A stretch of DNA of 64,000 bases, taken from assembly GCF_000801105.2 (NCBI RefSeq), contig NC_079517.1, positions 22,701,579-22,765,578 of the forward strand, written 5' to 3'. Each line of letters opens with the position of its first letter. The stretch's first letter is position 1. The notes beneath the pieces are model-generated. The model had not been told where the DNA came from. It was given only the letters and a program-made list of their open reading frames with translations, and searched no databases. A program made the position numbers and the translations under genes. Shown piece by piece: positions 1-64,000 of the stretch. This stretch comes from Raphanus sativus (lineage: Eukaryota; Streptophyta; Magnoliopsida; Brassicales; Brassicaceae).

Positions 1-1375
1 CTCCCCCTTGGGAGAAGAAGTAGTGCCTACGAGTCTCTGCAGCAATGATAGAAGCTGCCACTTCTTCCGTCTGTCCCAAGGCATCTCCTTGTAGGACCCT
101 TTGTCTCCTTGCTGCTGCTTCGACTGGGTCAGGGCAATTCAGGTATTGTCTCGTTGTTTCATGTAGCTCCTCTAGTACTTCATCCATTGTTCTAATGCCT
201 GGTTCAGCTACGATTGTCTGGGGGTTTGCAGGTAGGAGGCTTTCTCTAGGTGGAGGGTTAGCTGGTTCTGTATCTCTTGTGTGCTCCTCTTCTGGGCCTG
301 TCAGCTGTTTAGCCCTCCACTGCCCTTGGCTTCGTTGGGGGAAGAGGTTGCGTCCTCTCGACGTCTCTCTGTAGCTGCTCTGTCTATGATGAGTGAAGGG
401 TGGGGAGAGTAGGTGTTGAGATCTTTCTTGCATAGATTTCTGGTTCCCCAAAGGCTGAGAGGGATTGTCAGATCTCTTGCTGGGTGGTGGTGGGGGTGCT
501 CGAGTCTGCTTCGTGCTCACTCTCTCCCCATATGGGTTCCCGTGTCTGTCTACCCTTGCTCTGAAAGCGTGGAGGACAGGTTCTGTCCTTTCCTTGCTCT
601 GTTCTCTTTCCTTTTCAACTACTTGTAGAGGCCTTACTCTTGAGGTGTTTGGGTTTTCGATAAAGCCTTCTGAAGTTGTCTTATGGATTTGGTTCCAGGC
701 TGAGTCTTCTTCTAGTCTCTGTGGGCAGTCTCTCCTCGCGTGTGATAGCGAGTAGCAGTGAGTGCAGTGATATTCCAGCCTCTCATACTCTAGGGTAATG
801 GAGGTCTCTTCCCCCGAGTCAAATTCGATTATTAGCTCTTTTATCAAAGGCTTTAGACCATCCACTGACACTTGTACTCTTGCTGTTGTCTTTGTTAACT
901 CGTGGTTCATCAGGATGCCCACTTCTTTCCCCACTCTGCATACCATGTCGTCTTGCCAGTAGTGAAGAGGAATCCCTTTGATTCTGATCCAGAAGGGAAT
1001 CATTGAAGGAAATGAGTTAGATATCACTGGTTCCCACCTCTGAAGGATGACCATCCAGTATGCGAAGTGATACGGTCTGTTGTCGAGGACCCTCCTCAAG
1101 TCTTCTTCTCTTTCAAAGCGAAATTGGAAACAGTTATTCCCCAAGTCTGAACCAACTGCTTTTCCTTGAAGGTCCCATTTGCGTGGTAGACCTGGGATTA
1201 GGGCCCAGATCTTCTGTTCTTGCGGGTTAGTGATCCTCCCTATGAGTGTGAGAGCATTGTCTTTTATTAGAGCAGAGGTATCGATGCTCGGAGCCTTGAT
1301 TCTGGGGACCTTGTTTTTGTTTCCATCTCTCAGTTGTTGCTTGCCTTTCTCTTTCTCAGTGTATCTGAACGCCAT
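1..1375 (-). CDS. DUF4283 / zinc-knuckle (zf-CCHC_4) retroelement-type protein, C-terminus off the window
   Basis: Reading the minus strand from an ATG at 1375-1373 gives an uninterrupted frame of at least 458 codons with no stop before the window edge. The protein begins MAFRYTEKEKG; residues about 45-190 match the DUF4283 fold (a segment around FRFEREEDLRRVL, later PFWIRIKGIPLHYW), followed by a zinc knuckle C204-X2-C207-X4-H212-X4-C217. The remainder is a low-complexity tail rich in Pro, Arg, Glu and Gln. In Brassicaceae this domain pair is abundant in gag-like ORFs of non-LTR retroelements and free-standing relatives, and probably binds nucleic acid. Forward-strand ORFs over the same bases are antisense shadows. 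Whether an endonuclease/reverse transcriptase follows cannot be seen. Confidence 0.85.
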   Translation of the reverse strand, partial: MAFRYTEKEKGKQQLRDGNKNKVPRIKAPSIDTSALIKDNALTLIGRITNPQEQKIWALIPGLPRKWDLQGKAVGSDLGNNCFQFRFEREEDLRRVLDNRPYHFAYWMVILQRWEPVISNSFPSMIPFWIRIKGIPLHYWQDDMVCRVGKEVGILMNHELTKTTARVQVSVDGLKPLIKELIIEFDSGEETSITLEYERLEYHCTHCYSLSHARRDCPQRLEEDSAWNQIHKTTSEGFIENPNTSRVRPLQVVEKEREQSKERTEPVLHAFRARVDRHGNPYGERVSTKQTRAPPPPPSKRSDNPSQPLGNQKSMQERSQHLLSPPFTHHRQSSYRETSRGRNLFPQRSQGQWRAKQLTGPEEEHTRDTEPANPPPRESLLPANPQTIVAEPGIRTMDEVLEELHETTRQYLNCPDPVEAAARRQRVLQGDALGQTEEVAASIIAAETRRHYFFSQGG

Positions 1376-1799
1376 GGAGTTGTAGTAGTAATCGCTGCTG
1401 GAGGAGTTTTTGTCGACTCCTAACACACGCTTACTATGGTAAGACACTCTGGCTTGTTGGATTGAAAGTAGGTGGGACCTGAGATCTTTGTAGTGTGGGA
1501 GAGATTGATGGTTGAGGGCCGTTTCTGTTGCAGATCTTGAGAAAACAGATTGCAGACGAAGGAGTTGCTTTGGAATCGAGATTTTGCGAATGTTGTGGAG
1601 TTAGATCGAGTTCTTGGAGGATGCTAGTTCGGGTTAAAAACTAGGGTTTTCTTGCGAGAGGTTTGGAAGTATCCAGTGAATTCTTGCCTTCTGAGGAAAG
1701 AAAGTGAGTAGTCACTTTCAAGCTAATATCCGTTGGTCTTCAAAGAGCTCCTCGCCTTGGAAGTAGTGCCTGGGAGAGAAATCTCGACCAGCGTCCATA
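1376..1799 (-). other. Leader of the DUF4283 gene and junction with the gypsy fragment
   Basis: No ORF. On the minus strand the segment next to the ATG looks like a transcribed leader (an AACCCTAG box near 1640). Somewhere between about 1740 and 1815 it gives way to the truncated gypsy integrase frame on the plus strand. I could not define the exact breakpoint or any target-site duplication. Confidence 0.4.
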
Positions 1800-3185
1800 A
1801 CCAGAAGCAACGAGCATGATAAGGGCCTTAAGGAGGAAATTATGAGGGAAGCTCATAAGTCTAAATTCTCGGTACATCCTGGCGCGACCAAGATGTATCA
1901 GAACCTCAAGAGGTATTATCATTGGATCCGGATGAAGACTGATATTGCTGAATGGGTGACCAAGTGTTCCACTTGCCAACTCATCAAAGCAGAGCATCAG
2001 GTTCCTAGTGGGTTGTTGCAATGCTTACCTATTCCTGAATGGAAGTGGGATCACATCGCGATGGACTTCGTGACTGGGTTCCCCACCACAAGGAATAAGA
2101 AAGATGCAGTCTGGGTTGTGGTGGATCGCCTAACCAAGTCAGCACACTTTCTGGCCATCAAGAAGGCGGACGGGGTCGATCAAATTGTACGTATATACAT
2201 TGATGAGATCGTTCGTCTACATGGTGTCCCGGCAAGCATAGTGTCGGATAGGGATCCAAGGTTTGCATCTCACTTCTGGAAGGCTTTTCAAAAGGCCTTA
2301 GGAACGAGAGTAAACATGAGTACCGCCTATCACCCACAGACGGATGGTCAGTCTGAACGGACGATCCAGACATTGGAAGACATGTTGAGAGCATGTGTCT
2401 TGGACTGGGGTGATTCCTGGGAAAGACATCTACCCTTGGTAGAGTTTGCTTACAACAATAGTTTCCATAGTAGTATTGGCATGTCGCCATACGAAGCTCT
2501 GTATGGGCGTCCATGCAGGACACCCTTGTGCTGGACCCAAGTTGGGGAACGCAGCATGATTGGTCCGGAGATTGTCGAGGAGACAACTGACAAGATCAAG
2601 TTCCTAAAGGATAAGATGAGAGAGGCGCAGGACCGCCAAAAGAACTATGCAGATCGAAGAAGAAAAGATCTCGAGTTTGAGGTAGGTGACCTGGTGTATC
2701 TCAAGATGATTACCTTCAAGGGACGAGTCAGGATCTCCGGAAGAAGGAAGTTAGATCCGAGGTACTTGGGGCCGTTCAAGGTTATCGAAAGAGTTGGCAA
2801 AGTGGCATACAAGTTAGACTTGCCTGCCAAGATGGATGCATTTCATAATGTGTTCCATGTTTCCCAACTTCGGAAGTGCCTAACGGACCAAGATGTCGTC
2901 CTTCCTGCCATTCCAGCTGATCTAGGCACGAACCTAACCTTAGAGACAAGGCCGGTTCGGATCGTAGACAGGATGGAAAAGGCAACCAGGAAAAAGACAG
3001 TCCAGATGGTCAAGATCGTCTGGGACTGTGATGGTAAAGATATAATCACTTGGGAAACAGAAGCTAGAATGAAAGCTGAGTACCCAGAGTGGTTTGATCA
3101 GTTTGTTTCTGAGGAAACAAATGAATCAGGATTCGAGGACGAATCCACCCTAAGGGGGGGAGACTTGTCACGCCCCCAATCCTGA
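1800..3185 (+). pseudogene. 5'-truncated Ty3/gypsy chromovirus pol: integrase plus chromodomain
   Basis: From the ATG at 1842 the frame is open for 447 codons; similarity starts slightly upstream, near 1812, and a stop lies at 1764. Order: H2C2 zinc domain (His5/His12, C42-X2-C45), integrase core with D75, D136 and E172 (spacing D-60-D-35-E), GPF-type linker (DPRYLGPFKVIERVGKVAYK), and a C-terminal chromodomain at about 371-418. Integrase followed by a chromodomain is diagnostic of chromoviruses; the sequence is most like the Tekay/Del clade. Protease, reverse transcriptase and RNase H are absent, so this is the 3' remnant of an element. The stop at 3183-3185 falls just inside the LTR. Confidence 0.9.
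3152..3162 (+). other. Polypurine tract of the gypsy element
   Basis: A purine run (AAGGGGGGGAGA) lies immediately upstream of the LTR start, as expected for plus-strand priming. Confidence 0.7.
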
Positions 3186-3766
3186 GAAGGATTGTCGGGA
3201 CGGACTATGGCTCGAGGAAACGAACCAGCCGATCCTTGTGATCAAAGGCAAGCGTTCCATAGTCCAAATACAAAGGTTAAGTATGAAAAGACTTAACAAA
3301 ATAAGCTGAGAAAGAAATAGACAGCTAGAACGAGTTAGACGGTAGCTGGACAAAGTGCACGAGTAGCTCGACCAGCTCACAGAAGCTCAGTAGAGTGTAC
3401 TCCAGCTCCCTCACTACTAAGTCAGCTCCACTAGCTGGACTACTAGCTCACTCAGCTGGGTCAGCTGGGAGTCAGCTCATCTCAGCTAGACGGACTGTTC
3501 GGGTTTCGGGACAGTGGTCCGGGTCCGGGCCGGTGGCGGGCTGGGTGGTCCAGCCATGTGGTCCATGGACCGGTGGGCTCTTGGGCAAGGCCGTGGGCTG
3601 TGTCTAGGGGGCCTGGGGGATGGTTTGGGCTTAAGCCTGACCCAATATAATGGCCTGATAGGCGTTGGGGTGCAAGGGAACAAAGGGGTGCAACCTGTTT
3701 TCCAAGTCATGCCTTTTCGGTACAAGTCGTGCCTGTTCGTGGGGCAAGACTTACCCCCTCATTTCC

Positions 3767-3774
3767 TATAAATA
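3767..3774 (+). promoter_or_regulatory. TATA box of gypsy LTR
   Basis: TATAAATA about 600 bases into the LTR, followed about 30 bases later by the probable start of transcription and a GAGA-rich stretch (3838-3865). Confidence 0.6.
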
Positions 3775-4284
3775 GGGCCTCGTCCCATTCACTTTTCTCA
3801 TCCAGTTCCAGAGTAAAATACTCAGAGAAAGTCGTAGAGAAAGAGAGAGAGAGAAAGAGAGAGTTTCCGGTCAATACCGAGGCTGTTTGAGTGGTGGTTA
3901 GTTTTCCGGCGACTCTGATCGTTTGTGAAACAACCTCTGGTCAATATGGAAGATCAGAATGGAGAGAAGAACCTGGAGAACCCAGTCGTGGTTCAGAAGG
4001 TATGGTATGGGCTTTGGTCCCATCAGACCTTACGGTTAGCCCTTGTGGTCGAACCGAGGATCTGGTCGGTTCATTAGTCCCAACCGTTTCTCCTTATCTG
4101 TTTCTAGTCTATCTTTTTCTCTTCTTTCAGATGATGCACGAAGGGTTGTGTCTGTTGGGCCCAAGGGTTGCATCCCTTGACTTGAATGGTCACACCCTAA
4201 CCACTAACTAGACCATGAGTCGGTTATGCGGGACAGTGCGGTTCGTACCAATGATTAAGGGGTTGGCCTGAACGTTTTGGAAAG

Positions 4285-4475
4285 TCACCAAAGGGTACAA
4301 GTTGCCAAGAGTCATGAGTGCCAAGGGTCATGAGAGTCCAAAGAGTACGAGTAACCAGATGGTATGGGATACCAGAGAGTTATGAGTACTATAAGGTACC
4401 ATAGACCAGGAGGTGTCAATGACCAAGGGGCACGAGATACCAAAGGGTGCGAGTTCCAAAGGGTGCCAATGGATG
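4285..4475 (+). repeat. Degenerate minisatellite inside the LTR
   Basis: Imperfect copies of a roughly 15-20 base unit such as GAGTNCCAAGGGT and GAGTACCA follow one another through this stretch of the LTR. Confidence 0.5.
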
Positions 4476-5385
4476 CAGGTTCTGTCCGGTCCATATGGTT
4501 CAGTCCCAAACCTTAAGTCAAGGACGTATGCACAGTTGTCTAACCGGAGTAGTGAGTCGCAAGGTCTGGCCGGTTGATGATCAATTCGGGCTGAGCTTGG
4601 GCCTTACTCAATGGTATGGATCCAGGCCAGTACTGGATCAGGTAAGGGAGTCCGTTGGGCCTTTGAGCCGGACTTCAAGATTGACCGGTCGAACCTAGAT
4701 TCTGTCCGGATAGTCGGACTGGTCTTTGGGACGATACGGACTGGTCGTGTTCTGATATTTTGTCTGGGCTGTCTATCTATTCTAAGTCGTGGGGTGGTTG
4801 GTTGATAGACTTAGGATATGATAGGAAGTTCCAAATCATTTTGTTCATATAATAATGTTGTTTAAGGTTTATTAAATTTCTAGGAACCAAACCAAAACAT
4901 GTAGGATTAATCCGATATAACTTCGGTTATGATTAAATGCTTATTGGTTATGGTTTCAGGAAATGCGGCTTGTGGTGGTCAAGCCAAGGAACCGTGAAGG
5001 CTCTATCAGTGAGAAGCTGTGCCGTGTGTGGGTAAACGAAGCTAGGGAAGAACTAGTTATTGTTTACGAGACTATTAAGAAACTATGTATTGGATCACAT
5101 GATTAGGAGTATTATAATGTAAACTACAAGGATGTTTTTTTTAAGTTATTATTTATTCCGCTGTACTATCTGGTCACTTTGTTTATGAACCTCATATTTG
5201 AATATGACTTAGTAAATAAAAGACTTAAAAATGGATCAAACAAGCAAAGAAAACAATAAGTAAGTCTGCGGATCCAGTTGGGCCGAGAGGCCAGGATCGG
5301 GTCTTACACACGCGGACTGCCCGTAAAAATAGAAAAACATCAAAGCCAGCAAATGATAAATAAAACCAACAGATGAACCCGCATC

Positions 5386-6570
5386 CTACTCGCTCAGCCA
5401 ACCACCACGCGGAGAGTCGCCGAGGGTCTCGGTTCCAGGACCCGTCGTGCCACCGTCTGCCACCCTAGCCTCCGGGTTCCCGCTCTTCTTCCGGGGACGC
5501 TGATGCTCGACAGCGAACACCCTCCCTTTAATTTTATCCTCTGCAGCTATTGCTTGACTTGCCATCCTCCTCACGAGAGCAAACTCCAGAGGCTCTAGAG
5601 CTGCTCCGAGTTTGTCGCGAATCTCCCTGCGTAGTCCGGCTCTGAACAACCTACACCACTCCTCCGCCGGCTTGGGCTGACAATGCCTGGCGGTATCCAA
5701 AAACTCCCACAAGTAGTCCTTCACTTTGTTTGACTTCTGCGCAGCCTGAACCCGTACGTCGCAGTCGCAATCGTCCTGATCTGAAGAAGGCTTCTGTGGG
5801 CGCCCCCGTTTCTTCTTGGGTGCTTCCCCACCGGTTGCCTTGGGGTTCCCATCGCCCTCCTTCGGTTTCCCGGGCCCAGTTTTCTTAGCTTCAATTTCCC
5901 CTTCTGCTTCGATCGCTAATCCAGCCATACGCTGCACCAAGGCGAACTCCAGAGGCTCTAGGACACCCTTCACCTTGTCCTGAATCTTCTTACGCAGTCC
6001 TCGCTTGTACCATTTGCACCACATTTCTGCGCTCTTCGGCTTACACAACTTAGCTTGGTTGATGAAGTCCACAGTATAGCCAGCAACAGATCGATCCTCC
6101 TGCTTATTCCGGAATAGTGTCTTGCACCGGCATTTCCCGGCGATGGATCTCGGCGGCTCTCGGGCCACCCCCGACGCCTTGCTTGGCCGGCCCCGCTTCC
6201 TCGGAAGGTCCTCCTCGAGAGCGAGTTGGAACGTAGCACAACCCTGGAGTACACGCTCCTCCATAGCCTTCTTCAGGAAGTGTGGCATCGTCACTATGCG
6301 TCCCACAGTCTGCTCGTAAGGGTACACGAAGGGAAACTCTCTGAACTGTTCCTCTGGATCTGGAAACGTAGGCGGCACCCAGTTGCCCTCCGCGTCACGG
6401 TACCGTTTCCGGGCATGCTCCCGAGTGCCCACCGGCCCGTAGCTCAACCGTGGCATCCTCCACTCGTAGTGATCAAGCGGAAACATCCTGCAGACAAGAA
6501 CACGATCAGAACCATAATAGAAGCATAGATACCATGGGTGGATTTTGAAAACAACACACAATTTCCTCAA
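5386..6570 (-). CDS. Gag-like ORF with duplicated AT-hook plus Gag-core module (non-autonomous LTR element)
   Basis: 394 codons on the minus strand. A second possible start is Met29 (6486), just after an acceptor-like CTGCAG. Residues 29-115 are a unique N-terminal segment. Then the same architecture occurs twice: AT-hook RKRGRPSK (124-131) with a Gag-core-like helix block at 169-223, and AT-hook KKRGRPQK (253-260) with block 290-344. The blocks share GLR(K/R)(K/E)I(Q/R)DK and LEPLEFALV(Q/R)RMA. GLR-x-EIR followed by an amphipathic helix resembles the C-terminal Gag capsid core of Ty3-type elements. No protease, reverse transcriptase or integrase follows before the element is cut at about 5309. 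It sits downstream of an LTR and PBS in the same orientation, which suggests a TR-GAG type element. The Gag assignment is inference. Confidence 0.65.
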   Translation of the reverse strand: MRKLCVVFKIHPWYLCFYYGSDRVLVCRMFPLDHYEWRMPRLSYGPVGTREHARKRYRDAEGNWVPPTFPDPEEQFREFPFVYPYEQTVGRIVTMPHFLKKAMEERVLQGCATFQLALEEDLPRKRGRPSKASGVAREPPRSIAGKCRCKTLFRNKQEDRSVAGYTVDFINQAKLCKPKSAEMWCKWYKRGLRKKIQDKVKGVLEPLEFALVQRMAGLAIEAEGEIEAKKTGPGKPKEGDGNPKATGGEAPKKKRGRPQKPSSDQDDCDCDVRVQAAQKSNKVKDYLWEFLDTARHCQPKPAEEWCRLFRAGLRREIRDKLGAALEPLEFALVRRMASQAIAAEDKIKGRVFAVEHQRPRKKSGNPEARVADGGTTGPGTETLGDSPRGGWLSE

Positions 6571-6674
6571 TCATCAAAACTTCCGAACTTTTTTTTTTTT
6601 TTTTTTAAAACAAGGTTTTGCAAAACTTTGGAAATGCCGACCCCTTAGGATAGCACTAAGGGATCTTAACCCCC

Positions 6675-6686
6675 GCTCTGATACCA
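6675..6686 (-). other. Primer-binding site (initiator Met tRNA type)
   Basis: On the minus strand this reads TGGTATCAGAGC, the standard initiator-tRNA-Met PBS of plant LTR retrotransposons, two bases after the LTR end. Confidence 0.9.
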
Positions 6687-6688
6687 GT

Positions 6689-8387
6689 TGTAGCATCCCT
6701 ATCCCCCGGGGATCGACCGGGGTTATCGAAAGGGAGCTATAGGCATGCGTATACCCTTATAGGCAACCCGCCATGTCAGTTACTGGTTCCATGAGTCGAC
6801 GATCGCATTGCTTTCTTTGAAATTCTGATCCACCCGTATCCATACACTTCTACTTACAGTCCTGCGCACAGGGAAAAGGAAAGGGAGGGTCTGAGTATTG
6901 GGTTACTCAGTGAAGTGACTCTAGACCAGCCTGCCCGCAAGACACTCTACATTACTCTATGCGGGAACCAGGACTGACTAGCCACTACAATCAACAATGC
7001 ATCATAAAACATTTCACAACATCAATTCTAGCAACCTAACCGTCAATCAATACAATGAACTCAGTCATTGCTACACAACACTCATTAATAGAAGAGACCG
7101 ACCCGACAAACAAAACAAGAGCAAACTGACTCCAATCAACCTAGACGTAGGACTCTATAGCCGTTTACGGATGTCCCTACGCGTTCCGGCTTATCCTGGA
7201 CGGCGCCTCTTCCGAGCATCCGTACCCGCCCAGCTTCCTAGAGGCTACCCGGATTGCAGCACGTTGGCCACCTTGCACTGTCTGCCCCCCGGCCATTCAT
7301 AGCCTGACACAGCCACCTTCTTTGGCTTGACTCAATCCTAAGGCGCCACTACACTTTCTTATTTATATCCCGCCCTCGCGCGGTTCATTACACATCACAA
7401 CACATCACACCCTAGACCTAGACGCCCACCCGTTCTCGGTGGCCCAAGCAGGACTACAAACAAGTTCATTGACACTTCCACTTTCACATTCTCGTTCTCT
7501 TACTCATACTCACACTTCCTTTTTCACTTACTCATTCACTTACACTTAGACTCTTACTCATTCTCATGCTCAAGACACCACCCGATATCGGTGTCTCACA
7601 CTGTACACTTCACATAGATGATACCAAAGACAACTCGCTAACATACAGGCATCCATCACTTAACACAAGGGTATCATAAACAACCGTTAAACAAGATGCT
7701 AAGAGAAATCTCAATCATCACATGGGACCAAACAACACACAAGCATTCATTATACGATAGCCACATCAACACAAGGCAGTCCATTAATGTCCCTTTTAAT
7801 CAGTACGATAGTTCTTATGCATCATGGTTCATGCATCTAGCAACCTAGATCCCTCATGAACTAACACCCTAACTTCCACGCAAGAGCTAAACAAACCTAG
7901 TTCCAACAAGAATAATATAAAGGACTTGAGAGGAAACTGGGTTCGGATCACCTCACTTTAACTTAGAGCTGGACACAAGAGCGAGTGAAGATGAGATCTG
8001 AACCACCCGATTAATCAGCTACACCACCACCACCGGCGATCACCACCACGACCACCACCAACACGCCGCCGGCAAGGAGAGAGAAAGAGAGAGATCGGAC
8101 GCCGAGGAGAGAGAGAAGAAGAAGAGAGACGCGCGGAAGAGAGGAGAGAAGAGAGAGGAGAAAAGAGAAAGACGGCGGCGCAAGGATGAGAGCTCGACGG
8201 CTAGGGTTTCCAGTTCTCCGGGAATCTCTGCAGAGCTCCGCCTCGATTTGTGAATAGGACAAAAAGAAGGTGGCTGCAATCCTTTTTATAAGGATGGGGA
8301 GGAGAGACCTAGGTTTTCTAGCTAATCGGGCCGTAGAGAAGCCCGATCCCATGGAAAAAATGTTGGGCCCGGGATAGGGATGTTACA
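6689..8387 (-). repeat. 5' LTR (1699 bp) of the gag-only element
   Basis: On the minus strand it begins TGTAACATCCCTATCCC and ends GGGATAGGGATGCTACA, so the two ends form a 17-base inverted repeat with one mismatch, followed by the PBS. It has a minus-strand TATA box near 8283-8290. An ACTCATTC/CACTT-rich stretch lies at about 7470-7575. The ORF at 8011-8352 is simple-sequence translation just downstream of the promoter and not a credible protein. The partner LTR is missing because the element is interrupted at about 5309 by the gypsy LTR. Confidence 0.85.
8283..8290 (-). promoter_or_regulatory. TATA box in the minus-strand LTR
   Basis: TATAAAAA on the minus strand, about 100 bases inside the upstream end of the LTR and correctly placed to transcribe towards the PBS and the gag-like ORF. 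Confidence 0.6.
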
Positions 8388-8510
8388 TTCTTGGCCTTTA
8401 AAAGGGTATCCCCATACGTAGAAGTTTTCACACATCATCCATTTACCGCCGCTCAACAGATATATTCCATTCGTGAAAAGATGGAGAATGCCATGTTCGC
8501 CGATTAATTA
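8388..8510 (+). repeat. Duplicated promoter/leader of the 9220 gene, followed by a dead start
   Basis: 8388-8442 matches 9145-9199 at 52 of 55 positions (TTTAAAAGG box, then CATACGTAGAAGTTTTCACA). The second copy leads into the gene at 9220. This copy leads to an unrelated ATG near 8480 that stops after eight codons. The match begins exactly at the end of the LTR, so the LTR element inserted at, or destroyed, the upstream part of a duplicated leader. Confidence 0.75.
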
Positions 8511-8947
8511 ATCGGGTATGATATTTAGGCTTTCTCGTGTATATGCGAATAAATAATATGTTTGCATTAGCAAATACAATGAAATATCCTGTCACAGTTG
8601 GAAAAGGAGTTGCTATTGATTAAGGGTTCGAGACTGGTCACACCAATTTTTTTTTTTTTTTTTTTTTTTTTAGGTTTAATTAATTTTTTTTGTCTTTAAT
8701 GAAAGGTCGTAGGAACATATTTCGCCATCGTCTTCTTCTTCTCTCTTCTTTGACCTAATATTTTTCTGAGCATCATGTCGACGGCAGCGATCCTTTTTAC
8801 TCTGATTTCATTTGTTTTCATCACTTTCTTCTTATTTTATAGATAAATTCATCGAATAACTTGTGAAAGTACATAGAAAGTGAAAGAAAAGATGATCTCT
8901 TTTTCCAAAAGATCGGAGTTTTTTCGAACATGGAAATGTAACGTGCT
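8511..8947 (+). other. Spacer, no gene seen
   Basis: AT-rich sequence with a long T run (8647-8671). No supportable coding region; the first ORF beyond it (8880-9158) runs through the short tandem repeat and is not convincing. Confidence 0.5.
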
Positions 8948-9033
8948 TCTACGCCGGGGAATCTGCCGATCGACCGCATCTACGCCTGCGGAATCTGCCG
9001 ACCACACCTACGCCTGCGGAATCTGCGGCGTTG
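8948..9033 (+). repeat. Three-copy 28-31 bp tandem repeat upstream of the 9220 gene
   Basis: Unit TACGCCTGCGGAATCTGCCG is repeated nearly three times, flanked on both sides by related TTTTCGAACATGG segments (8922 and 9039). It is GC-rich compared with its surroundings and may be part of an upstream regulatory region. Confidence 0.6.
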
Positions 9034-9219
9034 ACAGCGTTTTCGAACATGGGATCAGAAACGTAACGTTACTTCCTTTTATTTTTATATATATTTGTTA
9101 TAGAAAAATATACTGCAAAAGCCTTCACCAGCGAGCTCATCACCTTCTTGGTCTTTAAAAGGATATCTCCATACGTAGAAGTTTTCACACATCATCCATC
9201 TACACAGATATAAGCCATC

Positions 9220-9975
9220 ATGACTGGGTGGTTCACCGAACTCGAAGACGTCCTGTACTCCATAGTGGAATATATCCCACTAGTCGGCACCGTGTACTCT
9301 CTAGAGCGAGCCATCATCGCATATACCACGGAGGATTGGAAGCGATATTGGCAGTCCGTCGGCAACTTCGTCGAAAGCTCCGTCCGCGATGTCATTCTCT
9401 TAAAAGACATCGCCGAACCCATCCCAGTCATCCTTTTACACACAATGGCCGAGTCATTCACCGACAAAATGCTTGAGCTCTACCATCACGAGCCCAAAAA
9501 GCCTGAGATCGAAATCACCAAAGACTTGGATAAACGAAGCGGACATGTACTCATCGCCGAGTCCTCACAAGGCAAGTTCGAGAGTGAAGTCTTCGGAGGC
9601 AAAGCCAAGGGTGTGCACCACTTTTACGGTGCTGTGTTCATTGGTAAGCTCACTAACCCCGACTATGCTCCAAACGGCGAGAAGATCCGGCTTGATATCC
9701 CTCAGGGATTGTACGACGGGGCACCAGTCACCTTCTCGTGGAAATGGACTCAAGCCTGGGATGGATCAAAGAATTCACCTTCAGCCACGTATGGTCGTAT
9801 TAAATTGATTGCCGGCACACCCACAGGGTTCGAATTGTCCAGCCGAAAGGGTCTTGCCGGATGGGAAGGTTATAACTTTTGGGGTCATGTAAACTCCAGG
9901 GACCAAATCACAGCTACAACCGCTATCAGTGGTAACGAAACTCAGATTGTCTTCGAAAGGCTGCCCGAAACTTGA
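9220..9975 (+). CDS. Intronless 251-aa protein of unknown function
   Basis: The ATG at 9220 follows a leader also found duplicated at 8388. The protein has two parts. Residues 1-90 are helical and amphipathic with hydrophobic stretches (LYSIVEYIPLVGTVYSLERA near 12-31, and EPIPVILLHTMAESFTDKML near 66-85). Residues about 105-251 look beta-rich (repeated Trp/Phe/Gly: FSWKWTQAWDG, GWEGYNFWGHV). No signal peptide, zinc site or catalytic motif stands out. GC content is clearly above flanking DNA and codon use is regular, so it looks maintained. I do not recognise the family. A membrane-interacting N-domain fused to a lectin-like or sandwich domain is only a guess from pattern. No transposon domains are visible. 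Confidence 0.7.
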   Translation: MTGWFTELEDVLYSIVEYIPLVGTVYSLERAIIAYTTEDWKRYWQSVGNFVESSVRDVILLKDIAEPIPVILLHTMAESFTDKMLELYHHEPKKPEIEITKDLDKRSGHVLIAESSQGKFESEVFGGKAKGVHHFYGAVFIGKLTNPDYAPNGEKIRLDIPQGLYDGAPVTFSWKWTQAWDGSKNSPSATYGRIKLIAGTPTGFELSSRKGLAGWEGYNFWGHVNSRDQITATTAISGNETQIVFERLPET

Positions 9976-10857
9976 TTTCAGCATTCGAAGTTGATAGAGT
10001 TACAGAACCGAACCGACACGTCTCGAACCAAACCAATTTTCCAAACCGAAATACACTACGTAATTGTTTCTTTTCTGCATTTTGTTTCAGTTGATAATAA
10101 GAAGAGAGTAGGACTTCCTTGTATATAGGAAACCATCTCCTCCACTTTCCCTTAATTCCCATGTTCAAAGGAGTTATGACTCCACTTTGTTTCTGTATCT
10201 TCTCTATTTAAATGAATGAAAAAGCCAAAAAGAGGCAATCTTAATTGTCCAAAAGTGAAAGTTTTATTGTTTTTCTTTTTCTTTGATAACCGTGGAGATT
10301 CCAGGCGGTAAGTCCACCCTAATCTCCACGAAGCCTTCCATGTAAAGTTTTATTGTTCTTACTCTGTTCTAAAGCTTTGAAAAAGTTCATAGCTATCAGA
10401 AGTATACAAGCACATGAGCGAGACCGTCTAATAAATACTTTATCGTTGCTTTTTTCATATTCAGTACTTGAAAAATGCTAATAGATAGACAACATATTTT
10501 TCTGTTGTTTATTTAGATTTAGCTTTTATCTTTATTAGTTTTGTAATATCATTATATTAATAAAAATTTGGTCGGTTTGGATCCTCTAGTAAAGATATAA
10601 AGTTAGGTTTTCTTTTTTAATTTGGATCTGTACAACTCCTTCTGCCTTGACAAAGACGAGAAAATAAGTTGTTGGTGAAGCTTTGGCCTCTCTAGTATAT
10701 AAGTTTGAGATTCAGGTGGAATTAGCTACTAGCATCTGAAGCCTGCGTATCTAAGTGCGTGAAGATTTTTTCATCGGTATGAGTTATGTTTTCTTATGCT
10801 GGGCTCTGGTTTGATTTTGATGGACTGTGTATTTGTTTTTAGTAGGTCAGGTAGAGA
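9976..10857 (+). other. Intergenic: 3' flank of the 9220 gene, a hairpin, and the RRN3-like 5' leader
   Basis: 10291-10300 and 10321-10330 are a perfect 10-bp inverted repeat (CGTGGAGATT) around a 20-base loop. A probable 5' untranslated exon ends near 10775 at CG|GTATGAG, and the leader intron ends TTTTTAG at about 10843, just before the RRN3-like ATG. Nothing else coding is seen. Confidence 0.5.
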
Positions 10858-12740
10858 ATGAGAGCAGCAGAAGAAGTTTCGAGTGGTTATGATGTTGAGT
10901 TAAGAGACACAGCTGTGGTGTCTGACATTAGAGAGGCCCTTGCATCTGCTCAAAGTGTGAGTTCTTGCTGCTTATTCATTTGTATATATATATATATATA
11001 TATCTTTTCAAAGTATAGTCTTTTGCTAATTCAAGAAGGATACCCACAAGTATACTGAGCTTGTTCAATTAATCAACATTCAAAACAAATATGATGTTGA
11101 TGCTCTGGCACAGCAAGAGGTGTGTCTTTTGACAATCGAATCTTTCCTTTAAATTTGTTAATCTTGTTAAGACATAAAATCTTCGCTCTTATCCGCTTTG
11201 CAGACACTCCTGAAATTTCTTTCACGCTCTGTTACTTGTTTAGATGAAGTTCACCATGAACAGCTTCTTATTCGTGTAAGTTTTTCTTTTAAAATAAATA
11301 TTTAGAGTTGAATTCACACATTATACCTCTGACTTTTACTATGGTCTTTAGATTCTTGGAATGAGAATTTGGGATCACGATCCTAATGTAGTATATGCAC
11401 TACTAAACCTAATCATATCACTGGTACACAAACACAGCTCGCCTCATGTCAGACAGATATTTATCTATATTATCTACTAAACAGTTTGTTTTTTTTTTTT
11501 TTTTGCTTTTGTTCCATCGCTAGGCCACTACTAGTGGAAAGTATCTGAATTGTTGTTTGGAGATGCTCATATATAATTTACTCTCGCAACCCCGCATACT
11601 CAACCATAAGATGAGGGAAGTTCTTTCCTCGGTATACGCAGCTCTTCACGAGATTTCTTATTTAGTTCCCCATGCTCCCTCTCAATTACCTTCCATACTC
11701 GTCAAGAGAATGCCTAACATATACAACAAAGGCCATGTAAGTTCTTTTAAAAAAATGTAGAAAAATGTAGTAACAGCGAGCCTATACCTGCAGTGGTTGA
11801 CAACTATTTAATCTGTCTTGCGGTTTCAGGGCTTAGTGACATATGTGGATACCTCGTTGAAGTTGGAGAACAGCTCAATCGGAAAGGTTGTCGGCGACCG
11901 GATCCTTAGGGTGATAATGCAGAGGTTGCTAGATCTCGATGTAAGTGGACTGAAACTGTTACAAGTATAGAATATAGCCACTAAGTACGTGCTATGCTTC
12001 CGAATGAGATCAATCCTAGATGTTCCTCTCTTCCAGTCACAGCTTACACCACTGGAGTCGGTTTTTTCTCACACACTAAACCCGTTGAAGGTAACTTTCA
12101 CTATCATAGCGCAGTGAGCTTGCACTAACTTTTTGCGTGTGTGTGAATAGGAGTGCAATCCATATGTAGTTTCTGAGTTCCTTAAACAAGCAAAAGCTGG
12201 TGGTCTTTTCATTGTCTCGGAAGCCTTCCTTTTCGATGACCTACCTGATTCTGAGCCCTCTCGTGCTTTTGGTGGTTTCTTCACCTTCGACCCGTGCTTG
12301 TTGAAAATCTCTAACAGGTCCACTCACTATCTTTACTCATTTTTTTTGGTTGCCCAGGCTTGAGCATATTTAAAGCAAATTCTAGTGCATACCTTGAGAT
12401 GTGTTTGAAATCATTCTTTTTGTTTTGAATTTGATGATGTGAAAGTAGTTGAATTACATAAATTTTTACTCTCTTCTTCACCCGTTTGCTTGTCAAATCA
12501 TGAAGCTTTATCTCTCCGAACATTATATACTGGTCAATGGTGAAAAAGACTTATGACGAAGATGATGAGGATGAAGTCATAGTGTATGGAGACACAGACA
12601 GTGAGGACTGTGATGATGACGTTGTTCTTGATAACGAGGTGAGCAAGATGTCTATAACTCCTAAACACTCATTTATGCGTGAAACATGGAGACTCTTGAA
12701 TATGCCTTCTAGAATTAGACCATCAACAAGTCCTCGTTAA
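10858..12740 (+). CDS. RRN3: RRN3 (TIF-IA)-like RNA polymerase I initiation factor, internally shortened
   Basis: Nine exons with GT-AG borders join in frame: 10858-10956, 11036-11119, 11204-11275, 11352-11423, 11524-11736, 11830-11940, 12037-12090, 12151-12317, 12506-12740 (368 aa). Family landmarks: HKYTELVQLIN, CLDEVHHEQLL, TSGKYLNCCLEML, TSLKLENSSIGKVVG, LNPLKECNPYVVSEFLKQAKA, FFTFDPCLLK, YWSMVKKTY, an acidic tract (DEDDEDEVIV...) and KMSITPKHSF...MPSRIRPSTSP. RRN3 recruits Pol I to rRNA gene promoters. Plant and animal RRN3 are about 550-650 aa; here exon 6 (ends LLDLD) jumps to the segment before LNPLK, so about 200 aa of the central HEAT-like region is missing. The loss coincides with an intron, and phase is preserved. 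It may be a functional short paralogue or an expressed pseudogene. Confidence 0.85.
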
Positions 12741-14206
12741 TCCATCTGAACATGGTGCAGGGTTCTTGATTAATATTTTTCCAATATCTGGAATATTAAC
12801 TCATTGTTTGAGTTTTCAAGTTGTTTTTTTTTGTGTGTGGGCTTAGCTTCACAAAACCTTAAAATCGGTTCATTGAGTTCTATAAATCTCAATAGACACA
12901 ACTAGCACACGTAAATATCATTTGCCATATATTTTTCTCAATTATATAGGGGTTATTGGTTTAAGAATTTTAAAGAAGTTAAAAAAATTTGAAAATCCAT
13001 TGTTATTAATTTATGGAGTCATAAAATCTTACAAAAATTTATTGTTATTGGTTAAGAACTTTTAATATTCCATTCAAATCCCCTATATATTAATCCTGGA
13101 ATATTACAACATGTTTTGTAGCCAATTGTCATCACTAGGATAATTCTCAGAAATCCTTAGAAAAATATGTTGGTCCATATACATCCCCTATATATTAATC
13201 CTGGAATATTACAACATGTTTTGTAGCCAATTGTCATCACTAGGATAATTCTCAGAAATCCTTAGAAAAATATGTTGGTCCATATACATATATATTATAC
13301 TTTTTATTAAACTAATTATCATATTAATTAGTAGTCTTAAATTCTTTCTTTAAATAAAAGATACGTAAGTTTATTTCCTTAAATAAAAACTACGAAATTA
13401 CCTAATATGATTAACGTATATATGATAATTAATGATTACAAATCAAAAATATTTGATAAAAAAATTTGTATCCTCTACATTTTATTTTAATTAATATTAT
13501 AAAAAATCACTTAAACATATTTAAAAAATAGATTTTTTATATATGTTATATTTTGAATTTTTTAAAACGTCTATAAACTACCAAAAATTGTAAGATGTTA
13601 TTAAGATGATATTTTTTAGAACGGAACCTGATCCGAAACGAAATATTTTGAATATCAAATATATCGATACCAGATTTATATACTTAAATATATTAATCAT
13701 TTTTAGAATTTAATATCTAAAAGAATATAAAAATATATAAAATGTTATTAAGTTGTCCAAAATACTTGAAAATATTTACAAATAGTTAAAAATACATGAT
13801 TAAAATAGTTAAATGATATTCAAAATACCAATACTTCAAATATCTATTGATTTCTTATCCGAATATTGAAGCTAACCAAATTTTATGTTAAGTTTAAGTA
13901 TTTTAGCTCGCATTATACACATTTATATGCTATAAATAATTTTTTATTTTTATATTTTGAGAAATTTAAAGTATATACAATTTTTTTTTTTAAATAAATG
14001 AGTTATCTGAGTTCAAATCCAAACCGAACCCGCAGATCCGAACCGGATCAAACTCACAAAAAATCGAAACATAACTGGACCGAACCAAACCAAACTGAAC
14101 TAAATGGTATCCGAATGTCCACCCCAAATCAAATGTAAAAAAATTCTTGATAACAAGATACATTCTAATTGTAATATTTCAATACAACATATTTTAAAAA
14201 ACTCAT
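12741..14206 (+). other. AT-rich transposon debris, no gene
   Basis: Includes MITE-like termini (GGTTATTGGTTTAAGAATTTTAA near 12953), a perfect 105-bp tandem duplication (13079-13288), and a segment with Helitron-type GAACCCG/CCGAACC words leading into the Helitron 3' end at 14207. No ORF is credible. Confidence 0.5.
13079..13288 (+). repeat. Perfect 105-bp tandem duplication (two copies)
   Basis: 13079-13183 is repeated at 13184-13288 without any difference that I can see, implying a recent duplication. Confidence 0.9.
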
Positions 14207-14234
14207 CCCGCGCATGGCGCGGGTTATCATCTAG
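14207..14234 (+). mobile_element. Helitron 3' terminus
   Basis: Hairpin CCCGCGC-ATG-GCGCGGG followed by TTATCAT and CTAG, then a T. This is the standard Helitron 3' end. The matching 5' end could not be fixed. Confidence 0.8.
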
Positions 14235-15036
14235 TCCTTTGTTATTCAAGATGTTTAGTTGTATTAATTTGTGATTGTATTAAAAATTTGTTATTGGAAG
14301 GTAATTTCTTTTTTTTTTTTTACTCATTATACTAAACTTTAAAAATATCGTGTATATTCATATGATTTTTCAAATCTATGTAATAAAAATATACATACAA
14401 GTAAGTAATATTAGTTAGTGGTAATTTGTTTTAGGATTGGTGCGTATACATATCAGTTTTGCATTCGATTATTTATGGAAACAAAATTATTACTGATTGG
14501 TTTGTTTGAGTTTGGACTACGGTCAAAATTGTTAACATGTTGAGTTACCACAGATGATTGATCTAAATATAATATTACCGTAAGATATTTTAAACTCTAG
14601 TCAAACAGTGTAATAGTTTGCATAGTACAAGCATCAATACCATTAAAACATGATAATTACTGAATTATACCCTTAATGAATATTTTAAATTTTTCAAAAA
14701 TTTCCTTAATGATATGAACAAACTAAAAAATTCATTAATGGCATTATGGTCTTTCGATTTTGTGGGCCTATTTCAACATTTAGATGGACTTGCTAACTAA
14801 TTAAACGGGTTATGTTTTTGTATAATCAAATTCAAATTCCATAAACTTTTTAATATCAATACCACAAATTAAAGTCTGCAATAATTTTAATAAGTTGATA
14901 TTAGAGATTGAATTTCTACACGAGGATGAGACTTAGTCAAAAATATTATTGGCCAGTTTATATGTTTAGCAATATTTTATATAAATTATAAATCTTTAAA
15001 ATTATATAATAGCCCAAGTAAATATTTCGGATAAAC
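14235..15036 (+). other. AT-rich spacer
   Basis: No ORF, repeat array or terminus that I can support; sequence is probably old transposon interior. Confidence 0.4.
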
Positions 15037-15528
15037 CAATGTTTTGAAAACCGACCCGGACACTGAACCGGACGATTTACCGGGTTACTGGATCATTGAG
15101 TCGACCGCAGGTAAACCGCGGGTGAACCGCAGATTAATAAATAAATTATTTTTATTATATAATAATATATTAGCTAATAAAATAAAATAAAAATAAAAAT
15201 ATATAAAACTAAAGTTACTACTTTCTAAATATCTTTAAAACATAAAATAATAATTTGGATATGTATATATTTTATGTTTAATAAACATTTAGAATACTTA
15301 ACTTAACTTTTTATATTTTTATTTTCATTTGATATACAACTAAAAAAAAATTATCTACTGGTTCAACCGGTGGTTCAACCGGTACCGGGTTTTGGGTTTT
15401 TAGTTGGTTTGAGCGGGTTTTTGCGGGTTTTTAAATTTTGGGTTTTTTACAAAACCCAACCCGAATTTTTTTTCGGTCACCGGGTTTTCCGGTTCAACCG
15501 CGGGTCCGGGTCGGATTTCAAAACACTG
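15037..15528 (+). mobile_element. Non-autonomous hAT-like element (492 bp)
   Basis: Ends CAATGTTTTGAAAACCGACCCGG and (reversed) CAGTGTTTTGAAATCCGACCCGG form terminal inverted repeats of the CAGTGTTTTGAAAACCGG type. Flanks GATAAAC and GATAAAAC look like a hAT 8-bp target duplication with one base lost on the left. The interior has no ORF of its own; the ORF at 15400-15603 is a shadow of repeated CCGGGTTTT words. Related internal sequence recurs at about 17560-18080, and a right-end copy occurs near 16205-16262. Confidence 0.7.
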
Positions 15529-15703
15529 GATAAAACCATTATTTAATTTATTTACAAACATAAAATGGTTGTGACGCATTTTAAATTTCGTCATACTGTA
15601 CACACTTTAACAAACCCGCATAATTGAGACTTGATCATGTCACAGTTTATATAATTAAAACGAAGAATTATCAATCTTTATATTGAAAAAACAACAAAAA
15701 AAT

Positions 15704-15735
15704 ACCCGCCCTTTTAAGGGCGGGTCAGAATCTAG
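15704..15735 (+). mobile_element. Helitron 3' terminus
   Basis: Hairpin CCCGCCCTTTTAAGGGCGGG, then TCAGAAT and CTAG (15732-15735). It is immediately followed by a Helitron 5' start at 15736. Confidence 0.85.
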
Positions 15736-16377
15736 TCTATACTATTAAAGCAGATGCATGTTTGTGAATCTACTCCTAAGTTTTCAAAGAAATTACAAAA
15801 CTTCCCATGCATTCTTTTTAAATGGTTTTGGATAAATTAAAGCCCAACAAATTAGAAAGTTCATTTGATAGTCATGTCCAATTAAACAAAAAAATCTCAA
15901 TAATTTCAACAATTTATCCATCGAAAATTTTAAGCCTATTTCGTCATAAAAATAAATTTTGGTTTTTCTAATATCATTTTTCGAATAGTACAAAAATATC
16001 AAATTACAAAAATTAAAAATCTAATAGTTTTAAAAGTTTTATGTATAATTTAAATGTATATAATAATTTAATTTTAAAAATATTATCAGATTTCTATGGG
16101 CTTTAACAGGTCAATAATGGTTAGATCATAGGTTAATGATAATATTTTGGATTTATCAGATTTTTAATTAACGAATTTTCATTAAATTTAAACCGTATTA
16201 TATACTGATTATCGGGTTTATCAATTCAACTGCGGGTCTGTGTCGGATATGAAAACACTGAATATCTATTTTTAACATAAATTTGTAAATAAAAATTTTT
16301 AAAATATTACTCAATACCAACTAATATTTTTACTCAAAACCAAATCCGCGCTTTTAAAAGCGCGGATCAAAATCTAG
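15736..16377 (+). mobile_element. Short non-autonomous Helitron (642 bp)
   Basis: Begins TCTATACTATTAAAGCAGA directly after the previous CTAG, and ends with hairpin TCCGCGCTTTTAAAAGCGCGGA, TCAAAAT, CTAG. No coding capacity. Joined head to tail with elements on both sides. Confidence 0.8.
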
Positions 16378-16768
16378 TCTATACTATTAAAACAGAAGAC
16401 CTTTTTTTGAAGAACCCTTCTGTTTCAACAATATTTACAGATCATTGCCACTGAAATATTTAAAACCTATAGTTTTTATTTAATTCTATATTTCTAAATT
16501 TCTTTTTATTCAAACAGCAGGAAATCATACATTTAATTAACAGAAACACTTAACAGTTTTTATTATTTACCTAAATCTTAGGATCTTTATTTACCTTAAA
16601 TAAAAATATATATGATCACTTATCTATCTAACGATTGTTTTGTATTTTCTTTTAATATATATTTTTGCTTAGCTATTTTTAAACACTGCCATTGCATTTA
16701 AATCTTAAATACATAATATTTAAACAATTTTAGTCATTCTAACGATTGTTTCTCTATTTTCCTTAAAT

Positions 16769-16799
<31 letters not shown>

Positions 16800-19074
16800 G
16801 CTATAATTGATTTACTCATTAGTCACGCTAACAAATAAAATGTTGTTAACAAATTTTATTCACTGAGTATATAGCTTTCTTTTTTATAGTGAGGATATAT
16901 TTTTTTTTTAACAAACTGATGATATTTCCTAATATCTAATGATCCAAATATTGATAAATATAAATAAGCTTATTCTACCATATAGCAAGCATTTTTCATT
17001 TATTACGCTACCAACCAAAATTCTATTAACAAATTTATTCCCTGAATATATATATTCCTTAACAGTCTATTCTATTAAAACACAAGTATGACCAATTGAT
17101 GAATTTTTTGTCCAACTATTATTCTTTTTATTTAAGAGTTTTTTTATTCTTTTACTGTAATTAACTTCCATCTTAATTCCATGATTTTCGGATTCATTTT
17201 CCTCAAATAATTATTAGTAAACAGTTATATTTTAATTCCTTAATTCTAGGAAACCACTTCTTGATTAATTATTTTCTGATCGTGTTTTGATATTAACACT
17301 TGATAATAACATAGGCAAATATAATAAATATATTGGTTCACAGTTTATGTAAGATTGCTTTCTTTTGACTAAGGTTCTGCTGCATTTATTGTATTATTTT
17401 GTAAATATATTTTCCAAAAAAATTGTTCGGGTTTTGGTGTTGGTTGGATTTAATATTGGTTTTCAGATATAACATTTTAAAAACCGTCTGAGTATATAGA
17501 TCATGTCTACAGAGTATGTACCGGATGACTTTACAGGCCACCAGATTTTTGGAACGGGTGAACCACGGGTTAATAAATTAATTAATTAATTTTACTATAG
17601 TAATATATTAGCTATGAAAATAATTATATAGAAATTAAAGTTAAATATTATCTAAATTTCTTATAAAACATAAAATAATAGTTTGGATATGTACATATTT
17701 TATGTTTAAAAAATAATTTGAAAAAACTTAACTTTAGTTTATAAATTATTATTTTCATTTGACATACAAGATAGTTTAGATTATTGATTTATTTTTAAGA
17801 AGTTAAGATTTATGACATACAAAAAATATCAAGATTTATCTATTAGTTTAAGATTTATCTATTTTTAAGAAGTTAAGATTTGACATACAAAAAATCATAA
17901 ATATTTATCTATTAGTTTAACCAGTGCTTCGATTGGTAATCGGGTTCCAGACTTTAGTGATTTTTCGCGGGTTTTCTTGGGTTTTTAAATATTGATTTTT
18001 TCACAAAATCCAAACCGATTTATCTTGAGCCATCCGATTTACCGGTTCAACCGCAGGTCCGGATCAGGTATCAAAACACCAAGGATGGAATTTTGATTTT
18101 TGGGTAGATTCCGATTCTGGTTTTTTAGATACAAAATATTTTTGACTAATTATGTTAGGTAACTATTAAGAAAAATTATGTTCCAAACTTTAGGAATAAA
18201 ATTTAAAAATAATTTTTGAAAAGTATATGGACATGTGTATAGTTATGCAATTTAACATATTTAGTATAGTTATCAAAATTAAATTAATAATTAATTATAA
18301 ATATATTAAAATTAAAATATAAAAATTATTTTTTTAAAAAATAAAAGAAAAATATATCCGCCCTTAAAAATATATCCACACTAAAAAAATATTTTGTAAC
18401 CATAAATATATTTTGAAAATTTCCAAATAAAAAACTCAAGATATTTTTAAATTGTGATTCTTTGAGTTTCGAAAAAATATTCATATAAACTTATTCAGTT
18501 TAGCGGGTTTTAAATAGGTTATTCAATTAAAATATTTATTAAATTTATTAAACGTGATTTTATCTAAAGTTAGTGAAAACTATATTAACCCACTTAGACA
18601 CACATATTTAACAGAATACATTAAATTTGTATTTTTTCAAACATTTTTCAAAAATTTTGTTCGGTTTTCGGTGCGGGCTGGTTTGAAATTGATTTTCAGA
18701 TGTAACACTTTAAGAACAGTCAGAGTATAAAGACTAAATCTAATTGAGTATGAGACTTTGATTTTGGATCGATTCTGAATCAAGTTTTCTGAGTACGAAT
18801 ATTCTTGACTAATTATATTAGATAACTATTTAGAAAATATAATATGTTGCAAACTTTAGAAATAAAATTAAAAATAATTTCTGAAATACATATGGAACAA
18901 GTGTATAGTTATGCAACTTGACATATTTAATATAGCTACAAAAAATTATGCTAAATTAAATTAATATTAAACACAAATCTGATTAAAAAACTGCAAATAC
19001 AGAAATTAAATTTCTTAAATAAAATTTATGACAAAAAATATGCCCGCCCTCTGAAAGGGCGGGTCAGAATCTAG
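16378..19074 (+). mobile_element. Helitron, probably two nested or truncated copies sharing one 3' end
   Basis: Two 5' starts, TCTATACTATTAAAACAGAAG at 16378 and TCTATTCTATTAAAACACAAG at 17066, precede a single 3' end (hairpin GCCCGCCCTCTGAAAGGGCGGG, TCAGAAT, CTAG at 19071-19074). The simplest reading is a complete copy 17066-19074 inserted in, or replacing the end of, the copy starting at 16378. An (AT)n tract lies at 16772-16799, and hAT-like sequence related to 15037-15528 lies at about 17560-18080. No ORFs. Confidence 0.65.
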
Positions 19075-19272
19075 TTCTCCATTAAGACTGACCAAATAAG
19101 TCGATAAAGTATATAAAAAGCATACACATACAAACTCAAAAACTAGAATCTATATTATTAAAGTTGAAGTACAAAATGGAGATGTTTGGAAACAAAGAGA
19201 GTATTTTTAATGAAATGTGTTTGGAACCAGGTTTAGTTACATTCCATATTGTCGTAAATCAAGAGATACTAC

Positions 19273-20248
19273 TAGGGGTGTCAAAATGGGTCATGATCCA
19301 TGGGTTGACCCAACCCAAATTGACCCATTAACCCAAATGAATTGTTTATTTTTGATCCAATGGGTTGATGGGTTAACAAGTTAATGGGTTAACAGGTTAA
19401 TGGTTTAACAAGTTAATGGGTTAACAAGTTAAATAGGTCTATTGGGTTGGGTCAACTCTAACCCATTTGGTTTTTAATTAAAAAAAAAGGTCAAAATCAC
19501 AAAACACATTTTCCACAAAAAAACGGAAAATATAATTTCCCGCCAAAACCGAAAATGCAATTTCCCACCAAAATCGTAAAAAAAAACAATTTCCCGCCAA
19601 AACCGGAAAAACGCAATTTCCCGGTAAATTCGGAAAACATAATTTCCCGTCAAAACTGGAAAAACGCAATTTCTCGCCAAAACCGGAAAACGCAATTTCT
19701 CGTCTAAACCGGCAAATGCAATTTCCCGCCAAAACCGGAAAAACACAATTTCCCGCCAAAACCGGAAAATGTAATTTCCCGCCAAAATCGGAAAAACGCA
19801 ATTTCCCGTTAAAACCGGAAAAACGCATTTTTCCGCCAAAACCGAAAAAAACGCAACTTCCCGCCAAAACCGGAAAACACAATTTCCCGTCAAAATCGGC
19901 AAAACGCAATTTTCCTGTCAAAACCGAAAAACGTAATTTCCCGCCAAAATCGGCAAAACGCAATTTTCCGCAAAAACCGGAAAAATAAAATTTTAATTTG
20001 ATTAACTTGGTCTTAAACTTAACTTATGTCTCAATTCGATCTATTTGGTATTAACTTAAAAATGGTTCATTATAAAGATGTTGGGTTCATGGGTCAACCA
20101 TTAATCCATCTGATCCATTTAATTTAATGGGTCATGGATCAACTCAACCCATGTAATAAACAGGTTGGGTTGATCCATGACCCATTAATAGTTAATCCAT
20201 TTGGGTTATGGGTTGGATTGACCCATTTGACCCATTTTGACACCCCTA
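19273..20248 (+). mobile_element. Non-autonomous hAT element (976 bp) with perfect 8-bp target duplication
   Basis: Terminal inverted repeats TAGGGGTGTCAAAATGGGTCA. The same 8 bases GATACTAC stand on both sides (19265-19272 and 20249-20256), diagnostic of hAT insertion. Subterminal regions are dense in TGGGTTGACCC/ATGGGTTAA words. The middle is a 27-bp minisatellite. No transposase gene, so it depends on an enzyme supplied elsewhere. Confidence 0.9.
19530..19985 (+). repeat. 27-bp minisatellite inside the hAT element
   Basis: About 16 imperfect copies of a unit like AATTTCCCGCCAAAACCGGA. Because 27 is a multiple of three, several frames stay open: plus-strand 19716-19988 reads as ten 9-aa repeats (NFPPKSEKR type) and two minus-strand frames (19474-19902, 19478-19963) are also open. 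These are repeat translations, not evidence of a gene. Confidence 0.85.
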
Positions 20249-20591
20249 GATACTACCCACTTATTCCTAATTTCGTGGCCCATTTAAATATGTACAATTA
20301 GAATTTTTAAGAAGTACTTGCTTCCCACGTCCATGGAATTCTGCACACAACATCTCTCCAAATCTCTTTTAAATCTTCCAAATCTCCTTAATTAATTATC
20401 TAAAATAGCAACAAAAATATAACAATAATGATATTACAATCCAAAATTATATTAAAAAGTATTTAATATAATTCAGTTATTAGCCTTTTTGAAAATTTTG
20501 TTTACTAAATGTTTGCACCATATCTTTTCAAAAAATCTTTCATATTATTAATTATTTGAAATCATTTATTAAATGAAACCTCAAAATAAAA

Positions 20592-21270
20592 TCAAGTTAA
20601 AATAAAAAATGATTAAATCAACAAAATCATAATACGGGTCTGAATTATCTCAACTCCTTAAAAAATAGTTTCAATTAAAAGAAAAACTAAATCACATAAA
20701 TTAAATTTAATAAAATTATAGAAAATATTTTGAAATGCACAAATGAATTTTTGAATACAAGAGTCTCGAAGATATAAATTATTTTATTTAAATTAAAAAA
20801 AAAATCATAATACGGGTCTGAATCAAGTTAAAATAACAAATGATTAAATCAACAAAATCATAATACGGGTCTGAATTATCTCAACTCCTTAAAAAATAGT
20901 TTCTTTTAAAATAAAAACTAAATCACATAAATTAAATTTAATAAAATTATAGAAAATGTTTTGAAACGCACAGATAAATTTTTCAATACAAGAGTGTTGA
21001 AGATATAAAATATTTTATTTAAATTAATAAAATCATACTACGGGTCTGAATCAAGTTGAAATAAAAAATGATTAAATCAAAAAAATCATAATACGGGTCT
21101 GAACTATCTAACTCCTTAAAAAATAGTTTCATTTAAAATAAAACTAAATCACATAAACTAAATTTAATAAAATTATAGAAAATGTTTTTAAATGCACAAA
21201 TGAATTTTTCAATACAAGAGTGTTGAAGATATAAAATATTTTATTTAAATTAAAAAAAATCAGTGTAAAA
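20592..21270 (+). repeat. Three tandem copies of an about 230-bp unit
   Basis: Copies start near 20592, 20823 and 21051. Each contains AATACGGGTCTGAA, ACTCCTTAAAAAATAGTTTC and AGATATAAA(A/T)TATTTTATTTAAATT. They lie within the Helitron. Confidence 0.8.
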
Positions 21271-21506
21271 TAAGTTTAAATTCGGTTTAAATAAATAAAA
21301 TCATATTACAGGTTGAAATTATTTAGAGTTTTCTAAAATTTAGTCATACTGAAAATAAAAAAAAAATAAGTCATATAAGTAAATTTAAGATAAATTTCAT
21401 AAAAAATTAAAAATATATAATGTATCAATAAATAATTTTTATTACGTAAAATAATTTTCCAACAAAAAATATATCCGCCCTTAAAAAAAGGCGGATCAAA
21501 ATCTAG

Positions 21507-23225
21507 TGCTATTTTAAAATTAACGTCAATACACCATCCAAGGTCATCACTATTTATAGAAAACTAGGAGACAATGAAAACAAAACTAAAGAAAGGATCA
21601 TTACAAAAAGAAACTAACGTGGATACACCAGTTTTAAATGAGTAACAAAGAACAAATACCAATTACGATGGTCGTTCACTTCCATTTTTTACTGCATTTG
21701 TCCACATATTGTCATATTTCTCAGGTTATTAGGGTACTTTCGTTGTTGAGATTCAAGAGTGTCTGTTTTACATGTACTTTTTTTTTGTAACCTAAATGTA
21801 TGTACTTTTTCTTCCTCTTCATTGTTTTCATTGATTACTTCTTCTGAAAAAAACATATGATCGGCACTCGTAAAAAAATATGTAATCCATCACATGCCAA
21901 AACTAACTTTGTTTGTGTCTTAATTAAGAGAAAGGAAGTGCAAATTTAACAATTCTAAAAAAGATTGGAAGATACTAAATATTCTTTCGATCATATTTTG
22001 TAAAGACGCATACTGCAAATTGAATAACTCATTCTGGTTACTGGAATCACATCCTTCACCCCTAAATTTGAATATCTCTGAGCGAAGCTAAAAACTTCTG
22101 ACGGTTGGAAAACTCACAATCTACAAAATAAAATTTCTCTGAAAAAATAATAAACATATTAATGATATTGAGACTTCTTTTGAATTTGAATAAAATTTTT
22201 GAGCTACAAGTGAATAAACATATTATGGGGATGCAGAATTTAAGGTGAAGCGAGGCTGCTTTGCATATAGAACTGAAAACATTAAGATGGACTATGGAAT
22301 ACATGTTTCAACATTCGACTTGCCAAAATATTAGGATTAATTATACAGATATGACTGCTACCACAAGCTTGACCAAACTTTACAATATAAGGTGATTTAG
22401 ATTCTCTGAATATGCTTTCCGGACTTCAAAATATCTTATATTCTAAAGGCACATAACATAATTGCTGATTTCTCAGTTAGGACTGATCAATATTTTTACA
22501 AAGATTTTTTTTTGGTTGTTTTATTCTAGTATGATTATACAGACCACATTGAATTTGAATAATACAATAACAGTTTGTTGTAAAAAATAAATAATAGTTT
22601 TCTGGTCATCACAAATTATAAGTATCTTTCTCCAATCAACAATTTCTAAAAATAGGGTACGCCACGCATGATAGTTATTTCGTGCAAGAATGAAACATTC
22701 AAGTAAAAAATAATAATAGTTGTCTGGTCATCACAAATTATAAATATCCTATTCCTTAAACTTTTTAATTAATATAGCTTATTTTTTCTCCAATCTACAA
22801 TTTCTAAAATAGGGTACGCCACGCATGATAGTTATTTCGTGCAAGAATGAAATACTTAAGGCTGTTGTTAACAATTATGCCAACTAAAATAGTAAACCAG
22901 ATGAATGGAAATGGAAAATAATAGTAAGAACATTACAAGTCTATAACAAAAAAAAATCATGAATTCATGACAAAGGGAATGATAAACCAGTGGCAAAATC
23001 ACCGGTTTTTGTTTTAAATTCATCCTCTAATGGAGTGTAAGTGTGTAACTTTTTCACTAATAAATCGTAGTTTGCATAAAAAAAATAATCCTCGACTAAT
23101 AAACAAACTGAACCGAAAGAAGAAAGGAAATCTCATGCTAGTTACTATCTAATAGAGCCGTGTCTTACTTTAATTTAATTTGTTCATCTAGAAACAATAC
23201 TTTAACTTTAGTTCAGTAGCATAGT
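21507..23225 (+). other. Intergenic upstream of OSM34
   Basis: No convincing gene; the ORF at 22062-22304 (-) has no recognisable domain. The notable content is an imperfect duplication at 22586-22856 (listed separately). Confidence 0.4.
22586..22856 (+). repeat. Imperfect tandem duplication in the OSM34 upstream region
   Basis: TCTGGTCATCACAAATTATAA ... GGGTACGCCACGCATGATAG ... TTCGTGCAAGAATGAAA occurs at about 22598-22693 and again at about 22713-22851, the second copy with about 45 extra bases. Confidence 0.8.
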
Positions 23226-23227
23226 CA

Positions 23228-23234
23228 AGCCGCC
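23228..23234 (+). promoter_or_regulatory. GCC box (AGCCGCC) of the OSM34 promoter
   Basis: AGCCGCC about 130 bases upstream of the TATA box. This is the ethylene-response-factor site known from osmotin/PR-5 promoters. Confidence 0.6.
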
Positions 23235-23354
23235 CCTACCAGTCCATCATTTTATATTTATAAAAATATATAGGCAAATTAACATTCATTGAATGGTTTA
23301 AGTAAAAAAAAAATACTACTAGTCAACTAAAACAAACAGACCAATACTTACCTC

Positions 23355-23362
23355 TATAAAAT
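23355..23362 (+). promoter_or_regulatory. TATA box of OSM34
   Basis: TATAAAAT 68 bases before the start codon, leaving a short leader. Confidence 0.65.
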
Positions 23363-23422
23363 CCATGATAAATACTAACAAAAATTCACACGCCCACACA
23401 AGTAGTAAAGTCGATATATAGA

Positions 23423-24594
23423 ATGGCAAACATCTCACTCTCGGCTTTCATATTCTCCATCCTTTTCTTCATCTCCACGGCGACCGCCGCCACATTCGAG
23501 ATCCTGAACCAATGCGGTTACACCGTATGGGCTGCTGCAAGTCCTGGAGGGGGCAGGCGTCTAAACTCAGGCCAATCGTGGACATTAAATGTTCCAGCTC
23601 GAACGTCTATGGCACGAATTTGGGGTCGGACAAACTGTAACTTTGACTCTTCGGGGCGTGGCCGATGTGAAACAGGTGACTGTACCGGTGGACTTCAATG
23701 TACCGGTTGGGGCCAGCCACCAAACACGTTGGCTGAGTATGCTTTGAACCAATTCAACAACTTAGACTTCTACGACATTTCACTTGTCGATGGATTTAAC
23801 ATTCCCATGGAGTTTAGGTAAGAATACAAGATTACGACAATTTTTTCATAAAGGGTAAAAAAAAAAGAATTGGTTGAATTTCAATTTCCGTTGACAATTC
23901 TAGAGATTGAATAAAATATGTGAAGAGAATAAAAGAGTATCATAAAGTTTCAAAAAGAAAACAAAAATTTAAATTCTGCGTGCAATGAAAAGTAGTTTTT
24001 AAAGCTTGTTAATTCAGTGTTTAAAAAAAAAAAGATTGTTAATTTGATCTTGTAGTCACAATGGCGGAATGTAGAAAATCCAAAAACAAAAATGCTAATC
24101 GTTCCTGTTTATTTTATTTTTCCTGGATTTTCTTTGTTTGTAACACTAGAATAGGTGAAACCATCGTTTCTGGTGGAGAAAATAATTGTAACAATGAAAA
24201 TCTACTATAAAAACATTTTGAATCAATAATGATTATTGTTTATTGTTTGTACAGCGCAACCAGCTCGAATTGCAAGCGGATACTATGCACCGCAGACATA
24301 AACGGACAGTGTCCAAACGTGTTGAGGGCGCCGGGCGGTTGCAACAACCCGTGCACGGTTTTTAAGACGAACGAGTACTGTTGTACAAACGGACAGGGAT
24401 CATGTACCGACACAAACTACTCGAGGTTTTTCAAACAGAGATGTCCTGACGCCTACAGCTATCCACAAGACGACCCGACCAGCACTTTTACTTGCACTAA
24501 CACCAACTACAGGGTCGTGTTTTGTCCAAGGGCTGGGCTCGATGCTACTGGGACCGACCTGCTCCCCATCAAGATGGTCACTGAGGAGAATTAA
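23423..24594 (+). CDS. OSM34: Osmotin / thaumatin-like PR-5 protein, OSM34 orthologue
   Basis: Two exons, 23423-23817 and 24255-24594, with GT-AG borders splitting the Ser codon of MEFS, give 244 aa. Residues 1-22 are a secretion signal (hydrophobic core, cleavage after ATA-A). The mature protein starts [22 protein letters not shown] and has the thaumatin signature around [13 protein letters not shown] and the cysteine-rich second half ([35 protein letters not shown]). Length and layout match Arabidopsis OSM34 (At4g11650). Osmotins are secreted or vacuolar antifungal and osmotic-stress proteins induced by ethylene, jasmonate and ABA; the GCC box and TATA upstream fit this. The reading frame is intact. 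The ORF at 24400-24819 (-) is a shadow. Confidence 0.95.
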
Positions 24595-25443
24595 TAAAGA
24601 GACGAGTCTCCATTGTATGTGTGTGCGCGCGTGAGAATGTACGGGTGACTCACGCTTAATGAATAAAAAATAAAGGCAATAATAGTTACGTTGGTCGACC
24701 AGTGTATAAGTTGGAGTCGTTTTTTCTCTTTCCGGGCAACCTCTATTACAGGGTACCTGAATCTTAAAAATAAAAAAAAATATTAGAATAATGAAAAAGG
24801 GTCCAAAAAAAAATTGCATTCGTTTCTTAGAGGAATTTTAAGCACCGCTCCTTATTCTTTGATTGTCATTTTTCAACTTCTGATCGATTTGCTTTTTTAG
24901 AAACAAATAAATTTTAGAGAAAAAAACTAGAATAGCACATATTAGTTGAAATATAACTAGAATAGCATACATTTTCATTAAATTGCTAGAATATTTTCAG
25001 ATTCCTAATAAATTACAATAAAATCTCTTATTTAATTTGTTATTTTTGATACAAATTTTAAGTATTAAGTCCACGTCACTAATTAGAAACACCACGTCAC
25101 TAATTTATGTCATCAACCGTCCCATAACTCCGATGAAAAGGAAAAAAAAAGTTATATCATCTTCGACGTTACAACTTTCTTCACAACTTTCGTTAAACCC
25201 TAACCGAGTTCGAAATCATCTTCGACGTAACGTAGAATCTCGTTTCGAACTGTTTCGAACTGTTTGCGATATCGTCTTCTCCATTATCATCTTCGCCGAC
25301 CTTGTTAAACCCTAACCGTCTCCGATATCATCTTTGTCACAACTAATCGTCTCGTATCGAACTGTGTCTGAAATTCTCTTCTCTGACATTCTCTTCTCTG
25401 CAAAAGTGTCTACGCAATCGTATCTACGACATCATCTTCTTCG
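24595..25443 (+). other. OSM34 3' flank and left end of the Mutator-like element
   Basis: The OSM34 3' UTR ends in AATGAATAAAAAATAAA near 24657. Around 24917-24990 the words ACTAGAATAGCACAT are typical of MULE/VANDAL ends. From about 25135 the sequence resembles a 5' leader (AACCCTAACCGAGTTCG repeated at 25195 and 25305). The exact left border was not resolved. Confidence 0.45.
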
Positions 25444-25922
25444 GTATGTTGTGGCTGAGTTTGATTTATATTGTGGTCGAGTTTAATTTACGATGTGGCT
25501 GAGTTATAGACTATGTTGTAACTGAGTTATTGGATAGTGTGGCTGAGTTGAGTTTGATTTACGTTGTGAAAATATAGATTTTCATTTCGGCTGAGTTATA
25601 GATTATGTTGTGGCTGAGTTATTGTTAAGATATGGCTGAGTTATTGATTATATTGTGACTGAGTTATTGATTATTTGTGACTGAGTTATTGATTATCATA
25701 CGGCTGAGTTATTGTTATGATATGGCTGAGTTATTGATTATATTGTGACTGAGTTATTGATTTATTGTGGCTGAGTTATTGATTATAATGCGGCTGAGTT
25801 ATTGATTAAGTTGTGGCTGAGTTTTGTTTCTATTATGACTGCGTTATATTGTGGCTGGGTTATATATTTTGTTTTGGTTGAGTTTGTTTCTATTGCGGCT
25901 GATTTATATATATGTGTTTTAG
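25444..25922 (+). repeat. Motif array in the 5' UTR intron of the Ulp1 gene (about 20 copies of GGCTGAGTTA)
   Basis: Between a donor (TTCG|GTATGT) and an acceptor (TTTTAG|GATC), GGCTGAGTTA-type words recur every 20-25 bases, all in the sense orientation, often as TGTGGCTGAGTTATTGATTA. Some copies have one change (GACTGAGTTA, GGTTGAGTTT). Confidence 0.9.
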
Positions 25923-26783
25923 GATCATATGGCTATTTCTGAAGATCAAGCATGGGATTATCCTCCACGACTTTACGCTGAAGGGGCTTCTAAACTAGAA
26001 AATAAAGAGATTAATCACAATATGCATATGGGAGAGTTCCCTAACGTCAGAGAAGCATTAGGAGTGGATGTGTGGGATTACCTGAGGGAGAGTCCTCTTG
26101 GAATTATTGTTAAGCTAGCTGAACGCAAAAGCGTGTGGTCTGGTAAGACTGTACACTATCTACTATGTCGACAGCTTCGAGTAGAGAAGAAGGAGATTTG
26201 GAGTCTAGTTGGCGATGAACCTCTCAGATTTAATTTAAACGAATTTGGTGAGATAATTGGGTTAAACACAGATCCAGTGCCAGCAGAAAGTTTTGAACCT
26301 GACCAATACAAAGAGTTTTGGAAAGTGTTGAAGGTGCCGCTTGGGCAAGGACCAAAGTTAGATTAACTGAGGGTAGCATTAGAGGTCTGTCCGGCGTGGA
26401 GTTTCGATCAGCGTAAATGGCTAGGACTGTTACTTCTTCAAGCCATGGGACTTTATGCTATGCATCATAATTCTAGGATACCGTTTGAAAGTGCAAAAAG
26501 AGTATTCGACGATGAAGCCATGATGACGTATCCATGGGTTCGGATTGCATATGAAGTTCTTGTTGACTCTATTAAGAGGTTGGATCCACAAGGAAAGTCA
26601 TACTTCATAAACGGTCTGACGAACGTGTTATTGGTTTGGGCATATGAGTCTGTCACTTGTTTTGGAGAGCGTTTTGGGAGAGTGGTCGATGAGCAAGAAG
26701 TTTCTCTTTTCCGATGGGGTGGAAAGCGTACACGTACAAGTTTAGATACTGTCATAGCTGAGGAGATTAGAGAACATGGCGAG

Positions 26784-27088
26784 GTAAGGTGTCAGCTGAT
26801 TTATTATTTAATATGTATTAAGTGGCTGGGATAGTGTTTATATGGTAGCTGGGTTTTTTGGTATTAGTTATTTGATGGCTGAGATAGTGTTTATATGGTG
26901 GCTGGGTTTTTGGTACTTTGTGGCTTTTTATTAAATGTTACGGCTGAGTTATTTATTCTTTACGACTGAGTTATGTGTATGTGTTCTTTACGGCTGAGTT
27001 ATTTGTTCTTTACGGCTGAGTGATTTGTTCCTTACGGCTGAGTTATTAGCATGGCTGAGTTATTTTGATTTGGTGGCTGATTTTTTAG
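26784..27088 (+). repeat. Motif array filling intron 1 of the Ulp1 gene (about 11 copies)
   Basis: GT at 26784, AG at 27087-27088. Contains GGCTGAGTTATTT, GGCTGGGTTTTT and ACGGCTGAGT words at roughly 20-30 base spacing, all in sense orientation. Confidence 0.9.
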
Positions 27089-28493
27089 GTGCGCGTGAGA
27101 AAAATGGTTATGAAGGACTCTTTAGAAGAGATGTTTCCTCAGTGGCCGGATGAATCAGATGACACGCTACTTGTGAACTTGATAACCGACATATATACAG
27201 GTCGGTTTGTTAGAGATTTTTGGGTAACATCGATGAAACGCAAACAAACAAAGGCTGGTGGTTCGTCAAAGGCTGAACCACCCATTAAGAAGCAGAAGAA
27301 AGTGAACATCATTGTTGAGGATGAAGTTGCTGTGGAGGGGAAAGGTGCTCGTGAGAAGGAAAATACGGAAGATATTGGGAACAAGAAGATATTGTTGACC
27401 ATAATGCATTCTTTGGAGAAAATTTCTTCAAAAATAGACAACTACGATAATAGATTCGATATCGTCGATGAGAGATTCAACAAATTTGAAGAGCGATTAA
27501 CCAGATACGAGTCTAGAGATTCCAACATTGCTGATTTAGTCAGAACTACAGTGGAGGAGTACTTATCTAAAGTTCTCGAACAACAATCTTTATCGTTGCC
27601 ACCACCGCCACCACCGCCACCACCACCGCAGCAATCTGTCACTAGTTCTGCTAAGGCCTCTCCTGCTAAGGCCTTCAGAACAGTAGCTCAGGCAAGTGAT
27701 GTTGATTTTGTTACTGTTTCTCCTTCTAAAGACCCAACCATAGGACGCGGATGCAGGGTAAAGTTAAAAGGTAAGAGGAGATGAGGTTAAAGAGAAGGAC
27801 GATAAGGAGGCTGAGTTAGCAACGAAGGAGGATGAGTTAGCAAAGAAGGCGGCTGAGTCAAAGAAGAAAGTGACAGATCCTAAGAAACTGGCGGTTGCGT
27901 TAAAGAGACAAGAGGCGGCTGAGAAGAAGGCACGGCTGGTTGAGGAAAGGAAAGAGGCGGCTGAGTTAAAGAAGAAAGCGAATGCGGAAGAGGCCCCAAA
28001 AAGAAAAACGCGTGGCGGTGTAATAACATTAACTGTACCTCAGCCGAAACCGATTCAATCCGATAGTGATTTTGCGGATATTACTGACCAATATATCGCA
28101 GCACAAGACGAAGTGATTCCGGAGTCTGATGTGGAGGAAGAGGACAGAATCAGATCTGCAAGAGTTAAGGAATATCGGGAGAAAAATGTTCAGTTATCTC
28201 CAACTGGCCGTGGCCGTGCATTGTTCGCTGAAAATGCTCCTTCACCACCAGTTTTTCCTCACATTGGAGACAATGGAACGACGTGTATGAGGAAGAATTT
28301 TGAACCTTCACCAGCAATATATGATCCTTTAGCACCGGTTGATCCAGCAAAATTGGATAAACTTAAGGAACACCTAGAGAAACATAAGAACGTTCCCACT
28401 AAAAAAACAGCAGCACATGAGGGTGAGTTCTACAGGATCATCATCACTGAAAGACCGTGGCCAGTGAAAGATTATGGATGGCTGTTTGATGAT

Positions 28494-28805
28494 GTAAGTC
28501 TATGTTCTTTTTTGGCTGAGTTAATTATTCTATGTGGCTGAGTTAGTATTCTTTTTGGCTGAGTTATGTGTTCTTTACGGCTGAGTTTAGTGTACTATAT
28601 GGTTGAGTTATGTCTTCTATATGGCTGTGTTATGTGTTCTTTACGGCTGAGTTTATTATTCTATGTGGCTGAGTTAGTATTCTTTTATGGCTGAGTTATG
28701 TGTTATTTACGGCTGAGTTTAGTGTACTATATGGTTGAGTTATGTCTTCTATATGGTTGAGTTAATTATTCGTTTATATTGATTTGATTTTTTGTTTTTG
28801 TATAG
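28494..28805 (+). repeat. Motif array filling intron 2 of the Ulp1 gene (about 12 copies)
   Basis: GT at 28494, AG at 28804-28805. GGCTGAGTTA alternates with TATGGTTGAGTTATG, and a block of about 150 bases (28500-28640) is repeated at 28650-28765. All copies are in sense orientation. Confidence 0.9.
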
Positions 28806-29519
28806 CATATTAGTGCGTTTCTGCGAGTCCTCACCAAAAGGTCCATGCAAGATCCCAGCCCATATTGGTCCAAGCGCATTGCATTTATTGACTTTTGGTT
28901 CCTCAGTACATTGGTTCACGATTACACGCAGTTCAAGATAAATCCATCGCGGATGAAATTCAAAGATAATGGCTATGAAGAGTTAATAAACGGTAGGATG
29001 TCCCTGGACTGTCCTACAAACTTGAAGTGGTATGAGGATGTGGATCATCTGTACGGAGTGCTTCAAACTGGTGGCGATCATTGGGTGGCGTTTCACGTAG
29101 ATCTGCTTAAGGAGAAGATTGATTGCTATGATCCAATCATTGGACAGGTAACACCCGAAAGTGAAAAGAAGATTGTAGATTCATTTAAGCCTCTTACGCA
29201 AATGCTACCTGCGATGTTGAACGAGAATATTCCTCCCACATTCCGAAAACCCAGAAAGACGCAGTTTGCGTTCCGAATGAGGAAAGGCAAATACATTCCA
29301 CAAAACAACCAGATTGGCGATTGTGGAGTGTATGCATTGAAGTTTGTGGAATGCTTAGCGCTTGGCGTGACTTTTGATGGGATAAATGATAGTAATATTC
29401 AAGGTATACGGGTGAAGATGACAGCAGATATCCTCGTTGAAAAAGGAAATGACATGTATGAACAATTTAAGTAGCTTTTTGAACGATTTGTATTTGACTT
29501 TAGCTAATGGTATGTTTCT

Positions 29520-29885
29520 ATAAGCCAGCCACATTGTTTCAATAAGCCAGCTACATTGTTTCAATAATTCAGTCGTATCGTTTCAAACCACAAACATACC
29601 CTCAAAAATCGAAAGGGTTTAATATAACCCAGCCACATCGTTTCAATAAGCCAGCCGTATCGCTTAGATAATCCAGCCAAACCACAAACATACCTTCAAA
29701 AATCGAAAGGGGTTAATATAACCCATCCACATCGTTTCAATAAGCCATTCATATCGCTTAGATAATCCAGCCAAACCACAAACATACCCTCAAAAATCGA
29801 AAGGGTTTAATAAAGCCCATCCACATCGTTTCAATAAGCCAGCCGTATCGCTTAGATAATCCAGCCAAACTACAAACATACCCTA
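29520..29885 (+). repeat. Opposite-orientation motif array downstream of the Ulp1 gene
   Basis: Words such as AAGCCAGCCACATCGTTTCAATAA and AATCCAGCC recur about 12 times, embedded in a longer unit (CAAACATACCCTCAAAAATCG) repeated about four times. Confidence 0.8.
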
Positions 29886-30523
29886 ATATTGGAAAATGTA
29901 CTTTAAAAAGTTACTACAAATTAATATTATCAGTTTTAGATGAATATATAACCAACAGACTATGTATATTTCATTGAATTTACAAGTTTTGAATTGATAA
30001 TGGTCTTGAGGTATAAGTTATCTTACAAACACTTAAAACCTTATGTAACTATATATGTGTTGAACGCACCAAATACAAAGTATACCATATAAATGTTTTT
30101 ACAACTGAATTTGTGTAATTTCTTATATTTTATAGTGGTAACTAAACCATAATCACTAAATCCTAAACACTAACCCCCAAATACTTAACCCTAAACCCTA
30201 AAACATAAAATTATCCTAAACATAAACTCAGCCGTAATATGACATTAACTCAGCCGTTGGACGGGAACTTGAAAATATGTTTGTGCGGGAACTTGAAAAT
30301 ATTTTAGCCCATAGCTGGCCCAGCTCTATATATAGATGTAATAAAGTAACTTTTTCAGAAGAAAAAGTTGGAATTAGGGTTCTTAAAGAAAAGTGTCTTC
30401 CTCATCTAATCGAGTAAACATTTTGTTACAAAATCAAGAGAACAAATGTTTGGGAGAATCAAAACGGTTCTTAAAGAAAAGTAACATTTTGTTTCGGAGA
30501 ATTTTAATCGCGTTGCAAGATCG
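29886..30523 (+). other. Central spacer of the MULE with telomere-like repeats and a TATA box
   Basis: AT-rich. CCTAAACACTAACCCCCAAA and ACCCTAAACCCTAAA at about 30160-30205 are telo-box-like words. Two TAACTCAGCC motifs lie near 30230-30255. TATATATA at 30327-30334 is a possible promoter for a short transcript into 30524-30601. Two TTCTTAAAGAAAAGT direct repeats are at 30380 and 30470. Confidence 0.5.
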
Positions 30524-30601
30524 ATGTTTCGTCATCAAATGTGGTTGCTGAAGAGGGATTGGGCACTTGGTCGCAAGAAGCCTGATTGGATGCTAACTTG
30601 A
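30524..30601 (+). other. Possible small ORF (25 aa) or gene remnant in the MULE centre
   Basis: MFRHQMWLLKRDWALGRKKP... stops after 25 codons, about 190 bases downstream of a TATA box and transcribed leader-like sequence. It could be the start of a third gene (VANDALs have a vanB) whose remainder was lost, or chance. The following sequence returns to motif array. Confidence 0.3.
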
Positions 30602-30603
30602 GT

Positions 30604-30895
30604 TTGGCTTTACAAGTCAATAACCCAGCCTTTACAAGTCAATAACTCAGCCTGTACAAGTCAATAACTCAGCATATACAAGTCAATAACTCAGCCTTCA
30701 TATGTAAATAACCCAGCCTTTACAAGTCAATAACTCAGCATGTACAAGTTAATAACTCAGCCTTTACAAGTCAATATCTCAGCCACATTATTTAGTTAAC
30801 TCAGTCTTTCATATAACTCAGTCTTTAAATGTCAATAACACAGCCGTAATTAAAACATTAAAATCAACAACTCAGCCACATAATTGAAACCAATA
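30604..30895 (+). repeat. Motif array downstream of the MURA gene (about 12 copies of TAACTCAGCC)
   Basis: The unit TACAAGTCAATAACTCAGCC repeats at about 20-25 bases. Relative to the minus-strand transposase gene the motif reads GGCTGAGTTA in the sense direction. Confidence 0.9.
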
Positions 30896-31364
30896 CATCA
30901 CTTTTAAATCGGACAAGTTTTTACATTATGACCACTCTGTCTACAACGAGAACATGTGTGTTCTTTCCTAGGACGTTTGTTTTCAAGTGCAACCTCTAAA
31001 GCATATTTCATTCTATTTTTCTTAGGCCTTCCTGGCTGACGACGAATAGACGGGGGAAAGAATGGTAGGTTAACCACGTTATCTGGAACTGGTTGCGCTG
31101 AATCAACCGGCATGACTGATTGAGCGTATGGCACACCAAATAAGCGTTGGTATAGTAAGGACTGCACAGGGATATACGAGAAACATTCCTGGACTCCGCA
31201 GCTGCGATTGCATGCGAACATGGAATTCTCTCCCGTTCGAAACGCCTGCATGTGCTCTTTCTCCCTTCCAAGTTAACAACATGCAAAGACTCACCATATG
31301 TAACTTCAGTGTGATGAGCATCGATCCTTTGAACCGTCAACAGTCTCGCGGTAGTAACACGACC

Positions 31365-31617
31365 CTATTATAGATAAATAAACAATGAAAAGCATTATAG
31401 GCTGACTTACTTGAAAAGCATTATAGGCTGACTTATTAAAGTTACGGCTGACTTATACAATATAAAGGCTGACTTATGCAATCTATGTGGGTTGACTTAG
31501 GCAATCTACTGGGCTGACTTATGCAATCTATTTGGCTGACTTATGTAACTAACTATAATATGGGTTGACTTATGCAATCTATTTGAGCAGACTTATTCAA
31601 CATTAAGGCTGACTTAC
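31365..31617 (-). repeat. Motif array in MURA intron 2, with polarity reversed
   Basis: About 10 copies of GGCTGACTTA on the plus strand at about 25-base spacing (GGCTGACTTATGCAATCTAT). Here the motif is antisense to the gene and carries C instead of G at the seventh base. Confidence 0.85.
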
Positions 31618-32490
31618 CTGTAGTAGTTTCTCTACACAGCGTGTAAGCGTGGTTGGCTGCGATGCAGCAACATCTCTCCGTTCAGCAAACCATCTGGTCA
31701 TCATAACCCGTATCGATTCTAATAGTCGAACAATGTTAAGACCTCTAGCATTTGACAATGCTCTGTTCATTGATTCCGCAGTGTTCGTAGTCATCAAATT
31801 ATACCTTTCGCCCGGAAAATGAACACGCGCCCACAATCGAGGATCTGCTCTTTCGAGGTAGCCGTGAAGTTCAGGATAAATCGCTTTAATCTCCTCGTAA
31901 ATCGCAGTAAAGTCAGGCATCCTAAAACATCTCGCCGCTTTCTTCACCAGACGAAATACATCTTTTCCTTTGTACCGTCCCAAAATGTTCTTATATAAAT
32001 GGTACGTGCAAATTCCCCGAGAAGCTAACGGATACACATTTCGAATAGCCTTCCCAATCGACTTATGCGTATCTGAGATTATCGCAAGACCCTTGTCGTC
32101 TGGTATCAAATGTTTTGGTTGCGTAAAAAACCAGTGACACGAATCGTCATTTTCTGTGTCGACCACAGCGAATGCTATTGGAAAAATCTGAAAGTTGCCA
32201 TCCTGAGCTAGTGCGGTTAGAAGCGTCCCTTTGTATTTGCCATTAAGAAACGTACCGTCGACAACAACAACTTTGCGCATGATAGGAAGCCCATTAATGC
32301 TCGCACCAAATGCAAGGAACATATACATGAATCTTCCAAACTCATCGATTTGAAGACGCGTTACTGTATCCGGATTTGCACTTCTTATCATGTATAAGTA
32401 AGAAGGCAAGTTTTCAAACCCACTCTCAGGTGTTCCCTCATCGATTTCCCTTGAAAATTTCAGCGTCTTATATGATTTCCAATAAGACAT

Positions 32491-32898
32491 CTACACAAAT
32501 GAAGACAAATAACTCAGCCGAAACGTATAAATAACTCAGCCGACGCGCATAAATAACTTAGCCAAAACATATAAATAACTCAGCCGAAGCGTATAAATAA
32601 CTCAACTCAGTCCAATAACCTAACTAACTGAGCCCAAACCTATAAATAACTAAGCCGAAACCTATAAATAACTCGGCCGACGCGTATACATAATTCAGCC
32701 CAAACCTATAAATAACTCAGCCAAAACAAATAAATAACTCAGTCCAATAACTTAGATAACTCGGCCGAAACCTATAAATAACTCAGCCCAACCTAATAAC
32801 TTAACTAACTCAGCTGAAACATGTGATAAAACAGCCAAATAGTTAAGATATAACTCATCCTTATAGTAAATGTAAGTCAGCCTTTAGAAAATATTTAC
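32491..32898 (-). repeat. Motif array filling MURA intron 1 (about 18 copies)
   Basis: ATAAATAACTCAGCCGAAACGT-type units on the plus strand, so GGCTGAGTTATTTAT on the sense strand of the transposase gene, at about 22-base spacing. Confidence 0.9.
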
Positions 32899-34129
32899 CT
32901 TGAGACCAAACTGCTTATTGAGAGCTATTCCGATACTCGTAGGTCGAACGGCTGGACCAACATCGCCGAGATAGTCCTTGTACAATTGCCCTAAAATATC
33001 TGGTGTTGCTTGTCGACTTCGATTAGAATGCTCAGTTACAGAATATAAATGTAACGACTTGTAAATACGAACATAGAATGCCGGAGAATCCCCTTGTGTT
33101 GAAGTACGAACTCTCCAGATACATCCAGCAACCCAACATTTAACAATGAGTAAATCTGGATTGGATACTTCCACATCAAAATCAAATTCATCTTTCACTG
33201 AAAGAAGTTTCAGTCGTCTTTCTAACTCGGCTTTACTTTCATATCGTTGACCTACAGCAAGGTTTAGCGAAGACATCTCTAACCGTGGAACCTCGGGATC
33301 CTCTTTGCATCCGCCCATCCACAAGTTCTTAGATCTACTTTTAGGCGGTGGTGTCTGTGAATCTTCGTCTTGTGCTGGAGACTCACCGTATGAGCTGAAG
33401 TTATCATCTTCGGATGACGCACTATCTGAGTCGTCGAACATATCAAATCAGCTTTCAAATTCATTGTCTTCTTCATTTTCTTCATCTTCTCCAACATCTT
33501 TCTGGTTTGATCCGTCCAAGATACTAGAGAAGTTATTCTCATTGTCGTCGTGTTCCTCCTCCAAACTTAAACCTTCGTAAACCTCTTCGTAATCTTCGTA
33601 TCTAGATTCAACTTCTCCTTCTGAACTGTATAATCTTTTACTCTTCTCTGCTCCGTCTTCCCAACTGATTTCACCATCATCCTTCTCCGTAATCTCGACA
33701 CAAAGACGTAATTTCTCGATCTTCCTTAGGCTTAAAAAAATTTGCTATTGTCGAGTATTGGGAACGTAAACTGGTGGCGTGTCGTGCGCCATTGTTTTCA
33801 AATCTTTATTCGAGAATATGTAGCTAAGCTGAATCTGATGACTCCACTCATTCAAACCGTAATCATCGAGTACTGACTTTGCGAGTTCGTCGAGTGTTGT
33901 TTTCTCATCTGCTTGCAGAACTATACATCCTCTGCTATCGGGTTGGAATACATATCTATTTTTCTTAATCCAGTTACCTGAAACAATAATTATCGGATCC
34001 ATAAGATTTTAGAGAAAGAGAATAAGATGAAGATGAATATGAAGAAAAGAGAGTGGCGTTTGTAACAAAAACCCTAATTTCACAGTTGTAATGACATGGC
34101 AAATACGAGTTGACATGGATGATGACATG

Positions 34130-34790
34130 GTAAATTGGTAAGTCAGCCACTTTACGAACACTTAACTCAGCCAGAGTAAGCCAGCCATTAAGTTCATAAT
34201 AAGTCAGTTGATACGTTAATACTATTTTAGTAATTAATTTTTTGTTAATAAATCAGTCGTAACGAAGATATTCGCTAATAAGTAAGCCGTCTCGTCTTAT
34301 AAATCAGCCGGCAAATGAATGCTAGTCTAGTAATTAATCTATCGCTAAGAAGTCAGCCGTCACAAAGCTGAGTTTACTTAATCCAGGTTATTATGGCCGA
34401 TTAAACATAGCGTAGCCGCAACAAGCTCTCATAAGTCAGCCTGCCGACGATCATTTAATCAGCCGCGATAGTTAACTCGGCCGTATCGTAACTAGAACTC
34501 AGCCAAACTTTTCATAAATCAGCCCACCAATAGATAAGCCAGTCATAACATGTGAGCATAACTCAGCCTTTATCACATAAACCAGCCTTAGTTCTTTAAG
34601 TCAGCCGTGACGTTTGGATGAGTTATGAACATAACTCAGCGTGTGTCTCATAAGTCAGTCGAGTTCTTTAAGTCAGCCGCTTCCTAACTATAACTCTGCC
34701 GTAACGAAGTTCGTTTCGCATTACGACTGAGTTTGAGGCGCATTCTGACGTGGTGTCGAGTTTTTTGCCTACGTGGCACTAAAAAGTAAT
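34130..34790 (-). repeat. Motif array in the MURA 5' flank (about 22 copies)
   Basis: Degenerate TAAGTCAGCCG and TAACTCAGCC words at irregular 20-30 base spacing extend from just upstream of the transposase start to close to the presumed right end of the element. Confidence 0.85.
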
Positions 34791-34825
34791 GACATTTTTG
34801 TAATTACAATTTTTTTACAACATAA

Positions 34826-35054
34826 CAAAAGCGCACGCTAGGTATTAAAAAAAAGTAGTAATAAAAAAAGGTTTTATATGGTTTTCACTATAAGTTCTAA
34901 AATCCATACTTTTTGAGTTAACTTCCCTAAATTTTAACTACAAAACTACATATAATTAAATTAGTATTACTTTGGAAATTAAAACCTATTTTAAGACACT
35001 TACAGATGGAGCTGCCCTTAGACTTTTTTTCCATTGGTAATACTTTAATTAAAA
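34826..35054 (+). other. Spacer between MULE and Helitron
   Basis: AT-rich, no gene seen; the right MULE border lies somewhere around 34.8 kb. Confidence 0.4.
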
Positions 35055-35577
35055 CTAGATTTTGACCCGCGCTTCGAAAGCGCGGGTATTATTTTTCAGT
35101 TTTATGAAATATATTATTTGTTTGTAGTTATTGAATGTATTTATCATAGTGAAATTTTCTTTATAATAAATTCGACACATAGAGTGTCTCTGGTAAACTA
35201 TATGCTTCTCTGGCTTTGTTTTATTCTCTCTCCAATCAACATATTTATTTGACTTGTTGTTAAAAATAAATGATTTTAGGACGTAAATATACAATATTTT
35301 TACATTGATATTTTGTTTAAACAATGTGACATATTTTTATATTAATTAAATATTTACATTGTAATTTAAACTAAATTTTGACCCGCACGCCCATGCGGAT
35401 GTATATTTCAAACCGATTTATATGTTAAGTTTAGGTATTCTAACATATGTTATTCAGATTTATATACAATATATTATTTTATTTATAGATTTTAAGAAAT
35501 TCAAAATATATAATGAATTTTAAAAATTAATTTAAATGAGTTATCCAAACCCGAAGTGAACCCGCAAATATCCGAAT

Positions 35578-35817
35578 ATAATTCAAAATAAAATTTAGAA
35601 ATATCTGAATGGAGCTGAAATCTTTGACCTCCGAAACCCAAAACCCAAGCAGATCTGAAACGAACCCGAATGGATACCTGAACGCCCAGCCCTAGTCATA
35701 ATTCGAACTGAAATTTAGAAATATATGAATGGGGCTGAAATCTTTGACCCTAGAAATCTGAAACTCAAACAGATCCGAAACAAACCGGAATGGATACCTT
35801 AACGTCCAGCCCTAGTC
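35578..35817 (+). repeat. 120-bp tandem duplication inside the Helitron
   Basis: 35578-35697 and 35698-35817 are imperfect copies (TTTAGAAATAT(C/A)TGAATGG ... CCCTAGTC). Confidence 0.8.
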
Positions 35818-36763
35818 ACTATTATGTATCATGTATATGTCAGCATATAAATGCAATTAATTGCATTGGTCCATCATATAAATAATAGAATAGTCTTTCG
35901 ACGTCAAAAAAAAAATTGGTCCATCATATAAATAATTATATAAGTAATAATATTTTATATGTATCATCTTATAAATAATCATATATATTATATTCTTAAA
36001 GTTTAATGTGAAATATAAAAACCATAATTTAAGTTGGTATATAAAATTAATCTTTTTGTTGTATTTGCTTATATATAATGAAAACATTTTTTTAATAATG
36101 GTTATTGGATAATATTTTAGTAAAATAATTTTTGAATATATGAATATTTTAAAACAATTTTTTATATAAATCAACTTTAAATTATTATTTTGATTTGAAA
36201 TATGTATATAAAATTTAAATTTTATTTTATGATTATTTTAGTCAAAACAATGTTTTTAGGTAATTAGATTAGTCTATTTTGTATATTTTTTAAAACTGAT
36301 ATAATGGATTTCCAATTTTTATTAATAACATAAGCCATTTTTTTTCTTCTTATTTTTTCTTCTTGACATACTTTTATCCATGTTTCAAAGTTTTAAATTT
36401 TTTTGCATTAGTTTTCTATGAGTTATTATTAATTTTATGATATTTTTTTTTGAAAATTGAACTCTTGAAATTTTATATTTGACAAAACTAAATAAGGTAA
36501 TAATACTGTTTTTAAAAATTGTTTTACATAATAAACTATTTATATTTCAGTCTGTGTTTTTTATTTTCACCATAAAGAATTGTAAATATAGTGACATAAT
36601 TTTAAATAAAAAAATATAGAAAGAAGGTTGTTTAATTTATTATAAAAACAATAGTTAAATGTTTAAATAAAAAGAAATATTAATTATGTTATTCATGTTT
36701 CCAATCAATTCTCATTTGTTATTAATTTACTGAAAATACAATGGCTAAATATGTAAATAAAAG

Positions 36764-36870
36764 AAAGTACACATCTCTACTATCCGTGTTGCCAAACATA
36801 TCTCATTTATTCTACTATCCATATTACTAAACATATCTCATTTATTCTACTATCCTTGTTTCCAAACATC
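36764..36870 (+). repeat. 35-bp tandem repeat (about three copies) near the Helitron 5' end
   Basis: The unit ATCTCATTTATTCTACTATCC followed by a variable 14 bases is repeated at about 36799 and 36834, with a partial copy before. Confidence 0.75.
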
Positions 36871-36902
36871 TCCATTTTGTACTTCAACTTTAATAATATA
36901 GA

Positions 36903-37812
36903 TTCAATGAAGAGTACATAGAAGGATTACATAAGCTGGCTGTCATACTGATACCGACACCAACGCCAAACCCCCAAACAAGGAGACTAAGGGAAACACA
37001 ACAAGCTTTAGAGTATTTAAATGGTGTTCCCACAATAAGATTTATAAAAAGAAATAGATTGATAAGAATACCTTATTAGAAACATTATGAGATACTTTTG
37101 ACATACTCATTTAACATATGACATTCTACAATTGATTTAGTTCTTATAAATTAAATCTAGCTATAAAATAAAACTGTACTAAAATATTCATATTATGTAA
37201 CGGAAATATTTGAGAGGGTATCTCACTAATGGAATAATTGTCTAAGAATAAAAATCCCTAAAATGTGGTTTAATTAAATATTTCCGAATGATATAGCTTT
37301 TAGTTTTTGTTGTAGGATTTTCGATTATAAAAGTAGGATTATAGAGGTTTTTTGTTCATACCTCAAAGCCACAAAGCTTTAAGGATTCCAAACTCATCAA
37401 CCGAAAACTTCTTCGATGAAAATAGAACACAAGTTCTCTCGTGCTGCATGCAGTGAAAATAAACAAATAAATCTATGACGAAAAAAATAAAATAATTAAT
37501 CAATTTTATAATATTTAAATATCTTAGAAATTGACTTACTATTTTATTAAATTTTAAATATCTTAGAAATTGAATTATTAATTTTTTTAAAGATTACAAC
37601 ATTTTATAAGATTTGTTTGAATAAACAAATAATGTTTAAAATTAATAATATTAATAACATACTAAGCTTACGTATAACAGTATATTATATTAAATGATAT
37701 GATATGACTAAACTATTCGAAAAATGTAGCTCTAGTTTTTTTTTTCCTAGAATTAATTTTATATGATGTCTCTGTTTAAATAAGATAAATAAATCTTAAA
37801 TATTATTTAAAA

Positions 37813-37844
<32 letters not shown>

Positions 37845-39437
37845 ACATTTTAGAACTGTAGAGGAGGTCTGAATCTATCACATCCTTATAATTTTGGGAC
37901 TATAAGTTTTGCAATTTCCCTTTATTTCTTCTGATTTTAAAGAAATTTGCCAAAAATAACTCAAAACTTGATTTTAACCTTAAAAATATATCTAAATTTG
38001 AACCAAATACAAAAATAACCTAAAATATTAGTGAAATTACAACCAGCCCTTTATGACCAAACAAAAAACCAGAAATCAATTTGATGAATATAACCCAGTA
38101 AAGTCTTTTAAGGTTTTGTAAGTCTTCTGAGTTCCGTAAATCTTCTCACATAGTAGATCTTAAAAATAGTTTATAAATTTTATGAAAAATATTTTTTTGG
38201 GAAAAAAGTAAAATCATGTATTTATAAACATTTTTACATGATATAAATTAAGATATAGTAAAATTGAATTGTATTTAACATATATGAGTGAATGTAGTGA
38301 GTCATAGTATTCTTTGATTTAGGGTTTGATAACATATATTGTAGTATTATTTATTTTCTTAGGGTTAGATTTTGGAATCTTAATATTTTTTGAAAAATTA
38401 AATTTTCTTAAGTTAAATTTAAGTTTAATGAAGTGTTTAGTTAGTTAATTAAGTTTAAGGTTTGTATTTAGGGTTTACACGTCTTCTAGGAAGTCTACTG
38501 ATGAATAATATTTACGGACCAGACGACTTCTAAGAAAATCTTCTTATGAATAGTATTTACGGGTTAGAAGACTTACCTGAAAGTTTTCTGAATCAAAAAA
38601 TATTTAGAGAAAATTAGAAAAATAGGACACTTAGAACTTTGATTTGTCACACTAAGATTTTGTCTAAGTTGTTTGTCTTATTAAGATTTTAATTAATGTT
38701 AATACGATTATACACTTAGATTATTGAAATTTTAATTTAATTAAATATAGAATGTTCATTAATTATATTTCATTATAATTGTTTTTACATTAGAAATAGA
38801 AAGAAAAAACAAAAGCATTATCAATTAATCAGTTACGTAATTGTATGTGTTTCATTCTTTTTTCTTCCACAATTCAAGATTCTACATTTTTTTCACAAAT
38901 ACCTTTATGAGGTTTCTGTTTTATCTTCTTCTTTATCTTCTGAGAATATTGTCTCCATCTTTACTTGATACCCTTCTTAACCTCTTTGATTTTGTATTGT
39001 GTCATGTGAAGATGGTTTATAGCCTCTTTGATTTTATTTTGTATTTGATTTGATAGGTTATTTTCTTTTGTTCTTGATTAGATCCTTTGCTAATCATAGG
39101 CCATTAAATCAGAGTCACCAAAATTATTCACGTTTTTTTTAAGTTTTGAAAGCTTGAGATTGGAAGATACATGCTAAATCTACAAATTAAAATCATATCC
39201 AGCAAGAAAAACGCAAAAATAATGGACGAAATCAATCAAAGAAAACATGGCAGCTCTGTAAAAATGTCTTTGTAACCCTTACGAGTCACTAGGAATGTCA
39301 TCCAAATGTCATTTTATCATATAGTATACCAATTACACAGTGGTCGTACATATATTTAATGAAAATAATTAACACGAGAACAATAGTACCACAAACACTT
39401 ATTAATATTCTCTTTTATTGGTACAGTTAGACACTAG
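36903..39437 (+). other. AT-rich intergenic region, no gene
   Basis: Contains a (TA)n microsatellite at 37817-37844, MULE-terminus-like words (AAATTTGCCAAAAATAACTC at 37942; TAGAAAAATAGGACACTTAG near 38607), and CTTCT/AGTCTTC-rich repeats at 38100-38570. The ORF at 38841-39053 is simple AT-rich sequence. Confidence 0.4.
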
Positions 39438-41004
39438 TCTATCATCTAATCTATTAATTTATGATTCTATTTTTATCCACTATTAGCAAATCATACTAGG
39501 TCCACTTAAAAAATTAGTTAATATGGTATAGTTTATTATTTACATTTAAAATAAGCCAACTACAAATTTGAATTTTTTTTCTAACTATAACAAAATTAGT
39601 TGAGAAAGAATCTAGCAAAATCTAAGTTAAAAATGTTAAATATTATTTTTATAAGATAACACATTAATAAATTTCGTAATTAGTAATAGAAAATTATTAT
39701 AAATCAATGTTAATTAAAATTTTATTATAAAACAAGAAATTAAAACTCTATACTATTTTAATAAATTCTATAATTATATTCTGTAATATATAAAAATAGC
39801 AGTGCTATGTGAATTAAATATGAAAAATTATATTAAATAGGTCATTTAACAATTTTATATTTTAAAATTTTTCATTGAAATAAATTATCACTCATCATTA
39901 TAATGGATTAAAATTCGTAAACGATATAACACTTTTATATGAAAATAAATTTATCAACACAGGTTAAACTCTTATATCTACAACTGTATATTATTTTTTA
40001 GTTATTTTGAAACTTCAACAACATATTGTTTAAAAATGTTTATATACAAAATATAACAGTATATAATAACCTTTAGTTCATATACTATTTAAAAAATATA
40101 TGAATTTTTAGTAATTCATTTCAAATATTAATGACAAATAAAAAAAATTGAATTATAAATTTATTTTATTTTAATTATAAAAAAATCTGTTGAAAAAATT
40201 AAAAAAATGCTACCAAAAGTTCAAATATTTTTTATAAAATAATATATTAATGTAGTAACAAAAAAATATTCAAAATTCATGTATTGTTCCAAACTCAAAA
40301 AATAGTTGTACAATTTTCCAAAGTTTTCTCAAAATATAAAATATTGAAAACAAATATTCAAACTCAAAATGATAATACTTCAAATTTTACAAAAGAAAAA
40401 ATCATAGATAATAAAGATTAACTTTTTCAAATGCACCAGGAAAAAAAAACTAATGATATTATGTTGTAAGAATTAAAGCAATATAATAGTTTGAAGTATT
40501 AATTAAAATAAAATAAAACTTAATATCATAACATCCAAAAAATATCCTGTATATTAAAATTTAATAAAATAATATGATAGATACTATTATGTATAAAATT
40601 TACTAAAATAATAAAACTATATTATTGAAACAAAACATTGTTTTTATTTATAAATGCCGTAAAATACTAAAATGATATATGTTAAAGTATATTTTCTTAA
40701 ACACAATATGTAAATATAAATTATCTTAAACATATTTCTTTTCTATAATATAAATAAAATTTAAAAATGTATTATATAAAAAATGTATAAATTAAAAAAA
40801 TAATTTGAAGGGGTTCTCTAGTTGATTATTTCATATTATGATTTATTGTACTTAACTCGAAAATATACTATTAAGTAATAAAAATTAATGAGTTACACAA
40901 TATATAACACTAAAGTGGAAATTATATATTTAAAACATTTGTAATAATATGAAACATTTATAAAATGAAAAAATATCCGCACGGAAGTACGGGTTAAAAT
41001 CTAG
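39438..41004 (+). mobile_element. Probable Helitron (about 1.57 kb)
   Basis: The 3' end is supported by the imperfect hairpin ATCCGCACGGAAGTACGGGT followed by TAAAAT and CTAG (41001-41004). The 5' start TCTATCATCTAATCTATTAA at 39438 is plausible but weaker. The interior is AT-rich without ORFs. Confidence 0.5.
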
Positions 41005-41354
41005 TATAGTGTTAAACTATAACATTATATATCTCAGCCAACATTATAAATACCAAACAATATATGTCAATTGGCAACTTGAGCTACAGTGTGGCACTGC
41101 CTATCACACCTTCCACCAGGCACTTCATCATTTCATTCTCATCAATCAGTCTTTCCCTTCGCCTTCCTATTCACCACATTGATTACACATGGTTAGAAGA
41201 GAAAATCTAACAAATACTAATCAAAGATAAGAAATATTATTAGAGAAACAAACGTATAATAGTACCTGATAAAGTAAAAATGTAGCAGCCAACTATTTTA
41301 ACATCTTACATTATAATTGTTATATGAATGGTAACAATCATGGACCGTAGATCA
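41005..41354 (+). other. Intergenic, unassigned
   Basis: A short stretch at 41090-41180 has higher GC and could be an exon relic on the minus strand (CGAAGGGAAAGACTGATTGA), but no product is recognisable. Confidence 0.3.
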
Positions 41355-41674
41355 GTACATAAACATGAACCATGTGTTAAAACACAAAATCAACTCATAA
41401 TATCTTCAAATTTCATGCACAAACAAAGATATTTAGGTTTATCTATACACTGACCGTGTCTCCGTTAGTCAAATGGTAATGGATGCTTCGATACAAAAAT
41501 ATGATAATTATTTATTAAAGTAAAATCCACAGAAGCATCCGTTACCATTTGACTAACAGAGACACGGTCAATGTGTGGATAAATCTATATATCTTTGTTC
41601 GTGTATGAAATTTGAATTTGAGTATATTATATGTTGATGTATATTTTTAGCACAGGGTCCATGTTTATGTATTA
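41355..41674 (+). repeat. Imperfect inverted duplication (arms about 135-143 bp, loop about 42 bp)
   Basis: 41355-41489 pairs with 41532-41674. The inner about 43 bases (GACCGTGTCTC(C/T)GTTAGTCA then AATGGTAA(T/C)GGATGCTTC) differ at only a few positions, and outer parts are more diverged. A transcript would fold into a long hairpin. A direct repeat (GTAC(C/A)(T/C)GATAA...AACCA/TCT) flanks it at about 41265 and 41732. Confidence 0.85.
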
Positions 41675-42107
41675 ACCGAGACCGGTTCTCTATTGATGTA
41701 TAAATTGGCGATTTCCCCAATAAATATATAATAGTACACGATAAGTATAAAAGATAGTAGTCAACCATCTAAGTATCTGCTAATATAAGTGTTATCTGAA
41801 ATAATATTATATATTGAAATATGATAAAATTCGGGCATGCAAAGTATAAACAAAATTATTTGAAGGATATAATAACTTTCGGATATGCAAAGTACAAATA
41901 AACTACTTGAAGGATATGTATTAAGAAGAAACGAGATTACATTGAAGCGGTGGGGGTGGTGATTGAGATGACGAAGGTTGAGGTTCTCTGTGCTGTTGCA
42001 CGAGCTAGAGAGTGTATCGGTGACGAAACTCATGAGGAAATCAGAGTGGCTGTATGAAATTAAAAGACGACGTAGTGAAACTAGAAACATCGCAATTATT
42101 AACAATA
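41675..42107 (+). other. Spacer after the inverted duplication
   Basis: The minus ORF at 41761-42105 (114 aa) has no recognisable domain. CTTGAAGGATAT words are duplicated at 41861 and 41904. No supported gene. Confidence 0.35.
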
Positions 42108-42291
42108 CAGTAAAACCTCTATAAATTAATAATGTTGGGACTACACTAAAACTATATTTTTTTATTAATTTATAGAGATTATTAATTTATCGAGATTTTA
42201 GTTGAACCAAAAACTTAATTTGAGACTATAAAATTATATTAGTTTATAGAGATATTAATTTATAGATTATTAATTTAAAGAATTTATACTG
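42108..42291 (+). mobile_element. MITE-like short element (184 bp)
   Basis: Ends CAGTAAAACCTCTATAAATTAATAAT and (reversed) CAGTATAAATTCTTTAAATTAATAAT form inverted repeats, with further TTTATAGAGATTATTAATTTAT palindromes inside. Coding capacity none. The target duplication is not clear, so the superfamily is uncertain. Confidence 0.65.
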
Positions 42292-43072
42292 TAATCCGAA
42301 AAAGTTTGTTGGATTCAATCTACCAAAACTTACCAAAAATCCATGATAATTAATTTTTTCTTTGACCTTTGATTCTTCGTCTTTAACTCTCTTGCCGGTC
42401 GGTGGATTTTAAGCGAAAATGTTTAGGCACCTGAACTTCTTTCATTAGCAGATCGTTGTAAAAAGAAATAAAAAATCCGAAGAAATGAGAAATCCATGAG
42501 AAAAAGTTAAATGTTTAATTAAAAAGATATAAAATAGGGACAATGTGTTGAATATACCCAATTGAGGTTCAAATTTGCCATATATCCATGAATTTTCAAA
42601 TGGTAAAAGTGAATAACTTTTTGGCCAGTAATGGACGAAACTAGCCCCACTTTTAGAGAAATGAATCTGGTGGTTGTACAAAAGGTGTCAGTCTGCGAAT
42701 TTGGCAGACAATTTGGCCTGGAATTGTTCAGAGCAGTAGGTCTATCAGCAGGGGGCAGATCAGACGAAGGTCCGTTGGGTAATGGATAGGTTTGGTACTT
42801 GCAGTGATGTATCTTTTATAGAAAAGATAAATAACTTAAGCATATTAATCAAAAAGACAGTCATTGCAGAGAGCTTTATATATATTTTTTTGGCATGAGC
42901 TTTATATATTTAATAGTATAATAATTTGATTATGTCGTTAATTACGAGATTGAGTGTTAATTTAAAACCTAACTTCTTTGTTATTGTGTTACATTATATG
43001 TTTACTTGTAATGTATATCGTTAGCAATTAACAAATATTTACGGAGCTAAATGATGCTAATTAAATGTAAAC
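42292..43072 (+). other. Intergenic, no gene
   Basis: The ORF at 42445-42681 (-) has no domain. A slightly GC-richer patch (42680-42800) has no recognisable product. Confidence 0.35.
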
Positions 43073-43097
43073 TAGATCGTGACCCGCTCGGTTAATT
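43073..43097 (-). mobile_element. Degenerate Helitron 3' terminus (minus orientation)
   Basis: ACTAGATCGTGACCCGCTCGG on the plus strand resembles the reversed Helitron end (CTAG plus ATTTTGACCCGC), but the hairpin is eroded. Confidence 0.45.
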
Positions 43098-43302
43098 TTT
43101 TTTATCTTTGTTCGTACTAAATGTTATACATGATTGCTATGTGTATTAATTTTCAATTTTGAGAAATAAAAATGTGTTTAAATGTGTTTAAATAAACAAT
43201 GTGTACTAATGTGATTCTTTTGGCACGCTGCTGCAATCTTTACACCATATAAAACAGAAAAAGAAACAGATTTATAAACCAATAGAATAGAAAAAACTTA
43301 TA

Positions 43303-43472
43303 AAAGCTGAAACAAATGCAAGTACAGATTCATCTGAGAGGATGCACTCAAATGTGTCGTCTCCAAAACCGGTGTTTTGTTTCCAACAATGAAGAACTTT
43401 AACTCGAATTTTCCAATTGTTTCTTAAAGGTTTCACACCATCTATCATAACTAAAGTGCTAGGTTTCGACAT
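43303..43472 (-). pseudogene. RPA70-like (OB-fold) gene fragment, Helitron-associated type
   Basis: On the minus strand from Met at 43472: MSKPSTLVMIDGVKPL..W, then VKVLHCWKQNTGFGDDTFECILSDE. This matches the N-terminal OB fold of the replication protein A 70-kDa-like family that is amplified in Brassicaceae and often carried by Helitrons. Similarity ends at LSDES and the frame then runs into unrelated sequence, so only the first exon is present. A TATA box lies at 43524-43531, with a normal short leader. The longer frame from 43604 is just upstream read-through. The Helitron-like terminus at 43073 supports transport of this fragment by a Helitron. Confidence 0.75.
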
Positions 43473-43523
43473 TGTGTTTATTTGGGAGTTTTTGTGAATG
43501 TCGTATGGTGAATAAGAAGTCGA

Positions 43524-43531
43524 GTATTTAT
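43524..43531 (-). promoter_or_regulatory. TATA box of the RPA70-like fragment
   Basis: TATAAATA on the minus strand about 55 bases upstream of the fragment's ATG. Confidence 0.55.
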
Positions 43532-43617
43532 AGACAAATTTTTGTGAGGTGAAAAAGAATATTTCACATTCAATTAAATCAACCATAATAAATAAAAATA
43601 TCACAATTTGATCGACT

Positions 43618-43990
43618 CCTAGATTTTCGCTTGGATAAAATATACTTGGAGAAGAGGATTTTCCATAACTGATTATTTAAACAACTTGGAGAAGGGTTTT
43701 TCTATAAAAGAATATTGACTGTATTTTTAAAGGAAAGGAATATCCGATAATCAATTACATTAACCATAGTAAATACTAAGAACATCGATTTTATTGTTTC
43801 CTAGATTTTAGGTTTGATAGAATAAACTTGGAGAAGAATATTTTCTATAACTGATTTTTAAAACTTGCGATATTATTAAATCTGATATTGTAGGCATGTT
43901 AAATCAACTTGGAGAAATGGTTTTTCTATAAAAGATTATTTAGTGTATATTTTAGAATTGAGAGATTTAATTTTTTAAAGGAACAATATG
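43618..43990 (+). repeat. Imperfect about 185-bp tandem repeat (two copies)
   Basis: CCTAGATTTT(C/A)G(C/G)TT...AACTTGGAGAAG...TTTTCTATAA occurs from 43617 and again from 43800, each copy itself holding two AACTTGGAGAA segments. Confidence 0.65.
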
Positions 43991-44740
43991 GACCAATCTT
44001 AAGATGAATTATATATAGTTGCAATATGGACAAACAGATGAATTATATATAATTGCAATGTGGACCAATCTTAAGAAGCTGGATGAGTGTGAGCATGATG
44101 GTTTTATTACAAATACTATGTCTAATTTGTATATGATCATGGCAGGGATTATGGTTGCACATTTGAGTTGATCTGATATATTAGTATCTAATTTCTATGT
44201 ATGTGATGATTCATATGTATCTTAGTATTCTTACTATATATATATTATATATAATTTCAATATGGACAAACAGATGAATTGTACGTATTTCATAGGAATG
44301 GTATCTATATATTATATCTATATATTATATATAATTGCAATATGGACAAACAGGTGAATTATGTATAATTGCAATATAATTGTAAGATTTAGTTTCAGAG
44401 CAATGGTACGTATTATATTCTTAGTATATAAATCGACATGTAATAATGGTACGTATTAAATCCATATGTAATCATATATGGAAACCGTATATGGTATGTA
44501 TTATAAATAAGGGATGATGTTTAATTTAAATATAAGAGGTCCACCTTTAAAATCCACCTAGAAGAAGTTGTAATGTTTATGTTTTAATAAGATAGATGGG
44601 CTTGCAACCAAATTTTAATTGTAAAGCCTCTCAAATATCGGTTAAGTTTATTAATCAATTTAAACCTGATTTAATAGATGGGTGTTAATGATTTAATATT
44701 ACTAAGATATGTTAAAATTTGGAGATGTGCTTTGGTAAGA
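43991..44740 (+). repeat. Dispersed short repeats (TTGCAATATGGACAAACAG)
   Basis: At least four copies of TTGCAAT(A/G)TGGAC(A/C)AA(C/T)C followed by TGAATTATATATAA at 44015-44380; AATGGTACGTATTA is repeated at 44403 and 44445. No gene. Confidence 0.6.
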
Positions 44741-46200
44741 CATATTGTTATTGCCTAACGATTTGAGTTAACAGTTAAGTGAACAAGTACTGTTTTGGGT
44801 GCATTGAGCTGACTTAGCAACAAAAATATGGTGTATTGATAACCTAATTTCCGTGTTAATATATACATCTAATAATCGGTTGTTTGTATTGATTATTTTG
44901 AGAAAAACATCTTGTTACCGCCTAACAATTTGAGTTAATGGCTAAGCGATCAAACACTATTTTAATGCCTAGCAATTTTAGTTAATGACTAAAATATAAT
45001 AGCCTACTAGTAAACATGAATTAGCCGCTAAAAACAAAAAAATTGATAGTATGCATAAAAAACAAACAATCCTTAAAATATATAAAAAATTATGTAGTAG
45101 TAAACAGTGATCAACCTCTACTTCGAGAGGTCTTCTTGAAATTTGAGAATCAGTTGCTTTGCGGCGTTTGGGAGAATGCAAAGAGTGGCCTTACATCCAT
45201 GATATAGAATGTTGCATTAGCTTCAATCCATAGGACACTCGTGATGGCTGCATTGGTTGGGCTTTGGTGTGGAGGGATTCCCTTACATCTCAAAACCGAA
45301 AAGGCCTTCCAAACTGCATTACTTTCCGAGGAGGTCACTGATTTGAGGACATATGAGCTCCAATTGACCATATACAGATCATCTGGAATTTACTTGACAG
45401 CCACCTACAACGTCTGACTGTTATAAAAGAACGCGGCAGTTAGCATGATAAAATATGTAAACACTATGTATCCATCTGTGTAGCGGTCAAAATTATAAAT
45501 ATCTATATCTAAAAAACTGAGCGGGTAAATAATTTATTAACCCTAAATCAGTACATCATATACTATCACATTTCTATTCTATCAATCTTGTTAACGGCTA
45601 AACTAATACTTATCCATCAGCAGAAAGATTAGCGGTTATAACTTATATTTAACATAAACATGCATATTTTATTATCTCTATATTTTATCAATCTTGTTAA
45701 CCGCTACAAAAACAATTAGCCATAATTAAACAAAGTTAACAGATCTATGTTGTATTTACCTTAAACCAGTATATGCATCGAACTATCATATCTACATTCG
45801 AAAAAATGATAGTTATCCAATTATAGAGATCATAGAGCTTAGTGTGAACAAAGATTGTGTGTCAAAGAAGAACAAGGAGACAAAATATCAAATATCAAAT
45901 TGAGATATATATCATTAACGATAAGATGTTAACGGTTAACAAAAATAATTATCTGCTACGGATAGTCATATTGTTTAGTGAATATGTTAACGCTTAACAA
46001 AAATAATTATCTGCTACGGACAAATGTAACGCTAGAACATAAATTAGCTGATAACATCGACAATAATACTTAACAACATAAATTGAAATTGTGGTTTTTA
46101 CAATATGGAAATATAAGTTTTAAATTATTTCTCAATTTGACGTTTATCGTAATTATTTATATGCCACGAATAAACACAACGCTAACTAATTTCACAGTTG
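44741..46200 (-). mobile_element. Possible second VANDAL-like relic with its own motif (TTAGCSGTTAAC)
   Basis: Words such as CTTGTTAACGGCTAA, ATTAGCCGCTA, GTTAACCGCTA, GTTAACGGTTAAC and GATTAGCGGTTA occur a dozen or more times in non-coding sequence between 44749 and 46190. The plus-strand segment TTAACAAAAATAATTATCTGC is duplicated at 45935 and 45990. Between the motif clusters a minus-strand frame (45371-45150) shows a possible donor after YIMD and may be an exon of an unrecognised gene; MNLKLQSE|gt at 46235-46212 may be another. No transposase domain is visible, so the assignment rests on motif style only. Confidence 0.35.
45150..45371 (-). pseudogene. Unrecognised exon-like ORF
   Basis: The minus frame MVNWSSYVLKSVTSSESNAV... 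has normal amino-acid composition for about 60 residues, then reaches GATGTAAGG, which looks like a splice donor. I do not recognise the family. It lies inside the second motif-rich region, so it may belong to that transposon. Confidence 0.35.
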
Positions 46201-47019
46201 GAGAGTGGAATACCTCACTTTGCAGTTTCAGATTCATTTGTTGTCACTGAAAAAAAATAAAATCTACGAAAGAAATACAAATGTTTTAGTTGAATAGAAA
46301 AAAATGATTGAATTTTAGGTGAGAGATAATATAGAGAATTTAGGAACGAAAGTGACTTCAGAAAAAAAAAGTGACTTCAGAATCTTTATTTAAAATAAAT
46401 TGTCTGTGCTACATTACTTGAACCGATGTGTAAGAGGTGAGTACACTGACACGCAGTGCAGAGATTATGTGTCATAGGTAAATTAGCTATTAAGGGTAAA
46501 ACGGGAAGAGAATTTAGTTTCTAAAGTCAATGTTATAATGCAAATTAGTGGTTTTTTAAGTGCATCCACGCCAATTTCTCTATAAAATAATATGACTTTC
46601 GACGAAAAATTATGTTTTTGGAAAGTGTAATTGATACCTCTTTATTTACACATTTCGTCTTTTATGGTAATAGTGTAACATATTGTATGTTGTGTAGTAG
46701 AGTTTCTCCTATTTTAGTTTCTAACACACAATTTAATAGTAGAGTGATTTACACTATAAATCAGTTTTGATTTTTATTACACAAAAGAGCACTTTGTGCT
46801 TTTTGGATAGTTTTTGGTGGTTAAAGACATGGTCGGCCCTTAAAAAAGTGTAATCATAAGTCTTTTTTTCATTATCCCTATATATCTAGTTAGTTTTTCG
46901 TTATTTGTGCCCCTAACTAAACGTAACAATAAGAATATCTTTTTTTTTGTTTTTGTATTGAATATCTTAAAATTTGAAACCCAGAAAACTTAGAAAGCAG
47001 TGAACTTTTAAAAAAATAA
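46201..47019 (+). other. Intergenic, no gene
   Basis: AT-rich. AAAGTGACTTCAGAA is duplicated at 46349 and 46368. Nothing else that can be supported. Confidence 0.4.
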
Positions 47020-47310
47020 TTTTTTTTTTTGTCATCGACTTTTACAGACTCAAACAGACTCTGTAAACCAAAACGGTAGCTCTGCATCCATGTGCACAAC
47101 AAAGGTCGTTTGTTTCCTAGCACTGCGTGCTAAGCCATCGGCCTTCAAATTTTGTGTGCGGGGTACATGAATGATCTCCAAGCTGTGGAACGATTCTTTC
47201 AAGGTCTTGATATCTTCTAACATATTAGCAAACGCAGGCCAATCATCTGGTTCAGACACCATCTTCACCAGTTGCAGACAATCTGTTGCAAACGTGACCC
47301 GAAATTTTGT
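47020..47310 (-). mobile_element. 5'-truncated LINE 3' end (RNase H C-terminus plus poly-A)
   Basis: The minus frame from about 47305 (TFATDCLQLVKMVSEPDDWP) to the stop near 47055 encodes the last part of a plant LINE RNase H domain: SLEIIHVPRTQNLKADGLAR, with the conserved N..AD..AR motif. It is followed by a short 3' UTR and a poly-A run (the T run at about 47021-47031 on the plus strand). Truncated at the 5' side as is typical for LINE insertion. Confidence 0.85.
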
Positions 47311-49415
47311 TTTTTTAGGTTAACTTTCTCATCTATAAAGGCTTAACTTTTTTTTGGTAAGATTCACTCTCGTCGTCCTCCACTTGATTCTAGACTTTTT
47401 GTCGACCAACAAGACCGGAACATCCTGACTACGCTGTCGCTGCGAGTCTAATATACTCCGCCATAAACTCAGTTCAAAAAAAAACATTTATGTTATGGTG
47501 ATTTGTCTAAAATTCAATGTTATATAAAGATCTATCATATTTAAATGGTAATAATAAATAACGAAGTTGAATCAAAGGAAATAGTCCAAAAATGGTGATT
47601 TATGTCTAAAAGCTAAAAAAGACCGCAAGCTATGTAGAAAGAGAAAGTCGATAAAGAAGAAGATATAAACATTACAACATTGATCTTCTGTGAATGTACA
47701 TGTATACAATAAAAATTGTGGCATACATGTGTATCAAAAAAAGTTGCATACGTGTAATATAATTATCAAACATGTACATATAAATTTTACTGTCTACATG
47801 TATATTAGTTTACATTTATATTAGTCCACTTTTACACCAAATAAATTTTGTAAAACATGTACACATAATTTTCAAATATACATCAAATAATACACTAATT
47901 ATGTGTATAGTGAAAATTATGTGTGAAAAAAAGACAAAGAACAAGAATACATGAATTCGAGATGCTTAGTTATTTAGATAGAAAACCTATAAAAAATCAA
48001 AAATGTGTATACAATCACTTTCATGTGTAATAGAGATTAGGTATACACATATACAATTTGAATACAATGTATAAATGATTTGTTTTTTCATTAATGTTGT
48101 AAAATTACGAAAATAACCTAATCTTCTTTCTTAGCTATTGTCAACAAGAAAATCCTAATCTCTGCATATTTCATTCATATTTTCCACGATTCTTTACATT
48201 CTCAACTTGTTTTAATGTATTTTCCTCAAATGTTATAGCATTCAATCCTAATTCATGGCTTTAGCTTAAAAATTCAAACAAAAGTGATTTTTGGTTTCTG
48301 ATTTATTGAACGATTTGTATCAAATCGACACGGCTGAGGGCCACCTTCTTAATAACGTCGCCTGTCGTCTGGCTCAAACTAATCAAGACGTACAACGGCA
48401 AGATCAGTGCCACAACTTTGAATATCTTTTTATAGTTCAAGACCGAGGTGAATCCATTGAGAGAGATAGTTTTTATACATCATGATTATACCAGAAATAT
48501 AATTGAACATATCTCAAAATATAAATTTGATCATAAATATATTGTTTATAAAATTATTTTCTAGAATATATATTCTGAAAAAAAACAATTTATTTTACAA
48601 AAGAAAAAAAAAATAAAAGACTCGAAAGGAAAAAAACGTAGAAGAAAATACATGAGACCCATTTTATGTTGTCACATTAAAAAACATATATTAGATTTAT
48701 TTAGTGTAGTTGACACTTATTTAATTAGATTAGATTTGGTTTAAAAAAGTGTATTAATAGTGAAAAATAGATTTGATTAAAGAAAAGTGTATCAGTGAGA
48801 ACTGCCTTTTTATGTTAATAAAAACTCCAAACTATTTTTGGGTGTAATATTTTCTTAATAGTACATGGTAGTGTTTCAAGCCTATAGATGTCTTTGTGTA
48901 TATACAACCTAATCTTTTCTATAAAATATTAAAGATAATCCCTATTATAATTAAAATTTAAAATATAAATTATTACGAAGTGAGTTCTATAAATCAAATT
49001 ACCTTATTTTTATAAGATTATATTTATTTTATTTTTAATTTAATATCTATACTTTGGAAAGTGTTATTATTAAAGTACATATGTATAAAATTATAACTTT
49101 TTTAGTAAATAATTTGTCGAATAAAACTGAAAAGCAGGTCGAAATACAATTAAAATTATTTGACTTTCAACTCCAAATTTATAAAATACCATATTACGCC
49201 GTCGCTAGCTTTCTCCTCCCCATGGTTCATGGAAACAGGCAAAAAACAGTACGAACAGCAATTATGATATTTAGGTAGACGATATTACACACATAAGTAG
49301 CTAAACGAAAAATTAAGTAGCAGGAAACAACTCATCCCAAAGACGCTCAAGAACATAGACAGCTTATTACAATACTGTAGGAGCTTTTATTTGAGTACTA
49401 GCGCCTCTTCGTTGC
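47311..49415 (+). other. Intergenic, no gene
   Basis: AT-rich, with ACATGTATAC/ATGTGTATA words at 47690-48060. The ORFs at 48291-48485 and 49054-49278 have no recognisable domain. The last about 120 bases are the GPX6 3' UTR. Confidence 0.4.
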
Positions 49416-50890
49416 TTAAGCAGTAACTCCCAACAGTTTCTTCAGGTCCTTCTGAAAATTGCGTATTTTAACAATTAACAACCATTATGGAACTTTAGAG
49501 GTCTCTTAAATCAGATTAAAGGTATTTGATTATATGTGAGACCATTACCTCAATGCTGAGAGGGGAAGTAGTTGGGGCGTAACGGTCCACAACATTCCCA
49601 TCTTTGTCAACCAAGAACTTGGCGAAGTTCCACTTGATTCCGTCTCCAAAGAGCCCACCTTTGCTTGATTTCAGGAACTTATAGATTGGAGCAGCCGTGT
49701 CACCATTCACATCAACCTGCATTGCATAATAGTTCAAAGCAAGTCAAAGGTGAGAACTAACTATCGTAAAAGAAACAACTGAATAGCCTCACTACGAACA
49801 CAAACATAATAGAAAAAATCTAGAGTTAAGAACTTGTGTTATGCAACATGTCGGAATTATTTCCACAGAGTCAGTGTTCTCTCATATTGTGTTTTACAGG
49901 CGAAAAGTAACTGAAACTAATAGCTTACTTATTTCAACATGGGATGACTCCTGTTTCAAGAAACTAAAGCCCCACGATGGAAACCATAAGACTAGTTAAA
50001 TTGCATAATTTTTTTTTTGGTAAAATGTTAAATTGTTAAATTGCAGAATTAGACTAATGAACAAGAAAAGTGGTTACCTTATCAAAGATCGGGTACTCAG
50101 CCTTGAAACGGGTACAGGCAAACTGAACAATCTCTTCATTAGAACCAGGTTCTTGATTCCCAAACTGGTTACAGGGGAACGCAAGGATCTCAAACCCTAA
50201 TACCATTACGACATTAACAAAAACAACAACTGTCATCTATATGGTTCGTTCACCGAACAAACAAACAAAAAAAAAACAAGAAATGATACCATGATCTTTG
50301 TACTTCTGGTACAGCTGTGCAAGCTCGGTATAGTTCGAATTGGTCAAACCACTGCACAATAAAAACGATTCAAGTACCAAAGAAACTAGTCAGTCACTAA
50401 TTAACGATTCCAGAGATATAACCAGTGAAATCAATTGAATATATGAAAGTTCACCACTGAGAAGCAACGTTGACAATCAAGAGAACCTTCCCCTTGTAAG
50501 TGCTTAGATCAACATCATTCCCCTTCGCATCCTGTAAATTCACAAACTTTTCAATTATCGCTCAATCGTTCGAAATCCGAAATTCACAAACTTCACAGAC
50601 CCACGATGCAATTTACGACCTTGGATCAACCCGAAAGAAAAAAATCGAACCTTGACGGTGAAATCATAGATGGACTTGGGCTCGGAGGAAGTGGCCATGG
50701 AATGTTCCGACTTAGAGAGTTTAGCTCCCGTTGTTGATAATGGAACCTGACGATGAGAAGTGAAAAGTGGTTTCGCAGAATTGGAGGACTTAGATGAGAA
50801 CAGAGAGAGCGATGATGATGATGAAGCTCGGACCCGAAGATTGGTACTTCTTGTTGTTATATAGAGAAGCCGAAACGAGGATCTCAACAT
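49416..50890 (-). CDS. GPX6: Phospholipid-hydroperoxide glutathione peroxidase (thioredoxin-dependent), GPX6 orthologue
   Basis: Six minus-strand exons, 50890-50651, 50531-50455, 50351-50290, 50196-50078, 49716-49549 and 49451-49416, join in phase to 233 aa, the length of Arabidopsis GPX6 (At4g11600). Residues 1-65 are a Ser/Arg-rich organelle transit peptide; an internal Met (SMATSSEP) may allow a cytosolic form. The peroxidatic Cys is in NVASQCGLTN, split across the exon 2/3 border. [13 protein letters not shown] and [11 protein letters not shown] give the second Cys and the catalytic Gln/Trp/Asn. Plant GPXs use Cys instead of selenocysteine and reduce lipid and hydrogen peroxides with thioredoxin. 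The frame is intact. Neighbouring OSM34 and the CRK relic are also from the At4g115-116 interval. Confidence 0.95.
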
Positions 50891-51659
50891 TTTCGACGAT
50901 TAGATTCTTTTTTCACCTTCAAGATTAGATATTTGTTACTTTGCGAGGGTCAAAATCGTAATTCTGTTATTCAGATGCTTCTATCTCCGTGTTCAGTGGA
51001 TGGAGGATAGGCGATACACGTGGATGTTCACAAAGACGCCACGTTGGAGACTCGTCGGTGTGCTTGTTGCATCTTCTGTTTACCGTGGGCGGAGGTAATG
51101 TGAACGGGGACAGTGTTTCGGATCTTAAAAGTTTTAGGGCTTTCGGAATATTACTTTTCGCTTTGGGCCGGCCTAATAGGGATGGACAAAAAAAAAATCA
51201 AATCCAACCAAACCAAACCGATCCAATCGAATTCAATTTCTATATCTGTGGGGTTAGTAGTTTTAGTATTTTAATGGATTTAGAATAATATTTGGATTTA
51301 GAAATCATTCACAAATCCATTGATTTTAAAATCAAACAAATAGATTCTAAAATCAATAATGTAGAATTCAAAATCAAAATAAATGAATTATTATAAATCA
51401 ATGAAATAATTTGCAATTGAAGTTCTCATTGCGTCATTGAACAACAGCGTCTGAGTTCAACACATTTTGCACAATCAGATTTTCTTTGTCAACAATGGCT
51501 CTGCCGTCGTGTAGGGTAATCAGTTACAATAGTGTTTGAGTTCTTTGCATGTATTATACAATATGTTTGTATACAAGAAAAATGCCTATTTAAAAATAAA
51601 CAAAAGACATTACTGTAATAACTCAAAAAAATAATAAAACAAAGCCAACAACAGTGGAG
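50891..51659 (+). other. GPX6 promoter region and MITE-like sequence
   Basis: The first 200 bases upstream of GPX6 are GC-richer. 51185-51420 has AAATCCAT/TGATTTTAAAATCAAA inverted words of a MITE-like relic whose other half appears at 52840-53040, beyond the LINE fragment. The ORF at 50989-51288 is not convincing. Confidence 0.45.
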
Positions 51660-52560
51660 AAAGAAAATTCATTTCTTTTTTTACTTATTTTGAAGCCTTA
51701 TATGCATAAGATTCGTGATACTTTTCTTCTGCTTTCCCAAATGATGTCTCTGATGCAGCGGTCAATTTTTTTGAAGACAGTTGTAGGAGTTGAGGCTGTA
51801 CCTAGATGTAGACGCTTTCTTCTATATCTGCCCATATATGATAGTGTGTGGTTTGAGAAGCTAATCATTCAAGCAGACGAGGGACTGAAGAATCCTTGAT
51901 TTCCAGCCAAGCTATAAAAGCTTCCCAAGACATGAAACCATGTGGTTGGAGTCCCAATCTTCACAAAAGTAAATCCCAAATTTGTTCCGTAATCTCGCAG
52001 CGTACAATGAGATGGTCTCTGTACTCAGTTGCAGAATCACAAAGACAATAGGAGGGTGAGGTTCCTAAGCCCCATTTTGATAACCGCACCTTGTTGGCAA
52101 TCGATTCCAATGAGCAATCTACATGATAAAAAGTAAACTTGGCTGTAGCTAATTTAAACCAAACATTCTGAGTCCATTTTTGTGGTGGAGATCTATCTCC
52201 AATAATCTCCCATGTATTACTTGTGGAAAATTTTAGCAGTTCAATTTGGTCAATCACCCATAAATATTGATCTTCTTCGGCTGACCGGCTGACAGAAGTA
52301 GATAAATTGTTGTTAACTGTCTGTAGCATTTCTGCCAAGCAGATCCATTACAAGCAGATCCATTACAAGTGTCAAAGACATAGGAATCCAGTTGGATTAA
52401 AGATTCCCGAGGTCTACCCTCACCAAGGTCTTCCCTCACCAAAGAGATCATAGATTTTACCTAAAGGCAGCCATTTAGCCCACCAGAAACTGATCATTCT
52501 TGTGTTTCCAACTCTTCCCTTGATCAGTAAGGAACGGCAAGTCCATGATAACCACGGTTA
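51660..52560 (-). pseudogene. LINE reverse-transcriptase fragment (zf-RVT region to C-terminus)
   Basis: On the minus strand: NTRMISFWWAKWLPLG near 52530-52470, a frameshift and small duplications near 52460-52330, then an open frame 52338-51961 with the zf-RVT domain (KWTQNVWFKLATAKF, then CLCDSATEYRDHLIVRC), and a decayed tail (PHGFMSWEA...) to about 51660 with several stops. Typical of plant L1-type LINE pol. The upstream reverse-transcriptase core and endonuclease are missing. Confidence 0.8.
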
Positions 52561-52604
52561 TTAGGAATGCCAAGTCCATGATAACTATGTTTAGACACAG
52601 AAAA

Positions 52605-52855
52605 ATACAATAATGCAAATCCAATCAAAATAACAAGGTTTAACTCAATATTTATTCTTTTGTATTTTAGTCTTAAAATTACTCATAAATCAAAATAGCA
52701 AGGTTTAACTCAATATTTATTCTTTTGTATTTTAGTCTTAATTACTTATAATACAATAATGCAAATCCAATCAAAATAACAAGGTTTAACTCAATATTTA
52801 TTCTTTTTTATTTTAGTCTTAAAATTACTTATAAATCCATTCAAATCTAAATCTA
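52605..52855 (+). repeat. Tandem repeat, about three copies of a 60-85 bp unit
   Basis: Unit AACAAGGTTTAACTCAATATTTATTCTTTTGTATTTTAGTCTTA occurs at about 52632, 52695 and 52778, with AATACAATAATGCAAATCCAATC before the first and third. Confidence 0.8.
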
Positions 52856-53303
52856 AATCAAATCCTCAAACAAATTACTAATATTGAATAACATTTTATT
52901 CTAAAATCTGTTTTAAAATACATAAACCAATAACAGCATATTTGAAATTGGAATTCAAAATGATAGAACCAATAACACTTGATTTGTGTTGAATTTTCAA
53001 ATCCATTAAAATACATAAACCAAGTTATTTGGTTCGAGATTTTATCAACCCAAAATGGTTCAGTTCGGTTGGTTTACCAAAGTATTTTAATTAGATTAAT
53101 TAAATATACTAATAATATTATATTTTAATATTTAACCTAAACAATTAAACAAAAATTATACTTTTTACTTCTAAAGAAATAGAATAAGCATAACTAAAAA
53201 AAATAGAAGAATCTGAATCTCATATATTAACATCAAAACTGAAAATCGCTTATGATATTTATATTATGTTTGAAGATAATAATATAAAATTATTGGCCAA
53301 TTC

Positions 53304-53763
53304 TCTACCAAATCTGATGTTTATAGTTTCGGAGTATTGATTCTGGAGATTGTTAGTGGCAAAAAGAATAGCAGCTTCTATCAGAGGAGTGGTTCAGATT
53401 GTAACTTGGTGACATATGTGAGCACAACTCAAAACCTATTTCCCATTTAACTGTTTGTTTTTCCTTTAAATTGTGATATTGTTTCTGAATATGAGTTTCT
53501 TGGCAGGTTTGGAGGCTTTGGAATAGTGATTCACTTTTAGAAATCATTGACCCCACGATTGAGGAAACCTACGAGAAAGATGAGATTATTAGATGCATCC
53601 ATATCGGACTATTATGCGTCCAAGCTTCAGATCGTCCATCCATGTCAACAATCTTTCAGATGCTTACCAATAACTATCACTGCTGTCACTCCTCGTTGAA
53701 ACTCTTTGCACTTTCAGTCTGTAGTATAACCATAAGCTATCACCCTACATTTTCCTTGTAGCA
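53304..53763 (+). pseudogene. Cysteine-rich receptor-like kinase (CRK) C-terminal fragment
   Basis: Exon 53304-53417 ([20 protein letters not shown]) is spliced in phase to 53507 onward ([16 protein letters not shown] ... [11 protein letters not shown] ... [12 protein letters not shown]). These are kinase subdomains IX-XI (DVYSFG, the invariant Arg in DRPSM) of the DUF26/CRK type. After MLTNN the frame departs from the family and ends at TAG near 53763. No ectodomain, transmembrane segment or kinase N-lobe is upstream, so it is a relic. Arabidopsis has a CRK cluster at At4g11460-11530 near GPX6, which fits. Confidence 0.85.
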
Positions 53764-54820
53764 CACGCAACTTCAGTTTGTCAAAGTCCATATAAAAGAA
53801 ATCGAGGATTCAGTTATTCCTTTATTGATGTGCAAAGTCTACTGAGTTACGAACTTTTTTATTTTAAGTTACGAAACTTTACTTCCATAAATTGTTAAGA
53901 ATTATCTTATACAACAAGTTGACTTGTTAAATAATAATAATAACAAGCCCAAATAGGGACCCGGGTTATGAATTTTGCTGGCTATATTAGTAGGTAAAAT
54001 CATCCATCGCCATGACTCATGAGGATGATTTGTGCGTATGAACTAATGTGATATTTATAATAAAAAAACAGAGTTAAAAGAAAAGATATCATGTTGGTCG
54101 TCACGTTAACAGGAAGGTCAACTTACTTGACCAAGTAACACCCATCGTTTCAAATTTTATTAGTAGAGTTTATCTATCGGTTAATGGTGCTGGTCTTGCA
54201 CTGAGAGGAGGCCGGAGATATTTGCATCTCCACATTTCCTAATAGTCAGGGTAAACAAAAAGGGAAGCAAAGATGGCAAGAAAAGAAAAAAGAGAAGTTT
54301 TTCTCCACTTTAAAGCAATCCCCAGCAAGCTCAAAGTCTTCTGTTTTTTTTACTTATTAATTTATTATTTTAAAATCATCTGAAAGTTTCAAATTCTACT
54401 CTATTTGTGTCCCTTTCTTTTCTTTTTCAGATTTAAAAATGGCTCCGTCAAAGAGGCTGAAGGCTCCTTAATTGATTGATTCTTTTTCACCGGAGCAAGA
54501 AATTGTCTGCACTTCATCTTCTTCTTGGAGGTGCTTTTGAAATTTTACTCTCTCTTCTCTTCTCTTCTCTTTTGTTTGTGAGTTTGATTTCTTGTTTGGA
54601 TGCTTAGAAATCATGGAAACTGTGATAACCTCCTTTTCTTAAGCCCAATAAACTTTGAGTAATGTTGGTATTAAGATTTGCTTTACAATGCTAATATGTG
54701 CTGTTTCGTTTTAGATAACATAATATTATTAGATTCAGTGATCATTTATTATTTCAGTTACTTGCAGTTAACCAAGCAAAGACCCCTTAGCTTTTTGTCG
54801 GAGAAACATTAAAAAATCCG
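53764..54820 (+). other. Spacer and 5' leader of the DUF3133 gene
   Basis: No other gene. From about 54410 the sequence has a leader character with a TCTCTTCTCTTCTCTT tract at 54549-54572 and a possible 5' UTR intron ending shortly before the ATG. Confidence 0.5.
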
Positions 54821-56353
54821 ATGAGGACAAGCGGTGCTGGTTCTTCCAGAAGCGAACAAGACGATGATTCCCCCATGAGAAATAGCCAAGAGACTTCTTG
54901 TCAATACACAGATCAACAACAGGCAGAGCTTTTTAGAAAACTTGATTCGTTAAAAGGCCACGTTCTCCGTGGTCAAGATTCACCAAGAGCCTCACATCCT
55001 CCTCCTCCTCCTGCTATGGGTTTCCATGGACCACCAACACCTTATTACAATCCTCCTTATGGAATGTATCCTTCCCCGGGGCCTCATGGTTTCCCAATGC
55101 ATCAAAGCTTGTATCCAGGTCATTACCCGAACCAAATGCTGCCTCGTCCTCCCTATCCTCCTCAAGGACATTATGTAGATATTGGTCCTGACATACTTGA
55201 CCCCCAGTTACACGACCCTAGATTCTTTCCTACTAGGTACCCTGTTTCGCACCATCCCGAGAAGATTAGACCGTTTAGTCCTCCACATGGTGGTGGTGGT
55301 CAAGGTCATCATCACACGAGGCGGCCCAGCGAAGTTAACTCTGAAACGGGTGACGGTGCTTTTGCACGTGGGTATGTTCAAACTGCTGCTGGTTCCCGTC
55401 GTTGCCATCCTCTAGCAGGAGGTGCGCCCTTTGCAGCTTGTCACAATTGCTTTGAGCTACTCTACTTGCCTAGGAAGAAGCTTCTTTCTCAGGAAAAGCA
55501 GCAACAACAAAAGCTTCAATGTGGTGCTTGCTCTGAGGTCTTCAGTTTCACTATTGTCCATAATAAGCTTCTTTTCTCTTCTTCTTCTTCTTCAGCTCTT
55601 GAGGAGACTCAGCGAGTTCCTGTAGTGGTAACTGATTGTCCACTTAAGGATGAGGAACCAATAACACACCTGGAAAATAAAACTGTCCAGGCTATATCGC
55701 CTAGTGAACACTCAGATGATGATGATGAAGGAGGAAGATCAAGCGTTTCTAGTGAGGTCGTCAAGTCTGTTCGCCGTAGAGCCAAAGACGCTCCTCCACC
55801 CCCTCCTCCTGAAAATTCTAATCTTCTTGAGCTGTTTGAGTATTCTAATGTAAACAGAACTGCACTCACTTACGGAATGTCACAGCTAGGGTACAATAAG
55901 CAAGTATCCTACACGAAACAAGACTCCTTAGCTTCTGAAACTGATATTTCTTACAACGGGTACTATAACAACAACACTGAGGTGTCTGACAATTCAAGGA
56001 TCTCAAACGCTAGTAAAGATGAGAGAAGACGAAAGCAGAGTAGCGATTACAATTTATCGGAGGCCACACGTAATAATAAAACCAGATCTAGTGATGACCA
56101 ATACGACAGGGAGCTAGAGGTTTGGGTGAATGGGCATCTTATACCGGAAGATCAGGTTATCAGCGCCGAGAAACAAGCTGGACCTGTTCAAGCTGGCAAC
56201 TACTGGTAAAACTAACTCTCTTTCCTCTCTCGGTTACAATTATTTTAATTGGTTTAGAGAAGTGTTTTTTTTTTTTTGATTAGGTATGACTACCGTGCTG
56301 GATTCTGGGGAGTGATGGGACACCCCTGTCTCGGTATCATACCTGTAAGGACA

Positions 56354-56384
<31 letters not shown>

Positions 56385-56839
56385 GCATGTATCTTTTGTT
56401 TTTGTGTTTGATAACAAATCTTGGTTTGGTGCATGCAGCCATTTATAGAAGAGTTTAGCCGTCCAATGCCGGATAACTGCGGTGCAGGAAACACGGGAGT
56501 GTTTGTGAACGGAAGAGAGCTTCACGAGAGAGATCTTGAGTTACTCTCAAGTAGAGGTCTTCCTCGAGGCAAGAACCGTTCTTACATCGTTGATATATCA
56601 GGAAGAGTTCTTGATGGAGACTCTGGTGAAGAACTTAAGTGTCTTGGCAAATTAGCTCCAACGTAAGCCCACCAACAAGTCTTTCTAATGAAGTTTTTAT
56701 ATTGATGTCAAATTTGATTCTAAGATTTTTTTTTTTTAACTCATTTCCACTGAAAAATGTTGAAATGTTCATCAGGATTGAGAAGGTTAAGCATGGATTT
56801 GGCATGAGAGTTCCAAGATACCTAGCTTCATCAACTTGA
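54821..56839 (+). CDS. DUF3133 zinc-ribbon protein (EDR4-like family)
   Basis: Exons 54821-56205, 56284-56344, 56439-56662 and 56776-56839 give 577 aa in phase. The N-terminal half is disordered, rich in Pro, His and Tyr (PPYGMYPSPGPHGF). A probable zinc ribbon follows: RCHPLAGGAPFAACHNCFELL and, about 35 residues on, LQCGACSEVFSF, giving paired Cys motifs. After a Ser/acid linker and a Pro8 run, the conserved C-terminal block is YDYRAGFWGVMGHPCLGII, FSRPMPDNCGAGNTGVFVNG, RSYIVDISGRVLD, EKVKHGFGMRVPR. Relatives include At4g01090 and At1g01440; EDR4 is a larger relative acting in mildew resistance. Molecular function is unknown. In Arabidopsis both homologues neighbour a TBL gene, as here. Confidence 0.88.
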
Positions 56840-57299
56840 TTCAGCATCTTCTTCTGGCTTCAATCTTTCGTTGTTTGATTGAAATGTATATTGTGTTTTT
56901 CTGTAACACATATCATTATATTCTGATTTCTGACCCCACAGCTTGCCTTTAGTGTTTCAGTCTATTCTTTTTTTTCTTTCTCTTTTCTTGTAATTTTCGG
57001 TCTGGGTTAAAAGATAACAATCTGATTTTCTTGTGATCTTATGGTGTATGTAAAAATTGATATTTTTTTGTTTGTTGTGGATCATTTTTTTTAGTGTATC
57101 AAATCAATAACTATCTAGAAATAAATAAATTATCAACTCTGTTTTTATAATCATCACTACTTATTTTATTATTTATAGATCTTTCTTGATAGACTGTACA
57201 TGTTTGTTGAATCTTATTCGAAAAAGAAAACACTGTAAAAGATATTATGGTAGGCATCTGATGCATGTCCAAATTTAAGAGGCTGGTCCACGATGTAAA
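56840..57299 (+). other. 3' flank of the DUF3133 gene up to the copia insertion
   Basis: 3' UTR and AT-rich spacer. 57295-57299 (GTAAA) is the left target duplication of the copia element. Confidence 0.6.
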
Positions 57300-57436
57300 T
57301 ATTGGGATAACTACAACTATATCTAGATAACTATGCTTTATGTTTAGTCCTTATCAACTTAGGATATTCTGCTTGTATAAATACTTGGCTATTGCCGTAC
57401 TAATAACACAACACTTTCATATTACAAACGATTTCA
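57300..57436 (+). repeat. 5' LTR of the copia element (137 bp)
   Basis: TATTGGGATAACTACAAC...ACGATTTCA, containing TATAAATA at 57376-57383 as the likely promoter. Confidence 0.95.
57376..57383 (+). promoter_or_regulatory. TATA box in copia 5' LTR
   Basis: TATAAATA followed about 30 bases later by the TAATAACACAACAC region where transcription probably starts. Confidence 0.7.
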
Positions 57437-57448
57437 TGGTATCAGAGC
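57437..57448 (+). other. Primer-binding site of the copia element
   Basis: TGGTATCAGAGC directly after the LTR, complementary to initiator Met tRNA. Confidence 0.95.
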
Positions 57449-57515
57449 AAAAGATCCCAAAACCCTAATTTTTTTTTTTTCTCTACCAAATCGTGTTTCT
57501 TGATCACCAAGAAAC

Positions 57516-60500
57516 ATGGCTGAAACAACTTCAACGTTGTCTTCTACCTCTGCACCTACGGCATCTCTATCTAACATCAATGATCCTTACTACCTACACC
57601 CCTCAGACAACCCTGGAGCTCTAATCACTTCTGTTTTGCTTCGCGGAGATAACTATACAGAGTGGGCAACCGAACTCTCTAACTCAATTCAAGCAAAGCG
57701 GAAGTTTGGTTTCATCAATGGAACTATTCCTAAACCTACGACAGAACCAGATCTATCTCGTTGGCAAGCTACAAACTCTATGTTAGTCGGCTGGATCAGA
57801 ACTTCAATAGATCCTAAGATCAGATCAACTGTCTCTTTCGTCCCCGATGCTCATAAATTATGGGATACTCTTCAACGACGGTTTTCTGTTAAGAATGGAG
57901 TTCGTGTTCATCAGATTCGTGATGAAATCAACACTTGTCAGCAGAATGGACAGACTGTGATCGAGTATTATGGTCGTTTAACAAAGCTCTGGGAGGAACT
58001 AGACAATCTAACCACTACTCGGGCCTGCACGTGTGAAGCTTCCGCTGACATCGAGAAGGAAAAAGAGGAGATCCGAGTTCACAAGTTCCTGTTTGGACTT
58101 GATGAATCACGGTTCAGAAATATAAGGTCTCAAATAATTGATGAAGATCCCTTACCTGACATCAACAATGTCTATTCCAGAGTCATACGAGAGGAGCAAC
58201 ACAACAATGCAGCCCGCTCTAAGGATCTCAAAACAGAGGCTATCGGTTTTCACACACAGATTGATACTACCAAAACAGAGCCTCTACAGTCAGCCTCAGT
58301 TGTTGCTCGGTTTCGTGATCCAAACAGAACTTGCACTCACTGTTCTCGTAAGGGTCATGACAATACTGAGTGCTTTCTCATTCATGGATATCCAGATTGG
58401 TGGCTAGAACAGAAGAATGCGTCTGGATCTTCGTCTGGCTCCTCACAGCGAGGAAGAGGAGGACGTTCATCTAATAGCAACCGTGGTCGTGGCCGTTCTA
58501 ATTCTGCTAGAGCTGTCTCACATAACGCTACCTCTACTCCTCAACTCAATGATCCGATTGGCCAGATTACTCAACTCCTTCAACTACTTCAAAACTCCAA
58601 ATCATCGATTTCTACAGAGAAACTTTCGGGTAAACCAACTTTAAAAGATGTCATTATTGACACTGGCGCTTCTCACCATATGACTGGTGACTTATCTCTC
58701 CTTACCGATGTTCTTGAGATCATTCCATCCTCGGTGAAATTTCCCAATGGTCGATGTTCTCAAGCAAACAAAAAGGGCACATTGGTTCTTAGCGAGCATT
58801 ACTTTCTGAAAGATGTCTTATATGTTCCCGACTTTAACTGCACTCTCATCTCTGTTTCGCAACTACTTAAACAGACCGGCTGTATTGCCATATTTACTGA
58901 TACTCTTTGTGTGTTGCAGGACCGTTTTACGAAGACCCTGATTGGAACGGGTGAAGAACGTGAGGGGGTTTACTACTTTACTGGGGTCACTGCTGCACGA
59001 GTACATCGGTCTGCGTTGAAGAACTCTTCTACATCAGAACTATGGCATCGACGGCTCGGACACCCATCTTCTAGAGTTTTATCAGCTTTACCTGTTTTAG
59101 ATAATATGGTGTTTGATTCAGTGTCTTGTGAGATTTGTTTTCGTGCCAAACAGACACGCCAAGTTTTTAATGAAAGTTCGAATAAAGCTTCTGCACCTCT
59201 CTCTTTAATTCACTGTGATATTTGGGGACCCTATAGAACTACCTCTTCTTCTGGTGCACGTTACTTTCTTACCATCGTAGACGATTTCTCTCGCGCAGTT
59301 TGGACCTATCTAATGTTGGAGAAATCGGAAGTAGCACAACTCCTTCGTGAGTTTGTAGCTCTGGCTGAAAGACAATTTGGTCAGCAAGTTAAAACTATAC
59401 GGACAGATAATGGCACAGAATTTCTAGTCCTCAGACCATATTTTCGACAACTTGGCATTGAGCATCAAACATCTTGTGTTGATACACCTCAACAGAATGG
59501 GCGGGTTGAAAGAAAGCATCGCCACATTCTAAACGTAGCTCGAGCATGTCTCTTCCAAGCACGCTTGCCTGTTTCGTTTTGGGGAGAGAGTATTCTTACT
59601 GCTGCTCATCTTATAAACCGAACGCCTAGTCAGGTTCTAAATGGGAAAACGCCTTATGAACTCCTATTTGGAAAGCGACCTGACTTTGATAAGCTCCGAG
59701 TATTTGGTTGCCTATGCTACTCTCACCACAAAGCGAGGGATAAAGACAAGTTTGGAGATCGGAGTCGCAAGTGTATCTTTGTAGGTTATCCTTATGGGAA
59801 GAAGGCATGGCGTCTTTATGATCTCAATACACATGATTTCTTTGAAAGCAGAGATGTAGTGTTCTCTGAACAAAACTTTCCGGGTGTTGACTCTACTGAG
59901 TATGTTACTCCGCCACTTAATATCCATGATCCCACTATTGATGACTGGTTATTACCACCTGCAGACTTCAGGGGGAGCTCGTCCTCTCCTCCTGTGGAAG
60001 AACACACTACACTACCTCCGTGTGTCCCTCCTATTACTCCTACTACTCCATCTCCCACCCCTGTTATCTCGCCAGTTCCTACTCATGCGACAGAGTCACT
60101 ACCTTCTCCTCCTACATCTGCTCCTTCTTCTCCACCTCGTGATTCACTTCCTTCGTCTGAAATTGTGTCCTCTGGCTCTCCGGGACTACCAGAGATACTT
60201 GGTCGTGGACACCGGCAACGAACTCCATCTATACTACTTAAAGACTATGTGACTCACTCTGTTTCGACAAACCCCTCTCACGTTCTCTCCTCTACTGATC
60301 ATGGGTCCTCTCCAACGGTCTCAGGTATGACTCCATACCCTATATCATGCTATGTCTCTGACCACTTATTTTCAGACTCACACAAAGTTTTCATGGCTGC
60401 TATAATCAATGATGATGTGCCTAAGAGTTTTAAAGAAGCCGTCAAACACAAAGAATGGAATGATGCTATGTTTACAGAGGTTGACGCCTTTGAAGCTACA

Positions 60501-61949
60501 GACACTTGGGACGTCACTGATCTTCCTCCTGGTAGGACTGCACTCGGCAACCAATGGCTCTATTCTAACAAGTATGATGCGTTTGGTAACTTGGAGCGAC
60601 GTAAAGCCCGTCTAGTCGTTCTTGGCAATCATCAGAAAGCAGGTGAAGATTTCAGTGATACCTTTGCTCCGGTGGCTAAATTAACTACGGTTCGTATCAT
60701 CCTCAAGCTTGCAGCGATGGAGAATTGGATAGTACACCAGATGGATGTTAGTAACGCATTCTTACATGGTGACCTCGACGAGGAAATATATATGAGGCTT
60801 CCGCAAGGTTTCACGTGTTCTGAACCTAATAAAGTCTGTCGTTTAAAGAAATCTCTTTATGGCCTTCGCCAAGCTCCCCGGTGTTGGTACTCGAAGCTCA
60901 GTAACGCCCTCGAAGAATTTGGCTTCTCACACGAGTACGCCGATCATTCCTTGTTCTCTAAGGTACGAGGTTCTGTCTGCATTCACATTTTGGTGTACGT
61001 GGATGACTTCGTCATTGCTTCTAATAATGCTGCTGCCTTACAAGAATTCAAAGATTATCTTAAGAAGTGCTTTCGAATGAAAGATCTTGGCAAATTGAAG
61101 TACTTTCTTGGCTTCGAGGTGGCTCGCAATGCTACTGGTTTCTATATTTCTCAGCGCAAATATGCTCTAGACATTGTCGCCGAGACCGGCTTGCTAGGTG
61201 CAAAGCCTTCCTCTGTCCCTGTTGAACTTAATCATCAGCTTGGTCGCGCCAAAGGTCCTTTGGCCAACGCTACTCAGTATCGTCGTCTTGTCGGACGGTT
61301 GATATATCTGACTAATACTCGCCCTGATTTGGGCTACATTGTCCATATTTTATCTCAGTTTATGCAGGCTCCACTCTTGCCTCATTGGGAGGCGGCCTTG
61401 CGAGTGGTTCGGTATCTTAAAGGTACGCCTGGTCAGGGAATTTTTCTCAAGGCTGATGATGATCTCCAAGTCAGTATCTACTGTGACTCCGACTGGTCTT
61501 CTTGCCCAAGCTCTCGACGGTCTTTAAGTGCTTATATTACCTTCATTGGTGCCTCTCCTGTATCGTGGAAGACTAAGAAGCAGGATGTGGTCTCTCTCTC
61601 TTCCGCTGAAGCAGAGTATCGTGCAATGTCTAATGCAGTCAAGGAACTCAAGTGGCTCAAGGGTCTTCTACAATCATTTGGTTATTCTCACTCGTCTCCT
61701 ATGAAGCTTTTCTGTGACAGTAAATCGGCACTTTATATTGCTTCGAATCCGGTGTTTCATGAGCGCACCAAACACATTGAGCGTGATTGTCACCATGTCC
61801 GCGATGCTTTGAAGTCAAAACTCATCACTACCGAACACGTTTCCTCCAAGAATCAACTAGCAGACGTCCTTACTAAAGCTCTTCCGCGCCCACAATTTGA
61901 TAACTTGATGTCCAAGTTGGCTGTTCGGAATCTCACACTTCCAACTTGA
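57516..61949 (+). CDS. Ty1/copia Gag-Pol polyprotein, intact (1477 aa)
   Basis: Single frame. Gag begins with the copia-type N-terminus (LLRGDNYTEWATELSN near 49-64) and ends in a zinc knuckle C273-x2-C276-x4-H281-x4-C286. Protease DTGAS starts at D382. The integrase zinc domain starts at WHRRLGH (H511) and the core has D568, D631 and E665, with the GKTPYELLFGKRPD segment following. Reverse transcriptase has YVDD (1161-1164) after the QMDVSNAFLHGDL motif. RNase H has YCDSDW (about 1322) and SSAEAEYRAM. Order PR-IN-RT-RH is diagnostic of Ty1/copia; the Gag and integrase style suggests the Ale lineage, less certainly. A Ser/Pro-rich linker (about 830-900) separates integrase from RT. ORFs in other frames are shadows. 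Confidence 0.97.
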   Translation: MAETTSTLSSTSAPTASLSNINDPYYLHPSDNPGALITSVLLRGDNYTEWATELSNSIQAKRKFGFINGTIPKPTTEPDLSRWQATNSMLVGWIRTSIDPKIRSTVSFVPDAHKLWDTLQRRFSVKNGVRVHQIRDEINTCQQNGQTVIEYYGRLTKLWEELDNLTTTRACTCEASADIEKEKEEIRVHKFLFGLDESRFRNIRSQIIDEDPLPDINNVYSRVIREEQHNNAARSKDLKTEAIGFHTQIDTTKTEPLQSASVVARFRDPNRTCTHCSRKGHDNTECFLIHGYPDWWLEQKNASGSSSGSSQRGRGGRSSNSNRGRGRSNSARAVSHNATSTPQLNDPIGQITQLLQLLQNSKSSISTEKLSGKPTLKDVIIDTGASHHMTGDLSLLTDVLEIIPSSVKFPNGRCSQANKKGTLVLSEHYFLKDVLYVPDFNCTLISVSQLLKQTGCIAIFTDTLCVLQDRFTKTLIGTGEEREGVYYFTGVTAARVHRSALKNSSTSELWHRRLGHPSSRVLSALPVLDNMVFDSVSCEICFRAKQTRQVFNESSNKASAPLSLIHCDIWGPYRTTSSSGARYFLTIVDDFSRAVWTYLMLEKSEVAQLLREFVALAERQFGQQVKTIRTDNGTEFLVLRPYFRQLGIEHQTSCVDTPQQNGRVERKHRHILNVARACLFQARLPVSFWGESILTAAHLINRTPSQVLNGKTPYELLFGKRPDFDKLRVFGCLCYSHHKARDKDKFGDRSRKCIFVGYPYGKKAWRLYDLNTHDFFESRDVVFSEQNFPGVDSTEYVTPPLNIHDPTIDDWLLPPADFRGSSSSPPVEEHTTLPPCVPPITPTTPSPTPVISPVPTHATESLPSPPTSAPSSPPRDSLPSSEIVSSGSPGLPEILGRGHRQRTPSILLKDYVTHSVSTNPSHVLSSTDHGSSPTVSGMTPYPISCYVSDHLFSDSHKVFMAAIINDDVPKSFKEAVKHKEWNDAMFTEVDAFEATDTWDVTDLPPGRTALGNQWLYSNKYDAFGNLERRKARLVVLGNHQKAGEDFSDTFAPVAKLTTVRIILKLAAMENWIVHQMDVSNAFLHGDLDEEIYMRLPQGFTCSEPNKVCRLKKSLYGLRQAPRCWYSKLSNALEEFGFSHEYADHSLFSKVRGSVCIHILVYVDDFVIASNNAAALQEFKDYLKKCFRMKDLGKLKYFLGFEVARNATGFYISQRKYALDIVAETGLLGAKPSSVPVELNHQLGRAKGPLANATQYRRLVGRLIYLTNTRPDLGYIVHILSQFMQAPLLPHWEAALRVVRYLKGTPGQGIFLKADDDLQVSIYCDSDWSSCPSSRRSLSAYITFIGASPVSWKTKKQDVVSLSSAEAEYRAMSNAVKELKWLKGLLQSFGYSHSSPMKLFCDSKSALYIASNPVFHERTKHIERDCHHVRDALKSKLITTEHVSSKNQLADVLTKALPRPQFDNLMSKLAVRNLTLPT

Positions 61950-61956
61950 GGGGGAG
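61946..61956 (+). other. Polypurine tract of the copia element
   Basis: The purine-rich GAGGGGGAG directly precedes the 3' LTR and overlaps the polyprotein stop region. Confidence 0.85.
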
Positions 61957-62093
61957 TATTGGGATAACTACAACTATATCTAGATAACTATGCTTTATGT
62001 TTAGTCCTTATCAACTTAGGATATTCTGCTTGTATAAATACTTGGCTATTGCCGTACTAATAACACAACACTTTCATATTACAAACGATTTCA
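61957..62093 (+). repeat. 3' LTR of the copia element (137 bp)
   Basis: By eye identical to the 5' LTR over its whole length. Followed by the target duplication GTAAA (62094-62098). Confidence 0.95.
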
Positions 62094-62721
62094 GTAAAGA
62101 TTTACAACTTCATGGGGGTCCAACATTTACGTCTAATTTATTCAGTATGGGTCTCATATTATGTACCCATACACCATGCATTAAAAATTTGATGCGTATT
62201 TACTTCTACTATTTTGTATTTACATTTTTTAATTAGAATTTCAATTTAAATTCGATATTTTTGTTATATGTTTACAAATCTATATTAATATTATACAGAG
62301 GACTTAAACGTTAAACACCTATTTTTTTGTCGGCTATTTGATTGTTTACCCAATACATTTGTAGGCATAAATTGTATAAGGTAAACCACATTTGTAAGCA
62401 AAAATTGTGTAAGGTATAAGCAGTGTAGTTTTTAGTTGGAAAACAATAATCAGATCTCAAAAAAAAGAAAACAATAATCAGATCTTTGCAAATGACATTT
62501 GTTCTACAAAAAAACGAGTAATTTAGTTTACAGTATTATTAGAAGGTCTTACAAAAACTAATACTACAAATGACTTTGAATTCAAAAAAAAAAACACCCT
62601 GTCATTGTTTACCAGGAAGCTCCTAGCTTTCATCAACAACCAAAAAAACTCCAAGAAAGCTAATACAAACAATTCAATACCTTCCAAAAGCAACACTCCT
62701 CTCAAGAGTTCACACATTCAC
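62094..62721 (+). other. Spacer and leader upstream of the TBL gene
   Basis: Short direct repeats (AAATTGT(A/G)TAAGGTA at about 62370/62405; AACAATAATCAGATCT at 62443/62470). The open frame upstream of the chosen TBL start (from 62605) begins at a non-ATG codon and is probably leader. Confidence 0.5.
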
Positions 62722-63630
62722 ATGGATAGATTGAGATCACTGTCGAAGAAGATGAAGATCGAAGGAAATCCATTTGGTAACTCCTCTCACCAACGCAATC
62801 AAATATTCCTCAACTTCGTCGCCTTCTTCCTTCTCGTCGGTCTCACTTACCGTTTCATCATCACCGATTCCACCGGCTCTCTGATTGCACAAGTAAGAAC
62901 CTCGCCGGCAGAACCTTCCGGTCTCACTGCCTCAGTTGCTCAAGCTCCAGCCCCCGTTTATTCCCCAGTCAACATCACTGCTGCTTCACAAAATGGTAAG
63001 AGATGAGGATCTTTCTTTGTAATATAATATAATTATCCAAAGACGTAAAAGATCCAAATCATTGAACCTCTGTTTGTAGTTTCCACAAAGTGTGACATCT
63101 TTACGAGGAACTGGGTACCAGACCCATCGGGTCCTGTCTACACAAACATCTCTTGTCGTCGTCATATCCAAGAACACCAGAACTGCTTGAAGAACGGACG
63201 CCCAGATTCTAATTACCTTCTCTGGAGATGGAAGCCTCGCGACTGCGATCTCCCCAGGTTAGATCCAGACCACTTTTTCCACAGAATGAGGAACAAATGG
63301 TGGGCCTTCATCGGCGATTCAATCTCTCGTAACCACGTCCAATCCTTCCTCTGCATTCTCTCTCAGGAGTTCCGTAAGACCCAAGAAGAAAAAGAAGATG
63401 GTTCCAAGGCTAGCATTGCGTTACTTGGCACTACTTCAATGTCGCTTCTCCGACCAGATGGACATCCCGGACCGTACCGGTATCCGAATCCTTTCTCTGG
63501 GATGAAGATCAGGGATCCGGTTCATGTTCAGAATGATTGTCTTCACTGGTGCTTGCCCGGTCCGATTGATTCCTGGAATGATCTTATGGTGGAGGTCATG
63601 CTTAACCGGGAGATTGATAACAAGAGTTAG
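62722..63630 (+). CDS. TBL (trichome birefringence-like) O-acetyltransferase family gene with in-frame internal deletion
   Basis: Exons 62722-62995 and 63080-63630 give 274 aa. Start MDRLRSLSKK is the first ATG in frame; Met11 (MKIEGN) is an alternative. Residues about 26-47 are a membrane anchor (IFLNFVAFFLLVGLTYRFII), then a Pro/Ala stem and the PC-esterase/TBL domain beginning CDIFTRNWVPDPSGP. The catalytic GDS is at 170-172 (FIGDSISRNHVQSF) and the DxxH motif at D244/H247 (DCLHWCLPGPIDSWND). TBLs are Golgi polysaccharide O-acetyltransferases, about 400-450 aa. Normally about 250 residues separate GDS and DxxH; here it is 73. After CILSQ the frame jumps to a segment near the domain end (LLRPDGHPGPYRYPNP), so about 170 residues of the core are gone. 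Likely non-catalytic. Nearest relatives by memory are TBL25/TBL26. Confidence 0.82.
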
Positions 63631-64000
63631 CTTCTATTTCCTTGTGTTTCTTTGTAATTAGTTATTTTTGTTTTTCTAAAAGCCCATTAATTCGATGTTG
63701 GGACCTAGTGTGGGTCCAACTACAAGCCTGTGTCGTTCATTCTTTCCGCTTTTGCTTCTTTCTTTCTTGTGTGCAATCATTAAGGGATGCCAATTCTGAG
63801 CCAAAAACTATTTGTAGGTCGTGTACACAACTTTTAACTTGTTAGGATGTATTCTTTTGTTAGAATACAATTCATTTTTCTGTGGTTTATATATTTCAAC
63901 TTTTGTCATTAAAAAAATCTCTATTTGAATCACTTTTGTTATTAAAATATTGGGTTAATGTGGTGAATATAAGTGCAAACCCAATAGTCAAGCAAAACAC
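63631..64000 (+). other. 3' flank of the TBL gene
   Basis: T-rich 3' UTR and spacer; the ORF at 63642-63845 has no recognisable domain. Confidence 0.5.

Follow-up and report, generated by a model that had tools for sequence, protein, structure and literature searches.

Motif arrays filling the non-coding DNA of a radish VANDAL-type transposon are putative binding sites of its family's DUF1985-Ulp1 protein

Introduction

Why would the introns and spacers of a transposon be filled with copies of one 10-letter motif? The question is raised by a MULE of radish (Raphanus sativus) that lies in a 64,000-nt stretch of NC_079517.1, analysed here as a whole and referred to as the window. A sequence-only reading of the locus had proposed a VANDAL-type anti-silencing target array. 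The main text of the VANC21/VANC6 paper describes VANC21 as binding a short motif arrayed in non-coding regions, and a term search of that text returned no occurrence of 'Ulp' (PMC5735166); a passage of a review says that Ulp1-bearing VANCs act likewise (PMC13317346).

Results

We found that the element is 10,011 bp long, from 24917 to 34927, and is flanked by a 9-bp target-site duplication that sets these ends (Table 1); the extent first proposed, 25444–34790, was therefore too small. An independent copy, C4, has identical ends but a different 9-bp repeat (TAATTATTA); the ends of both copies were read by eye. The 25 longest of 71 inverted-repeat pairs (arms of at least 30 nt) consist of motif arrays only, with no terminal inverted repeat among them. 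The only genes seen in the element are MURA, whose product carries a MULE transposase (PF10551, E 3e-20; PF03108, E 1.1e-7), and a DUF1985-Ulp1 gene. Of the traits of VANDAL or KIU-type non-TIR MULEs, the following are present: transposase, 9-bp duplication, DUF1985, Ulp1 (C48) and non-coding motif arrays. Because both of its genes are broken, the window copy is a putative relic target, and any binder must therefore act in trans.

Table 1. Features of the radish element in window coordinates. Motif copies are matches to GGCTGRSTTA with at most one mismatch.
Feature	Position	Strand	Remarks
Target-site duplication, left copy	24908..24916		9 bp, TAAATTTTA
Whole element	24917..34927	+	5'-GAGAAAAAAACTAGAATAGC...GAGTTAACTTCCC-3'; without long terminal inverted repeat
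5' UTR intron, DUF1985-Ulp1 gene	25444..25922	+	Array 1, 16 copies (5' UTR/upstream), + strand; splice sites read by eye
Exon 1, DUF1985 domain	25923..26785	+	ATG at 25929; in-frame stop 26364-26366; 0 copies
Intron 1, DUF1985-Ulp1 gene	26786..27088	+	Array 2, 9 copies, + strand
Exon 2, Lys/Glu-rich region	27089..28493	+	In-frame motifs at 27809, 27830, 27851, 27959; antisense near-match at 28036; reading frame disrupted near 27770-27784
Intron 2, DUF1985-Ulp1 gene	28494..28805	+	Array 3, 12 copies, + strand
Exon 3, Ulp1 protease (Peptidase_C48)	28806..29474	+	E 8.1e-41; 0 copies
Region between convergent genes	29475..30903	-	Array 4, 23 copies, - strand; includes 94-bp tandem repeat with motif variants
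MURA exon 3	30904..31364	-	Weak zinc-knuckle match
MURA intron 2	31365..31617	+	Array 5, 9 copies, + strand (antisense to MURA); 7/9 are GGCTGACTTA
MURA exon 2, MULE transposase core	31618..32490	-	0 copies
MURA intron 1	32491..32898	-	Array 6, 15 copies, - strand
MURA exon 1, MuDR-type domain PF03108	32899..34002	-	In-frame stops 33745-33747, 33448-33450
MURA 5' flank	34003..34927	-	Array 7; within 34000-34800, 18 copies on - and 1 on +
Target-site duplication, right copy	34928..34936		9 bp, TAAATTTTA

The DUF1985 domain (PF09331) of the window copy is recovered as two halves around a stop, each below the cut-off, and it lies above the cut-off in three other loci (L071, L072 and L073). Brassica and Arabidopsis relatives combine DUF1985 and C48 in a single protein; one of them, Arabidopsis At2g24930, has both domains and is 51% identical over the part searched. 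The DUF1985 family profile matches the solved VANC21 entries 9lnj/9lnk (E 3.4e-5), as does the protein of clade D, one of the MULE clades described below (E 6e-6); a single clade A DUF1985 exon gave no PDB match, VANC21 included. The window Ulp1 exon alone matches no PDB sequence at E <= 0.001, whereas the family profile finds SENP1 (E 1e-4). A PDB fold search with AlphaFold models likewise returned nothing at E <= 0.001, and fold comparison was set aside as the models were poor (pLDDT 46.7 for a full-length Brassica relative, 54.2 for a DUF1985 exon).

The motif is far more frequent than in shuffled sequence, as the sequence-only reading requires: GGCTGAGTTA with at most one mismatch has 91 matches in the window, 90 of them within 25444–34790, against a mean of 2.55 and a maximum of 8 in 100 shuffles. 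For the broader form GGCTGRSTTA, we counted 103 copies in 4,529 nt of non-coding element DNA, 5 in 5,372 nt of coding DNA, and 5 in the 54,099 nt of flanks. The earlier estimate of about 120 copies was slightly high and its distribution right. Strand is uniform within each non-coding segment, the sole exception being 1 of the 19 copies in the MURA 5' flank. Among same-strand neighbours less than 80 bp apart, the spacing is exactly 22 bp in 46 of 92 cases and 21–23 bp in 59.

A tandem layout that repeats about every 22 bp is what would be expected if the arrays were neutral minisatellites grown by slippage and gene conversion, with no binding protein involved. Consistent with such an origin, a comparison of the window with the recent C4 copy shows motif positions to differ no less than spacer positions (33 of 1000 and 88 of 3225, p 0.33), and thus gives no hint that the motif has been under constraint recently; a further locus, L070, with about 15% divergence for both classes, was excluded, its value being dominated by arrays out of register. 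From one segment or copy to the next, the spacers nevertheless vary around an unchanged motif: motif columns hold 1.06–2.05 bits and neighbouring columns 0.08–0.52, in copies chosen by the motif. Also at odds with a minisatellite are the near confinement of the array to non-coding DNA, in the window and in four further clade A stretches of 10 kb (107, 102, 48 and 58 non-coding copies; 3, 6, 7 and 6 coding ones), the in-frame presence of both motif forms in coding exons, and the different motifs, sharing a core, of other clades. We regard this explanation as very unlikely.

Across the radish genome, all 11 clade A loci have the motif outside the transposase core, and none of 19 loci of clades B, C and D does; in a sister group of the motif clade, it accompanies 0 of 8 transposase loci. 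Arrays thus recur in other copies, as the sequence-only reading requires of related elements. Two stretches of 4.4–4.8 kb in which no element genes were detectable hold 20 motif copies each, and one A-like Ulp1 exon fragment has no motif found nearby. A paired-motif pattern has 189 genome matches and its reversed control 0. Clades C and D carry motifs other than that of clade A, laid out as spaced palindromes; these two kinds of palindrome number 6,004 and 570 sites, where their controls give 0 and 5. The array motifs of three MULE groups with the same gene set are GGCTGASTTA, GACGACTTA and GTAGACT, with a GACTT core common to the three provided that the first is read in its C form, and two array architectures are seen, one of direct repeats with a step near 22 bp, the other of spaced palindromes (20–24 bp). 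In the fourth group, B, DUF1985 and Ulp1 are present and no consistent array was found in the parts examined; repeats such as GGATGGAT appear in 2 of 7 elements, with no common motif, and the group B counts are inflated, as two overlapping loci were counted together in 5 of the 7. The clade D motif is contained in two published Brassica miRNAs, a hint that small-RNA silencing draws on the arrays as well; an Rfam search of five loci gave 0 matches.

Motif presence and MURA clade agree across all 30 loci examined. Since the motif goes with the transposase just as closely as with DUF1985, the binder cannot be told from joint occurrence by itself, and MURA might bind the copies as internal or subterminal sites in place of the DUF1985 protein. 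Element-encoded binders of repeated internal motifs are known in other superfamilies, Spm TnpA being one. Against MURA as the binder, most copies are intronic or intergenic, well away from the ends of the element, and the arrayed motif of Arabidopsis is bound by VANC21 (PMC5735166). Binding by MURA alone is thus highly unlikely in our judgement.

A host factor, such as a bZIP protein, or a branch-point-like role in splicing was weighed as well. The core TGASTTA resembles TGASTCA bZIP half sites, and the C form resembles CTGAC branch points. A splicing signal or host site would fit poorly with an array that runs antisense in one MURA intron and with arrays in intergenic DNA and in stretches without detectable genes, and motifs that differ from one MULE clade to the next would not be expected of a fixed host factor. 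We consider either role very unlikely.

The few coding copies in the window are not randomly placed: all five lie in exon 2 of the DUF1985-Ulp1 gene, four of them sense and in the same reading frame, the first three spaced 21 nt, and the fifth antisense. In clade A, the exon that encodes this part of the presumed binder has the motif recurring in frame, its codon usage strongly biased, and the in-frame copies include both motif forms. The tandem peptide repeats of clade A proteins are mostly A-E-L and A-D-L units. Among 44 database relatives, the outcome of a search for A[ED]L excess is mixed and was given no weight: 14 have a count that no more than 3 of 300 shuffles attain, and 12 have no A[ED]L tripeptide. 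Tentatively, and short of favouring the idea, we suggest that the DNA motif targeted by a VANC-type protein has invaded, in frame, the exon encoding that very protein. The tandem repeats would then be read twice, as coiled-coil-like protein repeats and, at the level of the gene, as sites for binding, with the alternation of G and C in the motif showing up in the peptide as one of Glu and Asp.

Discussion

The radish element resembles Arabidopsis VANDAL21 in being a MULE with a DUF1985 protein, related by sequence to that of radish, and in having arrays of a short motif in its introns and in its intergenic and terminal non-coding DNA. Both motifs occur in two forms, C and T type in VANDAL21, G and C type in radish. 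The two differ in the motif itself (YAGTATTAY in VANDAL21, GGCTGASTTA in radish) and in gene content, VANDAL21 having three genes (VANA, VANB and VANC) where MURA and DUF1985-Ulp1 are seen in radish. With the KIU-type VANDALs it shares DUF1985 and Ulp1 in a non-TIR MULE; Sasaki et al. 2022 reportedly described the VANC of these elements as bearing an Ulp1 domain.

That the motif is unlike that of VANDAL21, as first noted, held up: the clade A motif has no significant match to the VANDAL21 or VANDAL6 sets, the best being 6/9 to YAGTATTAY (chance 0.29) and 5/8 to the VANDAL6/VANC6 forms AGTTGTCC/AGTTGTAC. The VANDAL6 motif AGTTGTCC, reversed as GGACAACT, is identical at 7 of 8 positions to the clade D motif GGACGACT, a match with a chance of about 0.004 for one comparison, where 15 were made. 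Judged from sequence, the class of mechanism appears to be the known VANDAL/VANC one, with a motif unlike the two published sets that were compared.

What a VANC system would predict of the sequence was borne out: the arrays are clade-specific and non-coding, recur in other copies and in stretches without detectable element genes, and accompany a DUF1985 family related to VANC21. By analogy with known VANC systems, the 10-letter copies are very probably docking sites for the family's own anti-silencing protein. We consider it probable, as a joint reading, that this is a VANDAL-type MULE whose family encodes a KIU/VANC-type DUF1985-Ulp1 protein, and that this protein binds the GGCTGA[G/C]TTA arrays, its putative binding motif, which fill the non-coding DNA. 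As for VANC21 and VANC6, the DUF1985 part would bind the arrays, perhaps cooperatively at sites about two helical turns apart, a guess from the spacing. The bound protein would remove silencing marks in cis and, on the same analogy, in trans from every family copy, gene-less stretches included.

If the double reading of the exonic copies is true, it would offer a reason for the fast-evolving peptide repeats of VANC proteins, and target array and protein repeats could change together; the frame-locked copies make the role of these repeats directly testable. Within a single crop genome, no fewer than three MULE groups share a gene set and yet have three array motifs, and in one further group no array was found. 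This motif series is a ready set for studying DNA recognition by DUF1985, for which the solved VANC21 provides a base, and may be a source of sequence-specific demethylation tools outside Arabidopsis.

Structure and state of the element

The element is 10,011 bp long and lies between two copies of a 9-bp direct repeat (table). A second copy, on contig C4, has both ends identical to those of the window element and a different 9-bp repeat of its own, TAATTATTA. Neither an inverted-repeat search nor inspection of the ends revealed a long terminal inverted repeat in the window element. Target-site duplications of 8–11 bp have been described for MULEs, and terminal repeats that are missing or degenerate for VANDALs (PMC6446971).

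Pfam identifies MURA domains, an Ulp1 domain (C48; E 8.1e-41) and DUF1985, which an in-frame stop divides into two halves. The DUF1985-Ulp1 gene contains 1 in-frame stop and 1 frameshift, and MURA contains 2 in-frame stops, so this copy is unable to supply intact proteins itself. The surroundings of the His, Asp and Cys that we take to be the catalytic triad of the Ulp1 domain appear intact by eye. A very common repeat containing GACCCGCGCTTCGAAAGCGCGGGT begins just right of the element; 39 of the 41 matches listed start at 35038–35054 and reach the query end, at 92–100% identity. Further right is a tandem repeat with no relation to the motif described below.

Coordinates of the element and of other features discussed
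Feature	Location	Remarks
Element	window 24917–34927	MULE
Direct repeat, left	window 24908–24916	9 bp, TAAATTTTA
Direct repeat, right	window 34928–34936	9 bp, TAAATTTTA
Very common repeat	window 35038–35200	
Tandem repeat	window 35578–35818	120 bp, two copies, 85% matches
Related stretch with motif, no element coding similarity detected	G000 (radish genome):C1:16546482–16551323	18 of 20 copies on the same strand
Related stretch with motif, no element coding similarity detected	G000:C1:21996640–22001055	19 of 20 copies on the same strand
Example clade D element (L073:1–4000)	G000:C2:14466300–14470299	
Clade D DUF1985 exon	L073:2507–3394 (-)	weak match to PF10536

Motif arrays fill the non-coding sequence

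The sequence-only reading had proposed that one short motif saturates the introns and spacers of the MULE, and the counts bear this out. With up to one mismatch, GGCTGAGTTA has 91 matches in the window, 90 of them within 25444..34790, against a mean of 2.55 in 100 window shuffles. The broader form GGCTGRSTTA, again with up to one mismatch, has 103 matches in non-coding parts of the element (4,529 nt), 5 in its coding parts (5,372 nt) and 5 in the flanks (54,099 nt), and element shuffles yield a mean of 1.44 and a maximum of 5. All copies within a given non-coding segment lie on one strand, the sole exception being one of the 19 copies found in the 5' flank of MURA. Same-strand neighbours less than 80 bp apart (n = 92) are spaced by exactly 22 bp in 46 cases and by 21–23 bp in 59. 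Information content across the 108 copies is 1.06–2.05 bits in the ten columns of the motif, values inflated by the selection of these copies on the motif itself, versus 0.08–0.52 bits in the columns outside.

The motif follows one clade of radish MULEs

A transposase search of the radish genome gave at least 134 matches, a lower bound with 133 of 1,345 candidates scored, and we grouped them by identity of the transposase core to that of the window (A, 76–93%; B, 65–68%; C, 52–53%; D, 48–50%). In a tree of 30 of these loci, clades A and D each have 100/100 support, B forms one clade (98/99) except for one of its eight rows, L025, which branches separately, and the C rows split into two groups adjoining D. 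Outside the core, exact GGCTGRSTTA is found at 11 of 11 A loci (3–32 copies each) and at none of 8 B, 8 C or 3 D loci; five C loci carry one copy within the core itself. In four more 10-kb stretches of clade A the copies are distributed as in the window element, with 107, 102, 48 and 58 non-coding copies versus 3, 6, 7 and 6 coding ones; the array is present in related elements as well.

DUF1985, Ulp1 and MURA adjoin one another in examples of all four groups. Among 30 Ulp1 loci examined, all 18 distinct loci at 57–100% identity, an A-like exon fragment apart, bear 3–24 exact copies, and none of six B-type loci (41–46%) has the motif. L066, a decayed Ulp1 locus (45% identity, 8 stops), has 11 copies and was assigned to A in part on account of them. 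The A-like fragment (59–66% identity; five rows on three contigs) has neither the motif nor further element coding similarity in its vicinity.

Two stretches of 4.4–4.8 kb on contig C1 (table) contain 20 exact clade A copies each, and no MURA, DUF1985 or Ulp1 coding similarity was detected within the stretches themselves. They probably represent non-autonomous derivatives of the system or parasites on it.

Groups C and D carry different words

The clade D array differs from that of A: de novo word searches gave GACGACTTA, at 19–34 copies within the 3.0 kb around the transposase core. The DUF1985-Ulp1 gene of a D element holds 50 copies in 4 kb, located in its 5' region and introns, with none in the Pfam-matched DUF1985 part. 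The D motif is often a spaced palindrome; GACGACTTA-N2-6-TAAGTCGTC, for which forward and reverse counts cover identical sites, has 6,004 sites versus 0 for the reversed control, and the clade C palindrome GTAGACT-N8-AGTCTAC has 570 versus 5, both being genome-wide totals irrespective of MULE membership. The near form AGACT-N8-AGTCT occurs 4–6 times around every C core. The clade A motif in its C form and the words of C and D have GACTT in common.

The A motif has no significant match to the VANC21 or VANC6 motif, in agreement with the earlier impression that it is unlike that of VANDAL21. The D word GGACGACT and VANC6 motif in reversed form, GGACAACT, differ at a single base (chance 0.004 for any one comparison, with 15 made). 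Among the papers listed for VANDAL, VANC, Mutator and KIU elements we recognised no description of the radish motifs, with Sasaki et al. 2022, the main KIU-motif paper, outside the comparison; the clade A motif may be undescribed.

The published miRNAs bol-miR9410 and bol-miR9411 of Brassica oleracea (PMC3840582) both contain the clade D motif. miR9410 matches 96 places in the radish genome at up to 2 mismatches versus 0 for the control, with no exact place among the matches listed; the best match of miR9411, compared with selected loci, has 4 mismatches. Rather than being host miRNAs, the two may be small RNAs derived from palindromic MULE arrays.

The candidate binder

VANC21 binds arrays of a nine-base motif in non-coding DNA, and methylation is removed upon VANC expression (PMC5735166); RdDM is directed at the same non-coding regions (PMC10398659). 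Ulp1-bearing VANCs (KIU) are described as acting in the same way, each on the family that encodes it (review, PMC13317346). The DUF1985 family profile matches solved VANC21 (9lnj, 9lnk) at E 3.4e-5, a clade D protein at E 6e-6 and At2g24930 at E 6.4e-4; a single clade A exon gave no match. On the strength of this literature and the family match, the DUF1985-Ulp1 protein of clade A is the probable binder of the motif arrays and would de-silence every copy that bears them. Co-occurrence by itself fits DUF1985 and MURA equally well as the binder and cannot separate them. Group B counts against this reading: in 1.0–2.2 kb of non-coding sequence from each of seven elements, five of which had overlapping loci entered twice, we found no common array. 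Also against it, no recent selection on the motif is visible between the window and C4 copies (33 of 1000 motif versus 88 of 3225 spacer positions differing, p 0.33), and coding sites differ to the same degree (174 of 5343). The clade D DUF1985 exon also has a weak, below-cut-off Pfam match to PF10536, the Plant mobile domain (PMD; E 1.1e-4), a hint of a possible relationship between the two domains.

Motif copies within a reading frame

Exon 2 of the clade A DUF1985-Ulp1 gene carries the motif too. Sense copies share one frame, encoding mostly (x)A(E or D)L, and two loci have one antisense near-match each. A Lys/Glu-rich open frame precedes the Ulp1 exon at 16 of 19 A loci. In 300 synonymous codon shuffles per locus, the observed motif number was reached in at most 2 at 12 of these 16, in 4–5 at two and in 59 at one, the last locus having no copy; the L039 frame extends into an intron, and its count includes one intron copy. 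Four of six B-type loci have such a frame, with 0 motif copies.

With units selected on peptide, not DNA, codon choice in 12 genes (10 of the 16 loci, with the window and L072 in place of L039 and L047; L049, L051, L054 and L056, with 0–2 copies each, omitted) is markedly uniform: GAG for Glu 49/49 in units versus 68/142 elsewhere in the repeat region, GAC for Asp 11/12 versus 8/50, TTA for Leu 53/61 versus 12/40, and GCT for Ala 34/34 versus 44/107. The significance of this bias is overstated, because the genes are related copies and not independent. Duplicating one unit would by itself yield some of the uniformity, but as the whole cause duplication is opposed by unit lengths and peptides that differ among subfamilies, and by the pairing of GAG with the G form of the DNA motif and of GAC with its C form. 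Hosaka et al. describe the variable regions of VANC proteins as containing tandem peptide motifs and offer the speculation that specificity is set by them (PMC5735166). The in-frame copies raise a further possibility, namely that the repeats are DNA targets.
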